64,000 nucleotides of DNA from Leptotrichia buccalis C-1013-b (GTDB taxonomy: Bacteria; Fusobacteriota; Fusobacteriia; Fusobacteriales; Leptotrichiaceae), in NCBI RefSeq assembly GCF_000023905.1, contig NC_013192.1, positions 2,046,001 to 2,110,000 of the forward strand. Reading direction: 5' to 3'. A model generated the notes under the pieces. The model saw only the letters and a program-made list of their open reading frames with translations, searched no databases and had not been told where the DNA came from. Positions 1 through 64,000 of the stretch are shown here, in pieces; the first letter of the stretch is position 1; each line of letters opens with the position of its first letter. The translations under genes and the position numbers were made by a program.

Positions 1-609
1 AATGGAGTATTCTTTCTAGATGAAATTGGGGAATTTGAAGGAAAAACGCTGGAAACATTGAGACAGCCGCTGGAAGATGGAAAAATTGTCATTTCAAGAG
101 CAAACTTTAGTGTAACTTATCCAGTAAAAAACATAACAATAACAGCTTCAAATCCTACTCCAAGCGGATATTTTCCTGATAATCCGCTATGCAACGACAG
201 TTTACATGAAATAAAACGTTATCAGAAAAAATTTTCAGGTCCGTTTCTCGACAGAATGGATTTGTACGTGGAAATGCACCAGCTGAAAAAAGATGAAATT
301 TTTGACGAAACTTTATCAGAAAAATCAAAAGACATTCAAGCGAGAGTTATAAAAGCTCGCGAAATTCAAAAACAACGTTTTAATTCAAATACATTAAACA
401 GAGATATGAATAAAAAGCAGTTAAACAAATATTGTAAAATAGATGAAGAAAGTCAGGAAATTATGAAATCGGCGATTGACAATTTAAAATTATCAGTTAG
501 AATGTTTGACAAACTGCTGAAAGTTTCACGAACAATAGCAGATTTGGATGGAGAAGAAAATATAAAAAAGGAACATCTTTTGGAAGCGCTTAATTATAGA
601 AAAAAATAA
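1..609 (+). CDS. ComM/YifB-like Mg-chelatase-family AAA+ ATPase, C-terminal part
   Basis: The reading frame is open from base 1, so the gene starts outside the window. The first residues read NGVFFLDEIGEF, the Walker B segment of the Mg-chelatase-like (ComM/YifB) AAA+ family. The rest (LETLRQPLEDG, then a segment ending in an arginine-rich FLDRMDLYVEM stretch) matches the C-terminal lid and the Mg_chelatase_C helical domain. In the family ComM is a hexameric helicase that helps branch migration during natural transformation. An internal TTG at 58 is not the start. Assignment to the family is firm; the exact role is inferred. Confidence 0.88.
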   Translation, partial: NGVFFLDEIGEFEGKTLETLRQPLEDGKIVISRANFSVTYPVKNITITASNPTPSGYFPDNPLCNDSLHEIKRYQKKFSGPFLDRMDLYVEMHQLKKDEIFDETLSEKSKDIQARVIKAREIQKQRFNSNTLNRDMNKKQLNKYCKIDEESQEIMKSAIDNLKLSVRMFDKLLKVSRTIADLDGEENIKKEHLLEALNYRKK

Positions 610-732
610 TAGAGATTGTTTCCATAACATAGTTTTTTTATTTTAACAAGAGGGGACTATACTGGATAATATTTACTTTAGTGTAATTCTAAATTCATAT
701 AATTATCAACCAAGTCTATTATTCAAAATAAT

Positions 733-780
733 AAAAATGTGTAATCAGTCAATTTAATTTGATTAACTACACATTTTTTT
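733..780. terminator. Bidirectional terminator between comM-like gene and engB
   Basis: An 11-bp inverted repeat (AAAAATGTGTA at 733-743, TACACATTTTT at 768-778) has T-runs on both strands. It can end both the plus-strand gene before it and the minus-strand engB after it. Confidence 0.8.
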
Positions 781-790
781 ACATAAATTA

Positions 791-1378
791 TTATTTTTCA
801 ATAATTCTTTTTCCTATAAAATTCAATAATTCTTCTCTTCCTGTATTTTTCAATGAAGAATAAAAAAACACATCTTCGTTTTTAAACACTAATTTTTTCC
901 TAATTTCCTTTAACTGCTTGAATTTTTCATTATTTGACAATTTATCTGCCTTTGTAAAAATTATATAATATTCAATTCCAAAATGTTCCAGCCACTTTAA
1001 CATTTCCATATCTTCGTTTGACGGAACTCTACGTAAATCAAGCAATAAAAATACAACTTTTTCACGATTTGAAATTAAATAGCTTTCAATAGTTTTTCCC
1101 CAGTTTTTCTTAACGGCATCAGGTACTTTTGCAAATCCGTATCCGGGTAAATCAACAAAATGAATTTTGTCATTTATTAAAAAATAATTGATTAATTGCG
1201 TTCTTCCTGGAGTTTTACTCGTTCTAGCTAAACTTTTTCTCTTTGTTAAAGAATTTATTAATGATGATTTTCCTACATTTGACCTTCCAATAAATGAAAA
1301 TTCTACAATATTGTTAAAATCTGGATAATCTTTTTCTACAACTGCAGATTTTACAAATTCAGATTTATTTATTTCCAT
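791..1378 (-). CDS. engB: Ribosome biogenesis GTP-binding protein EngB (YsxC/YihA)
   Basis: Essential small GTPase that helps assemble the 50S ribosomal subunit. At 195 residues it has the family length. The G motifs are all visible: G1 GRSNVGKSS, G2 region TPGRTQ, G3 DLPGYG, G4 TKADK, and SSLKNTG near the G5 position. The ATG at 1378 is preceded by AGAGGTG. It is the downstream gene of a minus-strand group that also contains the LCP gene and coaE. Confidence 0.96.
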   Translation of the reverse strand: MEINKSEFVKSAVVEKDYPDFNNIVEFSFIGRSNVGKSSLINSLTKRKSLARTSKTPGRTQLINYFLINDKIHFVDLPGYGFAKVPDAVKKNWGKTIESYLISNREKVVFLLLDLRRVPSNEDMEMLKWLEHFGIEYYIIFTKADKLSNNEKFKQLKEIRKKLVFKNEDVFFYSSLKNTGREELLNFIGKRIIEK

Positions 1379-1419
1379 TTTTCACCTCTTTTTCTTAAAT
1401 TTTTCACTATTAAATATTT

Positions 1420-2220
1420 CTAATCTTTAAATTCTTCTCTTGCATTTTCCAATGAAGCTTCGTCTGGCATAAAATACCAAACTCCGTTAATCATTCTTCC
1501 ATCTCCAGTAATCTCATGCTGCTCAATATCCGAATGGTGAATCAAAACCGCTGGCAATACTGACAAACTTTTAATAGGATTTACTGCTATTTCCATATGT
1601 TCCTTTGTATAGCCATAAACTTGAGGAATATATTTCCATCCTGACGGTGCAGCTATTTTTTTGACAATTCCTTGAATAACTTGTCTTTGTCGTTCATCAC
1701 GCTTGAATGCCGTATCACTTTTTCTATGTCTTGTATATGCAAGTGCCATTCTTCCTCTCAAATTATAAACTTGCCCTTTATCAAAATGATATACTTCCTG
1801 ATCAAAATAATCCTGATTAAAAGTATGATTTGCAACAACATCGACTCCGTCTATTAAATTTGTTATATTCATCACATCTTCAAATCTGAAACGTACATGA
1901 TAATTAATTTTTGTATCAAGCAAGTTTTCAACTGCATCAATTGTACATTGTGTTCCACCAAAATGATGTGAATGTGTAATTTTGTCCTGTTTATAATTTT
2001 CACAAGGAATTTCCGCATATGTATCACGTGGTATCGAAACCATCTTTATCTGTGCCAAATATGGTATAACCCTTATAACAATAAGCCCGTCACTTCGAGA
2101 TCCTTCTGTTGGCTGATTTGCATAGGCATCCACCCCAATTACAAGAATATTAAATGGAACGCATAGCCACCCAATTAACGCTGCTAAAGCTATTAGTAAT
2201 ATCAATAATATTTTTTTCAT
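1420..2220 (-). CDS. LytR-CpsA-Psr (LCP) family protein
   Basis: LCP proteins are membrane-anchored phosphotransferases that attach undecaprenyl-linked glycopolymers to the cell wall. This 266-residue protein has one N-terminal membrane segment (about residues 4-25), then the LCP core: VIGVDA, RSDGL, SIPRDTYAEIP, the GGTQCTIDAVENLL helix, LIDGVDVV and the arginine-rich LAYTRHRKSDTAFKRDERQRQV, which binds pyrophosphate in known structures. A GGAGGTG lies just before the ATG. The family is typical of Gram-positive walls, so its substrate in a diderm is not obvious. Confidence 0.9.
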   Translation of the reverse strand: MKKILLILLIALAALIGWLCVPFNILVIGVDAYANQPTEGSRSDGLIVIRVIPYLAQIKMVSIPRDTYAEIPCENYKQDKITHSHHFGGTQCTIDAVENLLDTKINYHVRFRFEDVMNITNLIDGVDVVANHTFNQDYFDQEVYHFDKGQVYNLRGRMALAYTRHRKSDTAFKRDERQRQVIQGIVKKIAAPSGWKYIPQVYGYTKEHMEIAVNPIKSLSVLPAVLIHHSDIEQHEITGDGRMINGVWYFMPDEASLENAREEFKD

Positions 2221-2340
2221 TTTTCACCTCCATAGTTAAAACCAAACCAAAAAGTTATGATCATTTTATTACAAATTCTGAATTATTTAGTTTTTTTCAG
2301 TTTAATTTTTAAGAAATTCAGATACATCTGAAAAATCTTG

Positions 2341-2979
2341 TTAAACATAACATTTAGTTTCTAAATATTTAGTTTCTAAATATTCTAAAAATTTATCAAT
2401 TTTTTCTTTCAGCTCTTCAATATTTCCGTCATTTTCAATAACAAAATCGCTTCTTTTCTTTTTTTCATCCAAAGGCAACTGAGAATTAATAATATTTAAA
2501 GCATCATTTTCACTGCGTTTATCTCTTTCCAAAATTCGCCTAATCTGTGTACTTTTTTTTGCACTGATTAACAAAATATAATCAAATTCCTTTTCCCACT
2601 GGACTTCAAAAAGCAGCTGTATTTCTACAAAAATAATTTTATTATTTTTTTTGTATTTGGAAATCTGTTCTCTCATAGTATGCAAAATTTCTGGATGCAT
2701 AATTGAATTTAAAAGCAGTCTTTTTTCTTTATTTTCAAAAATAATTTTTCCTAATTTTTCACGTGAAATTCGGATTGCATTATTTTCATTTTCAAAATTA
2801 CCGCTATTTTCCAAAACTTCTTTTCCAAAATTTTCCACAATTTTTTCTATAACTTTTGGAATTTTTATAACCTCATGAGAAATAGTGTCCAAATCAATAA
2901 CAGGAAATTTATTTCCCCGCAAAATCTGGCTAACTGTACTTTTTCCAGTTCCAATTCCGCCAGTAAGCCCAATAACCAT
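2341..2979 (-). CDS. coaE: Dephospho-CoA kinase
   Basis: Catalyses the last step of coenzyme A synthesis, phosphorylating the 3'-hydroxyl of dephospho-CoA. The P-loop GLTGGIGTGKST is at the N-terminus, DLD at the substrate site, and the RDKRSE lid and FVIENDG motif follow. Length 212 is normal. The C-terminus carries a short in-frame duplication (YLETK twice) from a 15-bp direct repeat in the DNA, probably neutral slippage. Confidence 0.95.
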   Translation of the reverse strand: MVIGLTGGIGTGKSTVSQILRGNKFPVIDLDTISHEVIKIPKVIEKIVENFGKEVLENSGNFENENNAIRISREKLGKIIFENKEKRLLLNSIMHPEILHTMREQISKYKKNNKIIFVEIQLLFEVQWEKEFDYILLISAKKSTQIRRILERDKRSENDALNIINSQLPLDEKKKRSDFVIENDGNIEELKEKIDKFLEYLETKYLETKCYV

Positions 2980-3307
2980 TTTTCTTCAATTTTTCCTTTC
3001 TAAAACTTAGTAATTATTACAAATACAATGTATTTTATACCTTTTTTTATTTATTTGCAACAATTTTTTGAAGAAAAAATTTTAATTTGTATAGATAAAT
3101 TAAAAAAAGCGTTTCAAAATATAAAAAATTTTAGAATAAATAATAAATTTTAGAATAAAATATGGTATAATAAAAGTAGAATTTAAAAAAATAAAAAATT
3201 GAAAAAATATTTACAATATGATAAAATTATCTGGAGAAATTAAAAAGTTTTAATTAGCAAAAAATAAGTTAAATATTTGATTCATAAAACAAAAATAAGG
3301 AGGACAC
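2980..3307 (+). promoter_or_regulatory. Intergenic region upstream of accB-like gene with direct repeat and -10 box
   Basis: No gene is seen here. A 15-bp perfect direct repeat (AAATTTTAGAATAAA at 3126-3140 and 3145-3159, 19-bp period) lies just before a good -10 TATAAT at 3166-3171. No clear -35 is present, which would fit an activated or repressed promoter for the acc cluster. The repeat could be an operator; it does not resemble the FapR or FabT sites I know. Confidence 0.4.
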
Positions 3308-3709
3308 ATGGAACTGAGAGACATTCAGGAATTAATGCAGGTTTTAAAAAAAGAAAATTTAACCGAGATGAAAATAAAATATGGAAACGTAAAGCTTACA
3401 TTAACTAATTCTGAAACTGGACAAGTTACGAATGCCGCAGCGCCTGTAACAAAAAAAGTTCAAAAAAATATCGCCAAGGCATTGCCTAAAGAAGAAGTTA
3501 TTAAATCAAGCAATGTAGGAAGAATAAGATTAATAAATTCAAAAGTTGGAACTTCAGTAAGAAAAGGAGAAATTCTTGCCAGAATTAACACAATTGGAAT
3601 TGACAACGATGTAAAAGCTACTGTAAATGGTGTCTTGAAAGAAGTATTAGTTGCAGATGGTTCAGCTGTGGATTTTGCAAAGGAATTATTTAAAATTGAA
3701 GTTAAATAA
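3308..3709 (+). CDS. AccB-like biotin carboxyl carrier protein lacking the biotinyl lysine
   Basis: By context and sequence this is the BCCP position of an acetyl-CoA carboxylase operon. The N-terminus (MELRDIQELM... LTEMKIKYG) matches the AccB start, and the C-terminal 65 residues form a biotinyl/lipoyl domain (VGTSVRKGEIL, ATVNGVLKEVLV, FAKELFKIEV). The attachment motif AMK(L/M) is replaced by TIGI (residues 95-98), with glycine at the lysine position (about Gly97). The usual SPMVG is also altered, to SSNVG. It therefore should not be biotinylated. The AAGGAGGA site before the ATG is strong, and accC follows 39 bp downstream, so the gene appears expressed rather than decayed. Confidence 0.85.
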   Translation: MELRDIQELMQVLKKENLTEMKIKYGNVKLTLTNSETGQVTNAAAPVTKKVQKNIAKALPKEEVIKSSNVGRIRLINSKVGTSVRKGEILARINTIGIDNDVKATVNGVLKEVLVADGSAVDFAKELFKIEVK

Positions 3710-3748
3710 TATTGAAAATAAAAATCTTTTAGGAGGATGAAGACAGTA

Positions 3749-5104
3749 ATGTTCAAAAAAATATTAATAGCAAATAGAGGAGAAATTGCTGTTAGAATAA
3801 TCAGAGCAGCAAGAGAACTGGGAATAGCAACTGTAGCGGTTTATTCAGAAGCTGACAAGGATTCACTTCACGTGAAACTTGCTGATGAGGCTATCTGTAT
3901 CGGAACTGCCAGCAGTGCGGATTCGTACTTAAAAATACCTAATATTATTTCAGCAGCACAAATTACAGGAAGTGAGGCAATTCATCCAGGATATGGATTT
4001 TTAGCCGAAAATCAAAGATTCGCTGAAATTTGTGAAAAAAACGGAATCGTATTCATTGGTCCAAAACCTGAACTAATCAGTATGATGGGAGACAAAGCCA
4101 CTGCAAGAGAAACAGCTATTAAACACAAAGTCCCAATAACAAAAGGCTCAGACGGAATTGTACCAAATGTGGAAGAAGCTAAAAAAGTTGCAGAATGGAT
4201 AACTTATCCTGTTATGATAAAAGCTACTGCCGGTGGTGGTGGTAAAGGAATGAGAATTGCACACGATGAAAAGGAACTTGTGGAAAATTACATTGCAGCC
4301 CAAAATGAAGCAAAAGCGGCATTTGGAAATCCAGATGTTTATATTGAAAAATACGTGGAAGAACCAAGACACGTAGAAATTCAAGTAATTGGAGACAAAT
4401 TTGGAAACGCTGTTCATTTGGGAGAAAGAGACTGCACAATTCAAAGACGTCATCAAAAATTAATAGAAGAATCCCCATCAACTGGAATTGATGCAAAAAC
4501 ACGTGAAAAAATGGGAAAATTTGCTTCAAAACTTGTAAAAGGTATTGGTTACGACAGTGTTGGAACATTGGAATTTCTTGTTGACAAAAATATGAATTTC
4601 TATTTTATGGAAATGAATACTAGGATTCAGGTGGAACACACTGTAAGTGAGGAAATTACTGGTGTTGATCTAATAAAAGAACAAATAAGAGTAGCAGCGG
4701 GAGAAAAATTAAGTGTTTCCCAAAAAGATATAAATATTAATGGACACGTTATAGAATGCAGAATAAATGCAGAAGATTCTGAAAACGGATTTTTACCTTC
4801 TTCAGGAATTATGGAAAAATATATTCCATCTGGCGGAATCGGTGTAAGAGTCGATTCACATTCATATCAAAATTATGAAATACCGCCTTATTACGATTCA
4901 ATGATTGCAAAACTTATTGTGAAAGGTAAGGATAGGGAAGAAGCTATTGTTAGAATGAAACGTGCCTTAAAGGAATTTATTATAGAAGGTATAGACACAA
5001 CTATACCATTCCATTTGAAAGTTCTTGATAATAAAGATTTCAATGACGGAATTATCTATACAAATTTCATTGAAACTCATTTTAAAGAAGCTCTTGGAAA
5101 ATAA
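3749..5104 (+). CDS. accC: Biotin carboxylase (acetyl-CoA carboxylase subunit)
   Basis: ATP-dependent carboxylation of biotin on a carrier protein, the first half-reaction of acetyl-CoA carboxylase. The N-terminus MFKKILIANRGEIAVRI, the ATP-grasp segment ATAGGGGKGMRI, HLGERDCTIQRRHQKLIEE and MEMNTRIQVEHTVSE are all family hallmarks. I place the start at the second ATG (3749) because AGGAGG ends directly at the first ATG (3737) and the family begins MF/MI-KKILIANRG. Length is then 451. Its expected partner just upstream lacks the biotin lysine, so another carrier may be used. Confidence 0.95.
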   Translation: MFKKILIANRGEIAVRIIRAARELGIATVAVYSEADKDSLHVKLADEAICIGTASSADSYLKIPNIISAAQITGSEAIHPGYGFLAENQRFAEICEKNGIVFIGPKPELISMMGDKATARETAIKHKVPITKGSDGIVPNVEEAKKVAEWITYPVMIKATAGGGGKGMRIAHDEKELVENYIAAQNEAKAAFGNPDVYIEKYVEEPRHVEIQVIGDKFGNAVHLGERDCTIQRRHQKLIEESPSTGIDAKTREKMGKFASKLVKGIGYDSVGTLEFLVDKNMNFYFMEMNTRIQVEHTVSEEITGVDLIKEQIRVAAGEKLSVSQKDININGHVIECRINAEDSENGFLPSSGIMEKYIPSGGIGVRVDSHSYQNYEIPPYYDSMIAKLIVKGKDREEAIVRMKRALKEFIIEGIDTTIPFHLKVLDNKDFNDGIIYTNFIETHFKEALGK

Positions 5105-5186
5105 AAATAAGTAAATTAATTAATATTAATTTTATATACAAATAATTTTATTATTTGATAAAAATAAAAAAATAGGAGGAATGAAA

Positions 5187-5579
5187 ATGAACGAATTAGG
5201 AAATGTAAATATATCACAAGAAGTGGTGGCAACAATTGCAGAATCTGTAGTATCAGAAATTGAAGGAGTAAACAGCCTTGTAGGTGGAACTTCAAAAAAT
5301 GAAATTGTTAAATTTTTCCAAAATGTATCTTCAGGTGGAAAGGGAATTGAAGTGGAAGTTGGAGAAACTGAATGTACAATAGATTTGTATATCGTAGCTA
5401 AAATGGGATACAAATTGCCAGCATTGGCAGGAGAAATTCAAACAAACGTAGTAAAAGCAATTACTGATATGACAGGATTAAAAGTTCAGGAAGTTAACGT
5501 ATATATTCAAAAAATTGTTAAAGACGATAAAAAAGACGTTGTTCAAACTCCAGTAGAAACAGCAGAAATCGAAGAATAA
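5187..5579 (+). CDS. Asp23/Gls24 family envelope stress protein (YqhY-like)
   Basis: About 130 residues with the Asp23 pattern ISQEVVATIAESVVSEIEGV, IDLYIVAKMGYKLPALAGEIQTNVVKAI and VQEVNVYIQKIV. In Bacillus the homologue yqhY sits between accC and nusB and is linked functionally to acetyl-CoA carboxylase; the same order is seen here. ATG 5187 is preferred over ATG 5181, because AGGAGG ends one base before 5181. The next gene encodes the likely membrane anchor. Confidence 0.9.
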   Translation: MNELGNVNISQEVVATIAESVVSEIEGVNSLVGGTSKNEIVKFFQNVSSGGKGIEVEVGETECTIDLYIVAKMGYKLPALAGEIQTNVVKAITDMTGLKVQEVNVYIQKIVKDDKKDVVQTPVETAEIEE

Positions 5580-5777
5580 AAATCATAATACACTCAAACA
5601 AAAAACTTTAAAATCGGATAACTCTATTTTTATTACAATTTTAGAAAGTTTCGGTTTTAAAGCTGTTTGGGTATATTTCAGGAAGGAAAGGAGAGTCTGG
5701 CAATCTAAACATCATATTTTAAAAGAATTACAAAAAATATTTCTGAAAAATTTGATGTATTTTGACAGCACATATTG

Positions 5778-6434
5778 ATGATTGCAATATTAGGATTTTT
5801 GGCAAGATTATCTGTAATACTCGGATTTGTTGGTATTGCTTTTTCGAGTATATCGGATATGCTGTTTGGGACTGATTATTTGGGACAACTTGATATTTTT
5901 ATTGATTTAAGCAGTTTAAACTTTAGAATTTTAGTTGGAATATTATCAATAATTTATCTAGTCATATTTTTACTTTCTTATATTGACAAACTTACAAAAT
6001 ATTCTCAAAGTAGAAAAGTGAAAAATAAAAGTGGAGAAATCGAAGTTTCTATTAAAACTATAAATGAAACATCAAAAGATTTTTTAAGTAATCAGGAAAT
6101 CATAAAAAATTCAAAAATTAAATCATTTCCAAAAGGAAAAGCAGTTGTTATAGAAGCTACTGTGGATACCTACAACGTTGATAACTTGAACGAAAAACTA
6201 TCAGAAATTCAAAGTAAATTATCTGATTATATTTTTAAAGCGACTGGAATTACGGTGAAAAAAAGTAAGGTAAAATTAAAAAAAGTTTTAAATGAAACAA
6301 TTATTGAAAAAAAAATCATTGATTCTCCAGCTATTCAGAAAGAAGAAGAACAAAATGCAAGCAATAAAAACAAAATTTTAAAAAACAAAAATAATACACA
6401 AATTGAAACTTCCCCAACTGGAAAGGAAAATTAA
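5778..6434 (+). CDS. AmaP-like membrane anchor for the Asp23 protein
   Basis: AmaP anchors Asp23 to the membrane in Gram-positive bacteria. Two N-terminal membrane helices (about residues 3-25 and 48-68) are followed by a cytoplasmic part with the Asp23-related pattern GKAVVIEATVDTY...LSDYIFKATGITVKKSKVKLKKV, then a lysine- and asparagine-rich tail. ATG 5778 (or TTG 5775) is the first start after a stop in frame; there is no clear ribosome binding site next to it. A purine-rich GGAAGGAAAGGAG lies far upstream near 5685. The stop overlaps the nusB start by one base, so the two are translationally coupled. No small DUF2273 gene was seen in the 198 bp before it. Confidence 0.75.
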   Translation: MIAILGFLARLSVILGFVGIAFSSISDMLFGTDYLGQLDIFIDLSSLNFRILVGILSIIYLVIFLLSYIDKLTKYSQSRKVKNKSGEIEVSIKTINETSKDFLSNQEIIKNSKIKSFPKGKAVVIEATVDTYNVDNLNEKLSEIQSKLSDYIFKATGITVKKSKVKLKKVLNETIIEKKIIDSPAIQKEEEQNASNKNKILKNKNNTQIETSPTGKEN

Positions 6435-6850
6435 TGACACGAAGAGAAATTAGAGAAGAAATATTTAAACTTCTTTTTGAACATGAACTAATTGATAATA
6501 ACATCGAAAAAAGAATAAATGATGTAATTAATGAAGAAAATTTAAAGAAAAATGACGAGATTGATTTTTTACGAAGCTATGTTACTGAAATAATTGAAAA
6601 TGAAAATATTCTAATTGAAAAAATAAAAAATATATTAGATGGTTGGACTTATGAACGTTTGGGGACAATAGAAAAAGTTTTGTTAAAAATATCTTTTTAT
6701 GAAATCACTATAAAGAATATAGGATATGAGATAGCAATTAATGAAGTTCTGGAAATCGCTAAAAAATATTCTTACAACGATACAAAAGAATTTCTTAATG
6801 GAATCCTTGCAAAATTAGTAAAAGATATTAAAGAAGAACAACATAAATAA
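6434..6850 (+). CDS. nusB: Transcription antitermination factor NusB
   Basis: All-helical RNA-binding protein of the antitermination complex that acts on rRNA transcription with NusE (S10). The 138 residues begin TRREIREEIFKLLFEHEL and contain LGTIEKVLLKISFYEI and AINEVLEIAKKYS...FLNGILAKL, matching NusB. The start codon overlaps the stop of the preceding gene by one base. The operon order accB-accC-asp23-nusB is the same as in Bacillus. Confidence 0.93.
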   Translation: MTRREIREEIFKLLFEHELIDNNIEKRINDVINEENLKKNDEIDFLRSYVTEIIENENILIEKIKNILDGWTYERLGTIEKVLLKISFYEITIKNIGYEIAINEVLEIAKKYSYNDTKEFLNGILAKLVKDIKEEQHK

Positions 6851-6892
6851 ATGGAAGAACAACCTAAAGAAACAAATAATAAAAAACTAAAG

Positions 6893-6924
6893 ACTTCTGT
6901 ATTTTAAAATATGGAAGTTTTTTT
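6893..6924 (+). terminator. Terminator after nusB
   Basis: The hairpin ACTTC...GAAGT encloses the palindrome TATTTTAAAATA and is followed by a T-run. It ends the acc-nusB transcript. Confidence 0.7.
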
Positions 6925-6997
6925 AAAATTATAAATTTGACTGATTTTTATTAGTCTATCAAAATTATCATATCTTTAAGAAAAGGAAGCTAAGTTG

Positions 6998-8110
6998 ATG
7001 AAAAAAATAGGAATAGTTATCGGAAAATTTTTCCCGCTTCATATTGGACACGTAAATTTAATTCAACGAGCAAGCGGAATTGTGGACAGGTTATATGTGG
7101 TTATTTCATATTCTGATGATGCTGATGACCTGCTTACATCAAATTCACGTTTTGTTAAGGAAATAACACCAAAGGACAGACTGCGGTTTGTAAAGCAGAC
7201 ATTTAAAAATCAGCCCAATATCTCATCTTTCTTACTAGATGAAAATAACTACTCTCAAAAAGGCGAAAACTGGGAAGAATGGGCAAGAACTTTAAAAAAT
7301 GAAATTGAAAAAAGAGAAAAACTGAAAAATAAAAATGAAATTGACTGGAAAAATGATGTTATATTTATAAGTAACCGTAATGGAGATGAAGAATACAATT
7401 TAAAGCATTTTGGCTCAGAAACAAAATCAATTGACAAAAACTATATTGAATATAACGTAAATTCCAAGAAGATTCGCGAAAATCCGAGTAAATACTGGGA
7501 TTTTTTACCACGTGAAGTAAGAGAGCATTTAATTCCAATTATTACAATCTGTGGTGGAGAAAGCAGCGGAAAAAGTGTAATGATTGACAAACTTGCAAAT
7601 GTTTTTAACACTACTTCAGCATGGGAATATGGACGTGAGTATGTTTTTGAAAAATTAGGTGGAGACGAAGAAGCTTTACAGTATTCAGATTACGAAAAAA
7701 TCGTCTTTGGTCATCAGTCAAACGTGCTTTACGCCGCTAGAAATGCCAACAAATTTGCATTAATTGATACAGATTATATCGCCACTCTGGCTTTTTGCCT
7801 GACTTATGAAAAACGGGATAATCCAATTGTACGTGAATTTGTTCAGAATTACAGATTTGATTTAACAATTTTATTGGAAAATAATGTGGCTTGGGTAAAT
7901 GATGGGCTGCGTTCAATTGGTGATAATGACAGACGTGAAAGATTTCAAAATTTGTTAAAGCAATTATATAAAGAATACGACATTCCTTATATTATAGTAA
8001 AATCTGACAGTTATGAAAAAAGATATTTAGCTTGCAAACATATTATCAAGTCTTATTTAGATGGTGCTGATAATGTTCAGCTACAGAATATAGCAGACAG
8101 TTATACTTAA
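6998..8110 (+). CDS. nadR: NadR-like NMN adenylyltransferase / ribosylnicotinamide kinase
   Basis: Bifunctional NAD salvage enzyme. The N-terminal nucleotidyltransferase domain shows GKFFPLHIGHVNLIQRA (HxGH motif) and the ISNRNGDEEY region. The C-terminal kinase domain begins ICGGESSGKSVMIDKLA (P-loop) and has LIDTDYIATLAF. There is no N-terminal helix-turn-helix, so unlike the enterobacterial NadR it should not be a repressor. ATG 6998 is chosen over TTG 6995 because AAAAGGAAG sits about 8 bases upstream. It stands alone between two terminators. Confidence 0.9.
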   Translation: MKKIGIVIGKFFPLHIGHVNLIQRASGIVDRLYVVISYSDDADDLLTSNSRFVKEITPKDRLRFVKQTFKNQPNISSFLLDENNYSQKGENWEEWARTLKNEIEKREKLKNKNEIDWKNDVIFISNRNGDEEYNLKHFGSETKSIDKNYIEYNVNSKKIRENPSKYWDFLPREVREHLIPIITICGGESSGKSVMIDKLANVFNTTSAWEYGREYVFEKLGGDEEALQYSDYEKIVFGHQSNVLYAARNANKFALIDTDYIATLAFCLTYEKRDNPIVREFVQNYRFDLTILLENNVAWVNDGLRSIGDNDRRERFQNLLKQLYKEYDIPYIIVKSDSYEKRYLACKHIIKSYLDGADNVQLQNIADSYT

Positions 8111-8120
8111 TAATTAAACG

Positions 8121-8159
8121 AAAAATGCAAGGAAATAACAATAACTTGTCTTCCTTGCA
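8121..8159 (-). terminator. Minus-strand terminator after rnfD
   Basis: Perfect 9-bp stem TGCAAGGAA (8126-8134) and TTCCTTGCA (8151-8159), with a T-run on the minus strand only. It closes the rnfC-rnfD transcript. Confidence 0.8.
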
Positions 8160-8274
8160 CAATCAAATAATTTTATAGGAAATTATAACAAAAATAATTT
8201 AAAATCAAACTTAAAAATTATAATTATTTTATCAGTCTGATTTAAAAAAATTCAAGCACAATCTGATTAATTTC

Positions 8275-9582
8275 CTATATTTTTTTATTTCTTGTTAAAT
8301 TTAAAGTCAGCACTAAAATATATAAATACACCAAATATGGAATAGCTCCCATTTTATGTAATGTAGTAAAACTTGCTGCAACAACAAATATTCCCAATGT
8401 AAGTAACGACGCTTTTCCTAACTGTTCTCCAATGACTTCTTTCAAATCGTAACCAAATACAACTGGACGAAAAACTTTGTTTATTATTTTTGCAAAAGGA
8501 TTTAATATTAACAGTACATAAGATAATGTTTCATTTTTTATTCCAAGCATTGTCAATAAAACAATCACAGCTCCCAGCATTACTCCGTAATAAACTTTTC
8601 CTGCTGGAGACATTGGGCTTGTTGGCATATCAGTTGCCATAAATATTCCGATTAACAATACTCCTCCTATTGAAACAGAAATTCCGTCTTTTAGGAACAT
8701 CGTAGCTAAAAAGGCTGTGGCAAAAAGGCTTACTGGAATATGCCACGAAATTCTATTTTTTAATAGCAAATATAACCCTCCAAGAATTAAAGCAAAAGCA
8801 GAATATGAGCCTAAAGAGCCTGAAGGACTTAAAAGCAGGCTATCTAAATAATTTGCAAATGGAGTTTTAGAAAAATTTTCAAAAAATCTTATATTTGACA
8901 TTTTTAAGGCTTCTTTGTTAAACCATATTGCTCCTGAAGACATCGCTACTGGAAAAAAGACTGTCATAAATTCACGTCCTACCACTGCTGGATTAAAAAT
9001 ATTTTTCCCAATTCTACCGTACATGAGTTTCCCAAAAATTATAGCCATACTGGCTCCAAAAGCGACAACTGGTAATGAAGTAAATGGTGCTAAAGTTAAA
9101 GCTAGCAAGATTCCAGTTATTATAGCTGACAAATTTTGCGTAGACTCTGAATCGTTTAAAAATACTCTGGAAAATATTTTTTCCGTCCATACAGCTGATA
9201 AAACTGATACGGCGATTACTAAAAGTGCTCTTATTCCATAAACTAGCCAAGATGCAATGATGGCTGGAAAAAGTGCTATAATTACATCTTTCATAATATT
9301 TCTCACATCAACTTCAGTACGAATGTATGGGGTAAAGGATATTTTTTGAGATTTTCTTTTTCTAAAAAAATTTTTTATTATTTTTCTTCTTTTTATTCTT
9401 TTAGAACGTTTCTCTGCTTCTTTTATATCTAATATTTTTACTGTCCCGTCTAATTTTTTTTCCTTTTCTAATTTTTTTAATTTTAATATTTTGGTTTCAT
9501 TACCATCCAAAAGTTCTCCTTTAAAATTTCTCGCTTCATCCACATCCAATATTTCTCCCATAAGTGTTTTTTCACTTGCCAT
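8275..9582 (-). CDS. rnfD: Rnf electron transport complex subunit D
   Basis: Membrane flavoprotein of the ion-pumping ferredoxin:NAD oxidoreductase. After a charged N-terminal extension of about 90 residues, many membrane helices follow with the family pattern NIFNPAVVGREFM, GGLYLLLKNRISWHIP and ATDMPTSPMSPAGKV. The covalent-FMN region, usually S-A/G-A-T-P-L, reads SKTPFA: the threonine is kept but the residue before it is lysine, so flavinylation is uncertain. The start overlaps the rnfC stop by one base. Confidence 0.88.
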   Translation of the reverse strand: MASEKTLMGEILDVDEARNFKGELLDGNETKILKLKKLEKEKKLDGTVKILDIKEAEKRSKRIKRRKIIKNFFRKRKSQKISFTPYIRTEVDVRNIMKDVIIALFPAIIASWLVYGIRALLVIAVSVLSAVWTEKIFSRVFLNDSESTQNLSAIITGILLALTLAPFTSLPVVAFGASMAIIFGKLMYGRIGKNIFNPAVVGREFMTVFFPVAMSSGAIWFNKEALKMSNIRFFENFSKTPFANYLDSLLLSPSGSLGSYSAFALILGGLYLLLKNRISWHIPVSLFATAFLATMFLKDGISVSIGGVLLIGIFMATDMPTSPMSPAGKVYYGVMLGAVIVLLTMLGIKNETLSYVLLILNPFAKIINKVFRPVVFGYDLKEVIGEQLGKASLLTLGIFVVAASFTTLHKMGAIPYLVYLYILVLTLNLTRNKKI

Positions 9583-10958
9583 TATTTATTTTCCTCCATT
9601 TCCGATAAAATTGCTTTCCCATTTTTTATGCTTTCAATTAAAGGTACTCTTGATGGACAGACAAATTCACATGCTCCACATTCAATGCAATTTTGAATAT
9701 TAGCTTTTATCATTTTTTCATATTTACCTTTTTCATAATAATCTGCAAACTCAAAAGGCATAAGGTTCATTGGACAGGCTTCAACACAATATCCACACGA
9801 AATACAACTTTCTCTCTCAATTTCTTCTTTACTTAAAAATAGTATTCCAGAAGTTCCTTTTATTACTGGTATTCTAGAATCAAAAACTTCAATTCCCATC
9901 ATAGGCCCACCAAAAATCACTTTTTCTTCTTTTTTAATTCCTAATTCATTCACAATGTGATAAAGCGGTGTCCCAATTTTTACTTTATAATTTCCGATAT
10001 TTTTTGCTTCTTCTCCAGAAATTGTAATAATTCTTTCAACAAGCGGCTTCCCTTCAAAAAATGCATCGTATATCGCCTTAACTGTTCCAACATTGCTTAC
10101 AATTACACCTTGATTCAATGGAAGCTCCCCTTTTTTAACTTTTTTCCCTGTTACAGTATTTATAAGCTGTAATTCGCTTCCTTGCGGATAAATTGTTGGA
10201 AGCAATTTTATTTTTAAATTAACTTTTTCTTCCTTTGCCAATTCTTCAAATTTTTGAACTAAATTACTATTTTCATTTTCAATTCCAATTACAATTTCCT
10301 TTGGATTTAATAATTTTTCTATAACTTTTATTCCATTCAGAATTTCCTTAGTAAAATTTTTCATAAGTGAGTAATCTGAAGTCAAATATGGCTCACATTC
10401 AGCTCCATTTATTATAAACGTTTCGACTTTTTTAAATTTTATGTCATATTTTATATGAGTTGGAAACTGAGCTCCTCCAAGCTCTACTATCCCAGCTTCT
10501 CTTATTATTTTAATAATATCTTCCTTTTTGATTGTTCTCAAATCTTCAACTTTTCTTTTTTTAAGCTTCATTTCACTATTTTGAAAATCATTTACAATAA
10601 TAACCGTTTTTACTTTAGTGCCATTTGGAATACGATGTTCAACAACATCAACAACATCACCAGAAACTGGCGAATGAATATTAGCTGAGACATTTCCAAA
10701 AATTTCCCCTATTTTTTCATATTTTTTTACATAATCTCCTAATTCCACCGTTTCAATCGCTGTACTTCCGATATGTTGTAAAAGTGGAACATATAAAAGA
10801 TTTGAATCGTTAATTTCTCTTAATTCTGTATCTTTTGTCATTGGTTTCATCGGTTTACGTTTTTCAGTTTTAACTTTTTTTTGTTTTACTTCATATTTTT
10901 TTTCATCAATTTCTTTGTTTAAAAGAATGTCTATAACTCTTCGTATACTTCTTGCCAT
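9582..10958 (-). CDS. rnfC: Rnf electron transport complex subunit C
   Basis: Peripheral NADH-binding iron-sulfur subunit of Rnf. Visible features are LQHIGSTAIETVELGDYV, the SLBB-type and NADH/FMN-binding GGAQFPTHIKY, FIINGAECEPYLTSDY, and two 4Fe-4S motifs, CISCGYCVEACP and CIECGACEFVCP. ATG 10958 (MARSIRR) is preferred because GGAG lies 6 bases upstream; the longer frame starts at a TTG without a binding site. Only rnfD follows: rnfG, rnfE, rnfA and rnfB are not in the window. Confidence 0.92.
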   Translation of the reverse strand: MARSIRRVIDILLNKEIDEKKYEVKQKKVKTEKRKPMKPMTKDTELREINDSNLLYVPLLQHIGSTAIETVELGDYVKKYEKIGEIFGNVSANIHSPVSGDVVDVVEHRIPNGTKVKTVIIVNDFQNSEMKLKKRKVEDLRTIKKEDIIKIIREAGIVELGGAQFPTHIKYDIKFKKVETFIINGAECEPYLTSDYSLMKNFTKEILNGIKVIEKLLNPKEIVIGIENENSNLVQKFEELAKEEKVNLKIKLLPTIYPQGSELQLINTVTGKKVKKGELPLNQGVIVSNVGTVKAIYDAFFEGKPLVERIITISGEEAKNIGNYKVKIGTPLYHIVNELGIKKEEKVIFGGPMMGIEVFDSRIPVIKGTSGILFLSKEEIERESCISCGYCVEACPMNLMPFEFADYYEKGKYEKMIKANIQNCIECGACEFVCPSRVPLIESIKNGKAILSEMEENK

Positions 10959-11090
10959 TTTTTTCTCCATTTTTATTTTAAATTTTCTTAACAAAACTTT
11001 TACTATTTTAATTCTTCAGTAAAAAACAATTTTTCATAACAATATTATTCTTTTGATTTTTGCTGTAAAACTAAAATCACTAATTATCAT

Positions 11091-11115
11091 AAAACAAGGG
11101 GCTTATTTTACCCCT
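11091..11115 (-). terminator. Terminator after the nitronate-monooxygenase-like gene
   Basis: Short GC-rich hairpin AGGGG (11097-11101) with CCCCT (11111-11115), followed on the minus strand by TTGTTTTA. Confidence 0.6.
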
Positions 11116-11151
11116 CGCCTTTAATTATTAATTATAATTTTATTTTTATAT

Positions 11152-12300
11152 TTAATTAGTATCTGTCATAAGTTCATCTATCAGATCTTTTACATGCACA
11201 ATTTCTTTTAATCTCCATCCATTCGCACCTGAGAAGAATAATCCACTCTGAAGCCTACCAAGATAAGCATCTCCAAGACTGTCTGCAATACAGTATCCCA
11301 CTCTATTTGCACCTTTTCCACGTTCACATGGGAATACACAGTTGCTTATACATTTGATTTTTTTAGTATTAGGCTCCAATGTTTGAACTAAATTCGTTTT
11401 TACAGCACGTCCTGGATAGCCAACTGGCGAACTTACAATTACTATGTCTTCTTCTTTTGCATCAAGTAGAACTTGTTTTAGAACATCGCTTGCATCACAT
11501 TCGTAAGTACCGATAAATCTTGTTCCCATTTGAACGGCATCGGCTCCAAGCGCCATAATATTTTTTATATCGTTATTGTCCCATATTCCACCTGCCGCAA
11601 TAATAGGAAAATCTCCCCATTTATCACGTTCCTCCTTGATTGGCGGTAATATTGCTTCCAGTTGATGTTCAGGAGCAAATAATTCTTCATATTTTGCACC
11701 TTGGTGTCCACCACTTTTTGGTCCTTCCACAATTACTGCTCCCGGCATTCTCCCAGCAGCTTTCCATTTTTTGCAAATTATTTTCAAAGCTCTAGCGGAT
11801 GAAACTATCGGCACGATTTCCACATCTGGATAATCCTTTACAAGTCTTGGAAGTTCCAACGGAAGTCCAGCTCCTGTAACAATGATATTTGCCCCAGCCT
11901 CAAGAGCATCCTGTACTACTCTCTCATAATCATTTATCGCATGAAGAATATTACATGCAAGCGGTTTATCTCCACAAATTTTTCTTGCATTTTTAAATAT
12001 TTCAAAAAGAGCTTCACGATTATATGCATTTTCTGTCCCAAGAGGACGTCCATTTACGGCTTTTTTCACAAATCTCATATTTTGGTAGTATCCAGTACAG
12101 ATGGCGCTTATTGTTCCAAGACATCCATTTTTTGCGACATTTCCAGCAAGCTGGTCCCAGCTGATTCCAACACCCATTCCACCTTGAACTATTGGTTTTT
12201 CAATAAAATATTTTCCTATTTTTATTCCTTTTAATTCGATTTTTTTTGTTTTATTCGAGTTTTCTAAATTTTCCTCTTTAATTTCTGTTATTTCACTCAC
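11152..12300 (-). CDS. Nitronate monooxygenase / 2-nitropropane dioxygenase-like flavoprotein
   Basis: FMN-binding TIM barrel of the NMO/FabK superfamily. Seen are PIVQGGMGVGISWDQLAG, ACNILHAI, IVTGAGLPLELP, IVEGPKSGGHQG, IIAAGGIWDNNDI and GADAVQMGTRFIGT. Near the C-terminus there is a cysteine cluster (CISNCVFPCERG...GYC) found in some anaerobe members. The GTG at 12300 is chosen because GGAGG lies 8 bases upstream; the ATG at 12315 has no binding site. True substrate is unknown: nitronate oxidation is only the family name, and a reductase role is possible. Confidence 0.82.
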   Translation of the reverse strand: MSEITEIKEENLENSNKTKKIELKGIKIGKYFIEKPIVQGGMGVGISWDQLAGNVAKNGCLGTISAICTGYYQNMRFVKKAVNGRPLGTENAYNREALFEIFKNARKICGDKPLACNILHAINDYERVVQDALEAGANIIVTGAGLPLELPRLVKDYPDVEIVPIVSSARALKIICKKWKAAGRMPGAVIVEGPKSGGHQGAKYEELFAPEHQLEAILPPIKEERDKWGDFPIIAAGGIWDNNDIKNIMALGADAVQMGTRFIGTYECDASDVLKQVLLDAKEEDIVIVSSPVGYPGRAVKTNLVQTLEPNTKKIKCISNCVFPCERGKGANRVGYCIADSLGDAYLGRLQSGLFFSGANGWRLKEIVHVKDLIDELMTDTN

Positions 12301-12345
12301 TTTGATTTCCTCCATTTTTATAATTTTTATAAATAGTATCTTTAA

Positions 12346-12813
12346 TTATTCATAAAAATTATATGGCGGAGCTCTGCTAATCTTTATATTTTTGCTTATT
12401 GATGTATAATTCAGAAGAATATAAAAAAACAAACGTAATTTTGGTAAAACTATTAATTTTGTAATTTTTTCAATAACTTTTTTTCTTATGTCATTTTCAA
12501 TAAAATTTTTGTACCCATTGGCACAAAGACGCTCAAAATTTTCAACTAATTTTTTTATATCCACATTTTCTAAAAATGATAAATCTATACCCGAATTGGA
12601 AATATGTTTATCCAGCAATTTTAAAAACTCATCACTTTTACTTATTACAATATTTTTATTCTTTTCATACAATAAAGCGATATTTTCTATATTCAAAAAA
12701 TTTATTTTAGAAAAAGCCGAAAAATAATCTTTTTTTGTAATTTGTCCCAAAAAATCTGATACAACCGACTGCACTATTTTTGACAATTTTTTCAGCCGAA
12801 ATTTTTCAAACAT
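12346..12813 (-). CDS. Hypothetical protein, 155 residues
   Basis: Not recognised. The ATG has a good AGGGAGG site, so it is likely a real gene. The protein is lysine- and isoleucine-rich and predicted mostly helical, with a hydrophobic patch near the C-terminus (LPKLRLFFYILLNY) that could touch a membrane. It ends 45 bp before the flavoprotein gene on the opposite side of that gene's start, so the two may be co-transcribed. Confidence 0.6.
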   Translation of the reverse strand: MFEKFRLKKLSKIVQSVVSDFLGQITKKDYFSAFSKINFLNIENIALLYEKNKNIVISKSDEFLKLLDKHISNSGIDLSFLENVDIKKLVENFERLCANGYKNFIENDIRKKVIEKITKLIVLPKLRLFFYILLNYTSISKNIKISRAPPYNFYE

Positions 12814-13107
12814 AAAACCTCCCTTATTATATACTCAAAATTGCTATTAAATTAACAAAAAATAAAATAAATTTTATAACATCTGTTATTTTCATTTAAT
12901 TATATAATTTTTTACAACTTTTTACAATTAAATATTTTTATTTTGATATCCAAAATATTTATATAAAGTTTATCCTTTTTACTATAAAATCTATTTTTAA
13001 AATTTTCATTACAATTATACCTTTTCCAGCAATAAAAATCAATTTTTTTATTTCAGCTCTTCTTGATTAATAATCATTTTTTAAACTTCTAGTATAAAAA
13101 AATAAAA

Positions 13108-13136
13108 TTGCAGAAATTAGCTAAAATTGATATAAT
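13108..13136 (+). promoter_or_regulatory. Sigma-70 promoter of the thioredoxin gene
   Basis: TTGCAG (13108-13113), a 17-base spacer and TATAAT (13131-13136) lie 38 bases before the start codon. The rest of the 361-base gap from 12814 is AT-rich and I see nothing else in it. Confidence 0.7.
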
Positions 13137-13174
13137 ATTAGAAAATATAAATAAAAAAATAGAGGTGAAGTTAT

Positions 13175-13492
13175 ATGAGTAGTGTCATCAATTATTCTGG
13201 AGAAGATTTTGAAAATGAAACAGTTTCTCAGACGGGACTTACACTTGTTGATTTTTATGCTATCTGGTGCGGTCCTTGTCAAATGCTTGAAAAGGTTCTT
13301 GTTGAAGTGAGTAAAAATTCTAACTGTAAAATTGTTAGAATTGATGTTGATGATTATCCGAAATTTGGGTCAAAATTTAAGATAAGAGGATTGCCTACAC
13401 TAATACTTTTTAAAGAAGGTAAAATTGTGGAAACATTAAATGGTTTCAAAACTTTTGATGAGATTATGGAAAAAATTAATTTACATAATTAA
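13175..13492 (+). CDS. Thioredoxin (first of two in the window)
   Basis: Thiol-disulfide reductant of 105 residues with the redox motif WCGPC in the context LVDFYAIWCGPCQMLEKVL and the cis-proline segment RGLPTLILFKEG. It differs clearly from the second thioredoxin at 27859, which has WAEWCGPC and sits beside trxB. The AGAGGTG ribosome site is well placed. No reductase gene is near it; galE follows 63 bp later. Confidence 0.92.
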   Translation: MSSVINYSGEDFENETVSQTGLTLVDFYAIWCGPCQMLEKVLVEVSKNSNCKIVRIDVDDYPKFGSKFKIRGLPTLILFKEGKIVETLNGFKTFDEIMEKINLHN

Positions 13493-13555
13493 TTTGATAA
13501 TTTTAAAATTTGCTTAGATATGAAAATAGAAAATTTTAGAAAGAAGGGATGTTTT

Positions 13556-14575
13556 ATGAAAACAATTTTAGTGCCGGGAGGAGCAGGATATATCGGTTCT
13601 CACACAGTTTTAGACTTGATAAAAAAAGGATTTAATCCAATTATAGTGGATGATTTCAGTAATTCGAGCAAAAAGGTTATTTCAATTTTAGAAGAGCTTT
13701 CTGGAAAAGAAATTACTTTTTACGAACTTGATGTAAAAAATAAAGAAGGTTTGAGAAAAATCTTTAACGAAAACAAAATTGATGCTGTAATTAATTTTGC
13801 TGGATTTAAGGCGGTTGGAGAATCTGTGGAAAAACCGCTCATGTATTATGAAAATAATTTATTTGGAATGATTACTTTGCTTGAAGTAATGAAGGAATTT
13901 GATGTAAAAAATATTGTATTCAGCTCATCTGCCACTGTTTACGGTATTCCTGAAAAAATGCCTTTAGTCGAAAGCGATCCAATGGGTGCAACAAATCCTT
14001 ATGGACGTACAAAACTGATGATTGAAAATATTTTAGTCGACTTAGCAGCTTCTGATGATACTTGGAACATTATCGCCCTTAGATACTTCAATCCACTTGG
14101 GGCTCACGAAAGTGGAAAAATCGGAGAAGATCCAAACGGCATTCCAAACAACCTTGCCCCTTACATAACTCAAGTCGCAGTAGGAAAGCTGGAAAAACTG
14201 CATATTTTTGGAAACGACTACGACACACCTGACGGAACTTGCATAAGAGATTTTGTCCACGTAAATGATTTGGCGGCAGGACATTCAGCAGCTATAAACT
14301 ATTTATTCAGTCGAAATATTGGATTTGAAGCAATAAATTTAGGAAGCGAAAAAGGTTACAGTGTCCTTGAAATTTTAAAAAACTTTGAAAAAGCCGTTGG
14401 AAAAACTATCCCGTATGTAATTGATGGACGTAGAGCAGGAGATATCGCTGTGTCCTATGCTGATGCCTCAAAAGCCAAAAAATTATTAAACTGGGAAGCA
14501 AAATACACTATCGAAGATATGTGTAGAGATTCTTGGAACTGGCAGAAAAAAAATCCAAATGGATTTAAGAATTAA
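13556..14575 (+). CDS. galE: UDP-glucose 4-epimerase
   Basis: NAD-dependent epimerase that interconverts UDP-glucose and UDP-galactose for the Leloir pathway and for surface glycans. The Rossmann motif GGAGYIGSH, the catalytic SSSATVYG and YGRTK (Tyr-x3-Lys), and RYFNPLGAHESGKIGEDP are all present. ATG 13556 (MKTILVPGGAGYIG) is preferred because AGAAGGGA sits just upstream; the ATG at 13520 would add 12 non-conserved residues. Length is 339. Confidence 0.95.
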   Translation: MKTILVPGGAGYIGSHTVLDLIKKGFNPIIVDDFSNSSKKVISILEELSGKEITFYELDVKNKEGLRKIFNENKIDAVINFAGFKAVGESVEKPLMYYENNLFGMITLLEVMKEFDVKNIVFSSSATVYGIPEKMPLVESDPMGATNPYGRTKLMIENILVDLAASDDTWNIIALRYFNPLGAHESGKIGEDPNGIPNNLAPYITQVAVGKLEKLHIFGNDYDTPDGTCIRDFVHVNDLAAGHSAAINYLFSRNIGFEAINLGSEKGYSVLEILKNFEKAVGKTIPYVIDGRRAGDIAVSYADASKAKKLLNWEAKYTIEDMCRDSWNWQKKNPNGFKN

Positions 14576-14710
14576 TTTTTTATAAAGGGCTAAAAAATTA
14601 AAAAATAATAATTCTAATTTCAAGTTAACTATTTTTAAAAGTAAAAAATATAATGATTTATAGTTTTATAACGATAATAAATAAAAAATATTATACAAGG
14701 AGGATTTTTT

Positions 14711-15322
14711 ATGAAAAAATTATTTTTAATGTTTATGCTATCAACGCCACTTGCAATGGCGACATATGGATATAGATCTGAAATTGTTGTAAGTCCAACT
14801 TATGTTACTCAAAGAAAGGAAAATGGCTCTAAAGTTGGAAAATATGCACTTGGAAGCGGTGTTAAACTTTCAAAAGAAACAATATCTTCATTTGGTGATG
14901 GAAGTGAAGCTGTAGTAGGCGCAGGAATAGGAGTTTCGTATAATTCTTTGAAAGTTAAAGGAAATGGCATAAAGAGCGATTCAGGAAATTTAGTTTCAAT
15001 TCCATTTTATTTAATATTTGGAACAGGAACAGATAATGGAATATACACAAAACTTTCAGCTGGTTTTGCAGTTAGAAATGGAAGTGTAAAATGGACTGAC
15101 AATAACGGAGGTTCTGGAAAAATAAAGGCTAGACCATTAACTGGATATGCCGCTTTTGGTATCGGAGTCAGAAAAGATAGATTTTCAATAGGAGTAAGTG
15201 CCAGCACATCAACAAAAGCAAAAAGAACATACTCCAGCCCTACTAAACATTATAGAGATAACATTATGTTAAGTGGAGCTGCAATATCATTAGATTTTGG
15301 GTATGCTCTTAAATATGAATAA
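14711..15322 (+). CDS. Exported beta-barrel-like protein, tandem copy 1
   Basis: The 203-residue protein has a signal peptide (MKKLFLMFMLSTPLAMA). The mature part alternates polar and hydrophobic residues with glycine-rich turns, for example AGIGVSYNSLKVKGNGI, FGIGVRKDRFSIGVSAS and ISLDFGYALKYE, which suggests a small outer-membrane beta barrel. It has no recognised family. A paralogue follows directly, with long identical stretches (YNSLKVKGNGI against YNTLKVKGNGI, TYSSPTKHY against SYSSPTKNY). A strong AGGAGG precedes the ATG. Confidence 0.75.
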   Translation: MKKLFLMFMLSTPLAMATYGYRSEIVVSPTYVTQRKENGSKVGKYALGSGVKLSKETISSFGDGSEAVVGAGIGVSYNSLKVKGNGIKSDSGNLVSIPFYLIFGTGTDNGIYTKLSAGFAVRNGSVKWTDNNGGSGKIKARPLTGYAAFGIGVRKDRFSIGVSASTSTKAKRTYSSPTKHYRDNIMLSGAAISLDFGYALKYE

Positions 15323-15416
15323 TAAAAAAATCTTAAAAAGAATTAAATAAGACTCTAAAAGCAGGAATTTTTAGAAATTAAATAATAACAGTATTTATGC
15401 AGTAAGGAGACATTTT

Positions 15417-16019
15417 ATGAAAAAATTATTTTTAATGTTTATATTATTAACACCACTCGCAATAGCAGATGAAAGAGTAGAAATTTTTATAAGTCCTAGC
15501 TATGGGAGTTATAGAGGACAGAAAAAAAATGATATTAATCAAGAAGTAAAAAATGTAATAGGAAGTGGAGTTAAAATTACATTTGAAAGAAGACAGCCAT
15601 TTGTTGATGATTCTGGAGCAGGAATTGGAGCAGGGATAGTATACAATACTTTAAAAGTCAAAGGAAATGGTATAAATAGCGGTTCAGGAAATTTAGTTTC
15701 CGTTCCACTTTATATGACAATAGGATCAGGCTTGGACAATGGAATTTATACTAAAGTTTCATTCGGTTTATCACTTTCAAGCGGAAATGTGAAATGGACT
15801 GATAAAAATGGTGGTCGTGGAGAAATAAAAGCTGCTCCAATAAGTGGATACGGTGCTATTAGCATGGGAGTTCAAAAAAACAGATTTTCAGCTGGAATAA
15901 GTCTCGCTACAACACCAAAACTTAAAAGAAGCTATTCCAGTCCTACCAAAAATTATGGAAATAAATTCTCAGATGGTTTAATTTCACTGGAATTTGGATA
16001 TGCTCCTAAATATGAATAA
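15417..16019 (+). CDS. Exported beta-barrel-like protein, tandem copy 2
   Basis: Paralogue of the gene just upstream, 200 residues, with an almost identical signal peptide (MKKLFLMFILLTPLAIA) and the same barrel-like layout. The N-terminal third of the mature protein is the most diverged part (RVEIFISPSYGSYRGQKKND), while the centre and the C-terminal strands are conserved. This is the pattern expected for a duplicated surface protein with one variable exposed region. The gene is followed closely by an aminopeptidase, probably unrelated in function. Confidence 0.75.
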   Translation: MKKLFLMFILLTPLAIADERVEIFISPSYGSYRGQKKNDINQEVKNVIGSGVKITFERRQPFVDDSGAGIGAGIVYNTLKVKGNGINSGSGNLVSVPLYMTIGSGLDNGIYTKVSFGLSLSSGNVKWTDKNGGRGEIKAAPISGYGAISMGVQKNRFSAGISLATTPKLKRSYSSPTKNYGNKFSDGLISLEFGYAPKYE

Positions 16020-16047
16020 TAAAAAATTTGAAAGGAAAAAAATAAAA

Positions 16048-17283
16048 ATGAACAACTTTGAAGAAAAATTAAATAAATATGCAGAAGTAATTATAAAAAT
16101 TGGAGCAAATGTACAGAAAGGACAGAAAGTCTGGATAAACTGTACAACTGATGCTTTGCCATTGGTTTACAAAGTTACTGAATTAGCTTATCAAGTGGGA
16201 GCAAGTGATGTTCATGTAAAATTGACTGATGATAAATTATCTAGACTTCACGCTGAATATCAGTCAAAAGAAGTCTATTCACACATCCCGCAATGGGCAA
16301 TTGATGAAAGAAATGACTATCTTGATAACAATGTCGTATTTATACACATTTTAAGCAGTTCTCCAAACTTATTTGCAGGAATTGACGCTGAAAAGCTGGG
16401 AGCATTGACAAAAAATGCAGGAGAAGCCTATAAACATTACAGAACATGCATTATGACAGACATAAATTCATGGACAATTGCTAGCTATCCTTCAGCAGAC
16501 TGGGCAAAACTTGTATTCCCAGATGAAGCAAATACTGACATTGCACAGGAAAAACTGCTTGATGCTATATTAAAGACTGTAAGAGTTGACAAGGCTGATC
16601 CAGTTAAAGCTTGGGAAGAACATAGACAAAACTTGACTGAAAAAGCTGAATTTTTAAACAATAAAAACTTTGTAGCACTTCACTATACTTCAAAAGGTAC
16701 TGATTTGACAGTAGGACTTCCTAAAAATCACATCTGGGTGGCAGCAGGAAGCAAAAATGCGAAAGGTGCGGATTTCTTACCAAATATGCCGACAGAAGAA
16801 GTGTTTACGGCTGGAGACAGAGATCGTGTAGATGGATATGTTTCAAATAAAAAACCGCTTTCTTATCAGGGAAATATTATTGATAACTTCAAATTGACTT
16901 TTAAGGATGGAAAAGTTGTTGATTTTGAAGCAGAACAAGGATATGAGATTTTGAAACAGCTTCTTGATACTGATGAAGGTTCTAGAAGAATTGGAGAAGT
17001 TGCCCTTGTGCCAAATGATTCTCCTATTTCTAACTCAGGACTCCTTTACTACCAGACATTATTTGACGAAAACGCCTCAAACCATCTGGCATTGGGTGCT
17101 GCATACCCAACTAATGTAAAAAATGGGACAAAAATGACTGAAGAGGAACTGGAAAAAGCTCATATTAACCAGTCAATTTCACACGTTGACTTTATGATTG
17201 GCGATGCAGAAATGGATATTGATGGAATTTTGGAAGATGGGACAAAAATTCCTGTATTTAGAAAAGGAAACTGGGCATTTTAA
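16048..17283 (+). CDS. M29-family metalloaminopeptidase (AmpS/PepS type)
   Basis: Cytoplasmic leucyl-type aminopeptidase using two divalent metals. Family features are AEVIIKIGANVQKGQKVWIN at the start, DVHVKLTDD, the central FVALHYTSKGTDLTVGL, the metal-binding NMPTEEVFTAGDRDRVDGYV and EVALVPNDSPIS...NHLALGAAYP, and the closing HVDFMIG at the C-terminus. ATG 16048 is used because GAAAGGAAA precedes it and the family begins at MNNFEEKLNKYA; the frame upstream overlaps the previous gene. Length is 411. Confidence 0.93.
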   Translation: MNNFEEKLNKYAEVIIKIGANVQKGQKVWINCTTDALPLVYKVTELAYQVGASDVHVKLTDDKLSRLHAEYQSKEVYSHIPQWAIDERNDYLDNNVVFIHILSSSPNLFAGIDAEKLGALTKNAGEAYKHYRTCIMTDINSWTIASYPSADWAKLVFPDEANTDIAQEKLLDAILKTVRVDKADPVKAWEEHRQNLTEKAEFLNNKNFVALHYTSKGTDLTVGLPKNHIWVAAGSKNAKGADFLPNMPTEEVFTAGDRDRVDGYVSNKKPLSYQGNIIDNFKLTFKDGKVVDFEAEQGYEILKQLLDTDEGSRRIGEVALVPNDSPISNSGLLYYQTLFDENASNHLALGAAYPTNVKNGTKMTEEELEKAHINQSISHVDFMIGDAEMDIDGILEDGTKIPVFRKGNWAF

Positions 17284-17312
17284 ATTAAAATATTAAAAAA
17301 ATAAATAACTAA

Positions 17313-17370
17313 AACATAACTTAAAATACTGGACAATGAAAATTGGAAAGTCTAAAGGTTATGTTTTTTT
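17313..17370 (+). terminator. Terminator after the aminopeptidase gene
   Basis: Stem AACATAAC (17313-17320) with GTTATGTT (17358-17365), then seven T. Inside the loop lies a smaller hairpin with CAAT/ATTG around a GAAA tetraloop, so the whole is a two-level structure. Confidence 0.75.
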
Positions 17371-17526
17371 ATTATAAAAATTATAATTATCCAGTATTTA
17401 TTCGATAATAAAAAAATTTACACAATTTTATGATTTAAAATTGCAAAAAAGTGCATATAAAGAAATAAATATCTAATTTATTATACAAATTTTATAAAAA
17501 TTTTGCAAAAAAATGCAAAAATATAC

Positions 17527-17594
17527 TTGACTTTGTAAAAATTAAAGTTATAATATTAAAAAGGAATTATTTGAAACCAATTGAAACTAAAAAT
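17527..17594 (+). promoter_or_regulatory. Promoter and 10-bp repeat operator of the PTS gene
   Basis: TTGACT (17527-17532), a 16-base spacer and TATAAT (17549-17554). From 17571 two tandem 10-mers, TTGAAACCAA and TTGAAACTAA, lie over the transcription start region. Nearly the same 10-mers are found after the promoters of the glycyl-radical operon (24376-24403) and the aldolase gene (24821-24850). Spaced direct repeats like this fit a DeoR-family repressor. Confidence 0.72.
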
Positions 17595-17635
17595 AATACT
17601 TAGTTAAGAAATAAAGATCAATTGGAAATAATTTA

Positions 17636-17727
17636 AAACTGCTTTAAAAATAAGTGGAAAAATTTTAGTTGTGTAACTCAAAATACAGGAGTTGTCTAAT
17701 TTTTAACAGTTGGGTTTAGGGCAGTTT
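17636..17727 (+). other. Structured leader of the PTS mRNA
   Basis: AAACTGC (17636-17642) pairs with GCAGTTT (17721-17727) and encloses about 78 bases that include a small AGTT-GTGT-AACT hairpin (17667-17678). The closing stem ends 39 bases before the PTS start codon. It could be an attenuator or antiterminator target, but no known riboswitch class was recognised. The rest of the 17284-17766 gap holds the terminator and promoter given separately. Confidence 0.35.
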
Positions 17728-17766
17728 AAAAAAATTTTAATATTATAATTTTATTTGGAGGATGTT

Positions 17767-19974
17767 ATGAACAAGAACAAGAAAGAAAATCAGATTTTTC
17801 TTACGTTACAGACAATAGGAAGAGCTTTCTTCCTGCCAGTTTCGATTTTACCAGTTGCTGGATTGTTATTAGGTTTAGGAGCCTCATTTACAAATCCTAA
17901 GACAATAGCATTTTATCATTTAGATGGATTGCTTGCACAAGGGACACCTATGAATTATGTTCTTACTGTAATGAATAACGTTGGACTTGCAGTATTTGCT
18001 AATTTGCCTTTGATATTTGCGATGGCGGTAGCATTGGGAATGGCGAAAAAGGAAAAAGGGGTTGCAGTGCTCTCTTCTGGACTTTCGTTTATAATAATGC
18101 ATACAACTATTAAAACGTTATTGGTATTTAGTGGAAAAATTTTACCTGATGGGACTGTTTCGGAAAAAGTACTGGATGGTGCGATAAGTTCGGTGCTTGG
18201 GATACAAACGCTTGAGATGGGAGTGTTTGGAGGAATTATAGTAGGACTTGGAGTTGCATTTTTACATAATAGATTTTATAAGACAAAACTTCCTGCGGCA
18301 ATATCATTTTTTTCAGGAGTTAGATTTGTGCCAATTATATGTACGTTTGCTTATATTGTTGTAGGATTTATTTCCTTTGCGATTTGGCCAGTTATTCAAC
18401 AGGGAATATTCTCAATTGGAAGAGTTGTAACAGGTTCGGGGGACATTGGAATATTTATTTTTGGATTTATGGAAAGAATATTGATACCTTTTGGACTGCA
18501 TCACATCTGGTATATTCCATTCTGGCAAACAGGGCTAGGTGGAAGTGCAATGATAGACGGAACAATGGTTTCAGGAGCGCAAAACATATTCTTTGCAGAA
18601 TTAGTATCGCCAAATACTACACGTTTTAGCATAGATGCGGCGAAATTTATGACAGGAAAATATTCATTTATGATGGGTGGACTTCCAGGAGCAGCTCTTG
18701 CAATGTATCATTGTGCAAAACCAAATAAAAAGAAAATAGTTGGAGGATTGTTACTTTCAGCGGCTTTAACAAGTTTTCTTACAGGGATTACAGAGCCTAT
18801 TGAATTTACATTCTTATTCGTAGCGCCTTTCGTATTTGTTGTTCATTGTATTTTTGCGGGAATTTCATTTGCACTTATGAGAATACTTGATATAGCGATA
18901 GGAACAACCTTTTCATGCGGATTAATAGACTTCACATTATATGGAATTTTGCCGGGAAGTTCAAAAACGCACTGGGTTAGATTATTGCCAATATTTGTAA
19001 TATATTTTGTACTCTATTATTTCTTCTTTAAATTTGTTATACAAAAATGGAATTTAAAAACTCCAGGAAGAGAAGACGATGATGAAGATACAAAATTATA
19101 CACAAAAGATGATTACAATACTATGAGAGACAGCCGGAAACAGGGGGCAGTAGCGGAAGATACAGTTTCACAAGCAATTATAGATGGACTTGGAGGACTT
19201 GATAATTTTGGTGATGTTACGTGCTGTGCAACTAGACTGAGAATGCGTGTAAATAATATGGATTTAGTAAATGAAGCGGCATTAAAGCGTACAGGAGCAA
19301 TGGGAGTTATCAAAAAAGGAAGTGGAATTCAAGTTGTATATGGACCTACTGTATCAGTTATCAAAAGTAATTTGACAGAATATATTGAAAAAATAAAAGA
19401 ACATGGTATGGAAGCTTCATTTGCCCAAGAAAAACCAGGAAGAAGTATAGACTTGAATGTATTGAACTTGAGTGAAGATAGCGTAAATGAAAATTATGAG
19501 TCTCTTGAAGCAATAAATCAGATAATTGCCCCATATAAAGGTAAAATATATGATATTGAAAACATTAGTGATAAAATATTTAATACAAAGGTTCTTGGAG
19601 ATGGTTTTGCAATAGAAATTGAAGGCGATGAAATAATCGCTCCAACTGATGGAACAGTAGTAAATGTTTATACAACAGAGCATGCCTTTATTATTCAGGA
19701 CAAGTTTGGACATAATATTCTGATACACGTTGGACTTGGAATATCTGGATTAAGTGGTGAAGGCATAAAATTATTCAAGAAAATAGGAGATACAGTTAAA
19801 AAAGGCGAAAAAATTGGTACATTAGATAGAAATGCGATAACAAAAGCAGGAATTTCGTTAGTTTCACCTGTAACTTTCTTAAATGTAGACAAGGCAAAAT
19901 ATGGTATAAAAGTTGAAAAAACTGGAAATGTAGAAGCTGGAGAAGAAACAGTTATATTTATAACTAAAAAATAG
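17767..19974 (+). CDS. PTS sugar permease EIICBA (glucose/alpha-glucoside superfamily)
   Basis: Single-chain phosphotransferase permease that imports and phosphorylates a sugar. The EIIC part (about residues 1-430) shows FFLPVSILPVAGLLLG and the sugar-site segment FGLHHIWYIPFW. EIIB (about 455-545) carries the phosphorylated cysteine in CATRLRM. EIIA (about 600-736) has both histidine motifs, EHAF and ILIHVG. Start ATG 17767 follows GGAGG by 5 bases. The gene shares operator repeats with the glycyl-radical and aldolase units, which suggests it feeds that pathway. The substrate cannot be read from sequence: glucose, an alpha-glucoside or an anhydro-sugar are all possible. Confidence 0.9.
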   Translation: MNKNKKENQIFLTLQTIGRAFFLPVSILPVAGLLLGLGASFTNPKTIAFYHLDGLLAQGTPMNYVLTVMNNVGLAVFANLPLIFAMAVALGMAKKEKGVAVLSSGLSFIIMHTTIKTLLVFSGKILPDGTVSEKVLDGAISSVLGIQTLEMGVFGGIIVGLGVAFLHNRFYKTKLPAAISFFSGVRFVPIICTFAYIVVGFISFAIWPVIQQGIFSIGRVVTGSGDIGIFIFGFMERILIPFGLHHIWYIPFWQTGLGGSAMIDGTMVSGAQNIFFAELVSPNTTRFSIDAAKFMTGKYSFMMGGLPGAALAMYHCAKPNKKKIVGGLLLSAALTSFLTGITEPIEFTFLFVAPFVFVVHCIFAGISFALMRILDIAIGTTFSCGLIDFTLYGILPGSSKTHWVRLLPIFVIYFVLYYFFFKFVIQKWNLKTPGREDDDEDTKLYTKDDYNTMRDSRKQGAVAEDTVSQAIIDGLGGLDNFGDVTCCATRLRMRVNNMDLVNEAALKRTGAMGVIKKGSGIQVVYGPTVSVIKSNLTEYIEKIKEHGMEASFAQEKPGRSIDLNVLNLSEDSVNENYESLEAINQIIAPYKGKIYDIENISDKIFNTKVLGDGFAIEIEGDEIIAPTDGTVVNVYTTEHAFIIQDKFGHNILIHVGLGISGLSGEGIKLFKKIGDTVKKGEKIGTLDRNAITKAGISLVSPVTFLNVDKAKYGIKVEKTGNVEAGEETVIFITKK

Positions 19975-19986
19975 TCAGTACAATTA

Positions 19987-20014
19987 AACCTCTATAATAA
20001 TATAGAGGTTTTTA
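19987..20014 (+). terminator. Terminator after the PTS gene
   Basis: Perfect 10-bp stem (AACCTCTATA, 19987-19996; TATAGAGGTT, 20001-20010) with a four-base loop and a T-run. Confidence 0.92.
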
Positions 20015-20143
20015 TATACATTATTGAATTGTAATCCGTAATAATTTTAGTGGATATTAATTAAAATTTATAAAAAGTTTTTCTTGAAAAAATTTCTAAT
20101 ATTCGATAGAATAAAAAATAACATAAAGATTGGATATGATAAA

Positions 20144-20893
20144 ATGCTGAAAAATGAAAGACAAGATATAATTTTAATGAAACTTAATAACAAAGGTAAA
20201 GTTGTAGTTGGAGAACTTGCGATTGATTTGTCGGTTTCTGAAGATACGATAAGAAGAGATCTCGCTGAAATGGATTCAAAGGGACTGTTAAAAAGAGTTT
20301 TTGGAGGAGCGCTGCCTTTAAACAGATACGCTTTGAACTACACAGAAAGGGAAAATTTTGAGCCTGAATTAAAATACGAACTGGCATTGAAAGGAGTAAA
20401 ACTTCTAAAAGATGGTCAATTAGTGGCAATAGACGGAAGTACTACAAATTTGCAGCTTGCAAGGGCGATTCCTGTTAATTTGTCACTAACGGTAATTACA
20501 AATAGTCTTGCTATAGCAAGTGAACTTTCTAATCATAAAAATATAGAAATAATAATGGTTGGAGGCAATCTGTTTCAAAAGATTATGACCAATGTGGGAG
20601 ATTCGGCGGTGGAGCAGATAAAGGAATATTATCCAGATATTTGTTTTATGGGAGCTTATGCAATTCATCCTCTTATGGGAATAACAAGCCCTTATGAAAA
20701 GGAAGTTAGTGTAAAACGTCAGTTTATAAAGTCTTCAAGCAGAGTTGTGACGTTAATTATACCAAATAAATTTAATGTAATAATGCCTTATAAAGTATGT
20801 GATATGGCAGATGTTACGACAATTATAACAGATAAGAGTGTATCGGAAGAGATACTGGAAGAGTATGAAAAAATAGGAATTGAATGCATTTAA
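20144..20893 (+). CDS. DeoR-family transcriptional regulator, first of two
   Basis: Sugar-phosphate-responsive repressor of 249 residues. The N-terminal winged helix reads MLKNERQDIILMKLNNKGKVVVGELAIDLSVSEDTIRRDLAEMDSKGLLKRVFGGA, the DeoR signature. The C-terminal sensor domain has AIDGSTTNLQLARAI and MVGGN. The ATG at 20144 gives the standard start; the longer frame begins at a TTG within an unlikely leader. It lies between the PTS gene and the convergent glycyl-radical operon, so it is a prime candidate to bind the shared 10-bp repeats. Confidence 0.9.
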   Translation: MLKNERQDIILMKLNNKGKVVVGELAIDLSVSEDTIRRDLAEMDSKGLLKRVFGGALPLNRYALNYTERENFEPELKYELALKGVKLLKDGQLVAIDGSTTNLQLARAIPVNLSLTVITNSLAIASELSNHKNIEIIMVGGNLFQKIMTNVGDSAVEQIKEYYPDICFMGAYAIHPLMGITSPYEKEVSVKRQFIKSSSRVVTLIIPNKFNVIMPYKVCDMADVTTIITDKSVSEEILEEYEKIGIECI

Positions 20894-20896
20894 TTG

Positions 20897-20916
20897 AGAG
20901 GCTGATGCCTCTTTTA
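20897..20916 (+). terminator. Terminator after the first deoR-type gene
   Basis: AGAGGC (20897-20902) pairs with GCCTCT (20907-20912) around a four-base loop, followed by T residues. Confidence 0.75.
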
Positions 20917-20970
20917 AAATTATCAAATATATCAGTAAATACCTAAAAAATATGAATTTAATTTCCTTAT

Positions 20971-21017
20971 AAAAAATAAAAAAATACAAGAAGCCTAAAA
21001 TTGTTAGCTCCTTGTAT
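20971..21017 (-). terminator. Terminator of the glycyl-radical operon
   Basis: ATACAAG (20984-20990) pairs with CTTGTAT (21011-21017), with further AGC/GCT pairing inside. A long T-rich run follows on the minus strand. Confidence 0.85.
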
Positions 21018-21061
21018 AAAGAGAAAACTTATCTATAAAAATTATCTAAAAAGATACATAT

Positions 21062-23464
21062 TTATATTCTTTGTTCAGTTCTTGAAATAATATCATTTTG
21101 TGTAGTTCTGTCAAGTGTAACAAATTGAGCGCAGTATCCAGCAACTCTTACTATTATATCTCTATGTTTTTCAGGTTCAACTTGCGCTTGTTTCAATGTT
21201 TTTCCTGAAATAATGTTAAATTGAATATGCCATCCTTTTGAACTTATAAATGATTTTATTACATTTACAAATTTTTCAAACTGTTCTGGAGTATTTACCA
21301 GTTCAGGCGAATATTTTTGATTCAATAATTGTCCACCTGTAATCATTAAAGTTGGCAATTTGTTTACAGAATTTAATACAGCTGTTGGGCCGTTTGTGTC
21401 AGTTCCCTGAGTCGGAGAACCTCCTTCTGCTGCAGGAGTATAAGCGTATCTTCCGTCTGGAGTCGCACCGCTCACTGTTCCCATTGGCACATTTGAAGAA
21501 ATTCCAGATGTTGAAACTCCGTAACCACCATTAATTGGTCCTCTTCCATATCTTGTATTATGGTATTTCTGAATTTCATCAATGTATGTCCAGTAGATGT
21601 TTGTAGCAAATTCATCCACTTCATCAATATCATTACCATATTTAGGCACTTCTAACAATATTTTTCTGATTCTTTCCCCATTTTCACCTTCATAATTTGT
21701 TTGTAGTGCATTGTAAACTTCTTCTTTTGTTAGGATTTGATTATCAAAAACAGTAGTTTTTAATGCATAAAGTGAATTTGCGGCATTTGCAATTCCAACT
21801 TGAAGTCCTGAAATAATGTCGTAAACTGCTCCACCCTCTTTTGCTGAAAGTCCTCTTCCAATACAGTCATCAACAAGGCTTGATAATAAGATATCAGGAA
21901 AATCTTCTAAATGTGTATCAGACAATGCATCAAGCGCAACAGACAGTTTTGTATAGTGTTTCATATATTTTTTCCATGCTTCCCATAAATCCTCATAAGT
22001 TTCATAGTCAGTCAGTTTCCCTGCTTTTAATAATTGAAGTCCAGTTCTAGCGTCATAACCGTCATTTAACACAAGTTCAGTTGCTTTTACAAAGTTTAAG
22101 AAAGTCATTCCTGTACATCTATATCCCCATTTTCCAGGAACAGCCACTTCTACACATCCAACCATTGAATAATTGTAGGCATCTTCAATTTTTACACCTT
22201 TGTTTAACAGTGCAGGAACTATTATTTCATCTGTATGCATTGCAGGCATTCCATAACCTGTTGCTGCTACTTCGGCACATTTTCTAATAAATTTTTCTGG
22301 AGAATTTATGTGAAATCTTGCTGACAGGTTTGGCTGTGTAAGTTTATTTTCTCCGACACTTTCTAAAATCAGATAGCTTAATTCATTTGTAGAATCTTTT
22401 CCGCTTGGAGTCGATCCTCCTATTGTAACATTCTGATAAGTTGGATAACCTGCACCGTAACCAGAATGCGAAGTTGAACGGACTTTTATTACAGAGTAAA
22501 GTTTTACCCATAAGCATTGCAGCATTTCTTTTGCAAATTCCCTGTCTAAATCCCCTTCCAACACATCTTTTTTGTAAAGAGGATATAAATACTGATCCAC
22601 TCTTCCAAGAGAAGCTGAATGTCCGTTGCTTTCAATCTGAATTACTAAATGAATAAACCAGATTGCCTGTACTCCTTCCCAGAATGTCTTAGCAGGATTT
22701 TCAGGTACGTTTAGACAGTTTTTTTGAATTTGAAGTAATTCTTCTTTTCTTTGAGGATCAGTTTCCTTTTCAGCAAGTTCCTTTGCCAAATTTGCAAATC
22801 TATGAGCAAAATCAATAGTTGCCTGTGCTACAATTTCTACAGCCTTTAAGAAGTCAATTTTATTGTACCCGCCATAAACTGTAATGTCTACTTTTTCTAT
22901 AGAAGCCTTAGCTTCTTCAATCACGCCTTTTAGTCCTTTTGTCAAAACCTTTTTAAAATCAGGTACAATATGTCCGTCACCAGAAGTCATATTTCCTTCA
23001 CCGTGAATAATTTTTGCGATTCCAGCTTCTTTTATTTCCTGTGGCATCTGAGCGTGCGCTCTATCTTTTAATGTTTTTCCACGCCACCATTCACATATTT
23101 CCAAAAGTTCAGGAATTTCTTCTTCAGGAATTCTGAATTTATCTCCATCTCTATGGTCAAAGTTTCCTTTTTCCTTAATTTCATCAACAATCCAATCCAC
23201 TGCATATTCTGGAAAAAGAGGTGCCGTTCTTTCATCAACAGACTGATTTCCCACAATAAGTTCTCCATCTTTTATGTATATTGTCATGTTTTCTAAAATT
23301 TCTTTAACTGCATAAGCACGAACAATGTATTTTGATTTTCCTTCATGTTCTTTGTATGCTTTTGTCAAAAGTCTTCCTCTTTCGACACTGACACCAGGAA
23401 ATTTTGATAAAGCTGATTCTCTTAATTTTTTTACTCTTTCACTTTTTAAAACAAATTCTCTCAT
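21062..23464 (-). CDS. Eliminase-type glycyl radical enzyme (YbiW/PflD-like)
   Basis: An 800-residue glycyl radical enzyme. The radical glycine lies in RVAGYCA about 24 residues from the C-terminus (near Gly776). The thiyl cysteine lies in MVGCVEV, and the GCVE pattern marks dehydratases and lyases rather than pyruvate formate-lyase, which has two adjacent cysteines. The start is ATG 23464, as GGAGG lies inside the longer frame. The activase is the upstream gene of the same transcript. A PTS permease and an FSA-type aldolase share its operator repeats. E. coli YbiW and PflD have a similar setting and, as I recall recent work, act on 1,5-anhydrohexitol 6-phosphates. That substrate is inference here. 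Confidence 0.9.
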   Translation of the reverse strand: MREFVLKSERVKKLRESALSKFPGVSVERGRLLTKAYKEHEGKSKYIVRAYAVKEILENMTIYIKDGELIVGNQSVDERTAPLFPEYAVDWIVDEIKEKGNFDHRDGDKFRIPEEEIPELLEICEWWRGKTLKDRAHAQMPQEIKEAGIAKIIHGEGNMTSGDGHIVPDFKKVLTKGLKGVIEEAKASIEKVDITVYGGYNKIDFLKAVEIVAQATIDFAHRFANLAKELAEKETDPQRKEELLQIQKNCLNVPENPAKTFWEGVQAIWFIHLVIQIESNGHSASLGRVDQYLYPLYKKDVLEGDLDREFAKEMLQCLWVKLYSVIKVRSTSHSGYGAGYPTYQNVTIGGSTPSGKDSTNELSYLILESVGENKLTQPNLSARFHINSPEKFIRKCAEVAATGYGMPAMHTDEIIVPALLNKGVKIEDAYNYSMVGCVEVAVPGKWGYRCTGMTFLNFVKATELVLNDGYDARTGLQLLKAGKLTDYETYEDLWEAWKKYMKHYTKLSVALDALSDTHLEDFPDILLSSLVDDCIGRGLSAKEGGAVYDIISGLQVGIANAANSLYALKTTVFDNQILTKEEVYNALQTNYEGENGERIRKILLEVPKYGNDIDEVDEFATNIYWTYIDEIQKYHNTRYGRGPINGGYGVSTSGISSNVPMGTVSGATPDGRYAYTPAAEGGSPTQGTDTNGPTAVLNSVNKLPTLMITGGQLLNQKYSPELVNTPEQFEKFVNVIKSFISSKGWHIQFNIISGKTLKQAQVEPEKHRDIIVRVAGYCAQFVTLDRTTQNDIISRTEQRI

Positions 23465-23520
23465 TGCCTTTTCCTCCATTTTTTATTTTAATATCTTGTC
23501 TTTATTTTTTATTAATTTTT

Positions 23521-24339
23521 TTATCCATTCAATTTTGCCTGTAAACCATAACTTTTCATTATATTTAAAGCATTATTTAGTTCATCTTGTGTATGTTTTT
23601 CAAGTGTCTTCATTGGATATTCTCTTCCTAATTTTTTATATTTTTCAAGTCCCATTGTGTGATAGGGGAGTATGTTCACTTCCAGCAAATTCAGCTTTTT
23701 TAAAAATTTTGCCGTTTCGTGAATGTTTTTTTCATCATCGTTAATTCCTTTTATAAATGGAAATCTCATAATGATTCTTTTATGCCATTCTGAAAGTTTT
23801 GTAAGATTTTTCAAGATTATTTCATTTGAAACAGCGGTATATTTTTTATGTTTTTCGTTGTCCATATGTTTTATGTCAAATAAAATTGTATCCGTCAATT
23901 TTGCCAATTTTTCAAAATCCTTGTAATTTCCATATCCTGTTGTTTCTATAGCAGTGTTGATATACTCTTCTTTTAACTTTTCAAAAAGTTCTATTGCAAA
24001 AGCCGAATTTACAAGTATTTCTCCACCGCTTAACGTAACCCCTCCGCCAGAATTTCTATAAAAGTTTTCATCTTTCATCACAATTGCAAACACTTCTTCC
24101 AGCGTCATATCTTTTGCAACTTGTTTTAGTGTATTTGCAGCAGGACAGCCAGAACATGAAGTTTTATTTCCTTTATAAAGAGAGCCGTCATAATCCCAAA
24201 ATTCGTTTTCCAGCTTTTGTGTTTCAGGATTGGAACACCACAGACATCTAAGTGGACATCCTTTAAAATACACGACTGTTCTGATTCCTGGTCCATCAAA
24301 TGTGGCTCCTCTTTCAATATCTGTAACTAACGCTCTCAT
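23521..24339 (-). CDS. Glycyl-radical enzyme activating protein (radical SAM)
   Basis: Installs the glycyl radical on its partner using S-adenosylmethionine and a 4Fe-4S cluster. The cluster motif CPLRCLWC (Cys28, Cys32, Cys35) follows FDGPGIRTVVYFKG, and the SAM-contact segment GGGVTLSGGE is present. At 272 residues it is shorter than activases with two extra ferredoxin clusters: only one CSGC pair remains in the insertion region, so those clusters are incomplete or lost. The ATG follows GGGAGGTAATCT. It is first in the operon, 56 bp before the glycyl-radical enzyme. Confidence 0.93.
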   Translation of the reverse strand: MRALVTDIERGATFDGPGIRTVVYFKGCPLRCLWCSNPETQKLENEFWDYDGSLYKGNKTSCSGCPAANTLKQVAKDMTLEEVFAIVMKDENFYRNSGGGVTLSGGEILVNSAFAIELFEKLKEEYINTAIETTGYGNYKDFEKLAKLTDTILFDIKHMDNEKHKKYTAVSNEIILKNLTKLSEWHKRIIMRFPFIKGINDDEKNIHETAKFLKKLNLLEVNILPYHTMGLEKYKKLGREYPMKTLEKHTQDELNNALNIMKSYGLQAKLNG

Positions 24340-24375
24340 AGATTACCTCCCTCTTTTTCTTTTTAAAAACATTTT

Positions 24376-24432
24376 TAGTTTCAATTAGTTTCTTTATATT
24401 TCGATTTTATCCTATTTTTGAAAATTTGTCAA
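24376..24432 (-). promoter_or_regulatory. Promoter and 10-bp repeat operator of the glycyl-radical operon
   Basis: On the minus strand, TTGACA (24432-24427), a 17-base spacer and TAAAAT (24409-24404). Directly after come three phased 10-mers: TCGAAATATA, AAGAAACTAA and TTGAAACTAA (24404-24376). They match the repeats at the PTS and aldolase promoters. Confidence 0.78.
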
Positions 24433-24591
24433 TAGTTTTATTTAATTTTCTAAAAAATTTATATAAAATGTGAAAGTTAATTTAATTTATAAAGTAAGAA
24501 ATAGATTTGTTAGTTTTGAAGTTGTTTTTTATTTAAAATATTAGAAGAGAATATAAATTGAAATAGAATAAAAATTATATTATATATGATT

Positions 24592-24700
24592 TTGATATAG
24601 TATCAATTATGTAGAATAATTTAGGAAAATAAACTAAAATATATGTAAATAAATAGAAAAAGCCAGTTCAAAGTGAACAAGCTTTTGTCGTTGTTTTTTC
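24592..24700 (+). other. Hairpins in the divergent intergenic region; possible short transcript
   Basis: A perfect palindrome (TTGATA-TAG-TATCAA, 24592-24606) is followed by a two-level hairpin: AAAAGC (24658-24663) with GCTTTT (24681-24686), enclosing GTTC/GAAC, then GTCGTTGTTTTTT. The hairpin looks like a terminator, but no gene on the plus strand ends here. It may end a short RNA, or be an attenuator or operator. The remaining gap between 24340 and 24890 holds the two promoter-operator sites listed separately. Confidence 0.35.
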
Positions 24701-24787
24701 ATATTATGATTGATTCTTTATGTAATAAATATAACATAAAAAAAGTAATTATTCAATCAAAATTTTTAGAAAAGTTGAAAAAAAGCA

Positions 24788-24850
24788 TTGACTTTTCTTA
24801 AATTATGTATTAAAATAATATCGAAATAAAACGAAACTAATTAAAATACT
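24788..24850 (+). promoter_or_regulatory. Promoter and 10-bp repeat operator of the aldolase gene
   Basis: TTGACT (24788-24793), a 17-base spacer and TAAAAT (24811-24816). From 24821 the 10-mers TCGAAATAAA, ACGAAACTAA and a weaker TTAAAATACT follow. The first two nearly equal those of the glycyl-radical operon. Confidence 0.75.
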
Positions 24851-24890
24851 AAATTATTATTTCAATAAAAAAAGAGAGAGGATGATGAGA

Positions 24891-25607
24891 GTGCAATATT
24901 TTATTGATACAGCAAATTTGGAGAGTATAAAAAAAATTAGTGACATTTTTCCAATAACAGGTGTAACTACAAATCCTACTATTATTGCCAAGGAAAAAAG
25001 AGATTTTAAAGAGATTATAAACGATATTTTTGATATTATTGGAAAAGATAAGATCGTACATGCGCAGGCTGTGGGAAGTACAGCTGAAATAATAGTAAAG
25101 GAAGTACAGCTTTTGCGTGATACTTTTGGAGAAAATTTTTATACAAAAATTCCTGTAACACCTGAAGGAATAAAAGCTATGAAGATTTTATCAAAAGATG
25201 GTCATAAAATAACTGCAACAGGTATTTTATCACCACAACAGATAATTATGGCAGCAGAAGCAGGGGCAGAATATATGGCTCCGTATATTAACCGTTCTGA
25301 CAACATTGGTGAAAATGGAATTGAAATTGTAAAAGATGCCTATAAAATTCTTGAAATGACTAAAAAGACTGATGAGGAAAAACTGGCACGATACAAAAGA
25401 ATTTTTGAACCTAAAATATTAGGAGCTTCGTTTAAGAATGTAAGACAAGTTCACGAAACTATTCTGGCTGGATCAAAATCTGTAACAGTCGCTCCAGATG
25501 TTTTTGAAAAATTAATTTATCATCCTTACACAGACTGGAGTATGGATACATTTAATTCAGACTGGGAAAAAGTTTATGGAGAAAAAACATTGCTTGACTT
25601 GTTATAA
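24891..25607 (+). CDS. Fructose-6-phosphate aldolase-like transaldolase (FSA/TalC family)
   Basis: Class I aldolase that forms a Schiff base with ketose substrates. The catalytic lysine is in YTKIPVT, the conserved Asp in FIDTAN, Asn in TTNPTII and Tyr in APYINR. The GTG at 24891 is chosen because AGAGAGG lies 9 bases upstream and numbering then matches E. coli FsaA (Asp6, Asn28, Lys at 86); ATG 24882 or 24885 are alternatives. At 238 residues it is about 20 longer than FsaA, mostly at the C-terminus. Sharing the operator with a glycyl radical enzyme suggests it cleaves the 1-deoxyketose phosphate or fructose 6-phosphate made there. Confidence 0.88.
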   Translation: MQYFIDTANLESIKKISDIFPITGVTTNPTIIAKEKRDFKEIINDIFDIIGKDKIVHAQAVGSTAEIIVKEVQLLRDTFGENFYTKIPVTPEGIKAMKILSKDGHKITATGILSPQQIIMAAEAGAEYMAPYINRSDNIGENGIEIVKDAYKILEMTKKTDEEKLARYKRIFEPKILGASFKNVRQVHETILAGSKSVTVAPDVFEKLIYHPYTDWSMDTFNSDWEKVYGEKTLLDLL

Positions 25608-25611
25608 AACT

Positions 25612-25640
25612 TTGAAATATTAAATGAATTTTGGTATAAT
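25612..25640 (+). promoter_or_regulatory. Promoter of the second deoR-type gene
   Basis: TTGAAA (25612-25617), a 17-base spacer and TATAAT (25635-25640), directly after the aldolase stop codon. The regulator can thus be made independently of the aldolase. Confidence 0.65.
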
Positions 25641-25674
25641 CTAGGTAACTATAAAAAAGTATTGGAGAACTTAT

Positions 25675-26445
25675 ATGTTTTTGGATGAAAGACTAGAAAA
25701 AATACTTGAAATTTTAAAAAATGAAAAAAAAGTAAAAGTTACTGATTTGGCAGAAAAATTTGATGTTTCGGAAGTTATTATAAGAAAAAATTTAAAAAGG
25801 CTGGAGCAGGAAGGGAAACTCAAAAGAACTCATGGAGGTGCAATCTTACTAAAAGAACTGGCACATTCCAGCACACTTGAAGAAAGAATTATAAATAGAA
25901 CAAAACCAAAGGAAATTATAGCAAGAAAAATTGTGGAAAATATCAACATTGGAGAAACAATATTTTTTGATATTACAAGTATAAATTATATTGCAGCAGA
26001 ATATCTCGCAAACTCTCAAAAAGAAATAACCCTTATCACAAATATGCCTAGCATAACAACACATTTTAATAAAAATTCAAAAATCAGCATAATTATGATA
26101 GGTGGCGAATACAACAAAGAAATTGGTGGAAATGTTGGAATAGAAGCAATTAATTACATAAAAAAATATAACGTGGATAAATCCTTTGTTGGAAGTGCAG
26201 GAATAGATTTAGAAGCTGGAAAAGTGATGAATTTTGAAGCAAACGACGGAAATACAAAAAAAGAAATAATGAATATTTCAAAAAAGATATTTTTAGCAAC
26301 TGAATACAGAAAATTGGGGATTTTAGGAAATTATAAATTTAGTAATTTATCTGATTTTAATACATTTATTTGTGAAAAAGATAAAAAAGATTTTTTGGAA
26401 AGTTATAAAAAAATATTCGATAAATCTGAAGTGGAAATTTTCTAA
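25675..26445 (+). CDS. DeoR-family transcriptional regulator, second of two
   Basis: A 256-residue DeoR regulator: MFLDERLEKILEILKNEKKVKVTDLAEKFDVSEVIIRKNLKRLEQEGKLKRTHGGA is the winged helix, and IFFDITSINYIAAEYLA and MIGGEYNKEIGGNVG belong to the sugar-phosphate sensor domain. It shares little with the first DeoR beyond the fold. It lies 67 bp after the aldolase gene with its own promoter. Either regulator could act on the common repeats, or they may respond to different phosphosugars. Confidence 0.9.
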   Translation: MFLDERLEKILEILKNEKKVKVTDLAEKFDVSEVIIRKNLKRLEQEGKLKRTHGGAILLKELAHSSTLEERIINRTKPKEIIARKIVENINIGETIFFDITSINYIAAEYLANSQKEITLITNMPSITTHFNKNSKISIIMIGGEYNKEIGGNVGIEAINYIKKYNVDKSFVGSAGIDLEAGKVMNFEANDGNTKKEIMNISKKIFLATEYRKLGILGNYKFSNLSDFNTFICEKDKKDFLESYKKIFDKSEVEIF

Positions 26446-26522
26446 TTTATTAGAAAGTTTCTAACATATTATCTAGTTTTAAGTAGTTTTCTATACATCA
26501 TAAATTTTTATATATTTGAAAA

Positions 26523-26556
26523 AAAAGCCAGATTTAAAAGTTTGGCTTTTTATTTT
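26523..26556 (+). terminator. Terminator after the second deoR-type gene
   Basis: AAAAGCCA (26523-26530) pairs with TGGCTTTT (26543-26550), followed by TATTTTTTATTT. Confidence 0.85.
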
Positions 26557-26560
26557 TTAT

Positions 26561-26905
26561 TTCATAGCTGTCCCAAAAGAAAAAATATTACTAAAGCTAC
26601 ACAAAGTCTTTATATTTCACAACCAATTCTTTCGCGGTAATTAAAAGAACTTGAAGAAGAACTTAATACCACTCTTTTTATTCGTGGAAACCATAATATA
26701 TCACTTACTGATGACGGAAAATATTTATCGAATCAAGCAAACGAAATTATTGATTTAATGGATAAAACTTTATCAAATATTGAAACTAGGGGAAAAGTTT
26801 TGAATGTCTTTCCCTAAAAATTAGCTACAGCCTTCTTTACAATGCTACCCATTTTGTCAAAAAATATAGGACATGCAATATGTCTAGATGAAATTATAAA
26901 TAATA
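26561..26905 (+). pseudogene. Decayed LysR-family regulator
   Basis: Translation gives the LysR helix-turn-helix with lesions. FIAVPKEK reads in one frame and then, after a one-base shift in an A-run near 26580, NITKATQSLYISQPILSR. A TAA at 26638 replaces the expected glutamine codon, and LKELEEELNTTLFIRGNHNISLTDDGKYL continues to a stop at 26815. A short later stretch in the same frame (FTMLPILSKNIGHAICLDEIINN, about 26839-26905) may be the end of the effector domain. The start and most of the effector domain are missing, so the gene is broken by frameshift, nonsense and deletion. No intact LysR target is obvious nearby. Confidence 0.78.
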
Positions 26906-26908
26906 CTT

Positions 26909-27565
26909 TTAAATATTCCCATACTTCTGCCAATCATAATAACTTTGATTCAAGCTGTAAGCATGAAATCCATTATCATTCAAAAATTTGGAAGCAAGAT
27001 TTGCATAAGCACAGTTTCGCCCTCTACAGTAAACAATTATTTCCTTGTTTTTAGGTAATTTTTTCAGATTTTCCTCAAGATTTTTCATTGGAATATTTAT
27101 TGCGTTTTCTATATGGCTTGAATTAAACTCGTCTTCTGGACGTAAATCTATTATTAAAGTTTCTTTATTTTTTACCATTTCGTAAGCCTGCTCCAAAGTA
27201 ATTGGACGGATTTTCATACAACTGTCATTAAATTCATTGTGTATCCGCTGAATATCTGCCAGTTGCTGCTCTCCTACCCCAATCAGAAGATACACCAAGT
27301 CAATTATTTGTGTATTTGCGATTTCATAAACAACATAATTCCCCTTTTTTTCACTAATAACTAAGTTTCCATCCTTTAAAATTTGTAAATGTCTTGAAGT
27401 GTTTGCAATGCTCATTCCCGTTTCATTTGAAATACTTTCCACAGTTTTTGCTCCTTGAACTAGCAAATCCAATATTTCGATTCTTTTTTCACTGGACAGG
27501 CATTTTCCTATTTTTGACAATCCTGAATATAGGCTATTTTTATAATTTTGACATATTTTATCCAT
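26909..27565 (-). CDS. ArsR-family regulator fused to a rhodanese domain
   Basis: The 218-residue protein joins an ArsR/SmtB winged helix (residues about 1-95, with MSIANTSRHLQILKDGNLVISEKKGNYVVYEI) to a rhodanese domain (about 118-218, LIIDLRPEDEFNSSHIENAINIP). The rhodanese active-site loop CRGRNC keeps the catalytic cysteine and has a second one. Such fusions sense sulfur or redox state through cysteine persulfides. It is divergent from trxA and trxB, with a perfect palindrome over the promoter between them, so it probably represses the thioredoxin genes and perhaps itself. Confidence 0.9.
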   Translation of the reverse strand: MDKICQNYKNSLYSGLSKIGKCLSSEKRIEILDLLVQGAKTVESISNETGMSIANTSRHLQILKDGNLVISEKKGNYVVYEIANTQIIDLVYLLIGVGEQQLADIQRIHNEFNDSCMKIRPITLEQAYEMVKNKETLIIDLRPEDEFNSSHIENAINIPMKNLEENLKKLPKNKEIIVYCRGRNCAYANLASKFLNDNGFHAYSLNQSYYDWQKYGNI

Positions 27566-27714
27566 TTAATTCAGCTCCTTTTTGCTTTCTTTATTTATAC
27601 TAAACCTCTTTAAAACCAAACTTAAAAATTATTATTTTAATCTACAAATTCACTTAACCTTGACTAGCTGGATATTAAATTTTGATATATTTTCAAAATT
27701 TTATAATAAAAGTA

Positions 27715-27762
27715 TTGACAATTTATTTTAAATATGATATTATTCAATTACTTAATTGAATA
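27715..27762 (+). promoter_or_regulatory. trxA promoter with ArsR-type operator palindrome
   Basis: TTGACA (27715-27720), a 17-base spacer and -10 TATTAT (27738-27743). A perfect inverted repeat with 10-base arms, TATTCAATTA (27741-27750) and TAATTGAATA (27753-27762), starts inside the -10 box. The TCAA...TTGA core is typical of ArsR/SmtB operators. Confidence 0.8.
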
Positions 27763-27858
27763 GTTGATTTTCTAAAAATAGTATATCACAAATTTTTTAA
27801 AAAATAAACTATAAAATTTACAAATTAATAAAAATAATTTATAGAAAGAGGTAGTAAA

Positions 27859-28170
27859 ATGGCATTAAATTTAAACAAAGATAATTTTGAACAAAGCATT
27901 TCAAATGGAGTGGCTCTAGTAGACTTCTGGGCAGAATGGTGCGGACCTTGTAAAATGCAACTTCCTATTATCGAAGAATTTTCAAGTGAAATGGACGGAA
28001 AAGCTACAGTTGGAAAAGTAAACGTGGATGAACAACTAGAATTAGCACAAAGTTTTGGAATCCAAAGCATTCCTACATTAATTTTGTTCAAGGATGGAAA
28101 ACCTGTTAAAAAATTAGTTGGATTACATTCAAAAGAGTCACTTTACGAAGAAGTAAACCAAGTATTATAA
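27859..28170 (+). CDS. trxA: Thioredoxin
   Basis: Standard 103-residue thioredoxin with VDFWAEWCGPCKMQLPIIEEF and the cis-proline segment SIPTLILFKDGKPV. It lies 118 bp before thioredoxin reductase with a weak terminator between, so trxB can be expressed at a lower level from the same promoter. The ArsR-rhodanese gene faces it. Confidence 0.96.
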   Translation: MALNLNKDNFEQSISNGVALVDFWAEWCGPCKMQLPIIEEFSSEMDGKATVGKVNVDEQLELAQSFGIQSIPTLILFKDGKPVKKLVGLHSKESLYEEVNQVL

Positions 28171-28210
28171 AAAAATAGGTTATTTAAAGATATATTTATT
28201 TATAAAAGAA

Positions 28211-28245
28211 GTCTAGCAATTGTTTTTCAATTTTGCTAGGCTTTA
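28211..28245 (+). terminator. Weak terminator or attenuator between trxA and trxB
   Basis: CTAGCAA (28213-28219) pairs with TTGCTAG (28233-28239), with AG/CT pairs outside; the T-run after it is short (CTTTAAT). Confidence 0.6.
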
Positions 28246-28288
28246 ATAATAAATACTAATTTTAAATAAAAAAGGAATGGTGAAAAAT

Positions 28289-29224
28289 ATGTATGATTCA
28301 GTAATTATAGGCTCAGGGCCAGCAGGACTTACAGCCGCAATTTATTTAAGCCGTGCAGGATTAAAAAACATAATTATAAACGGAATGGAGCCAGGCGGGC
28401 AATTGACAACAACAACCGAAGTTGAAAATTTTCCAGGATTTCCACAAGGAATTTCAGGTCCACAGCTAATAGAAGACATAAAGGCTCAATCCAAAAATTT
28501 TGGAACAGAATTTTTACAAGCTGTTGTAAAAGACATTGAAAGTATTGAAAATAATGGCAAAAAAATATTTAAATTACATTTGGATAATGGAAATATTATA
28601 GAAGCAAAAACGATAATTTTATCAACAGGAGCGAGTGCAAAATATCTTGGAATTGAAAACGAAAAGGAAAATATTGGAAGAGGAGTTAGTGCATGTGCCA
28701 CTTGTGATGGATTTTTCTACCGTGGAAAAGATGTTGTTGTAATTGGTGGCGGAGATACTGCGATGGAAGAAGCTGTCTTTTTAACAAAATTTGCCAACAA
28801 AGTTACAGTTATTCACAGAAGAGATACGTTACGTGCTTCAGCAATTATGCAAAAAAGAGCTAAAGACAACAGCAAAATCGAATGGAAACTAGACTACACT
28901 CCAAAAAAAGTACTGGCTGATGAAAAAGTTACAGGAATAGAGCTTATAAATAACAAAACAGGCGAAACTGAAACTTTAACAGCAGATGGAATTTTTGTAG
29001 CAATCGGAAGAACTCCAAATACAAAATTTCTTGAAGGTAAAGTAGAAATTGACGAAAGAGGCTATATTGTAACAAAAGGAAAATCTTCCAAAACAAGTAC
29101 TTCTGGAATCTTTGCAGCGGGAGATGTTCAAGATGGCAGATACCAGCAGGCAATTATCGCGGCAGGAAGTGGAGCAATTGCAGGACTTGATGTGGAAGAA
29201 TATTTAAGAGAAAATAATTTATAA
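28289..29224 (+). CDS. trxB: Thioredoxin reductase
   Basis: NADPH-dependent FAD enzyme that recharges thioredoxin. FAD site IIGSGPAGLTAAIYLSRAG, redox motif ACATCDG, NADPH site GGGDTAMEEA and the C-terminal FAD segment TSGIFAAGDVQDGRYQQ are present. ATG 28289 is used: the ATG at 28277 has its purine stretch too close, while GGTG lies 6 bases before 28289 and the family begins YDSVIIGSGPAG. Length is 311. Confidence 0.95.
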   Translation: MYDSVIIGSGPAGLTAAIYLSRAGLKNIIINGMEPGGQLTTTTEVENFPGFPQGISGPQLIEDIKAQSKNFGTEFLQAVVKDIESIENNGKKIFKLHLDNGNIIEAKTIILSTGASAKYLGIENEKENIGRGVSACATCDGFFYRGKDVVVIGGGDTAMEEAVFLTKFANKVTVIHRRDTLRASAIMQKRAKDNSKIEWKLDYTPKKVLADEKVTGIELINNKTGETETLTADGIFVAIGRTPNTKFLEGKVEIDERGYIVTKGKSSKTSTSGIFAAGDVQDGRYQQAIIAAGSGAIAGLDVEEYLRENNL

Positions 29225-29238
29225 TTTTGAAAAATAAA

Positions 29239-29270
29239 AAAGAGACTTTTAAAATGGTCTCTTTATTTAG
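29239..29270 (+). terminator. Terminator after trxB
   Basis: Perfect 8-bp stem AAAGAGAC (29239-29246) with GTCTCTTT (29257-29264), then ATTTAGTT. Confidence 0.85.
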
Positions 29271-29361
29271 TTAAGTTAAATTATTTTACAGTACAGTTTT
29301 ACCAAAAATATCGTTTTATTTTTTTCATTCATTCTTCATACAGACTTCAATACTTCATTTT

Positions 29362-30135
29362 TTATTTCTCAAATGTTAATGTTTTCCCTTTATCCGTCGT
29401 TAATACCAAAGTTTTCTGATTAATTAACTTAATTTTTTTTACATTTTCTAAAAGAGCTAAATACTCTCCTTCAATTCTCATTAAATTATCAGGACCAGCC
29501 ATTTCAGTGGCTCCAATACCTTGAATGCTGATATTGTCATTACTTATTTTATAATTTCCAAAATAGTTATTTATTCCAGCATTCCCATTTATTTCATTTT
29601 CTGTGAAAGAAAGTGTAATTTGTTCTTCATTTTTCATCTGAAGCTTCATATTTTTCCCTGCCATATTGATGAGCCGCCAGTTAGTATTACGTAATTTTTT
29701 TTCTAAAGTTAAAACTTTAAAAATCCATATTTCACCTTTATTATTGCTTAAAGTAAGTGTTTCCTTATCATAACTTATTTTAGGAGAAGATTGCAAAATA
29801 TCAAAAAATTTTCTTTCGATATCCATCAGTTCCTGAGAACCAGCTATTTCTGTAGATCCAACATTAGGTGAAATCAAAATATTATTTTGAATTTTATAAT
29901 TTCCAAAATATTTATTCACCGCTGAATGACCGTTAATGCTATCTTTTGAAAAATTAATTGTGATATTGGTTCCTTTTGGAATTGATAAAATTTTATCTTT
30001 CTGCTGAATTTTTCCTAATTCCCACGAAGTTTCGTTCAAAGTGTAAATATTTCTTTTTTGTGCATATGCACTTAAAACAAAACAGTTAAGTACAAACATC
30101 GTAAAAATTCCAATTAAGACAAATACTTTTTTCAT
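29362..30135 (-). CDS. Exported protein with two META (HslJ-like) domains
   Basis: A signal peptide (MKKVFVLIGIFTMFVLNCFVLSAYA) precedes two tandem META domains, about residues 35-140 and 145-257. Each has the pattern W-x-L-G/I, INGHSAVNKYFGNYKI or INGNAGINNYFGNYKI, then GSTEIAG or GATEMAG. The two copies clearly come from internal duplication. META/HslJ domains occur in heat-shock and novobiocin-resistance proteins, but the biochemical function is not known. It is divergent from the PhzF-like gene. Confidence 0.88.
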   Translation of the reverse strand: MKKVFVLIGIFTMFVLNCFVLSAYAQKRNIYTLNETSWELGKIQQKDKILSIPKGTNITINFSKDSINGHSAVNKYFGNYKIQNNILISPNVGSTEIAGSQELMDIERKFFDILQSSPKISYDKETLTLSNNKGEIWIFKVLTLEKKLRNTNWRLINMAGKNMKLQMKNEEQITLSFTENEINGNAGINNYFGNYKISNDNISIQGIGATEMAGPDNLMRIEGEYLALLENVKKIKLINQKTLVLTTDKGKTLTFEK

Positions 30136-30275
30136 TTTAGATACCTCTTTTCATCTTTTTCTTAAGTAAATAATATCATAATTTTATTAAAAAAAAATGA
30201 GAAAATTTAAAAACTTGTAGAAAATTTTTCCAATATTTGATAAAATTAATATATTAAACTTGAAAGGAAAATATT

Positions 30276-31118
30276 ATGAAACAGTATATAGTTGATGCTT
30301 TTACAGATAAAGTATTTTCAGGAAATCCAGCCGCAATTTGTATTCTAGATGAGTGGCTTTCTGATGAAATTATGCTTTCCATAGCAAAAGAGAACAATTT
30401 ATCTGAAACAGCCTTTGCGATAAAACAAGCAACAAAGGATAGTGTAAATGCAATTCATTATAAATTACGATGGTTTACGCCAGGAGGAGAGATTGATCTT
30501 TGTGGACACGCTACTCTTGCCTGTGCTTTCGTAATTATGAATTATTATGAAAAAAATTTAAAGACAGTAATTTTTGATACGTTGAGCGGTAAATTGACTG
30601 TAAATAGAAAAAATGGAGATTTATATGAGCTTGATTTTCCAGCTTATGATTTGAAAAAAGTTGAAATAACTGATGAAATGATTGAATTAATTGGGAAAAA
30701 GCCAACTGAAGCATATCTAGGACGGGACTTAATGTGCGTCTTTGACGATGAAGAATTTATTTTAAGTGCAAATTTGGATTCGGAAAAAATTAAAAAACTT
30801 GATGGATTATTGCTGCACATTACTGCTCAACATAGTAATTATTCCTTAAATTCTAAAATAAAAAATACAACTGACAAAATAGACTGTATTTCCCGTTCCT
30901 TTGCTCCAAAGTTAAATGTTTACGAAGATCCTGTCTGTGGCTCTGGACACTGCCACATCGCTCCCTATTGGATAAAAAAATTGCAAAAGGAAAATCTAAC
31001 TGCTTATCAGGCTTCAAAACGAAGCGGGATGCTTTACTGCAGCTTAGCAAATAATGGACGAATGAAAATGAGCGGGAAAGCAGCTTTATTTGCAATTTCT
31101 GAAATTTTTTATGAATAA
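30276..31118 (+). CDS. PhzF-family isomerase/epimerase-like protein
   Basis: Member of the PhzF/diaminopimelate-epimerase fold. Seen are YIVDAFTDKVFSGNPAAICIL, LSETAFAI (with the catalytic-type Glu), GGEIDLCGHATLACAF and the C-terminal DPVCGSGHCHIAPYW, which is the second half-site. Length 280 is normal. No phenazine genes are nearby and the true substrate is unknown; most bacterial members are uncharacterised. AAAGGAAAATATT precedes the ATG. Confidence 0.9.
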   Translation: MKQYIVDAFTDKVFSGNPAAICILDEWLSDEIMLSIAKENNLSETAFAIKQATKDSVNAIHYKLRWFTPGGEIDLCGHATLACAFVIMNYYEKNLKTVIFDTLSGKLTVNRKNGDLYELDFPAYDLKKVEITDEMIELIGKKPTEAYLGRDLMCVFDDEEFILSANLDSEKIKKLDGLLLHITAQHSNYSLNSKIKNTTDKIDCISRSFAPKLNVYEDPVCGSGHCHIAPYWIKKLQKENLTAYQASKRSGMLYCSLANNGRMKMSGKAALFAISEIFYE

Positions 31119-31141
31119 GGGGCGTTTCCCCTTATTTTTAA

Positions 31142-32032
31142 TTATAATCTTTTCTCCAAAATAAATATAGAAACAAAAACCAGCACAAAACCAATTAACT
31201 CAATAATAGAAAACTTCAATCCAAAAATAACAACAGACAATACTGCAGCAAGTACAGGCTCAAAAGCTGTTAAAATTCCAGCAAGAGATGATGAAATGTA
31301 ATTCAGGCTTGCGATATAAATTAAATAGGCTATGGAAGTTCCCAAAATTACAACAATTATTACTTGAATAATTGATTTTGTATTTATATCGCCTTGAATT
31401 TCCCAAATTGGATGGATAATATTTGAAATTACGCTTCCAATTATCATTCCCCAGCCAACTATTGTTATACTTCCATACTTTTTCAAAAGTTTTTTTGGAT
31501 ATGTTGAATAAAAGGCTATCATAACAGCTGAAACAAGTCCAAATAGCAGTGCTTCCAGTGAAACTGACAAATTTGAAAAATTTCCTTTAGTTGCAATAAA
31601 CACAACTCCTAAAATTGTCATAAACAATAACGTTACAGTTGAAATAGATGGAAGTTTTCTATTTTTTATAGATTCGTAAATAAATATAAAAAATGGTGCA
31701 GTAAACTGTAAAATTGTTGCAAATGAAACATTACTAAGTTCAATCGTTTTAAAATATGTATATTGCACCAAATACATCCCTGCCACTCCAAATAAAATTA
31801 TCCCCATACTGTCCCATTTATTTTTTAAAGGTCTCAAAATAGATTTCTTTTCAATAAAAACAACAATCATAAATAATAATATCCCTGACACTAACGTTCT
31901 TGTCGAAACAAGCCAATCTGATGAAAAATTAAATTGTTTAAAAAGAATTTCTCCAGAAATTCCTGAAATAGCCCAAAAACTTGAAGCCAAACTAGCTAAC
32001 AACATCCCACGTAGCTTTAATTTTGTTTCCAT
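31142..32032 (-). CDS. EamA/DMT-family transporter
   Basis: Ten predicted membrane helices made of two EamA repeats (for example LRGMLLASLASSFWAISGI and LLFGLVSAVMIAFYSTYPKKLL), typical of drug/metabolite exporters. ATG 32032 (METKLKLRG) is preferred because AAAGGAG lies about 10 bases upstream and falls inside the longer frame. The 3' end is only 23 bp from the convergent PhzF-like gene. The substrate cannot be inferred. Confidence 0.88.
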   Translation of the reverse strand: METKLKLRGMLLASLASSFWAISGISGEILFKQFNFSSDWLVSTRTLVSGILLFMIVVFIEKKSILRPLKNKWDSMGIILFGVAGMYLVQYTYFKTIELSNVSFATILQFTAPFFIFIYESIKNRKLPSISTVTLLFMTILGVVFIATKGNFSNLSVSLEALLFGLVSAVMIAFYSTYPKKLLKKYGSITIVGWGMIIGSVISNIIHPIWEIQGDINTKSIIQVIIVVILGTSIAYLIYIASLNYISSSLAGILTAFEPVLAAVLSVVIFGLKFSIIELIGFVLVFVSIFILEKRL

Positions 32033-32147
32033 ATATAATTTTCTCCTTTCAATCAAAAAATTACTTTTCTATAAATTAATTATTTATACAGTAAAATTCT
32101 TTAACATACCTTTAAATTTTTAAAAAACCAAAATTCTAAATACATAA

Positions 32148-32195
32148 AAAAAATGCCTTTCCAAATAATTTTGCAAAAGCACCTTTTTTATTAAA
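32148..32195 (-). terminator. Terminator after the FadA-like pair
   Basis: On the minus strand a TGCTTT-type arm pairs with AAAGGCA (one G-U pair), and a run of eight T follows. Confidence 0.6.
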
Positions 32196-32205
32196 CTTAT
32201 TGTTA

Positions 32206-32607
32206 CTATCTTAAAGATTTTGAAATTTCAAAGTTATCAATAATTTGTTGTTGTCTAGCAATTTCTTTATCCAATTGATTTCTTAAAGCTTTGTATTCAG
32301 AAACTTTTGTTTTGAATTCTTTTGAGAAAATGCTACTATCTGTAACTGCTTCAATTTGAGCAATTCTTTCATCAATTTTAGCTTGCATTTGAGTGTAGCT
32401 ATTTAATTTTTGAGCTGCACTTTCTGCTAAAGCTTCTTGTTCTTTATATTTTGCTTCTTCTAATTGTTGTAATCTGTCTAATTGATTTTCTAAGTTACTT
32501 AAACTATTTTCAATTGCGGCTCCACGTGCTGGTGCTGTTTTTGGCGCTGCAAATGAAACACTACTTAATACTAAAACTCCTAATAATACTGCTAATCTTT
32601 TTTTCAT
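32206..32607 (-). CDS. FadA-like adhesin, copy 2
   Basis: The 133-residue protein has a signal peptide (MKKRLAVLLGVLVLSSVSFA). The mature chain is wholly helical with heptads, matching the FadA adhesin of Fusobacterium: the QQLEEAKYKEQEALAESAAQKL segment aligns with the FadA hairpin, and the end QQQIIDNFEISKSLR matches its C-terminus. FadA forms antiparallel helical hairpins that polymerise on the cell surface and bind host cadherins; host binding has not been shown here. No ribosome site adjoins the ATG: an AAGGAG lies 54 bases upstream beyond a hairpin. Confidence 0.85.
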   Translation of the reverse strand: MKKRLAVLLGVLVLSSVSFAAPKTAPARGAAIENSLSNLENQLDRLQQLEEAKYKEQEALAESAAQKLNSYTQMQAKIDERIAQIEAVTDSSIFSKEFKTKVSEYKALRNQLDKEIARQQQIIDNFEISKSLR

Positions 32608-32668
32608 TTCTAAACAAACGAGAATTTATAAATTATAATAATTTACGATTTTTTCTCGTATCTCCTTT
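32608..32668 (-). promoter_or_regulatory. 5' leader hairpin between a distant ribosome site and the FadA-like start
   Basis: On the minus strand AAGGAG (32667-32662) is followed by ACGAGAA (32659-32653), a self-complementary TAAATT...AATTTA stretch, TTCTCGT (32624-32618), then the ATG at 32607. Folding would bring the ribosome site close to the start codon. Confidence 0.45.
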
Positions 32669-32685
32669 CATAATTTTAAATTTAA

Positions 32686-33117
32686 TTAATTTCCTTTAAC
32701 TGATTCTATAGCTGCAAAATTATCAACTGTTGTAGTTAAAGATCTAATTTCAGCATCTAATGATTTAACAACAGCTTTGTATTGTTTAATTATATCACCA
32801 TATTGTGCTTTGAATGATTTTGTATTTGATGCAGATGCTTCAATTTTTGCAATTTTTTCTTCTATTTGAGCTTTTTGAGCACTCTTTTCAGCTAATCTTT
32901 CTGCTGCTGATTCCGCAGTTGCTTTCAATTTATTGTACTCTTGATCTTCCATATTTATTAATCTCTCAAGTTCTGCTTCAAGTTGATTAAATCTACTAGT
33001 TACTGATTGAGTTTCTACTGATTTTGAAGATTTTTTTGAAGTCTTTGAAGATTTTTTTGAAGTAGCTGAAAATGATAAAGCACTTAAAAGCATAAATAAA
33101 ATTCCAACTTTTTTCAT
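32686..33117 (-). CDS. FadA-like adhesin, copy 1
   Basis: The 143-residue paralogue of the next gene has a signal peptide (MKKVGILFMLLSALSFSATS), a Ser-Lys-rich stretch (residues about 20-37) absent from the other copy, then the helical FadA core LERLINMEDQEYNKLKATAESAAERL and the closing FAAIESVKGN. The promoter is near-consensus and AGGAGG precedes the ATG, so this copy should be strongly expressed, with the second copy downstream in the same transcript. Confidence 0.85.
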   Translation of the reverse strand: MKKVGILFMLLSALSFSATSKKSSKTSKKSSKSVETQSVTSRFNQLEAELERLINMEDQEYNKLKATAESAAERLAEKSAQKAQIEEKIAKIEASASNTKSFKAQYGDIIKQYKAVVKSLDAEIRSLTTTVDNFAAIESVKGN

Positions 33118-33161
33118 TTTTTTTCCTCCTATATTAGTTATCGGTTTTAATTATCTTGTAT

Positions 33162-33190
33162 ATTATATATCATTTATCAAGAATTGTCAA
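33162..33190 (-). promoter_or_regulatory. Promoter of the FadA-like pair
   Basis: On the minus strand TTGACA (33190-33185), a 17-base spacer and TATAAT (33167-33162): a full consensus sigma-70 promoter. Confidence 0.85.
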
Positions 33191-33204
33191 TTTTTATTTA
33201 AAAA

Positions 33205-33246
33205 AATATCTCTTTTAAACGTATTTTATTAAAAGAGACATTTTTT
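33205..33246 (-). terminator. Terminator after enolase
   Basis: On the minus strand TCTCTTTTAA pairs with TTAAAAGAGA (33209-33218 and 33229-33238 region), followed by a T-rich run. It lies just before the FadA-like promoter. Confidence 0.8.
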
Positions 33247-33274
33247 ACTTCTAGTTATTAATTAATTATCATTA

Positions 33275-34591
<1,317 letters not shown>

Positions 34592-34627
34592 TTACCTCCG
34601 TAAATTTGTTATATATTTCTTATATTA

Positions 34628-34656
34628 ATTATACCACAATGTTTATTGATTTTCAA
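34628..34656 (-). promoter_or_regulatory. Enolase promoter
   Basis: On the minus strand TTGAAA (34656-34651), a 17-base spacer and TATAAT (34633-34628). Confidence 0.78.
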
Positions 34657-34773
34657 AATAAAATTTTAATTTTTTATAATTTTTTTTGTAAATTTTATTA
34701 ACCTTAGATAAGCTAGTTATTTTTATTATTTTTATCTAAATATTTCTGCTTTTACCTTTTATATTTTTTTAAA

Positions 34774-35238
34774 TCATTCTATCAATTTTTCATGATTTTC
34801 TCCAAGCAAATTATCTAATATTTTATAAAACTCCTTATTTTCAACATTTGAATCAAAAGAATAATGTTCATTTTTATCATAAATTATAATCTTGCTTTCT
34901 GGATAATGATCATCAATTACTACATTTTCGTTTGGATTTTTCAGCCCATTTATTATTTTCTTAATTATATTATTTTTTTGTTTAAAATCTTTTAAAACAA
35001 TTTTTTTTGAATATTTTTTGACTCCATGTAAATAGGAAATATTACAATTTAACTTCTCACATTCAAGATTCCACTCAAAATAGTCTGAATTTCCTATAAC
35101 AGCTTCTTTATGTTTAAAGTCATAATTTTTACTAAAATCCAATTTTTTTAAATCTTTCTTGCTATATTTCTTTCTATCGAATTTTCCACAAGAAATAAAC
35201 ATCAAGATTAAGCATATAAATAAAAATATTTTTTTCAT
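34774..35238 (-). CDS. Small predicted lipoprotein
   Basis: 154 residues with a lipoprotein-type signal (MKKIFLFICLILMFISCG, cysteine about position 17), then a lysine-rich region and a compact domain with no recognised family. ATG 35238 is used since GAGG lies upstream and the longer frame starts at TTG. It probably faces the periplasm. It lies 72 bp after the cytoplasmic nucleotidase gene, so it may be co-transcribed with it. Confidence 0.7.
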   Translation of the reverse strand: MKKIFLFICLILMFISCGKFDRKKYSKKDLKKLDFSKNYDFKHKEAVIGNSDYFEWNLECEKLNCNISYLHGVKKYSKKIVLKDFKQKNNIIKKIINGLKNPNENVVIDDHYPESKIIIYDKNEHYSFDSNVENKEFYKILDNLLGENHEKLIE

Positions 35239-35315
35239 ATTCAATTTTCCTCGCTACATCTTATTCAAATAATCTGTATTTTATAACTTTTTAATATCTA
35301 AAAGTTTATTTCCAT

Positions 35316-36971
35316 TTATAATCCTATTATTTCCCAGTTATTATGGCTTTTTCCGTCAATTACACCATTTTTTACAGTTCGGATATAATCAATCATCATA
35401 TTCTGGATAGTTCCCTTTATATTTCCAATTGCTTCTTTTGATGCCCATAATACTGGTATTTCCTGCCCATCGAAAATACCGCCTTTTCTAGCCAGCTGCT
35501 CAAATCTGTAAGCGTTCATTCCAACTTTCAGTTTCATTTCAGGAGTTATTTTTGTTCCATTTACTAACATCAGATTGGTAATTTTACTGCCTTTTTCATT
35601 TCTTAAGTCAATTTTATATTTCACTCCGCCAAAAATATCAAAAGTTACGTATTTCCCGTTGGCACGTTCTGGATTATAGCGATATTCAGTATCTCCAGCC
35701 TGAATTGTGTCAAAATAGTCGGCAGCCCATTCCATATAGTCTTTTAACTGTTTTCCAGTCATTTCATAGATTGTAACATCTCCACCTGTGTAACGGTAGT
35801 TGTAAACTATGTCTTTTCTTCTGATTTTACCTTTGTCCAGTCTTACATTTTCATAATTGTATGCAAATGAAACAACGTCAGCACCACTGTAATAAAGTTC
35901 TACATCCGTTATGAACGAGGACATTCCTGTGTCTTTCCCAAATGCAGCCGATACACCGTAATGTTTTTCTTTTGAAACCATATCATTTAAAGTTTCTCCA
36001 ATCTCTTCGTCTGCAATAACACAAAGCCTGTGATGAAACGGCTTGTAGATTTCTTCAATTTTTTCATCAGATTCTTCATTTTTTACTGGAATTGTTGTAG
36101 AATCCTTACTTATTAATTTAATATTTTTACCATCAATTTCAAATTTCAAATCAACTTCTGAAACAAATGTTCCGTATCTGTGAGGCTCTGTAATAAGAAC
36201 TCCATTAATTATCTCTTTTGGAATATTCTGGTGCATATGTCCTGCCACAATCACATCAATTTCAGGAACCGCATTTGCCAAATCTCTAACTCCAGTTTCA
36301 GGAATCCCGTTTTCGTTTTCAATCCCCATATGAGCCACAACAACAATGGCATTTGCTCCTTCTTCTTTCAATTTTTTTATTTGCTTTTGAGCTTCTTTTA
36401 TAGGCGACACAAAATAAAAATCATTCAAATATCCAGTATCTTCTTCAAATTGTGCCGACATCGGAGTAGAAAGCCCAATAATCCCAATTTTTACACCTTC
36501 TTTTTCAATAATTGTCGTTGCGTCCAAATATCTGCTTTTGTCTTTTGAAAAATTAGTGTCATTTTCAGCATTCTCGTGATAATACAAATTAGCAGTTAAC
36601 TTTTTGAATTTCATATCCCGCAAAATATTCGATAAAGTTGGCATTCCAAAGTTAAATTCATGATTTCCTGGCACAAAAATATCATATCCCATATAATTTA
36701 ATATTTCTGGAATAGGATGTTTCGGTGTCATCGCAAACTTTTCTATCCAGTTATCCTGAATCGCATCCCCAACTTCAACTAAAATCACATTTTTATTTTT
36801 TTTCCTAATTTTTTTCACCAATGTTGAAATTTGTGCATAAGAACCTGATTTGTCCTCTTCATCAGCCGCATAGTTCCAAGCAAGTATCCTTCCATGCACA
36901 TCACTTGTTCCCAATATTTTTATACTTACTTCCTTTTTTTTCAAAGAAATCCCAGTATTTCCTGTTGTCAT
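35316..36971 (-). CDS. 5'-nucleotidase/metallophosphoesterase without signal peptide
   Basis: Two-domain UshA-type enzyme of 551 residues. The metal-binding motifs are SDVHG, VGDAIQD, PGNHEFNFG, VVAHMG and VAGHMHQN. The C-terminal substrate domain (about residues 340-530) contains YNYRYTGGDVTIYEMTGKQLKDYMEW. There is no signal peptide, in contrast with the second nucleotidase at 37954, so this one should be cytoplasmic. It would remove phosphate from nucleotides such as 2',3'-cyclic or 5'-monophosphates; the exact substrate is inferred. Confidence 0.9.
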   Translation of the reverse strand: MTTGNTGISLKKKEVSIKILGTSDVHGRILAWNYAADEEDKSGSYAQISTLVKKIRKKNKNVILVEVGDAIQDNWIEKFAMTPKHPIPEILNYMGYDIFVPGNHEFNFGMPTLSNILRDMKFKKLTANLYYHENAENDTNFSKDKSRYLDATTIIEKEGVKIGIIGLSTPMSAQFEEDTGYLNDFYFVSPIKEAQKQIKKLKEEGANAIVVVAHMGIENENGIPETGVRDLANAVPEIDVIVAGHMHQNIPKEIINGVLITEPHRYGTFVSEVDLKFEIDGKNIKLISKDSTTIPVKNEESDEKIEEIYKPFHHRLCVIADEEIGETLNDMVSKEKHYGVSAAFGKDTGMSSFITDVELYYSGADVVSFAYNYENVRLDKGKIRRKDIVYNYRYTGGDVTIYEMTGKQLKDYMEWAADYFDTIQAGDTEYRYNPERANGKYVTFDIFGGVKYKIDLRNEKGSKITNLMLVNGTKITPEMKLKVGMNAYRFEQLARKGGIFDGQEIPVLWASKEAIGNIKGTIQNMMIDYIRTVKNGVIDGKSHNNWEIIGL

Positions 36972-37021
36972 AATATTTATATTTCCTTTTCATTTTTTTA
37001 TTTTTATATTTTTTAATTCAA

Positions 37022-37429
37022 TTATTCTTTTTCTTTATTTTTATTTTTCCATTTTTCCCTAGCCTCATAAATGGAAAATTCTCTGCCATATTTTATTTCA
37101 TTCACTTCATCCTTAATATAAAAAATCTTTTCCAAATCAATCTCATAATCATTTGCAATCGCAATAATATAATAAAAAACATCAAATACTTCCTCTTCAA
37201 TTGTCCCTTTTATGTTTTTTCCATCGTATCTGACATTTTTTCTAATATTTTCAGCAAGTTCTCCAAATTCCTCAATTAATTTCAAAACGAGCCTTTGTCC
37301 ATTTTCTTTTCTTTCCTGTGGAGTTTTTTCTCTTTTTCTTTTACCTAAGGTCCCTTTTTCTATCTGTTTTATCAAATACTGTACTTCCTTAAGCGTCATA
37401 TCATCACCGTTATTATTTTTTTTATCCAT
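37022..37429 (-). CDS. MazG-like nucleotide pyrophosphohydrolase
   Basis: A 135-residue all-alpha NTP pyrophosphatase-like protein. The helices carry EEFGELAENIRKNVRYD and the second metal motif EEEVFDVFYYIIAIANDYEID, which match the MazG/dUTPase-like E-x2-E...E-x2-D pattern. ATG 37429 is used because AAGGAGG is placed correctly before it; the longer frame has no binding site. Members hydrolyse non-canonical or excess nucleoside triphosphates. Confidence 0.85.
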   Translation of the reverse strand: MDKKNNNGDDMTLKEVQYLIKQIEKGTLGKRKREKTPQERKENGQRLVLKLIEEFGELAENIRKNVRYDGKNIKGTIEEEVFDVFYYIIAIANDYEIDLEKIFYIKDEVNEIKYGREFSIYEAREKWKNKNKEKE

Positions 37430-37531
37430 AAAACTACCTCCTTTTTTTCTAAATTCTTTGGTATAAACACTTAAAATTAATGTTTTTATTTTACACAATA
37501 TACTGTTATTAATGAATTTTTTTCATAATTT

Positions 37532-37719
37532 TTATGTTTTTCTTTTTTTTACGTAAAGGGGATCAGTCGCCATCCCCTTTACAATCCCGGCTTGTCTAAG
37601 TATTTTTTTGAAATAAAAACTAAACTCGCTTTTTAATAAAGGCTGTTCCCGTCTCTTCAAATAATCTTAATTTCAATATTTTGAAAAAGCTCAGACAGTA
37701 GTTTTTATTTCAAAAAAAT
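37532..37719. repeat. Structured intergenic repeat, copy A
   Basis: A T-rich lead (TTATGTTTTTCTTTTTTTT) is followed by a perfect 11-bp hairpin, GTAAAGGGGAT (37553-37563) with ATCCCCTTTAC (37572-37582), with loop CAGTCGCC. Then comes a perfect 21-bp inverted repeat (37602-37622 and 37699-37719) around a 76-base loop that begins AACTC. A second locus at 57982-58119 has the same T-rich lead, hairpin with 8-base loop, and larger inverted repeat. No coding potential is seen. Confidence 0.7.
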
Positions 37720-37917
37720 CACGACATTTTTAGTTTATTTACAACAAAATAGTTTTATTAAAACATGAAACAAGCAAAATTTCGTTAAAGAAAAAATAAC
37801 TGTTTGAGATTTTGAAATATATTTTGAATTATACACAGTTATTTCAGTTAAAATAACTTTGGTTCAAAATCGAGTTTTATTTTTTCTTTATAAGAAAGTT
37901 TTGCGTAAAGCGGGGAT

Positions 37918-37945
37918 GCAAGGGCATGGCGTCTGATGCCCTTGC
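37918..37945. repeat. Palindrome related to copy A, inverted
   Basis: GCAAGGGCAT (37918-37927) and ATGCCCTTGC (37936-37945) form a perfect 10-bp stem. Read on the minus strand the loop is CAGACGCC, one base different from the loop at 37564-37571. The stem has matching changes on both sides. Between the two palindromes lies another 9-bp stem, AAATAACTG with CAGTTATTT (about 37794-37845). It also sits just after the nucleotidase stop and may act as a terminator. Confidence 0.65.
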
Positions 37946-37953
37946 GAAAAATA

Positions 37954-39741
37954 TTAATATTTGAAGATTACGTTTGTTGATTTCGGTCTTCCTACTTCTT
38001 TTTTCTCTTTCAAATAATCAATAAAGATTTTTGTGTCGCTTAAATGAGTGTCTGTTCCACGTTTTTGAGCTGTAATTTTTCCTAATGTTGTGTATCCATC
38101 TTTTCCTTGAGCGATGTATGAGTTTACGGCTAGCATGTAGGATTTTTTAGCATCGATTGGAACCCATTTGTTAGCTTTAAAGTCAAATACTTCTATTTTT
38201 TTAACTCTTGTTCCAAGGTTTCCTTCTTTTGTGGCTTCATATCTGATTCCTGCACCGTAAGGGAATGCTCCTGTTGATCCACCGTTTAATACATAGTCAA
38301 TTGCATCTTCTAACACCTGTTTTACTTCGGCACCTGTAATATCTGTTATGAATACTGTGTTTGATGTAAATGGTAACAATGAGTAGGCTTGATCATAAGT
38401 GAAATTTCCAGGATTTAGTGTAATTCTGACATTTCCTGCATTTACGATTACAAAGTCAACGTTTCCTGTTCCCATATTTCTTAATTTATGTAAAACTGAT
38501 TCGGCTACAAGTGTTGTTGCAAAAGAACCGTCTTTATTGTGAGGCCCTGGAACTCTGTTGTCTGATCCTCCTAAAATTTCTTCTGTAATTTTACCAACCG
38601 ATTTTTTCCCTAATTCTGTTTTTTCTTTTTGATATCGTTCAAGCAGTTTTTCTGTAACAGTGTCATTTTTTACAACTTTTATGTTTTTGTTATTTTTTAT
38701 AGAATTTATGATTACTGCTTTTTCTTTTTCGCCCAGCTGCACAACTTTTCCTTCAGCATTTTTTATTTCAAAAGTATCTCCAATTAGCACTTTCGGAGTT
38801 GGAATCAATTCTTTAATTACTCCATTCTTATCAAATTTTGCTTTCATTTCTCCCAATAAATATGAATAGTTCCACGCTTCTGCAATATAAACAGGATTTC
38901 CATCAGGTGAATTTACTTTTTTAGGATAATCTGGTTTTTCAGGAACTAGTCCAAATTGTTCAAATTCTTTTCCCAATAAATAATGCGTATCTCCAGATAT
39001 AATTAAATCAACTCCGTCAACTTTTTCCCCAATTTCAACATTTTTTTCATATCCAGCGTGAGACAGCACAATTATTTTGTTTATTCCTTCATCTTGTAAT
39101 TTTTTTACATATTTTCTAGCTGTTTCAACTTCATCTAGAAATTTCACATCGTCTCCAGGATTGGAAGATTCTTTTGTTTTTTTCACAACATCAATTCCAA
39201 TAATTCCAATTTTTTGTCCGCCAACATTTTTGATAAGGTAAGGTTTCCATTTTCCTTCTAAAATACTTCCTTTGTCAGGTACAACATTTGACGAAACTAT
39301 AGGTATAGTTAAAGCATCCAGAAATGATTTCAAAACTTTGTTTCCATCATCAAATTCATGATTTCCCAATGTAAAGGCGTCAAAGTTTATTACATTCATA
39401 AGCTCAGCATCAGCTTTTCCTTCAAATAGCGTATAATAAAGAGTCCCTGTTACTGCGTCCCCAGCGTGAAGAACTAAAGTATTTTTATTATTTTTTCTAA
39501 AATCCTTTATTTCCTGTGCTACTCTAGGAAGTCCGCCAATAGTTGCCGTAACTGTCTGACCATTTAATTTTAAAGGCATTTTTTCTTCTTCCAGATGTGA
39601 ATGGTGATCGTTAATATGAGCCACGTTTAGTTCAAATGTACTTGCTGTACTTCCTTTATTTCCCTTTTTTACTGTTTTTGCTTCCAAACCTACTGCAGAA
39701 AACAGCGATACTGCTAGACCTAATAAAAGTAATTTTTTCAT
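37954..39741 (-). CDS. Exported 5'-nucleotidase / UshA-like metallophosphoesterase
   Basis: A 595-residue periplasmic or surface nucleotidase. A signal peptide (MKKLLLLGLAVSLFSAVGLEA) is followed by the metal motifs VAHINDHHSHLE, HAGDAVTG, LGNHEFDDG, VLSHAGYE and ISGDTHYLLG, and a C-terminal substrate domain with VIVNAGNVR and the KDGYTTLG segment. ATG 39741 is used because TAGGAGGAAAAGTT precedes it. It would release nucleosides from extracellular nucleotides for uptake. Confidence 0.92.
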   Translation of the reverse strand: MKKLLLLGLAVSLFSAVGLEAKTVKKGNKGSTASTFELNVAHINDHHSHLEEEKMPLKLNGQTVTATIGGLPRVAQEIKDFRKNNKNTLVLHAGDAVTGTLYYTLFEGKADAELMNVINFDAFTLGNHEFDDGNKVLKSFLDALTIPIVSSNVVPDKGSILEGKWKPYLIKNVGGQKIGIIGIDVVKKTKESSNPGDDVKFLDEVETARKYVKKLQDEGINKIIVLSHAGYEKNVEIGEKVDGVDLIISGDTHYLLGKEFEQFGLVPEKPDYPKKVNSPDGNPVYIAEAWNYSYLLGEMKAKFDKNGVIKELIPTPKVLIGDTFEIKNAEGKVVQLGEKEKAVIINSIKNNKNIKVVKNDTVTEKLLERYQKEKTELGKKSVGKITEEILGGSDNRVPGPHNKDGSFATTLVAESVLHKLRNMGTGNVDFVIVNAGNVRITLNPGNFTYDQAYSLLPFTSNTVFITDITGAEVKQVLEDAIDYVLNGGSTGAFPYGAGIRYEATKEGNLGTRVKKIEVFDFKANKWVPIDAKKSYMLAVNSYIAQGKDGYTTLGKITAQKRGTDTHLSDTKIFIDYLKEKKEVGRPKSTNVIFKY

Positions 39742-40027
39742 AACTTTTCCTCCTAAAAAAAGATTTATATTTCTTAATTTAATTATAACTTGATTTCTCA
39801 AAAAAAGCACTAAAAATATATAAATTTTTTATAAATTAATAAATTTTAAATAAATTTTACTATATTTTAAAATAAAATAATGTTATAATGCACCAGATGA
39901 TTTCAAAATATATTTGAATTTTTTAACATCAAACTAATAAATTAAATAATATTGGGTTTATGTTTGGATAAAATAAATTTATTTTAAATTGTCAATAATA
40001 TAAAAATAGATAGAAGGAGTTGGTATA

Positions 40028-40297
40028 ATGAATTTTAGAAATATTATGAAAAAAATGATTTTAATTTTGGGAGTAATTGGAATTTCCACTACCTCTTTTT
40101 CAGCTTTTAGAAAAAACAACAAAATCGTATATGTAAAAAAGGAACCTTCTCGCAAAGTAAAGAAAAAGGCTAAAAAGAACAGACAGATTGTATACATAAA
40201 AAGAGAGCCTTCTCATAAAGTAAAAAAATATTCCAAGAGAAATAATAAAATCGTGTATGTAAAAAGAGAACCTTCTCGTAGACATAGAAAACACTAA
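40028..40297 (+). CDS. Small exported cationic repeat protein
   Basis: Only 89 residues: a signal peptide (about 1-28, MKKMILILGVIGISTTSFS inside), then three imperfect 21-23-residue repeats of the form NNKIVYVKKEPSRKVKKKAKK. The mature chain is extremely basic, rich in Lys and Arg with almost no acidic residues. No known family is recognised. A good GAAGGAG precedes the ATG, and a terminator follows, so it is a free-standing gene. It could bind nucleic acid, lipopolysaccharide or peptidoglycan, or act on membranes; these are guesses. Confidence 0.75.
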   Translation: MNFRNIMKKMILILGVIGISTTSFSAFRKNNKIVYVKKEPSRKVKKKAKKNRQIVYIKREPSHKVKKYSKRNNKIVYVKREPSRRHRKH

Positions 40298-40312
40298 TTA
40301 AACAATTTATTT

Positions 40313-40367
40313 GGTGCTGAAACATTTGTAAATTTTTATTTTTGCAAAATGAACAGCACCATTTTTT
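40313..40367 (+). terminator. Terminator after the cationic repeat gene
   Basis: GGTGCTG (40313-40319) pairs with CAGCACC (40354-40360), with further pairing inside, and is followed by ATTTTTTATA. Confidence 0.85.
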
Positions 40368-40430
40368 ATACTAAAATCCTTTTCTTTAAAGTCAAACTAA
40401 CAAATATTAATTTAATTTTTTTAAAAGCAC

Positions 40431-41195
40431 CTAACCAAATATTTCTTGTAAATATTCAGACATTTCCTTTACCAAATTTTCATCTGTCTCAAAAATTTCA
40501 AATTCACTAAATTCCTTCAACCCCATATTCACATTTTCTTTTCGATACAGCATTTCACTTTGCTTTATTTTTTTGGCAGAAAAATGAAAATTTCTTGCAC
40601 CTGTAAAACTTATTATTTCTTTGATATTTTTTCTGTTTAATCCTGCTCCCACAAGTATTTCAGGTTTTTTTTCATTATCTTCATTAGAAAGTCCAACAAG
40701 ATCTTTTAATAATTTTTTTCCTTTTAAGCAATTTTCCGCCTGTCCTGATGTTAATATTGTATTTACGCCTAATTTTTTTAACTGGTAAAACGCACTTATA
40801 GGATTTTTACACACATCAAAGGCTCTATGAAAAGTTACTGGTATGCCCTTTGCTTCCAAAATAAATTTTTCCATATTTTCAATATCTATTTTTCCATCTT
40901 TAGTTAAAACTCCTGTAACTATCCCGTCAGCTCCTAGATTTCTAAACATTTTTATTTCATTTCTCATAATTTCCAATTCATATTCCGAATATAGAAAATC
41001 TCCGAATCTTGGTCTTATCAGGACATTTATCGGAATACTTACATTTCTTCGGACTTCTTCAAAAAGACTTGCTGCAGGTGTAGTACCTCCAATTATTAAA
41101 TTACTACACAATTCAAGCCTTGTACCTCCGCCTTTTTCAGCATTTATTGCGGATTCCACACTATCTGTACATATTTCAAGAGTATATTTTCTCAT
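40431..41195 (-). CDS. cutC: CutC family protein
   Basis: TIM-barrel protein of 254 residues with LEICTDSVESAINAEKGGGTRLELCSNLIIGGTTPA, VLIRPRFGDFLYSE, VTFHRAFDVCKNP and ILTSGQAENCLKGK. CutC was linked to copper tolerance in E. coli, but the biochemical role is unsettled. It starts 12 bp after the relA/spoT stop and is probably co-transcribed with it. Confidence 0.92.
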   Translation of the reverse strand: MRKYTLEICTDSVESAINAEKGGGTRLELCSNLIIGGTTPAASLFEEVRRNVSIPINVLIRPRFGDFLYSEYELEIMRNEIKMFRNLGADGIVTGVLTKDGKIDIENMEKFILEAKGIPVTFHRAFDVCKNPISAFYQLKKLGVNTILTSGQAENCLKGKKLLKDLVGLSNEDNEKKPEILVGAGLNRKNIKEIISFTGARNFHFSAKKIKQSEMLYRKENVNMGLKEFSEFEIFETDENLVKEMSEYLQEIFG

Positions 41196-41207
41196 TTTAT
41201 GACCCTC

Positions 41208-43484
41208 TTATTTTTTTATTATTTCAATGACTTCCTTCATTGACATCAGATTTTTAGCTAGCTTGTCAAAATCTTCCCTGCTTCGAACCGTTATTCTTAA
41301 ATGTATAAATATACGTTTATTCCCGTTTTCCTTGGAATTATTCGTATTTACATTTATCAAGCTTATTTTATGTTCATTTAAAATACGGATAATATCCAGT
41401 AAAAGTCCATTTCTGTCTGCTGCTTTTATTGTAAAATTAAATTCATATATGCTATTGGCATTAATCGCAGATTCATCCCAGTAAACATCAACTTCTCTCT
41501 CTGGCTCCTTTTCCATTAATAAAACAAAATTGTCACAATCCGCACGGTGAATTGCAATCCCACGTCCACGTGTCACATAGCCCCGAATTTCATCTCCAGG
41601 AAGCGGACTGCAGCATTTTGCAAAACGGTACATTGTATTTTCAGTTCCAGAAATTTTTACTCCATTACCATTTCTTTTTTTCTGCTTATTTCCTTTTTCC
41701 GTTTCTTCCTCAAGAACTGTTTCCAGATCCTTTTCTTCTTTTTTCTCAAATTTATTTATAAAGCCCTCGAGTGATAAATCTCCGATTGCAAATCGATAAA
41801 ATAATGTTTTATTATCATTGATGTTAAATTTTTTTGTATAGAAAAAAGCTCGCTCATCTTCCAGAACATCCTTTAATTTTAATCCAATCCGTTCAAATTC
41901 TTTTTCTAAAATTTGTTCCCCTTCTTTTGACTTTTCTTCAAATTCCTTATCCTTAAACCATTTTCTTATTTTCGACCGTGAACTATGGTTATTTACCATT
42001 TCAAGCCAGTCTTTTCCAGGTCCTTTAGGATATTTTGAAGTTATGATTTCAACTCTGTCAACATTGTTAAGCTTCTGATTCAATGGAACCATTCTTCCAT
42101 TTACTTTTGCACCAATTGTCTTGTATCCAAGTTTTGTATGAATCTGAAATGCAAAATCCAATGCAGTTGAGTCCCTAGGTAGTTCGACAACTTCACCTTT
42201 TGGCGTAAATATAAATATTGTCTCTCTCAACATATTTCCTGTAATTTCCTTGGCAAATTCCAAGGCTTCCTTATCCCCTTGGACCAATTTCTTTATATTC
42301 GCATAAAATTTTTCATCTTTAGATTTTGATTTATTTTCTTTATATTTCCAATGTGCCGCAACTCCTTCTTCTGCTATTTCGTGCATTTTTTCCGTTCTAA
42401 TCTGAATTTCAACATTCTGATTATCTGGACCTTTCACAGTTGTATGGACAGACTGGTAACCATTTATCTTTGGTCTTGAAATATAGTCCTTAAATCTTTC
42501 AAACACTGGCTCAAATAAATTATGAATCACTCCCAGCACACTATAACATTCAGTTTTTTCCTCAACAATAATTCTTATTGCAATTAAATCATACAAATCT
42601 ACAAATCTTTTTTGTTTTTTAATCATTTTTCGATAAATACTGTACAAATGTTTTGGCCGTCCTGTAACTTCCGCTTTTATATTATTTTTTTCAAGTTCCA
42701 GTTTTATTTTTTTAATAAATTTTTCCGTATACTCTTCACGTTCACGCCTTTTTGAATTTACATGTTCCTTAATTTCATAATATTCCTTTGGATACAAAAA
42801 TCTAAAACTTATATCCTCAAGTTCCCATTTCATTCTTGCCATTCCAATTCTATGAGCAATTGGCGCATAAATTTCAATTGTTTCATTTGACTTTTCCAGC
42901 TGTTTTTCAGGTTTCATGAATTTTAGTGTTCGCATATTATGAAGCCTGTCTGCCAGCTTTATAATCACAACTCGGACATCTCGTGACATTGCTACTACCA
43001 TTTTTCTTGTATTTTCAACTTTTCTGCTGAAATTCCTTGGTAAATTCCTAAGTTTTGTAACTCCATCTACTAATTTTTTTACATCTGATCCAAACTGATA
43101 TTCTATATCTGCCAAAGTAATTTGGGTATCTTCAACCACATCATGCAAAAGTCCAGCTACAATTGTATCCGTATCCATTTTCATGTCTGCCAGAATTTCC
43201 GCAACTTCCACAGGATGAAGAATATAATTTTCACCACTTTTACGTTTTTGTCCTTCGTGTGCTCCATAAGCAAGTACAAAAGCCGCTAATATTTTATCCA
43301 TATCTACATCTAGATTATTTTTTTTAATTCTATCTTCCAGCTGCTGAAGTAATTCATCATAACTTTTATTGACTACTGCAGGAATCTTTGTATTTTCCAT
43401 TTCATCAGCCGTCATTTTCCAATCATTTTTTAAAATTTCACTTTTCTCGTTTTTTTCATTTTTCAAAGTTTCTTTTCTGTCCAT
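41208..43484 (-). CDS. relA: Bifunctional (p)ppGpp synthetase/hydrolase RelA/SpoT
   Basis: A 758-residue Rel protein controlling the stringent response. The HD hydrolase domain shows HPVEVAEIL, LLHDVVEDT and LADRLHNMRTL; the synthetase domain shows RIIVEEKTECYSVLG and RPKINGYQSVHTTV. A TGS domain (IFTPKGEVVELPRDSTALDFA), a zinc-finger-like part (FAKCCSPLPGDEIRGYVTRGRGIAIHRADC) and a C-terminal ACT domain follow. Both catalytic halves look intact. ATG 43484 follows GGAGGAAATGAG; the longer frame lacks a site. Confidence 0.96.
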   Translation of the reverse strand: MDRKETLKNEKNEKSEILKNDWKMTADEMENTKIPAVVNKSYDELLQQLEDRIKKNNLDVDMDKILAAFVLAYGAHEGQKRKSGENYILHPVEVAEILADMKMDTDTIVAGLLHDVVEDTQITLADIEYQFGSDVKKLVDGVTKLRNLPRNFSRKVENTRKMVVAMSRDVRVVIIKLADRLHNMRTLKFMKPEKQLEKSNETIEIYAPIAHRIGMARMKWELEDISFRFLYPKEYYEIKEHVNSKRREREEYTEKFIKKIKLELEKNNIKAEVTGRPKHLYSIYRKMIKKQKRFVDLYDLIAIRIIVEEKTECYSVLGVIHNLFEPVFERFKDYISRPKINGYQSVHTTVKGPDNQNVEIQIRTEKMHEIAEEGVAAHWKYKENKSKSKDEKFYANIKKLVQGDKEALEFAKEITGNMLRETIFIFTPKGEVVELPRDSTALDFAFQIHTKLGYKTIGAKVNGRMVPLNQKLNNVDRVEIITSKYPKGPGKDWLEMVNNHSSRSKIRKWFKDKEFEEKSKEGEQILEKEFERIGLKLKDVLEDERAFFYTKKFNINDNKTLFYRFAIGDLSLEGFINKFEKKEEKDLETVLEEETEKGNKQKKRNGNGVKISGTENTMYRFAKCCSPLPGDEIRGYVTRGRGIAIHRADCDNFVLLMEKEPEREVDVYWDESAINANSIYEFNFTIKAADRNGLLLDIIRILNEHKISLINVNTNNSKENGNKRIFIHLRITVRSREDFDKLAKNLMSMKEVIEIIKK

Positions 43485-43674
43485 CTCATTTCCTCCTAGC
43501 GTCAAATAAAACTTTTTATTTGACAACATTTTCTTAAAATTATTGTACTATACATTGAAAAAAAAATCTATCCTAAAAATATTAATAAATTTAATTAATT
43601 TTGTTTTGTAAAGCTAAATTCCTAAATATTTCCAATTCAATCATTTTGAAAAATAAAAATATTTATAAAATCAA

Positions 43675-43737
43675 TAAAAAACATGACCAAAGAAGTTCAG
43701 TAAATTTCGAAACTTTCAAAGCTCATGTCTTTTTTAT
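43675..43737. terminator. Bidirectional terminator after the acyltransferase gene
   Basis: ACATGA (43681-43686) pairs with TCATGT (43723-43728), and T-runs follow on both strands. Confidence 0.65.
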
Positions 43738-43741
43738 TATA

Positions 43742-45574
43742 TTATTTAGTTTGATTTAAAATATCTTTACTTAAAACAGAATAAATTAGATTTATGTATC
43801 TTTTTGCCGCATTAGGTTTAGGATGTGTTCCATCCTTGTAGAAATATTCCTGTTTTCCTTTTGAATATGAATACCAGTCTATAACCTTTATATTGGGATT
43901 TTCTCCCGCTTTTTTAATTTCCGCATTAACGCTGTCTTGCCAAGGGTCTGGCATAACTGTATTTATAAAGTAAACATCATGTCCTTTTAACGTCTCTAAA
44001 ACAGATTTCATATCCTTTTCATAAATTGTTCCATTTGTTCCAAGTGCAATTACGACAATTTTTCTCAATTTTCCATCCTGAGATAAACTTTTTAACATAT
44101 TTGGCAGCTGATAAAATTGCCGACCTACCTTTGTTTCAATAATAGCTTTTGGATATTTTTTCTTCAAATCTTCTCTTGTCATATGCAATACAGAATCACC
44201 AATAAATATTATATCACGCTCATCATTTGGATATTTTTTCAGAATTTCATTCTGCATTTTCGTATCCTCTTCCATACTTTTAGACGGAGTATTCAGGGCA
44301 TTAAGAAGTTCATCCATTGTCAAGGGTTTATCTCCTGTATTTACAGCAGGGGTAGTTGGTGCAGTTGAAACTGGCGGCGTATTATTTTTTTCTTCTTTTT
44401 CGTTTGAAGCTAGGGCTTCCTGTATAGCTTTCATTTCTTCCAAATCTTTATTTTCATAAATTGGAGAAAAAACTAGAATTAAAGCAATAGATGCCAAAAT
44501 AGGATAACTTATATATTTTATACTCTTTTTCTCAAATAAATAGTAACTTAATTCGGAAATAAAGATTAAAACTATAAATTGTATGCAAAACTGCTGAGAA
44601 TTTGACAATTTTGACCATTTAAAATATTCACGTGCAAATATCATTACTGGATATTGCCATAAATAATACTGATACTGATGCTGCCCTAATCTTATGACAG
44701 GATCAAGAATTTTATTGTATTTTGAAATATCAAATTTCTTTAATTCAGGTTTAGAGAACAAGACTATTGAAAATGAAAATAGAATACTAACTAAAAACAT
44801 AAGTCCATAATAATTTAAAGCGTTTCTGTAATCTATTCCAAATGAAAAGACAATTATTGAAACTATTCCCAATATTCCTAGAACATATACAATTTTCTTT
44901 TCAACATTACTTTTAATTTCCCTTCTTGAATAAAAGCAAGCTAGCCCAGCCGCACAGAAAAATGAAAATGCTCTCGTATCTGTTCCGTAATAAATTCTCG
45001 AAAAATCAGCTCCTTCTGATGATTTTGAAGTAGCATAAAATATATAAGCCATCACTAATCCTGAAATTACTGATATTGCTAAAAAAATACTTCCCATAGT
45101 ATAATCTTTTAATTTCAATTTTTTTAATCCTTGTACTAAAACTGGAAAAAATACATACATCTGTATTAAGAACGATAATGCCCATATATGAGTCAATGGC
45201 AAAATAATTCCAAAATTATCAAAATAGGACATCTTCGAAAAAATCTGATAAATATTATTTAGTCCTAATACTGAAAATAAAGCACTGTATTTATATTTCA
45301 TCTCAAGTCCATTATTCACAAAATACAATGCAATTGTTGAAGCCAGAATCACAATTAACAAACTTGGATAAATTTTCTTTAGTCTTCGGCTAATTACTGA
45401 AAAAATCGAAAAATCTCTGGAAAGCAGCCCACTTGTAACTAAATATCCACTTAATGCAAAAAATATAACAACACCAATATACGTACCTTTGAATAAAGTC
45501 CAATGGTAAACGCATATGAGTACAAGAGCAAGCGCTCTCAAAATATCAAGACTTAGTATCCTTTTTTTCTTCAT
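43742..45574 (-). CDS. OatA-like membrane O-acyltransferase with C-terminal SGNH domain
   Basis: The N-terminal acyltransferase-3 domain (about 1-370) has roughly ten membrane helices and begins RILSLDILRALALVLICVYHW. A linker rich in Pro and Thr (about 385-415) leads to an extracytoplasmic SGNH esterase-fold domain: Ser in IFIGDSVLHM, Gly/Asn in LGTNG, and DGTHP with the catalytic Asp and His. This layout is that of OatA, which O-acetylates peptidoglycan and confers lysozyme resistance; the acceptor here is inferred. Confidence 0.9.
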   Translation of the reverse strand: MKKKRILSLDILRALALVLICVYHWTLFKGTYIGVVIFFALSGYLVTSGLLSRDFSIFSVISRRLKKIYPSLLIVILASTIALYFVNNGLEMKYKYSALFSVLGLNNIYQIFSKMSYFDNFGIILPLTHIWALSFLIQMYVFFPVLVQGLKKLKLKDYTMGSIFLAISVISGLVMAYIFYATSKSSEGADFSRIYYGTDTRAFSFFCAAGLACFYSRREIKSNVEKKIVYVLGILGIVSIIVFSFGIDYRNALNYYGLMFLVSILFSFSIVLFSKPELKKFDISKYNKILDPVIRLGQHQYQYYLWQYPVMIFAREYFKWSKLSNSQQFCIQFIVLIFISELSYYLFEKKSIKYISYPILASIALILVFSPIYENKDLEEMKAIQEALASNEKEEKNNTPPVSTAPTTPAVNTGDKPLTMDELLNALNTPSKSMEEDTKMQNEILKKYPNDERDIIFIGDSVLHMTREDLKKKYPKAIIETKVGRQFYQLPNMLKSLSQDGKLRKIVVIALGTNGTIYEKDMKSVLETLKGHDVYFINTVMPDPWQDSVNAEIKKAGENPNIKVIDWYSYSKGKQEYFYKDGTHPKPNAAKRYINLIYSVLSKDILNQTK

Positions 45575-45752
45575 AAATTTAAAATCTCCTCTAAAAAATA
45601 TGTTTAAAAAAAACTACTTTAATGTACAAACTTAAAAAATTGGAAAACTCTTATGTTTTTTAACACAGCTCAATTTTTTTAAGCTTGAAATTAAAGTAGC
45701 AGTATGAAAAATTATGAATAATTTAATTATTTTTCATTATCTAAATAAAGTA

Positions 45753-46337
45753 TTATTTTGAAATTTCGTCTTTATTATTTTCTCCAAGATAATATTTTTT
45801 TACTTCATTAGTTAAAAAGTCTGCGTAATATTTTTGTCCTTTATCATTTGGATGAGTTCTATCTTTGTAAAAATACTCATTTTTTCCTTTCGCATAAGAA
45901 TACCAGTCTATCAGATGGGCATTTTCATATTGTGATACTTTCTCTACAAGCTTTCTGTTCACTTCCTGTTCCCAAGGGTCTTTGTGTGCAGTATTCATAA
46001 AGAATACATCCTTTCCTTTTACCATTTCCATAACAGAATCAAAATCCCTGTCAGTAAATTTACCATTTGTTCCAAGATGAACAACTAATGTATTTTTTAT
46101 CTTTCCTTGTTCCACTAATTTTGAAACAATTCCCGGCAATGTTGAAAATTGACGCGAAATTTTTGTATCAAAGTAAGGATTTTTAAAGTTAGGCGCAATA
46201 TATTTTTTACTGCTATCCATTATAGAATCTCCCACAAACACAATATCTTCAGGTACTTTCCCATTAAACATCTCTTTCGCAATAATAATTCCCGAACCGA
46301 ACACTAATATTACTAAAATTAAAAGAATTTTTTTCAT
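45753..46337 (-). CDS. Stand-alone exported SGNH-domain protein
   Basis: A signal anchor (MKKILLILVILVFGSGIIIA) is followed by an SGNH domain closely similar to the C-terminal domain of the OatA-like gene next to it: VFVGDSIMDSS, HLGTNGKF, IDWYSYAKGKNEYFYKDRTHP against IDWYSYSKGKQEYFYKDGTHP. Ser, Gly, Asn and the Asp/His pair are kept, except that the usual DGTHP reads DRTHP. It is probably a duplicated catalytic half working with, or against, the acyltransferase, as a separate acetyltransferase or deacetylase. Confidence 0.85.
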   Translation of the reverse strand: MKKILLILVILVFGSGIIIAKEMFNGKVPEDIVFVGDSIMDSSKKYIAPNFKNPYFDTKISRQFSTLPGIVSKLVEQGKIKNTLVVHLGTNGKFTDRDFDSVMEMVKGKDVFFMNTAHKDPWEQEVNRKLVEKVSQYENAHLIDWYSYAKGKNEYFYKDRTHPNDKGQKYYADFLTNEVKKYYLGENNKDEISK

Positions 46338-46646
46338 AATTAATTTTTCTCCTTTTTTATTTATACTATTTTTTAGTTTAAAAAATTTTTATTTAAATTT
46401 CCTCAGATATAATCAAAAAATTAAATAAATATAATTTTTAGTCTTAATTTTAAAGAAACTTTTTTATAAAAAATCTTTTAAACATATTATTATATGATAT
46501 AATTCTCAATTTGTCAAATTATTTTTAAATATATTTTTTACTTTTATATTGAAATTTATTTAAAATAAAACTCAAAAAGTTATTACAAACTATTCAAAGG
46601 CTAAAATTAAAATTTTAAAATTTTTATATAACTTATAATTTACCTA

Positions 46647-46797
46647 GGCTGTGTCTGAAAACTCGAAATCTATGTTATTTTTAATGTTTTTTTGATTTTA
46701 TAAATTATACAAATCACGATAAAATCAGTGTTTATTATTTTTGATTTTGGAAAAATTTGTTAAAAATTCATCATTTCGATAGTTTTCAGACACGCCC
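46647..46797. mobile_element. MITE-like element of 151 bp
   Basis: The ends form inverted repeats of about 23 bp: the left end begins GGCTGTGTCTGAAAACT, the right end read inwards begins GGGCGTGTCTGAAAACT, and both continue to CGAAAT. A TA dinucleotide flanks each side (46645-46646, 46798-46799), which fits a target duplication. The inside is AT-rich without an open frame and can fold on itself. No transposase with such ends is in the window. The remaining gap between 46338 and 46869 holds nothing else recognised besides the next terminator. Confidence 0.72.
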
Positions 46798-46802
46798 TAA
46801 AT

Positions 46803-46851
46803 AAAAAAGAAACTTAATTCAATAATAAAAATTATCAAAAAAAGTTTCTTT
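46803..46851 (-). terminator. Terminator after the exported unknown gene
   Basis: AAAGAAACTT (46806-46815) pairs with AAGTTTCTTT (46842-46851), with a T-run on the minus strand. Confidence 0.8.
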
Positions 46852-46869
46852 AAGAGTCATATTTAATTT

Positions 46870-47310
46870 TTAATTTGAAGAATCAGAATCATTATTAATT
46901 TCAGAATCTTCCTGCGTGTCACTCTCAGTGCCTGTTGATGGAACAGAAGGAGTAGAATAAGTTTCTGCTGAATGTAATCTATATTCAGGGATCCTATAAT
47001 TTATTATTTTTTTTATAGTTAAAACTCCATCTTTTGAAACTATCCCTTGAACATTAAAAGTAACAGAATCTTCAGAAGTTACGCCATATTTTTTTGCCAT
47101 AAAATCATAAATTCCATCCAGTAATCCAGTATCGTCTTTTACTGTATAATTAAGTAATTTGTTTGGAAAAATTAAATTATCTTTCTCATAGACAAATGTA
47201 TTTGTTGATCTACTGTAATCTCCTTCATAAACTCTATTTATAGCTTTGTTTGCTGCTAATCCAATAGTTGACATTATCAACATCATTGCCATTAATAATA
47301 ATTTTTTCAT
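46870..47310 (-). CDS. Hypothetical exported protein, 146 residues
   Basis: The signal peptide MKKLLLMAMMLIMSTIGLAA is clear. The mature part has no known domain: a folded-looking region (about 25-110) and a low-complexity acidic tail rich in Ser, Thr, Asp and Glu. GAGGAGG precedes the ATG. It lies 27 bp after the RNase H gene, likely in the same transcript. Confidence 0.72.
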   Translation of the reverse strand: MKKLLLMAMMLIMSTIGLAANKAINRVYEGDYSRSTNTFVYEKDNLIFPNKLLNYTVKDDTGLLDGIYDFMAKKYGVTSEDSVTFNVQGIVSKDGVLTIKKIINYRIPEYRLHSAETYSTPSVPSTGTESDTQEDSEINNDSDSSN

Positions 47311-47337
47311 GAAAAACCTCCTCTTTAAATTTAAATA

Positions 47338-47970
47338 TTATTTGTGAAATCCTAAATCAGCTGGATTGACATCTCCAGAAATCTTTTTTACGATTCCACC
47401 TTTTTTTTCAAATTCGTTTCTCATTAAGGTAACTTTTTTTATAAGCTCTATTGTATCATTTTCCAGATTAGAACTATTATATCGCCCTTTTGCCCAATAT
47501 TCAATAATTAGTGAACTATCTCCACAAATAATTTTTGTATCGTATTTCTTAGCATAGACAAGAGCTATGTAAATACCGACTAATTCACCAAAATTATTTG
47601 TTCTGGTATTGGCAACGTAATAATTTCCATATTCGTTAATTTTTTTTTCATTCATAATTTTATAAAGCAATGAATTTCCGTCAAAATCTGTTAATCTAAC
47701 TTCTACACCATTACCACGCCCCGTTCCTGCATCAAAATAAATTGCATCACGTTCCAGTTCAGAGTACAGCTCTGTTAAATCAATCTTTTCTTTTTTTTCA
47801 TAGTTTGCTCCAGAATTTAACCATTCCTGTGCATCAGAAAACGTTTTAAATGACTTATATCGGGCTTTTTCCCCAGTTACCTTTTTTTGACAATCTGTCC
47901 AGTTTTCAAGTATCCCATTTTCATTTGTATCTATAATGAAATAGGCATAAAATTTTTTATTTTTTGACAT
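47338..47970 (-). CDS. Ribonuclease H with N-terminal viroplasmin-like domain
   Basis: N-terminal hybrid-binding domain (about 5-52, KFYAYFIIDTNENGILENWTDCQKKVTG...YKSFKTFSDAQEWL) followed by an RNase HI fold with the acidic residues in IYFDAGTG, NFGELVGIYIAL, ICGDSSLI and DVNPADLG. It cuts RNA in RNA-DNA hybrids. The domain order resembles eukaryotic RNase H1 and some bacterial enzymes of Firmicutes and Fusobacteria. The first acidic motif is followed by a short insertion. Confidence 0.85.
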   Translation of the reverse strand: MSKNKKFYAYFIIDTNENGILENWTDCQKKVTGEKARYKSFKTFSDAQEWLNSGANYEKKEKIDLTELYSELERDAIYFDAGTGRGNGVEVRLTDFDGNSLLYKIMNEKKINEYGNYYVANTRTNNFGELVGIYIALVYAKKYDTKIICGDSSLIIEYWAKGRYNSSNLENDTIELIKKVTLMRNEFEKKGGIVKKISGDVNPADLGFHK

Positions 47971-47990
47971 TTTTCAATAAATTTATTAAA

Positions 47991-48701
47991 TTATAAATTT
48001 AATCCTCCGTCAACTCTTAAAACTTGCCCTGTAACAAATTTAGACATATCGCTTGCTAAGTATAGTGCCGCATTTGCCACATCTTCAGCATCTCCCATTT
48101 TTCTAAGTGGAGTGTTTGCAAGTACAGTTTCTATAAGTTTTTCAGGCAATACGTGAGTCATATTTGTTTCGATAAATCCTGGTGCAATTGCATTTGATCT
48201 AAGATTTTTTCTACCAAATTCTTTTGCCCAAGTTTTTGCCATAGCGATTACTCCACCTTTTGTAGCAGCATAGTTAGTTTGCCCTGCATTTCCGTCAACT
48301 CCTACAACAGAAGCCATATTAATTACGCTTGAGGCTTTACTTTTTAATAATAATGAAACAAATCCTTGCATTACGTTATAAACACCCTTTAAGTTAATAT
48401 CGATTACTAAGTCCCAATCTGCTTCCTTCATTCTTTGAAGCAACGAATCTCTTGTAATTCCTGCATTATTTACAAGAATATCCAGTCTTCCGTATTTTCC
48501 CTTGATTTCACTTGCAATTTCCTTTATATTTTCTCTATCAGTAACATTTAATTTTACGTGTGAGACATTTTCGTGGCTGTAATCAGGATCAATTAAATCT
48601 CCTGAGATAACTGTAGCCCCGTTTTCAGCAAATTTCAATGCGATTTCTTTTCCAATTCCTCGTGAACCACCTGTAATTAATGCTATTTTACCATTTAACA
48701 C
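47991..48701 (-). CDS. fabG: 3-oxoacyl-[acyl-carrier-protein] reductase
   Basis: NADPH-dependent reductase of type II fatty acid synthesis. Seen are ALITGGSRGIGKEIA, LVNNAGITRDSLLQRM, the catalytic Ser in INMASVVGVDGN and Tyr-x3-Lys in YAATKGG, and the C-terminal VTGQVLRVDGGL. The GTG at 48701 (VLNGKIALITGG) is preferred: AAGGTGG lies 7 bases upstream, whereas ATG 48719 has its purine stretch touching the start. Other fab genes are not near, which is unusual for fabG. Confidence 0.92.
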   Translation of the reverse strand: MLNGKIALITGGSRGIGKEIALKFAENGATVISGDLIDPDYSHENVSHVKLNVTDRENIKEIASEIKGKYGRLDILVNNAGITRDSLLQRMKEADWDLVIDINLKGVYNVMQGFVSLLLKSKASSVINMASVVGVDGNAGQTNYAATKGGVIAMAKTWAKEFGRKNLRSNAIAPGFIETNMTHVLPEKLIETVLANTPLRKMGDAEDVANAALYLASDMSKFVTGQVLRVDGGLNL

Positions 48702-48771
48702 TATTTTTCCACCTTCCATTCCTGTCTAATTTTAATTTTTGAAATTTTGCAAATGCACGTTTATTTACTAA

Positions 48772-49284
48772 CTAATTTGAAGCATTTAAAATTTCAAGTT
48801 TTACTTTTGTAATACCTTTTCCTGGACTTTCAATCTGTGAAAAAGCTCCATAGCTTAAATCAATTACACGTCCTTTTACAAAAGGTCCTCTATCGTTAAT
48901 TTTTACAATAACTTCCTTCCCATTGCTTAAATTTGTAACTTTAACTCTTGTTCCGAATGGTAATGTTTTGTGGGCAGCGACCATTTCAGTCATATGATGT
49001 CTTTCTCCACTTGCAGTTTTACTTCCATCTAATCCTTTACTGTAATATGAAGCTATTCCACTTTGATAATGTGTGAATTTTTGTAAATCCTCTTCTTTTA
49101 TTGTCATTATTGTAGAAGTATTGTCGTTTGCTTTTGAAACGTTTATATCTATTCCGTTATCAGCAGCTTTTATCATTTCATTCTTTATGTAAATTATATT
49201 TATATCGTCTTTTTTTGTTTTTCCCTCCGAAAATAATGATAATGATAATGACAATCCAGCAAGTATAGTAATTATTTTTCTCAT
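48772..49284 (-). CDS. RlpA-like septal ring/peptidoglycan protein
   Basis: A signal peptide of about 20 residues precedes a double-psi beta-barrel (about 90-168): [64 protein letters not shown]. This is the RlpA catalytic core, which in some bacteria cleaves naked glycan strands at the septum. The SPOR domain found in long RlpA proteins is missing, so septal targeting must use another route. Confidence 0.9.
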
Positions 49285-49443
49285 TTAATATTCTCCTTAA
49301 AATTTTAAAATTTTTATAGTAATATTTAAAAAATACAACTATATGACTTAAGTAGAAAAATGTATAATTTTACTTTTTTTACTCAATCAACTTCTACATT
49401 ATATCACAGATTTAGATTTTATCACTTTTTTTTTACTTAGTTA

Positions 49444-50295
49444 CTACATTTCAGGTTGTTTTACATGCTGGATTCTAGGACTATTTACATCCAATGTTTC
49501 AAATGTATATCCAGCTTTTCTATATCCGTCAATTATTTGCTGTAATGCTTGAACAGTTGTTTTTTTGGCATTTGTGTCGTGCATTAACACATTAATTTCA
49601 GGATGAGTTGTACAAACTCCGTATTTGACCAATTTAGGAACTGGCACGTTATTTCCTGAAGCATCTGTACTGTCACAGTTCCAGTCAAAATAAACATATC
49701 CTTCTTTTGTCATTCTGTTAATTATCGCTGTTTTCAGAGCTTTAGAGGCTTTTGCATTACTTGAACCGCCAGGAAATCTTGTGATTTTTACATCTAATCC
49801 AGTTGTTGATTTTACAGCATCTCTTATTTTATAAAGATCTTTAAAGAAACTTGCTTCATTTGCATAAACTTCCTTGTATTCATGTGAATAAGTGTGCAGT
49901 CCTAGTACATGTCCATGGTCAATTATTTTTTTATAATCATTATAATTTTTACCGATTCCAATTACAAAAAATGTTGCTTTTATATTATTTTTTTTCAAAA
50001 TTTCAAGTATTTGATCAGTATGTGCAGATGGTCCATCATCAAATGTCAGATAAACTGTTTTAATTTTTTTCTCAGCTCTTAATTTTTCATATTCTGCTTT
50101 CACATCTGCATTTTTTTTAGTAAGAGCAGCTAATTCTGTTGTTTTTTTAGTTTTTTCTTCTGTTAATTTTTTAACGTTTGACTTTAATCCGCTATATTCA
50201 AAGTATTTTATACCTGTTCCAAAAATATGTACTGCTGAATATAAGAATCCAAGTACAGCTAATAATATAGCAACCATTGATAATGTTTTTTTCAT
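49444..50295 (-). CDS. Membrane-anchored polysaccharide deacetylase (NodB domain)
   Basis: One N-terminal membrane helix (about 5-25), a coiled coil (about 35-75), then a NodB domain: VYLTFDDGPSAHTDQIL, LGLHTYSHEYKEV and ITRFPGGSSN, with the last motif INVLMHD. These carry the metal-binding Asp-His-His and catalytic residues. It probably removes N-acetyl groups from peptidoglycan outside the membrane. It is 20 bp after an FtsL-like gene, which has a similar membrane-plus-coiled-coil build, so the two may interact. Confidence 0.9.
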   Translation of the reverse strand: MKKTLSMVAILLAVLGFLYSAVHIFGTGIKYFEYSGLKSNVKKLTEEKTKKTTELAALTKKNADVKAEYEKLRAEKKIKTVYLTFDDGPSAHTDQILEILKKNNIKATFFVIGIGKNYNDYKKIIDHGHVLGLHTYSHEYKEVYANEASFFKDLYKIRDAVKSTTGLDVKITRFPGGSSNAKASKALKTAIINRMTKEGYVYFDWNCDSTDASGNNVPVPKLVKYGVCTTHPEINVLMHDTNAKKTTVQALQQIIDGYRKAGYTFETLDVNSPRIQHVKQPEM

Positions 50296-50315
50296 TTCCT
50301 TACCTCTCTCGTTTT

Positions 50316-50600
50316 TTATTTATATTTTTTTATCAAAGCTTCAGCTTTTTTGTAGCTTTCTTCACTGTGTTTTAAATTTCCATTAAGAGTTTCAACTTCC
50401 TTTTCCAATTTCTGCCTATTTTCCTTTAGTGTCGGTATTTCCTTTGTAAATTTTGCTTTTTGTCCAATTAAGACAAAATGTGACAATAACACAAGTAACA
50501 GTGAAACAACAAATAAAATTACTGCATTTTTTCCCAGTTTTTTATCACTTTCACCATCATGGTCATTTCTGTAATCATAAATAAAATTTTGATTTTCCAT
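50316..50600 (-). CDS. Small FtsL/DivIC-like membrane coiled-coil protein
   Basis: 94 residues: a charged cytoplasmic N-terminus, one membrane helix (about 25-45, NAVILFVVSLLLVLLSHFVLI), then an extracytoplasmic coiled coil (LKENRQKLEKEVETLNGNLKHSEESYKKAEALIKKY). The topology is that of FtsL or DivIC, but the sequence is too simple to prove it. It is the first gene of a unit with the deacetylase. Confidence 0.65.
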   Translation of the reverse strand: MENQNFIYDYRNDHDGESDKKLGKNAVILFVVSLLLVLLSHFVLIGQKAKFTKEIPTLKENRQKLEKEVETLNGNLKHSEESYKKAEALIKKYK

Positions 50601-50716
50601 TTTTCTCCTCTTTTCTATATTTAATTTTTAAATTTATTAATTTAATTATATTATACTCTTTTTAAGCAATTTTTCAAGACAAATTTTAAAAATAAAATGT
50701 CAAAAAATTAACCAAA

Positions 50717-50790
50717 AGAAAAAAGACCTCTTAAAAAGAGGTCTCATAAAAGGGGGGGTTAATTGAGGTTTCAGATCTTTTAATCGATCT
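50717..50790 (-). ncRNA. Candidate C-rich small RNA with its own promoter and terminator
   Basis: On the minus strand a promoter is seen: TTGAGA (50824-50819), a 16-base spacer and TATACT (50802-50797). The predicted transcript (from about 50790) forms AGATC...GATCT, carries ACCTC and a single-stranded run of seven C (50752-50758), and ends with a perfect 8-bp hairpin GACCTCTT/AAGAGGTC (50725-50743) and six U. C-rich loops of this type pair with ribosome binding sites in some Gram-positive small RNAs. The hairpin may instead simply terminate argS. The other bases from 50601 to 50936 show only AT-rich sequence and an outer stem TTAATTGAG/CTCAATTAA. Confidence 0.42.
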
Positions 50791-50936
50791 AAATATAGTA
50801 TACACTATATTCATTAAATCTCAATTAAATGAATGTTGTTTTTCAATTAATTTATTACTCTTTTTAAAGTTTTTGTATTTAATATTCTTTATTTAGCGTA
50901 TTTTATTGTTTGTACGAAAATTTTAGCTTCATAATT

Positions 50937-52658
50937 CTACATTCTATTTACAGTTTTTATTCCAAGAAGTTCTAACCCTTCTTTCAGTACAAATGCTGTT
51001 TTTTTAGCTAATAGAATTCTTGCATCCATTACTTGCTTATCTTCTTCCTTCAGGATGGAGCTTGAATTGTAAAAGCTGTTGAATAATTTTGCTGTATCAA
51101 ATAAATAGTCAGCAATTATATTTGGACGGAAATTTTCGTAAGACTTGACAACTGCTTGCGGGAATTTAAGAAGTTCTGATGCTAATTCACGCTCAATTCC
51201 ATCCATTTCATCTAAGACAATGTCCATATTTTCCACATTAATATTTTCTTCTTCCAATTTTCTGAAAATTGACATAATTCTAACATAGGTGTATTGTAAA
51301 TAAGGACCTGTATTTCCTTCAAAGTTTAATACTTTTTCCCAAGTGAATGTAATATCAGATGTCCTGTTCTGGCTCAAGTCAAAATATTTTATAGCTCCGC
51401 TTCCAATAGTTTCAGCAATTTTTTCCTTTTCTTCTTCAGGAATATTAGGATTTTTTTCATCAATTACCTTTTTGACCTGCTTTTTAGCTTCATCCAGTAA
51501 ATCCACAAGTCTTATTGTATTTCCACTTCTGGAAGAAAAAATTTGGTCTCCAAATCTCATAATTCCAAATACAATATGTGTTTTCTTGTAATCATAAGGT
51601 TCTCCTAGCATTTTTCCAATTTCAAAGACTTGTTTAAAATGATTCTGTTGCCTATCGTCAGTTAAGTAAACTGCTTCGTCTACTTTTAATTCATTTTTTC
51701 TAAATTTCATTGTAGCCAAATCTGAAGTTGTATATAAAAAACTTCCATCTTTTTTTTGAACAATAGCAGGCGGCAGCTTGTCATCTTCAAAAAATACAAC
51801 TAATGCTCCCTGATCTTCCCTTGCAATATTTTTTTTCTTTAACTCTTCAAGAACAGAAGGCATCATATCATTGTAAAATGATTCGCCGTAATAATAATCA
51901 AAATTTACATCAAGCCTTTCATAAACTTTATTATATTCCTTCAATGAAATGTCAATAAATTCCTTCCACAATTTCTGATTATCTTCATTACCAAGCTGTA
52001 ATTTTTTTAACTCTTCACGTGCCTCATCTTCCAAAGCGGGATCTTTTTTCGCTTTATCTGAAAACAGCACATAAATTCTTTCAAGTTCGCCAATTGGATC
52101 TTCTTCATATGCTTTTTTATCTAGCCAGTTTTTATAAGCTACAATAAGTTTTCCAAACTGTGTTCCCCAGTCGCCAATATGATTATCTGCCAATGTCTTG
52201 AATCCTAGAAAATTAAGAATTCTTTTAATTGAATCACCGATAATTGTACTTCTTAAATGTCCAATGTGCATTCTTTTGGCAATATTTGGAGAAGAATAAT
52301 CGATAATTACAGTTTTATCGATATTCAGGAAAGAAAAATCGTATTTTTCATTTTCCAGCTTTTTTATTTCTTCATTAAGAAAACTATTTTTCAAAAAAAT
52401 ATTAATAAATCCCGGTCCTGCAACTTCCAATTTTTCAATAATATCATTTTTTTCAAAATTTTCGATAATTGTATTTGCAATTTCACGTGGATTTTTTCCG
52501 ATTAATTTTGAGCTCATCATAGCAAAATTTGTTTGGAAATCTCCAAATTCTTTTTTTGTAGAATTTTGAATATCTATTTTCTCAATATAATCAGCACCAA
52601 AAATACGAGATATATTTTCTGAAAACAATTTTTTTAATTTTATTGTCAGTAATTCCAT
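50937..52658 (-). CDS. argS: Arginyl-tRNA synthetase
   Basis: Class I synthetase of 573 residues. The HIGH motif is in NIAKRMHIGHLRSTIIGD; the KMSKS loop is replaced by SSRSGNTIRL, as is normal in ArgRS. The N-terminal Add-1 tRNA-binding domain (about 1-100) and the C-terminal DALR anticodon domain (about 455-573) are present. AGGACAAAAATTTC precedes the ATG, a modest ribosome site. Confidence 0.97.
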   Translation of the reverse strand: MELLTIKLKKLFSENISRIFGADYIEKIDIQNSTKKEFGDFQTNFAMMSSKLIGKNPREIANTIIENFEKNDIIEKLEVAGPGFINIFLKNSFLNEEIKKLENEKYDFSFLNIDKTVIIDYSSPNIAKRMHIGHLRSTIIGDSIKRILNFLGFKTLADNHIGDWGTQFGKLIVAYKNWLDKKAYEEDPIGELERIYVLFSDKAKKDPALEDEAREELKKLQLGNEDNQKLWKEFIDISLKEYNKVYERLDVNFDYYYGESFYNDMMPSVLEELKKKNIAREDQGALVVFFEDDKLPPAIVQKKDGSFLYTTSDLATMKFRKNELKVDEAVYLTDDRQQNHFKQVFEIGKMLGEPYDYKKTHIVFGIMRFGDQIFSSRSGNTIRLVDLLDEAKKQVKKVIDEKNPNIPEEEKEKIAETIGSGAIKYFDLSQNRTSDITFTWEKVLNFEGNTGPYLQYTYVRIMSIFRKLEEENINVENMDIVLDEMDGIERELASELLKFPQAVVKSYENFRPNIIADYLFDTAKLFNSFYNSSSILKEEDKQVMDARILLAKKTAFVLKEGLELLGIKTVNRM

Positions 52659-52784
52659 TATTTGAAATTTTTGTCCTTTCCTTTCATAAATTTACGTTAA
52701 TTAACGGATAACGCATAATCCATATAAAAAATATTTACTCAAATATTATATAATAAATTTTGTAAAATTTGAAGTATTTATTTA

Positions 52785-53390
52785 TTATTTATTAATATAA
52801 TCAAAATAGATGAAATTATCATCTGTAACCATCATTTTTGTAATACTTCCGTTATCCAGCCTAAATTTCCAGTAACCGTCTAAATTTCCAAAAAGATAAT
52901 GACTAATTAAAGACTGAATAACTCCAGCGTGTGCCATAACTAATATTTTTTTATTTTTATAATTTTCCTTTATTTCATCAATTTTTTTTACAACTCTTTT
53001 TTGCAAATCAAATAAGCTCTCTCCACCATCTGTCTTAAAATATCGCCAGTTATTTTTCATTTCATCAATGTAATGCGGAAATTCATTTTCAATTTCCGTA
53101 TATGTTTTTCCCTCAATATTTCCAAAATTAAGCTCCCTTAATCTTTCGGAAAAAATTTTTTCAATATTTTTTTCAACTTCCAGCAATTCCAAACTTTCTT
53201 TACATCTTTTCAAATCACTTGAAAATACAATATCAATATTTTTATTTTCTTTCATTTTTTCCAAATTTATTTTAGTATTTTTTAACTGCCAAAGCCCATT
53301 TTCATTTAATCCTGGGTTCAAATGCCCATAGTATAGTCGTTTTTTATTGCAATCCGTTTCGCCGTGCCGTATAAATAAAATTTCTGTCAT
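52785..53390 (-). CDS. Histidine phosphatase family protein (phosphoglycerate-mutase/CobC-like)
   Basis: 201 residues with the RHG motif LFIRHGETDCNKKRLYYGHLNPGLNENG, SSDLKRCKESLELL, LRELNFGNIEGKTY and the second catalytic His in VMAHAGVI. The best match is the alpha-ribazole phosphatase (CobC) subgroup of cobalamin synthesis, but sugar phosphatases of the same family look alike. It is divergent from a siroheme-type dehydrogenase and hemB, which gives mild support for a tetrapyrrole or corrinoid role. Confidence 0.82.
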   Translation of the reverse strand: MTEILFIRHGETDCNKKRLYYGHLNPGLNENGLWQLKNTKINLEKMKENKNIDIVFSSDLKRCKESLELLEVEKNIEKIFSERLRELNFGNIEGKTYTEIENEFPHYIDEMKNNWRYFKTDGGESLFDLQKRVVKKIDEIKENYKNKKILVMAHAGVIQSLISHYLFGNLDGYWKFRLDNGSITKMMVTDDNFIYFDYINK

Positions 53391-53572
53391 TAAACCTTCT
53401 CCTTTTTAAATTTTAAAGTTAAATTGATAAACAAATCTATTCTATCATTTTTACTAAAAAAAATCACACTATTTTTAATTCAGGAAAAAAGATTATTAGG
53501 ATAAATGCCCTTGTTTTTCTATTTATAATGTGGTATTCTATTCTCATCAAAAAACTAACGGAAGGAGATGGA

Positions 53573-54049
53573 ATGAATATGTGGTTTCCATTATTTGTAA
53601 ATTTAGAAAACAAAAAAATTCTGGTGATTGGCGGGGGAAAAATTGCATACAAGAAAATTACTAAAATTTTAGAATATAGTGCAAACGTTACAATTGTTAC
53701 TGAAAAAATTGAAGAAGAAAAACTGCTTCAGCTGGAAAATGTGAAAATTGTAGATAATAAAAGAATTGAAAATGATAAGGATACAATAGAAGAGCTTGTA
53801 AAAGATTATTTTCTCGTCATTGCAGCTACAAATGATGAAGAACTAAATGAAAATATTGCTAAAATTTGCGATTCACGTGGAATCTTAATAAATAATATAT
53901 CTTCAAAAACTGAAATGAATGCAATGTTTGGAGGAATTGTAAAAAATGATGAATTTCAAATTGCAGTTTCAACAGGCGGAAAAAATTGCAGACGTTCACG
54001 TGCTATGAAAAGCGAGATTCAAAAGATTCTGGATAAAATAGAAAAATAA
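53573..54049 (+). CDS. Precorrin-2 dehydrogenase / siroheme synthase N-terminal-like protein
   Basis: A 158-residue NAD-binding domain: MWFPLFVNLENKKILVIGGGKIAYKKITKIL, VTIVTEKI, FLVIAATNDEELNENIAKIC and INNISSKTEMNAMFGGIV...ISTGGKNCRRSRAM. It matches the N-terminal half of CysG and Met8/SirC, which oxidises precorrin-2 to sirohydrochlorin. The methyltransferase half is absent. ATG 53573 follows GGAAGGAG. hemB starts 22 bp after it. Confidence 0.88.
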   Translation: MNMWFPLFVNLENKKILVIGGGKIAYKKITKILEYSANVTIVTEKIEEEKLLQLENVKIVDNKRIENDKDTIEELVKDYFLVIAATNDEELNENIAKICDSRGILINNISSKTEMNAMFGGIVKNDEFQIAVSTGGKNCRRSRAMKSEIQKILDKIEK

Positions 54050-54071
54050 AATGAAAAAAGGTGAAACAGTA

Positions 54072-55049
54072 ATGTTTAAAAGACATAGAAAATTACGTAA
54101 AAATGAAGTGATAAGAAATCTTGTAAAGGATGTTTACATTGCAAAAGAAGATTTGATTTATCCTATTTTCATTGAAGAAGGTGAAAATATTAAAAACGAG
54201 ATTCTGTCAATGCCTGGAATTTTTAGATATTCAATTGACAGGCTTTCGGAGGAACTGGATGAGCTGGTAAAATTGGGAATAAATTCGATTTTGCTTTTTG
54301 GGATTCCAAAAAATAAGGATACCTGTGCGACAGAGGCTTATAATGAGAATGGTGTTATCCAAAATGCAGTCAGATTTATAAAGAAAAAATATAATAATTT
54401 TCTTGTAATCTGCGATATTTGCTGCTGTGAATACACAAGCCACGGACATTGCGGGATACTTGATGAAAATGGATATGTAAAAAATGATGAAACATTGGAA
54501 GTTTTGGCAAAAACAGCACTTTCTTATGCAAGAGCAGGAGCAGATATTGTGGCTCCTTCTGATATGATGGATGGACGTGTAGAAAAAATTTCCAAAGTTC
54601 TAGCTGAAAATAATTTTGAAAATATTCCAATAATGGCATATTCAGTAAAATATTCATCGGCATTTTATGGACCGTTTCGAGATGCAGCAGATTCCGCTCC
54701 TCAGTTTGGCGACAGAAAATCGTATCAGATGAACTTTCAATATTCAAAGGATGCAATAGATGAAGTTGTTGAAGACTTACGACAAGGAGCGGATATTATA
54801 ATTGTGAAACCTGCGATGGCGTATCTTGATGTAATAAAAAAAGTAAGTGATAAATTTGAAATTCCAATCGTGGCTTACAGTGTTTCAGGCGAGTATTCAA
54901 TGGTAAAGGCGGCAGCTCAAAATGGCTGGATTGATGAAATGAAAATTGTAATGGAGCAGATGTATGCGATGAAAAGGGCTGGAGCAAATGCAATTATTAC
55001 ATATTATGCTAAAGAAGTAGCCAAATTTTTGGAAAATTCTGAAAACTAA
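54072..55049 (+). CDS. hemB: Porphobilinogen synthase (delta-aminolevulinate dehydratase)
   Basis: Condenses two 5-aminolevulinates to porphobilinogen. The zinc site is in ICDICCCEYTSHGHCG, and the Schiff-base lysines are in MAYSVKYSSAFYGPFRDAADS and IIVKPAMAYLDVI. ATG 54072 (MFKRHRKLRKN) is used because AAAAGGTG precedes it. Length is 325. The genes hemA, hemL, hemC and hemD, normally needed with it, are not in the window. Confidence 0.96.
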   Translation: MFKRHRKLRKNEVIRNLVKDVYIAKEDLIYPIFIEEGENIKNEILSMPGIFRYSIDRLSEELDELVKLGINSILLFGIPKNKDTCATEAYNENGVIQNAVRFIKKKYNNFLVICDICCCEYTSHGHCGILDENGYVKNDETLEVLAKTALSYARAGADIVAPSDMMDGRVEKISKVLAENNFENIPIMAYSVKYSSAFYGPFRDAADSAPQFGDRKSYQMNFQYSKDAIDEVVEDLRQGADIIIVKPAMAYLDVIKKVSDKFEIPIVAYSVSGEYSMVKAAAQNGWIDEMKIVMEQMYAMKRAGANAIITYYAKEVAKFLENSEN

Positions 55050-55082
55050 AAAATAAATAATAAAAAAGAAAAGGTAAAAAAT

Positions 55083-56441
55083 ATGAAAATAGTAATAGTA
55101 GGTGCAGGTGTTGTTGGAGAATCACTCTGTAGTGAATTATCAGAAGAAGGAAATGATGTTATACTGATTGAAAAAGAAGAGAAAGTATTAAATAAACTTG
55201 TGGAAACTTACGATATAACGGGGCTTGTAGGAAATGGAGCTTCCTATGAAACATTGCTTGAAGGAAATGCTGATACTGCTGATATTTTTATTGCGGCAAC
55301 AGAATCAGATGAATTGAATATAATTTCTTCAATTATTGCAAAAAAAATTGGATCAAAATATACAATAGCAAGAGTAAGAAATCCTGAGTACAGTTCAAAT
55401 ATGCAGTTCGTAAGGGAAGATCTGGGAATTTCGCTTATGTTAAATCCTGAATTTGAATCAGCGAAAAATATTGCTAATAAACTGATGTTCCCAGTGGCAT
55501 TGAGCGTGGAAAACTTTTTTGGACAAAAAGCAAATTTTATTTCAATAAGAGTCGAGAAATATAGTTTCTTGAATGGAGCACAGTTAAAAAAACTTGAATT
55601 TGATCCACAAGACAAAGTAATAATTTGCACCGTCAAAAGAGGTGACCAAATATTTATACCAAGCGGAGATTTTACAATTCTGGAAGGAGATATAATATAT
55701 ATTGCGGGTTCTATAAATTCGGTACGTAAATTTTATGATAGAATCGAGAAAAGAAATTTAAAAATAAATTCTACAATGCTTATCGGTGGCGGAACAATTA
55801 CTCACTATTTAATTGGAAAACTTCTGGAAAATAAAAATAAAGTCAAGGTTATTGAAAATGAGCCAGTGAAAGCCGAGAAATTGAGCGAGGCATATTCAAA
55901 AGCCATCGTAATACAAGGAGATGAAGCAGATCAGGAATTTTTAATTCAAGAAGGTATAAAAAATTACGATGCTGTTGTAATTATTACTGATAGTGATGAG
56001 GAAAATGCAGTTATTTCAATGTTTGCAAATTCTATAACAAATGCTAAGTTAATTACGAAGATGAATAGAACTTTATTACTTCCTATATTGGAAAATAATA
56101 CAGAAACATCAATAGTTGTACCAAAAAAAGTCATTTCTGATATGATAATTAGTGTTGTAAGATCAAGAACGAATATGCGAAGTTCTACAATGAGCTTATT
56201 GTATAGATTGGAAAATAAAGTGGAACTTATTACATTTGAGATTAATAAAAATAGTATTGCCATTGATATTCCATTGAAAGAATTAAAGATAAAAAAAGGT
56301 ACATTAATTGCAAGTATATTGAGAAATGGAAAAATGATTTTCCCAGGTGGAAATGATATGATAAAAATTAATGACAGTGTGATGATAGTTTCAACAATTC
56401 CTTCAATAGAAGATTTTGACGAAATACTTGAGCGAATTTAA
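55083..56441 (+). CDS. trkA: Trk potassium uptake regulator TrkA
   Basis: Peripheral NAD-binding subunit that gates TrkH. Two RCK_N domains are seen: IVGAGVVGESLCSELSEEGNDVILIEK at the start and LIGGGTITHYLIGKLLENKNKVKVIEN at about residue 235, each followed by an RCK_C domain. Length 452 is the typical two-repeat form. trkH begins 10 bp downstream. Confidence 0.95.
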   Translation: MKIVIVGAGVVGESLCSELSEEGNDVILIEKEEKVLNKLVETYDITGLVGNGASYETLLEGNADTADIFIAATESDELNIISSIIAKKIGSKYTIARVRNPEYSSNMQFVREDLGISLMLNPEFESAKNIANKLMFPVALSVENFFGQKANFISIRVEKYSFLNGAQLKKLEFDPQDKVIICTVKRGDQIFIPSGDFTILEGDIIYIAGSINSVRKFYDRIEKRNLKINSTMLIGGGTITHYLIGKLLENKNKVKVIENEPVKAEKLSEAYSKAIVIQGDEADQEFLIQEGIKNYDAVVIITDSDEENAVISMFANSITNAKLITKMNRTLLLPILENNTETSIVVPKKVISDMIISVVRSRTNMRSSTMSLLYRLENKVELITFEINKNSIAIDIPLKELKIKKGTLIASILRNGKMIFPGGNDMIKINDSVMIVSTIPSIEDFDEILERI

Positions 56442-56451
56442 GGAGTAGACA

Positions 56452-57897
56452 ATGAATAAAAAAATGATAAGTTTCATAACTGGAAGAATACTTATACTAG
56501 AAGCTGGTCTAATGATCTTGCCTTTAATTATAAGTTTTCTTTACAATGAAAATGCGAAATATAAAATCGCATACGGGACTGTAATACTGATGCTTCTGGC
56601 AACAGGCTTCCTTCTTTCGGCAAAAACTCCAGAAGAAACTTCAATTCAAGGAAGAGAAGGATATATAATAGTGTCTTTATCGTGGATTCTGATGTCTATG
56701 TTTGGAGCACTACCCTTTGTAATTACAAAGGAAATACCATCGTTTATAGACGCTTTTTTTGAAATTGTGAGCGGTTTTACAACAACTGGTTCAAGCATAA
56801 TAACAGACCTTAGCAAAATTAGCCATTCTAATTTATTTTGGCGAAGTTTTACCCATTTTGTTGGTGGAATGGGAGTGCTAGTTTTGGCACTTGCAATTTT
56901 CCCAAGCTCTGCGACTTCAGTTCACGTAATGAAAGCCGAAGTTCCAGGACCAACATTTGGAAAATTGGTTTCAAAATTGTCAACAACAGCGAGAATGCTT
57001 TATAAAATTTACATTGTAATGACAATAGTTTTAATAATTTTACTAATGTTTGGCGGATTAGATTTGTTTGAATCTTCACTTCTTGCATTTGGTACGGCTG
57101 GAACAGGTGGATTTGGAGTGAGAAATGGAAGCATTCTGCCGTATAATAATCCTTATATTGAAATAGTTCTGGGAATTGGAATGATTGTTTTTGGAGTAAA
57201 CTTTAATATTTATTATTTTATTTTAATTGGAAAAGTAAAGGATGTATTAAAAAATGAGGAATTACGATATTATTTGCTAATAGTTTTTGGAGCGATTACG
57301 CTAATAGTTCTGAATATTTGTAAAACATACACTTCGCTTGCTCATTGTATAAGGGATGTGTTCTTTTCAGTTTCTTCTGTTATTACTACAACTGGATATT
57401 CTACAGCCGATTTTGGAAAATGGCCTTTATTTTCACAAGTAATATTGCTGATTTTAATGTTTTTTGGAGCGTGTGCAGGCTCTACTGCTGGAGGTCTGAA
57501 AATATCAAGAGTAGTGCTGATGATAAAAATCTATTTTGCAGAAATAATTCAAATGATAAGCCCAAACCGTGTAATTGCAATAAAATCTGACGATAAACCT
57601 GTAAACGTGAAAATGCAAAAAAGTATTGCAGTATATTTTCTAATTTACTCACTTGTTTTCGGAGGAATTTTACTAATAATTTCTTATTCAGTAGATGATT
57701 TTATGACAGCATTTAGTGCGGTTGCGGCAACTTTTAATAATATCGGGCCTGGACTGGGAAAAGTTGGACCTGCATTCAGCTTTGCTGAATTAAATAATTT
57801 TTCAAAAATAGTTTTAAGCTTTGGAATGCTTGCAGGAAGGCTTGAAATTTTTCCAATGCTAATATTGTTTTCACCAACAACTTGGAAATTAAAATAA
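56452..57897 (+). CDS. trkH: Trk potassium uptake channel TrkH
   Basis: Membrane subunit of the K+ uptake system, 481 residues with four pore repeats: selectivity loops include SGFTTTGSSI, GTAGTGGFG and SSVITTTGYST (the fourth is near NIGPGLG). AAGGAG directly precedes the ATG, and it is translated with trkA. A terminator follows. Confidence 0.95.
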   Translation: MNKKMISFITGRILILEAGLMILPLIISFLYNENAKYKIAYGTVILMLLATGFLLSAKTPEETSIQGREGYIIVSLSWILMSMFGALPFVITKEIPSFIDAFFEIVSGFTTTGSSIITDLSKISHSNLFWRSFTHFVGGMGVLVLALAIFPSSATSVHVMKAEVPGPTFGKLVSKLSTTARMLYKIYIVMTIVLIILLMFGGLDLFESSLLAFGTAGTGGFGVRNGSILPYNNPYIEIVLGIGMIVFGVNFNIYYFILIGKVKDVLKNEELRYYLLIVFGAITLIVLNICKTYTSLAHCIRDVFFSVSSVITTTGYSTADFGKWPLFSQVILLILMFFGACAGSTAGGLKISRVVLMIKIYFAEIIQMISPNRVIAIKSDDKPVNVKMQKSIAVYFLIYSLVFGGILLIISYSVDDFMTAFSAVAATFNNIGPGLGKVGPAFSFAELNNFSKIVLSFGMLAGRLEIFPMLILFSPTTWKLK

Positions 57898-57908
57898 ATT
57901 TTTTAAAG

Positions 57909-57939
57909 CAAGGGATTTTTATTGTTCCCTTGTTTTTTA
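57909..57939 (+). terminator. Terminator after trkH
   Basis: CAAGGGA (57909-57915) pairs with TCCCTTG (57926-57932), followed by seven T. Confidence 0.88.
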
Positions 57940-57981
57940 TTTTTCAAAAATATAGGATAATATCAGTTTTTACTATTTTTG

Positions 57982-58119
57982 TTATGTTTTTTCTTTTTTT
58001 TTCGCAGGATTGCTCATTGCCGCAAATCCTGCACCTATAGCTAGACTACGACTTTTATTTGCCCAACTACGAAACTCCTCCTTATAGTCGTCAAACAGTC
58101 GTAGTTGAACAAATAAAAG
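57982..58119. repeat. Structured intergenic repeat, copy B
   Basis: The same layout as copy A at 37532. A T-rich lead (TTATGTTTTTTCTTTTTTTT) precedes a hairpin GCAGGATT...AATCCTGC (58004-58032) with an 8-base loop ending GCC. Then a larger inverted repeat follows, CTTTTATTTG (58052-58061) and AACTACGA (58065-58072) pairing with TCGTAGTT (58099-58106) and CAAATAAAAG (58110-58119). The loop again starts with AACTC. The rest of the 57898-58587 gap contains the trkH terminator, AT-rich DNA and the nrd promoter. Confidence 0.68.
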
Positions 58120-58422
58120 CTCCGTCGGTTTATTAAAACAAAAAAATTATATTTAATTATTTTGAAATACTCTTATCCTTTGTTGGAAAAATTTGTAATA
58201 AATTCGTTATTTAAATGGGGCTTAGTATTAATTTTAGATACAAATATAATTTGGAGCAAAAAAATCTAAATTATCTGATTAATTCAAACCCTTATGTATA
58301 ATTTATAAAATATATGATTGAAATAAATAAAATAAATTTTTTTTATCGAAAATAAAAGAAAAAAAAGTAAAAATATTCAAAAAACTGGCTATTTATCAAA
58401 TTATATATTTTATATATGAAAC

Positions 58423-58477
58423 TTGAAAAACACAAAATATTGTGTTATCATTATATCATAAAAACAATATATAGTGT
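58423..58477 (+). promoter_or_regulatory. nrdDG promoter with two NrdR boxes
   Basis: TTGAAA (58423-58428), a 17-base spacer and TATCAT (58446-58451). NrdR box 1, ACACAAAATATTGTGT (58430-58445), fills the spacer exactly. Box 2, AAACAATATATAGTGT (58462-58477), lies after the start point. Starts are 32 bp apart, about three helix turns, as expected for NrdR tetramer binding. Confidence 0.88.
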
Positions 58478-58587
58478 TCCAAGCTAAAATAATGCTTGGA
58501 TTATTAATAATAAAAAGGGACTTGGGAATTGATGGTTTGCAAAAAAAAAATGATAAAAGAAAGTGCAGGAATAAGGGAGGAATTGAA

Positions 58588-60780
58588 ATGCAACCACAAT
58601 TAACAGAAAATTTAAGAGAAATAATATCAGGAATAGTAAATGTTGAAAGTAACGACACGTGTAATGAAAATGCCAATATGTCGTCAATGACACCAGCGGG
58701 ACAAATGATGAAATTTGCAAGTGAAGTTTCTAAAATTTACGCTTTGGAAAATTTAGTTTCACCGAAATTTAAAGAAGCTCATGAAAAGGGGCTTATCCAC
58801 ATTCACGATTTGGATTTTTATTCCAGCAAAACTACAACTTGTTTGCAATATGACTTGGCGGATATGTTTGAACACGGCTTCTACACAAAACACGGCTATA
58901 TCCGTGAAGCACAAAGCATTTCAACTTATGCCACACTTGCAACTATTATTTTTCAAACTAATCAAAATGAACAGCATGGTGGTCAAGCGATACCAGCATT
59001 TGATTTTTATATGGCAAAAGGTGTTTTAAAATCGTTTAGACGACATTTAAGAAGAAGAATTTTGAGCTTTGTGGAAATTAAAAATGGAGTAGAAATTACA
59101 AAGGAATATGAAAATAATGCAAAGGAATTTTTATTAAAAAATATTTTTTCAATAAAATGCAGTGAAAATGAAATAAAATTGCTTGAAGAAAATTTTGGAA
59201 TAAATAAAAATGACTTGATAAAATTATTGCTGGAAGCCTACGAAGACACTAAAAATGAAACTTATCAGGCAATGGAAGGATTTTTACATAATCTTAACAC
59301 AATGCACTCACGTGGCGGGAATCAAGTTGTCTTTTCTTCAATAAATTATGGAACAGATACTTCAGAAGAAGGGCGAATGGTTATTCGTGAGCTTTTAAAG
59401 GCGACTTCCAGCGGACTTGGGAAAAGCGAAACTCCTATTTTTCCAATACAGATTTTTAAAGTAAAAGAAGGGCTTAATTATACAGAAAATGACTATAATT
59501 TGGCACAAAGTGATTTTGATACCGCTTTGGAAAGTGTAAAAAATCAAAAAATTTCTTATGAAAATGATTCTGAAAATGAAAAAATAAAATTTGAGGCACC
59601 AAATTTTGACTTGTTATTATTATCTTGTGAAACTTCAAGCAGAAGATTATTCCCAAATTTTGTATTTTTAGATTCTGAATTTAATAAGCATGAAAAATGG
59701 CGAATTGACGACCCAGAACGATATAAATATGAAATTGCAACAATGGGCTGCCGAACACGTGTTTTTGAAAATATAAATGGAGAAAAAAGCAGTCTTGGGC
59801 GTGGAAATTTGTCATTTACAAGTATAAATTTCCCGAGAATTGCAATAATAACTAGAAAAAATGTGGAAAAAGAAATTGCAGAAATGGAAAAGGCTGGAAA
59901 ATTTTTAAATGAAGAAGAAAAAAATAATAAAAAAATTGAATTATTGACAAAGGAATTTCAAGAAAAAGTACTGGAAACTACACATCTTGCAGGAGAACAG
60001 CTTTATGAGCGTTACAATTTCCAAAAAACAGCTTTGGCAAAACAATTTCCATTTATGCGAAGTAATAACTTGTGGAAAGGACTTGGTGTAAAAGACGGAA
60101 ATGAGGAAGTGAGAGAAGCGATAAATTCAGGCTCGCTTTCAATAGGCTTTGTAGGCGGAGCAAATGCTATGTATGCTTTGTTTGACGCAGAACATGGAAC
60201 AAGCGAAATTGCTTACAAGGTGCTTTATGACACGATTAAAAAAATGGGATTTGTTGCAGATGAGTTTAGGGAGAAATATCATTTGAACTATTCGATTTTA
60301 GCGACTCCAGCAGAAAGTTTGGCAGGAAGATTTTTACGTATTGATAGAAATGAGTTTGGAGTAATCAAAAATGTGACAGACAGGGATTATTACGTAAATT
60401 CATTTCACATTGACGTAAAAAAGGAAATCAGTCTTTTTGATAAAATAAGAAAAGAGGCACCGTTTCATAAATTGACAAAAGGTGGGCATATTACTTATGT
60501 GGAACTGGATGGGGAAGCACGTAAAAATATGGGTGTTATGCTAAAAATTGTGAAAGTGATGAAAGATACTGGAATTGGATATGGTTCGATAAATCATCCT
60601 GTTGACAGATGCAGAGATTGTGGAACGGAAGCAATAATTTATGACAAATGCCCGATTTGCGGAAGCCATAATATTTCCAGAATTAGAAGAATAACAGGCT
60701 ATTTAACTGGAGATTTGGATAGCTGGAACAGTGCAAAACAAGCTGAAGAACACGACAGAGTAAAACATGGGGTAAAATAA
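58588..60780 (+). CDS. nrdD: Anaerobic ribonucleoside-triphosphate reductase
   Basis: Class III reductase making deoxynucleotides without oxygen, a glycyl-radical enzyme. The radical site is RRITGYLTGDLDSWN (about Gly704), preceded by the zinc motif CRDCGTEAIIYDKCPICGS. DTCNENANM and HIHDLDFY lie near the N-terminus. ATG 58588 follows AAGGGAGG. The N-terminal ATP-cone seen in many NrdD proteins is missing, so the overall-activity switch by dATP may be absent. nrdG follows. Confidence 0.96.
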   Translation: MQPQLTENLREIISGIVNVESNDTCNENANMSSMTPAGQMMKFASEVSKIYALENLVSPKFKEAHEKGLIHIHDLDFYSSKTTTCLQYDLADMFEHGFYTKHGYIREAQSISTYATLATIIFQTNQNEQHGGQAIPAFDFYMAKGVLKSFRRHLRRRILSFVEIKNGVEITKEYENNAKEFLLKNIFSIKCSENEIKLLEENFGINKNDLIKLLLEAYEDTKNETYQAMEGFLHNLNTMHSRGGNQVVFSSINYGTDTSEEGRMVIRELLKATSSGLGKSETPIFPIQIFKVKEGLNYTENDYNLAQSDFDTALESVKNQKISYENDSENEKIKFEAPNFDLLLLSCETSSRRLFPNFVFLDSEFNKHEKWRIDDPERYKYEIATMGCRTRVFENINGEKSSLGRGNLSFTSINFPRIAIITRKNVEKEIAEMEKAGKFLNEEEKNNKKIELLTKEFQEKVLETTHLAGEQLYERYNFQKTALAKQFPFMRSNNLWKGLGVKDGNEEVREAINSGSLSIGFVGGANAMYALFDAEHGTSEIAYKVLYDTIKKMGFVADEFREKYHLNYSILATPAESLAGRFLRIDRNEFGVIKNVTDRDYYVNSFHIDVKKEISLFDKIRKEAPFHKLTKGGHITYVELDGEARKNMGVMLKIVKVMKDTGIGYGSINHPVDRCRDCGTEAIIYDKCPICGSHNISRIRRITGYLTGDLDSWNSAKQAEEHDRVKHGVK

Positions 60781-60819
60781 CTTTGAAATTTGTGAGAAAC
60801 AGAAAAGAGGTAATTTAAA

Positions 60820-61347
60820 GTGAAAAAAGTCGAAGTCAAAAAAACATCAGAAAAAAATTTAAAAAATGATTTTACATTAAGACTTTTAATGACTTATAAA
60901 GAAACAATTGTTGATGGTATTGGACTTCGCTATTCACTTTATTTTGCTGGCTGTTCTCACGCCTGTCCTGGTTGCCATAATGAATATTCATGGAATCCAA
61001 AGCATGGAAATATATTAACTTATGAAAAATTAGAAGAAATTGCAAAAGAAATAAATGAAAATACGTTACTTGACGGAATTACAATAAGTGGTGGAGATCC
61101 ACTTTTTAATCCAGTGGAGATGCTAAAAGTGCTAAAATTTTTGAAGGAAAAAACGAAAAAGAATATATGGCTTTATACGGGATATACGCTGGAGCAGGTA
61201 CGGGAAGATGAATTACGGAGAAAATGCCTTGAGTATGTGGATGTTTTAGTGGATGGGCGATTTATAAAGGAGTTGTATGATCCTAATTTGAAATTTAGAG
61301 GGAGCAGTAACCAAAGAATTATTAAAAAAGAATATTTTTTTATTTGA
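60820..61347 (+). CDS. nrdG: Anaerobic ribonucleotide reductase activase
   Basis: Radical SAM enzyme that makes the glycyl radical on NrdD. The cluster motif is CSHACPGC (C-x3-C-x2-C) in YFAGCSHACPGCHNEYSWNP, and GITISGGDPLFNP contacts SAM. The start is a GTG at 60820, with AGAGG 9 bases upstream. It is in one transcript with nrdD. Confidence 0.95.
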   Translation: MKKVEVKKTSEKNLKNDFTLRLLMTYKETIVDGIGLRYSLYFAGCSHACPGCHNEYSWNPKHGNILTYEKLEEIAKEINENTLLDGITISGGDPLFNPVEMLKVLKFLKEKTKKNIWLYTGYTLEQVREDELRRKCLEYVDVLVDGRFIKELYDPNLKFRGSSNQRIIKKEYFFI

Positions 61348-61563
61348 TTTTGAAAATAAATATTTTTAGTTTAGGGAACTTTTGCAATAAAGTTGTTTTT
61401 TTCAGCTAAAAAATAAAGTTATGGTTGTAAAAATTATAAAAAAATGATAAAATACGAAAAGTATGTTGATTTGGAAGTTATAATTTTAGTAAATATAAAA
61501 ATAAATTAGGAATTGTAACTATATAGATAAATTGTTATACAATTAAAAAAATGGAGGAGTAAA

Positions 61564-62262
61564 ATGACAGAATTGGAAAAATCAAAGGCGATTATTCAAT
61601 ATATTGCTGATGCCAAAAAGACAACGCCTGTGGAACTTTATACAGATGAAGAAATAAAAAATTCTTATTCTTGTAAAGTAATTGGAAAAGACGGCTTAAA
61701 AGTTGTATTTGGCGATTGGGAAGAAATTGAGAAAATTATTAATGAAAATAATTTGACTAATTATTACTTGAAAAACGATAGAAAAAATTCTGGTGTGCCT
61801 ATGCTTGACATTAAAAATATTAATGCAAGAATTGAACCAGGAGTCTTTATACGTGATAAAGTAAGCATTGGAGACAGAGCCGTTATTATGATGGGTGCTG
61901 TAATAAATATTGGTGCTGAAATTGGTGAAGGGACAATGATTGATATGAACGTTGTACTTGGTGGACGTGCGAAAGTTGGAAAAAATTGTCACATTGGAGC
62001 AGGAGCAGTGCTTGCAGGAGTTATTGAGCCGCCATCAGCAGATCCAGTAGTTATTGAAGATGACGTTGTTGTTGGAGCAAATGCAGTTGTGCTGGAAGGC
62101 GTGAGAGTAGGAAAAGGCTCGGTTGTCGCAGCTGGGGCAATTGTTACGGAAAATGTGCCTGAAGGTGTAGTTGTAGCTGGAACGCCTGCAAAAATTATAA
62201 AAGGCGTGGATGCAAAAACTGCTTCAAAGACAGAATTAGTTGATGCACTGAGAAATATTTAA
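61564..62262 (+). CDS. dapH: Tetrahydrodipicolinate N-acetyltransferase
   Basis: Acetyl-CoA-dependent enzyme of the acetylated branch of lysine and diaminopimelate synthesis. An N-terminal helical domain (about 1-90) is followed by a left-handed beta helix of hexapeptide repeats ([38 protein letters not shown]). The family signature [36 protein letters not shown] is present. Length 232 matches DapH. GGAGGAG precedes the ATG. Confidence 0.95.
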
Positions 62263-62407
62263 TATTTTTTATAAAAAATCAGATAAAAAAGACATTATTA
62301 AAATTTTTTACACAACTTTATAAGTGAAATCAAATTTAGAAATGATAAAATATTTCATAAATAATAAATACCTTGATTTAAAAAGGAAAAAATAATTAGG
62401 AGGAAAA

Positions 62408-63547
62408 ATGAAGAAATTATTACTAATAGGAGCAATCTTAGTAACAGGAGCAATTTCATTCGCTGATTCAAAATCAGATTATGAAAATGCGGTAAAATTA
62501 GGGCAACAGAAAAAAATTACAGAAGCTGTAAAAGTTCTAGAAGGATTAGCAAAAGGAACTGATACTTACGCACAAAAAGCAAATCTTGAATTAGGTGCAT
62601 ATTATTTACAAAACAATGATGTAAACAAAGCTAAACCTTATTTACAAGCTGCATGGGGAAATGGACAATCTACAACTCCTGAAGCTGTAGAAGCAGCAAG
62701 ATTATTATATTTAGTAGGAATTCAACAAAAAAATAAAGCTGAAGCTGAAAAATATATTCTTTGGACAGATGAAAAATCTGGAGGAAAAAGTGCAGATGTT
62801 ACATCAAGTTTAATTATTTTCTATTTTGACAATAATGAACAATCAAAAGGAACAGCAAGATATAATAAAGCAGTGCAATCTTCAGATAAAAACTTCGTAG
62901 CAGAAGTAAATTATAACATCGGACAATATTACTTGACAAACAATAAGGCAGCACAAGCTAAACCATACTTACAAAAAGCTTACACAGGAGCAACTGACCG
63001 TGTAAATGGAGCAGGAATTTTATTAGCGGAAATCGCTTTATCTGAAAAAAATCCTACACAAGCTGAAAAATACTTATTAGAAATGAATACCGCAGCAAAA
63101 AGTAAAAATGCACAAATTTTAGGAATGTTAGGAACTTTTTATTTACAACAAAATAATCTTACAAAAGCTGAAGAATATTTAACAAAAACAATATCTGTAG
63201 AACCTAAAAATACAAGTGCAAAAGTATTATTACTAGGAATTTACGAAACTCAAAATAACGCTACAAAAGTAAATTCAATTTACAACCAATTAAAATCAGC
63301 TGCACCAAAAGAAGCTAATAGACAAATTGGAACTTATTTTGCAAATATCGGAGCAACAGCTTTATCTGAAAAATATTTACAAAAAGCAATAAATGAAGAT
63401 AAAGACAACAATGCAAAAGTTATTTTAGGACAAGTTTATGCAGGACAAGGTAAAAAAGATGAAGCAGTTAAAATTTTACAAGAAGCTGTAAAAAGTAAAG
63501 TAAATGGAGCATCAGAAATTTTAAAACAAGTTCAAGCAATGAAATAA
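62408..63547 (+). CDS. Exported TPR-repeat protein
   Basis: A signal peptide (MKKLLLIGAILVTGAISFA) precedes about nine tetratricopeptide repeats with A-x2-YL/PYLQKA signatures (for example KAKPYLQAAW, AQAKPYLQKAY, KAEEYLTKTI, LSEKYLQKAI). TPR arrays bind partner proteins; here it should work in the periplasm or at the outer membrane. No further domain is seen and the partner is unknown. GGAGGAAAA precedes the ATG. Confidence 0.9.
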   Translation: MKKLLLIGAILVTGAISFADSKSDYENAVKLGQQKKITEAVKVLEGLAKGTDTYAQKANLELGAYYLQNNDVNKAKPYLQAAWGNGQSTTPEAVEAARLLYLVGIQQKNKAEAEKYILWTDEKSGGKSADVTSSLIIFYFDNNEQSKGTARYNKAVQSSDKNFVAEVNYNIGQYYLTNNKAAQAKPYLQKAYTGATDRVNGAGILLAEIALSEKNPTQAEKYLLEMNTAAKSKNAQILGMLGTFYLQQNNLTKAEEYLTKTISVEPKNTSAKVLLLGIYETQNNATKVNSIYNQLKSAAPKEANRQIGTYFANIGATALSEKYLQKAINEDKDNNAKVILGQVYAGQGKKDEAVKILQEAVKSKVNGASEILKQVQAMK

Positions 63548-63575
63548 TAAATTTTAAGAAATAAAATCATATAAT

Positions 63576-63627
63576 TAGGCAATACTCTCCTACTTTAAAA
63601 TGTTGTGAGATAATTGCCTATTTTTTT
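63576..63627 (+). terminator. Terminator after the TPR gene
   Basis: TAGGCAAT (63576-63583) pairs with ATTGCCTA (63613-63620), followed by seven T. Confidence 0.88.
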
Positions 63628-63651
63628 AAGAAATTTAATTTACATAAGGAA

Positions 63652-64000
63652 GTGAGAACAATAAAAACAAATAAAAAATTACTAATATTAAGCTTAATTC
63701 TAGGCAGCTTCACATTAAATGCCGCTAAAACAACCTCAACATACACTATTAAAAAATCTACTAATACAAATATTAATACAAACATAAAAAATACTGCAAA
63801 TAGCAGTATAAATAAACCAAATAATCAAAACACCAAAGCAAATAATGAAACTATTATTCCCAAAGGATTAAAGCCTGGAGATACCATTGGACTAATTGCA
63901 CCTGCAAATTATGCTAACGAAAACAGTGCCGCAGAAGTTGAATATTTAAAGAACCGTGGTTTCAATGTCGTTTATGGTCAATCATACTATTCTAAATGGC
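63652..64000 (+). CDS. S66 LD-carboxypeptidase-like protein, N-terminal part
   Basis: The frame is open to the window end. A signal peptide-like start (IKTNKKLLILSLILGSFTLNAA) and an Asn/Thr-rich linker of about 45 residues lead to PKGLKPGDTIGLIAPANYA, the conserved start of S66 (LdcA/MccF) peptidases that cut tetrapeptide stems in peptidoglycan recycling. The catalytic Ser lies beyond the window. No ATG opens the frame: AAGGA is spaced 10 bases from ATA 63661, which codes the residue where Met is expected. GTG 63652 is the only standard alternative, but lies one base after AAGGA. Confidence 0.72.
   Translation, partial: MRTIKTNKKLLILSLILGSFTLNAAKTTSTYTIKKSTNTNINTNIKNTANSSINKPNNQNTKANNETIIPKGLKPGDTIGLIAPANYANENSAAEVEYLKNRGFNVVYGQSYYSKW

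Follow-up and report, generated by a model that had tools for sequence, protein, structure and literature searches.

Structure of the element in the window

The window, a stretch of 64,000 nucleotides from the genome of Leptotrichia buccalis C-1013-b, carries at 37507-37960 one copy of a structured element, to which no strand is assigned as a whole. It lies between a MazG-like gene that starts near 37429 and a 5'-nucleotidase-like gene that ends at 37954, both on the minus strand and both named by eye from their translations. From left to right the homologous extent comprises a left outer arm, a hairpin (H1), two long stems (S1 and S2), a second hairpin (H2) and the stump of a right outer arm. 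H1 and H2 bound a 393-bp core that is free of genes, as an earlier note on this DNA had stated; the reading-frame list contains no open reading frame of more than 42 amino acids within it. In the neighborhood, two 5'-nucleotidase/metallophosphatase-like genes (35316-36971 and 37954-39810, minus strand) stand on either side of the MazG-like gene and the element, and an 89-amino acid frame (40028-40297, plus strand), whose start is signal-like and which contains three near-repeats of NNKIVYVKREPSRKVKK, looks like a small exported repeat protein.

The left outer arm (37507-37552, plus strand) was delimited by own-copy alignment and comparison of related copies. It is T-rich (TTATTAAT..TTTTTTC..CTTTTTT) and common to most copies, and its homology may extend outward to about 37462. 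A full-length match to the query 37480-37960 elsewhere in the same genome starts at query base 27 and runs at 81% over 455 bp. H1 (37553-37582, plus strand), the 'T' hairpin, was defined by repeat search, family alignment and pair counts; its arms, 37553-37563 and 37572-37582, form an 11-bp stem with 100% pairing around the loop CAGTCGCC (37564-37571). H2 (37918-37945, minus strand), the 'A' hairpin, was defined by sequence and pair counts. It has a 10-bp stem with arms GCAAGGGCAT (37918-37927) and ATGCCCTTGC (37936-37945), and its loop on the minus strand reads CAGACGCC.

Sequence, inverted-repeat search and pair counts on 19 short-tipped relatives placed S1 at 37594-37725 (plus strand). It has a GTC/GAC foot (37594-37596 / 37723-37725), a stem formed by a perfect 21-bp inverted repeat (37602-37622 / 37699-37719, 76 nt between) and a tip motif composed of AACTCGC (37623-37629) and GCTCAGACAG (37689-37698). 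S2, the stem of the inverted unit (37772-37905, minus strand; sequence, inverted-repeat search and own-copy alignment), contains a perfect 14-bp inverted repeat (37786-37799 / 37877-37890) and CTGTTTGAG at 37800-37808. Both hairpins and the 21-bp repeat had been reported in the earlier note; the further 9-bp stem that it listed was not detected as such, the 14-bp repeat being the clearest additional one. The right outer arm (37946-37960, minus strand; sequence, reading frames and same-place copies in relatives) is truncated and reaches into the stop codon of the nucleotidase-like gene (37954-37956), and the same-place copies in genomes G003 and G002 retain about 100 nt more of it. The 454-nt stretch folds as DNA at -77.5 kcal/mol (z = -8.6 against shuffles), and CAGWCGCC, the loop sequence of the H hairpins, occurs three times in the window, compared with 0.37 times in shuffles.

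The position of H2 directly behind the nucleotidase-like stop codon would suit a set of unrelated intrinsic terminators of the flanking genes. The earlier note had itself raised this explanation, along with a lack of further copies, as grounds for doubting a repeat family. It fails, since copies abound and no terminator-like site (GC stem followed by a T run) was found on either strand. As the sole explanation it is refuted by about 27 loci in the same genome with homology to the element, extending to the whole of it, and we regard it as hardly credible.

Copies and architecture in the same genome

The search with 37480-37960 returned 89 matching pieces. Merging by eye reduced them to about 27 loci, of which 24 were read along their whole length. 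Ten instances of the string ATCAGWCGCCAT exist in the genome, against none when it is read backwards; eight of the 10 lie in a hairpin and two do not. Full copies consist of one 'T' unit (H1, the linker CCCGGCTYGTCTAAG and S1) and one 'A' unit (H2 and S2), joined tail to tail. Likewise, where strict loops in the list for the genus face each other within about 500 bp, one is of type T and the other of type A. In many copies one half has been lost. Thus, the proposal of a structured intergenic repeat family with many copies stands, but that of a copy accompanied by a mirrored palindrome in an array does not, as the hairpins are the two ends of one element.

Many copies carry a CGTC motif at the S1 foot (TTGTC in the window copy). 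Several contain an extra, movable module (TTTCGC..GCGAAA and GTGCTACGCAC), whose position is the same in both unit types: at loci L002, L020, L034 and L008, TTTCGC..GCGAAA followed by GTGCTACGCAC takes the place of the 3' foot of H in both unit types. Blocks resembling this module are also found in the S loops of L014, L018 and L029. At L023 (near 389,600 of the genome), a short repeat of another kind, bounded by the inverted sequences GGGCGTGTCTGAAAACT / TTTTCAGACACAGCCT, lies inside the tail of an element copy and is a nested second repeat family.

All 24 examined copies lie between called genes, with three overlapping small frames of 71-95 amino acids. Their orientation within one-way gene pairs shows no preference (10 versus 9); four copies occupy convergent gaps and one a divergent gap.

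Covariation of the stems

The stems are kept by compensatory changes. In H (64 hairpins, 42 distinct), eight of 10 pairs have changed on both sides, with 91 double-changed cells versus 32.4 in shuffles, and 92.9% of the cells are paired; shuffles reach 73.7%, and sliding the partner gives 38-54%. In S1 (19 short-tipped stems) there are 23 double-changed cells versus 8.7 in shuffles, although the number of double-changed pairs (four) is not above that of shuffles (3.2; reached by 174 of 500). The claim that the loop is conserved while the stems covary is borne out, double-changed cells exceeding shuffles in both H and S. Copying plays a part as well: H2 at the window locus and the same-place H2 of G003 differ by three paired changes, and recombination with another copy could also account for these.

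Distribution, gain and loss in the genus

The strict loop is present in 12 of the 13 genomes of the genus and the H model matches in all 13, with 1 to 76 matches each when at most 150 candidates were scored per genome. At the window locus, G000, G003 and G002 have the complete element. Only the right half remains in G008 and G010, with a deletion between GTTTTT repeats, and a different element is found there in G001 and G004. It is absent from the syntenic locus of G006, and five more genomes have other neighbors at this place. Further presence/absence differences exist among G000, G002 and G003. The element is interspersed, with regular pairing of its units, and copies have been gained and lost between related species.

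Transposition marks in a sister subfamily

Genome G007 harbors a sister subfamily with the same two-unit plan; besides the query, it numbers about 40 copies, with identities of 83-96%. Its right unit resembles S1 of the window, its left unit another S type of the window genome. By extending 30 copies outward, common ends were found, GWCAGAGTAAAATAKTTAGGGG and CCCCTAAAATTTTTAAACCATC, which form imperfect terminal inverted repeats of about 22 bp. A search for these ends detected 52 right ends (at most two mismatches) and 57 left ends (at most three). Of the latter, 45 have a partner right end, the whole then spanning 428-489 bp; the elements measure about 468 bp. Thirty of the left-end loci were fetched, 29 of which include the right end. 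Among these 29 elements, exact 10-bp target-site duplications flank 23, duplications of 9 or 11 bp flank two, and four have none. A 10-bp target-site duplication is what a DDE-type transposase leaves, and we propose such an enzyme for G007 on the basis of these duplications. The elements of this subfamily are non-autonomous transposons resembling MITEs (miniature inverted-repeat transposable elements); at distances of 520-6000 bp none of the 57 left ends has a partner, so that no autonomous copy was found in this genome.

The outer ends of the window type differ from those of the G007 type. In the window copy and 24 window-type T/A pairs we found no target-site duplication and no clear terminal repeat, and the direct repeats near these 24 pairs do not adjoin consistent ends. 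Window-type copies are mosaic and nested in longer repeats.

We consider it probable, at roughly two in three, that 37507-37960 is an old, truncated copy of a MITE-like, non-autonomous transposable element in which two inverted hairpin units (H-S and S-H) are set within short outer arms. Double-stranded DNA would have been moved, by cut-and-paste or copy-paste, through a putative DDE transposase acting in trans, no gene for which was found, the window subfamily presumably having moved as its G007 counterpart did. The S-to-H strand of each unit may form a hairpin ending in a compact GC(GNA)GC tip; it may be this structure that is conserved, possibly for recognition in transposition or possibly to render intergenic insertions harmless.

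Alternatively, the H-S unit could itself be mobile as nicked single-stranded DNA through an HUH enzyme (Y1, RAYT-like), its inverted pairs corresponding to BIME-like doublets. Inverted pairing, intergenic location, the strand bias of the structure, compact tip loops and the occurrence of single units in many phyla are in keeping with such a route. The distribution of Y1 genes, however, does not follow that of the repeats: no Y1 match is found in G002, G003 and G010, which are rich in copies, while G005, G007 and G009 possess Y1 and 0 to 1 strict copies. On this distribution over the 13 genomes, Y1/RAYT was rejected as the mover. Moreover, the 10-bp duplications in G007 are at odds with IS200/IS605-type movement, which is not known to leave them, and we judge this route unlikely. 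As a separate observation, G007 (L084, L091 and L097) carries seven Y1 transposase genes with identical match scores and 158-amino acid frames, apparently the product of a recent burst.

The folded strand

Mismatches on the H-to-S strand are rich in pyrimidines (675 pyrimidine versus 253 purine pairs), so that the opposite strand shows purine pairs, G.A among them. Of 111 units, 96 have the better fold on the S-to-H strand with DNA energies and 100 with RNA energies; in a random-segment control with DNA energies, the reverse strand was better in 61 of 110. In the cross-phylum units, the tip of the S-to-H strand has a GC closing a G...A loop in 124 of 125, most of which is forced by the search pattern of the set. 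Among the Fusobacteria loci, GC surrounds a G...A loop in 32 of 74 and an A...A loop is found in 17, most others having longer loops. The DNA sequence d(GCGNAGC) forms a very stable mini-hairpin.

Strong covariation and better folding as RNA would also be expected if each unit were transcribed in the S-to-H direction and acted as a small RNA or 3' UTR element. Mismatches on this strand are biased to G.A and G.U; in 19 related S1 stems (alignment A2) almost every non-pair reads A.C on the H-to-S strand and hence G.U on the S-to-H strand, although these come from four columns that share their descent; and some half copies adjoin stop codons. Nevertheless, the wobble excess is small, with G.U versus A.C on the S-to-H strand at 63 versus 34 in isolated cells, 218 versus 149 overall and 9 versus 11 in H, and a preference for the strand of the neighboring genes is absent. 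The pair is symmetric, so that neither strand has both units in the same sense, promoter-like sites are at shuffle level, and Rfam provides no match (see below). We think a transcribed function unlikely and, short of proof, lean towards arms that act as DNA rather than RNA.

Comparison with known systems

The element behaves as a MITE. It is short (428-489 bp in G007), lacks a transposase gene and has many interspersed copies with shared ends. Terminal inverted repeats and a fixed-length target-site duplication are seen in the G007 subfamily and not in the window type. The one feature missing from the former is a found autonomous relative with the same ends (57 left ends, 6 kb). Such a parent is usual for MITEs, yet it is not required today, as it can be lost. 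Bacterial MITEs (reviewed in PMC10969869), for example MITEAba12, resemble the element in being short, gene-free, intergenic and interspersed, and the G007 subfamily in their terminal inverted repeats and target-site duplications; in contrast to them, most of the length here is made up of two covarying hairpin units, the tip is cross-phylum, and no parent insertion sequence was found.

REP, BIME/REPIN and CGTC REP sequences, as described in PMC3733652, share intergenic palindromes, inverted doublets and the CGTC at the S1 foot with the element. CGTC REPs are described there as having 8-9-bp stems, 4-5-nt loops and no known transposase, whereas the S stems are about 20 bp long, the units measure at least 80 nt and include a second hairpin, and there is no RAYT link. 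The units thus far exceed the 20-40-nt palindrome with an unpaired foot tag of REP/BIME (GTAG or CGTC), and in the 13 genomes there is no correlation with RAYT/Y1. Measured against PMC3733652 and PMC6006769, the element is REP/BIME-like in place and pairing and is not REP/BIME by size and partner enzyme.

Several database comparisons were made. The window has no match at gathering in Rfam 15, and 18 loci from several phyla gave nothing on the unit, the one match, sRNA-Xcc1, falling outside it (Rodentibacter locus L250, 1371-1456, 70 bits with a gathering threshold of 53). Plasmid and phage collections yielded no blastn match. A 17-letter loop pattern had 12 matches in viral contigs, but in no case did the stem agree (2-6 of 11 pairs), and these are attributed to chance. 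Readings as attC, retron or ribozyme were dropped by eye, there being no matching motif. The BOX and RUP repeats of pneumococcus are modular, mosaic, stem-rich and intergenic, and by this description the element is like them; its architecture differs. The names RUP and SPRITE appear in PMC10969869, in which a term search finds neither Fusobacteria nor Leptotrichia, and a term search of PMC2267715 finds no CTCGC string. No paper with the tip or H strings was found in the open-licence literature, a weak negative given that most subscription journals lie outside it; neither Rfam, a RAYT link nor an open-licence paper was found to describe the element.

The S tip beyond the genus

What the earlier note observed is right and belongs to something larger; the motif at the tip of the stem extends well beyond the genus. 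The pattern AACTCGCN{3,33}GCTCARACAGT matches in 27 of 98 Fusobacteria genomes, belonging to 10 of 29 genera, while reversed controls gave three matches in total; G009 has none. In several other phyla, too, the tip (AACTCGCT..GCTCARACAGT) is found, where it caps stems of unrelated sequence. In 84,980 species genomes, the 21-letter form AACTCGCTWCGCTCARACAGT occurs in at least 119 stretches versus about 0.5 expected by chance under equal base use. Taxa among the 80 matches listed include Bacteroidales, Flavobacteriales, Lachnospiraceae and other Clostridia, Nitrospira, Ralstonia, Variovorax, Pasteurellaceae, Patescibacteria and Gastranaerophilales.

The flanks of the tip pair with each other (mean score 19.2 versus 2.8 for foreign arms; at least 15 in 70 of 113 units versus 0), and the stem sequences around it differ from group to group. 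An inverted partner lies within 800 bp in nine of 124 units, always on the S side and at 228-278 bp, and these nine pairs follow the same tail-to-tail plan. The remaining 115 occur singly, which suggests that the unit may spread by another route. In the 70 of 113 units with a hairpin of 6 bp or more, the data support a 5' hairpin whose loop is complementary to the linker (4.21 versus 3.62 ± 0.10 nt), a feature not clearly visible in the window copy.

Conservation of the tip across phyla would also fit hairpins kept as host sites for a chromosomal protein (gyrase, nucleoid protein or nuclease), and REP roles of this kind are known (PMC3733652, PMC6006769). Within a single genus, however, copy numbers vary between 1 and 76 from species to species, and the S tip pattern has no match in G009; we consider host sites very unlikely.

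We tentatively suggest, at somewhat less than even odds, a domain-wide and so far undescribed superfamily of structured DNA repeat units. Each would comprise an H hairpin with a loop partly complementary to the linker, a long and freely varying S, and the invariant tip ACTGTYTGAGC-GNA-GCGAGTT on the folded strand. Units would be single or tail to tail in many phyla and mobile in at least one lineage, with the fold rather than the sequence being inherited. If so, this would be a mobile element in which the long arms of the hairpins change in pairs and the short tip remains constant across Fusobacteria, Proteobacteria, Bacteroidota and Clostridia, and a single protein or process would be expected to recognize the tip wherever it occurs. 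G007, which has 45 paired elements and clean duplications, would be a good place to seek the enzyme, and the 98 Fusobacteria genomes examined would allow a comparison of tip counts.

No repeated protein family accounts for the neighborhoods of the motif at 119 loci. A shared gene beside the tip was rejected, the larger clusters being common families or frames made by repeats; the largest, with 14 loci, is an ABC transporter by its sequence.
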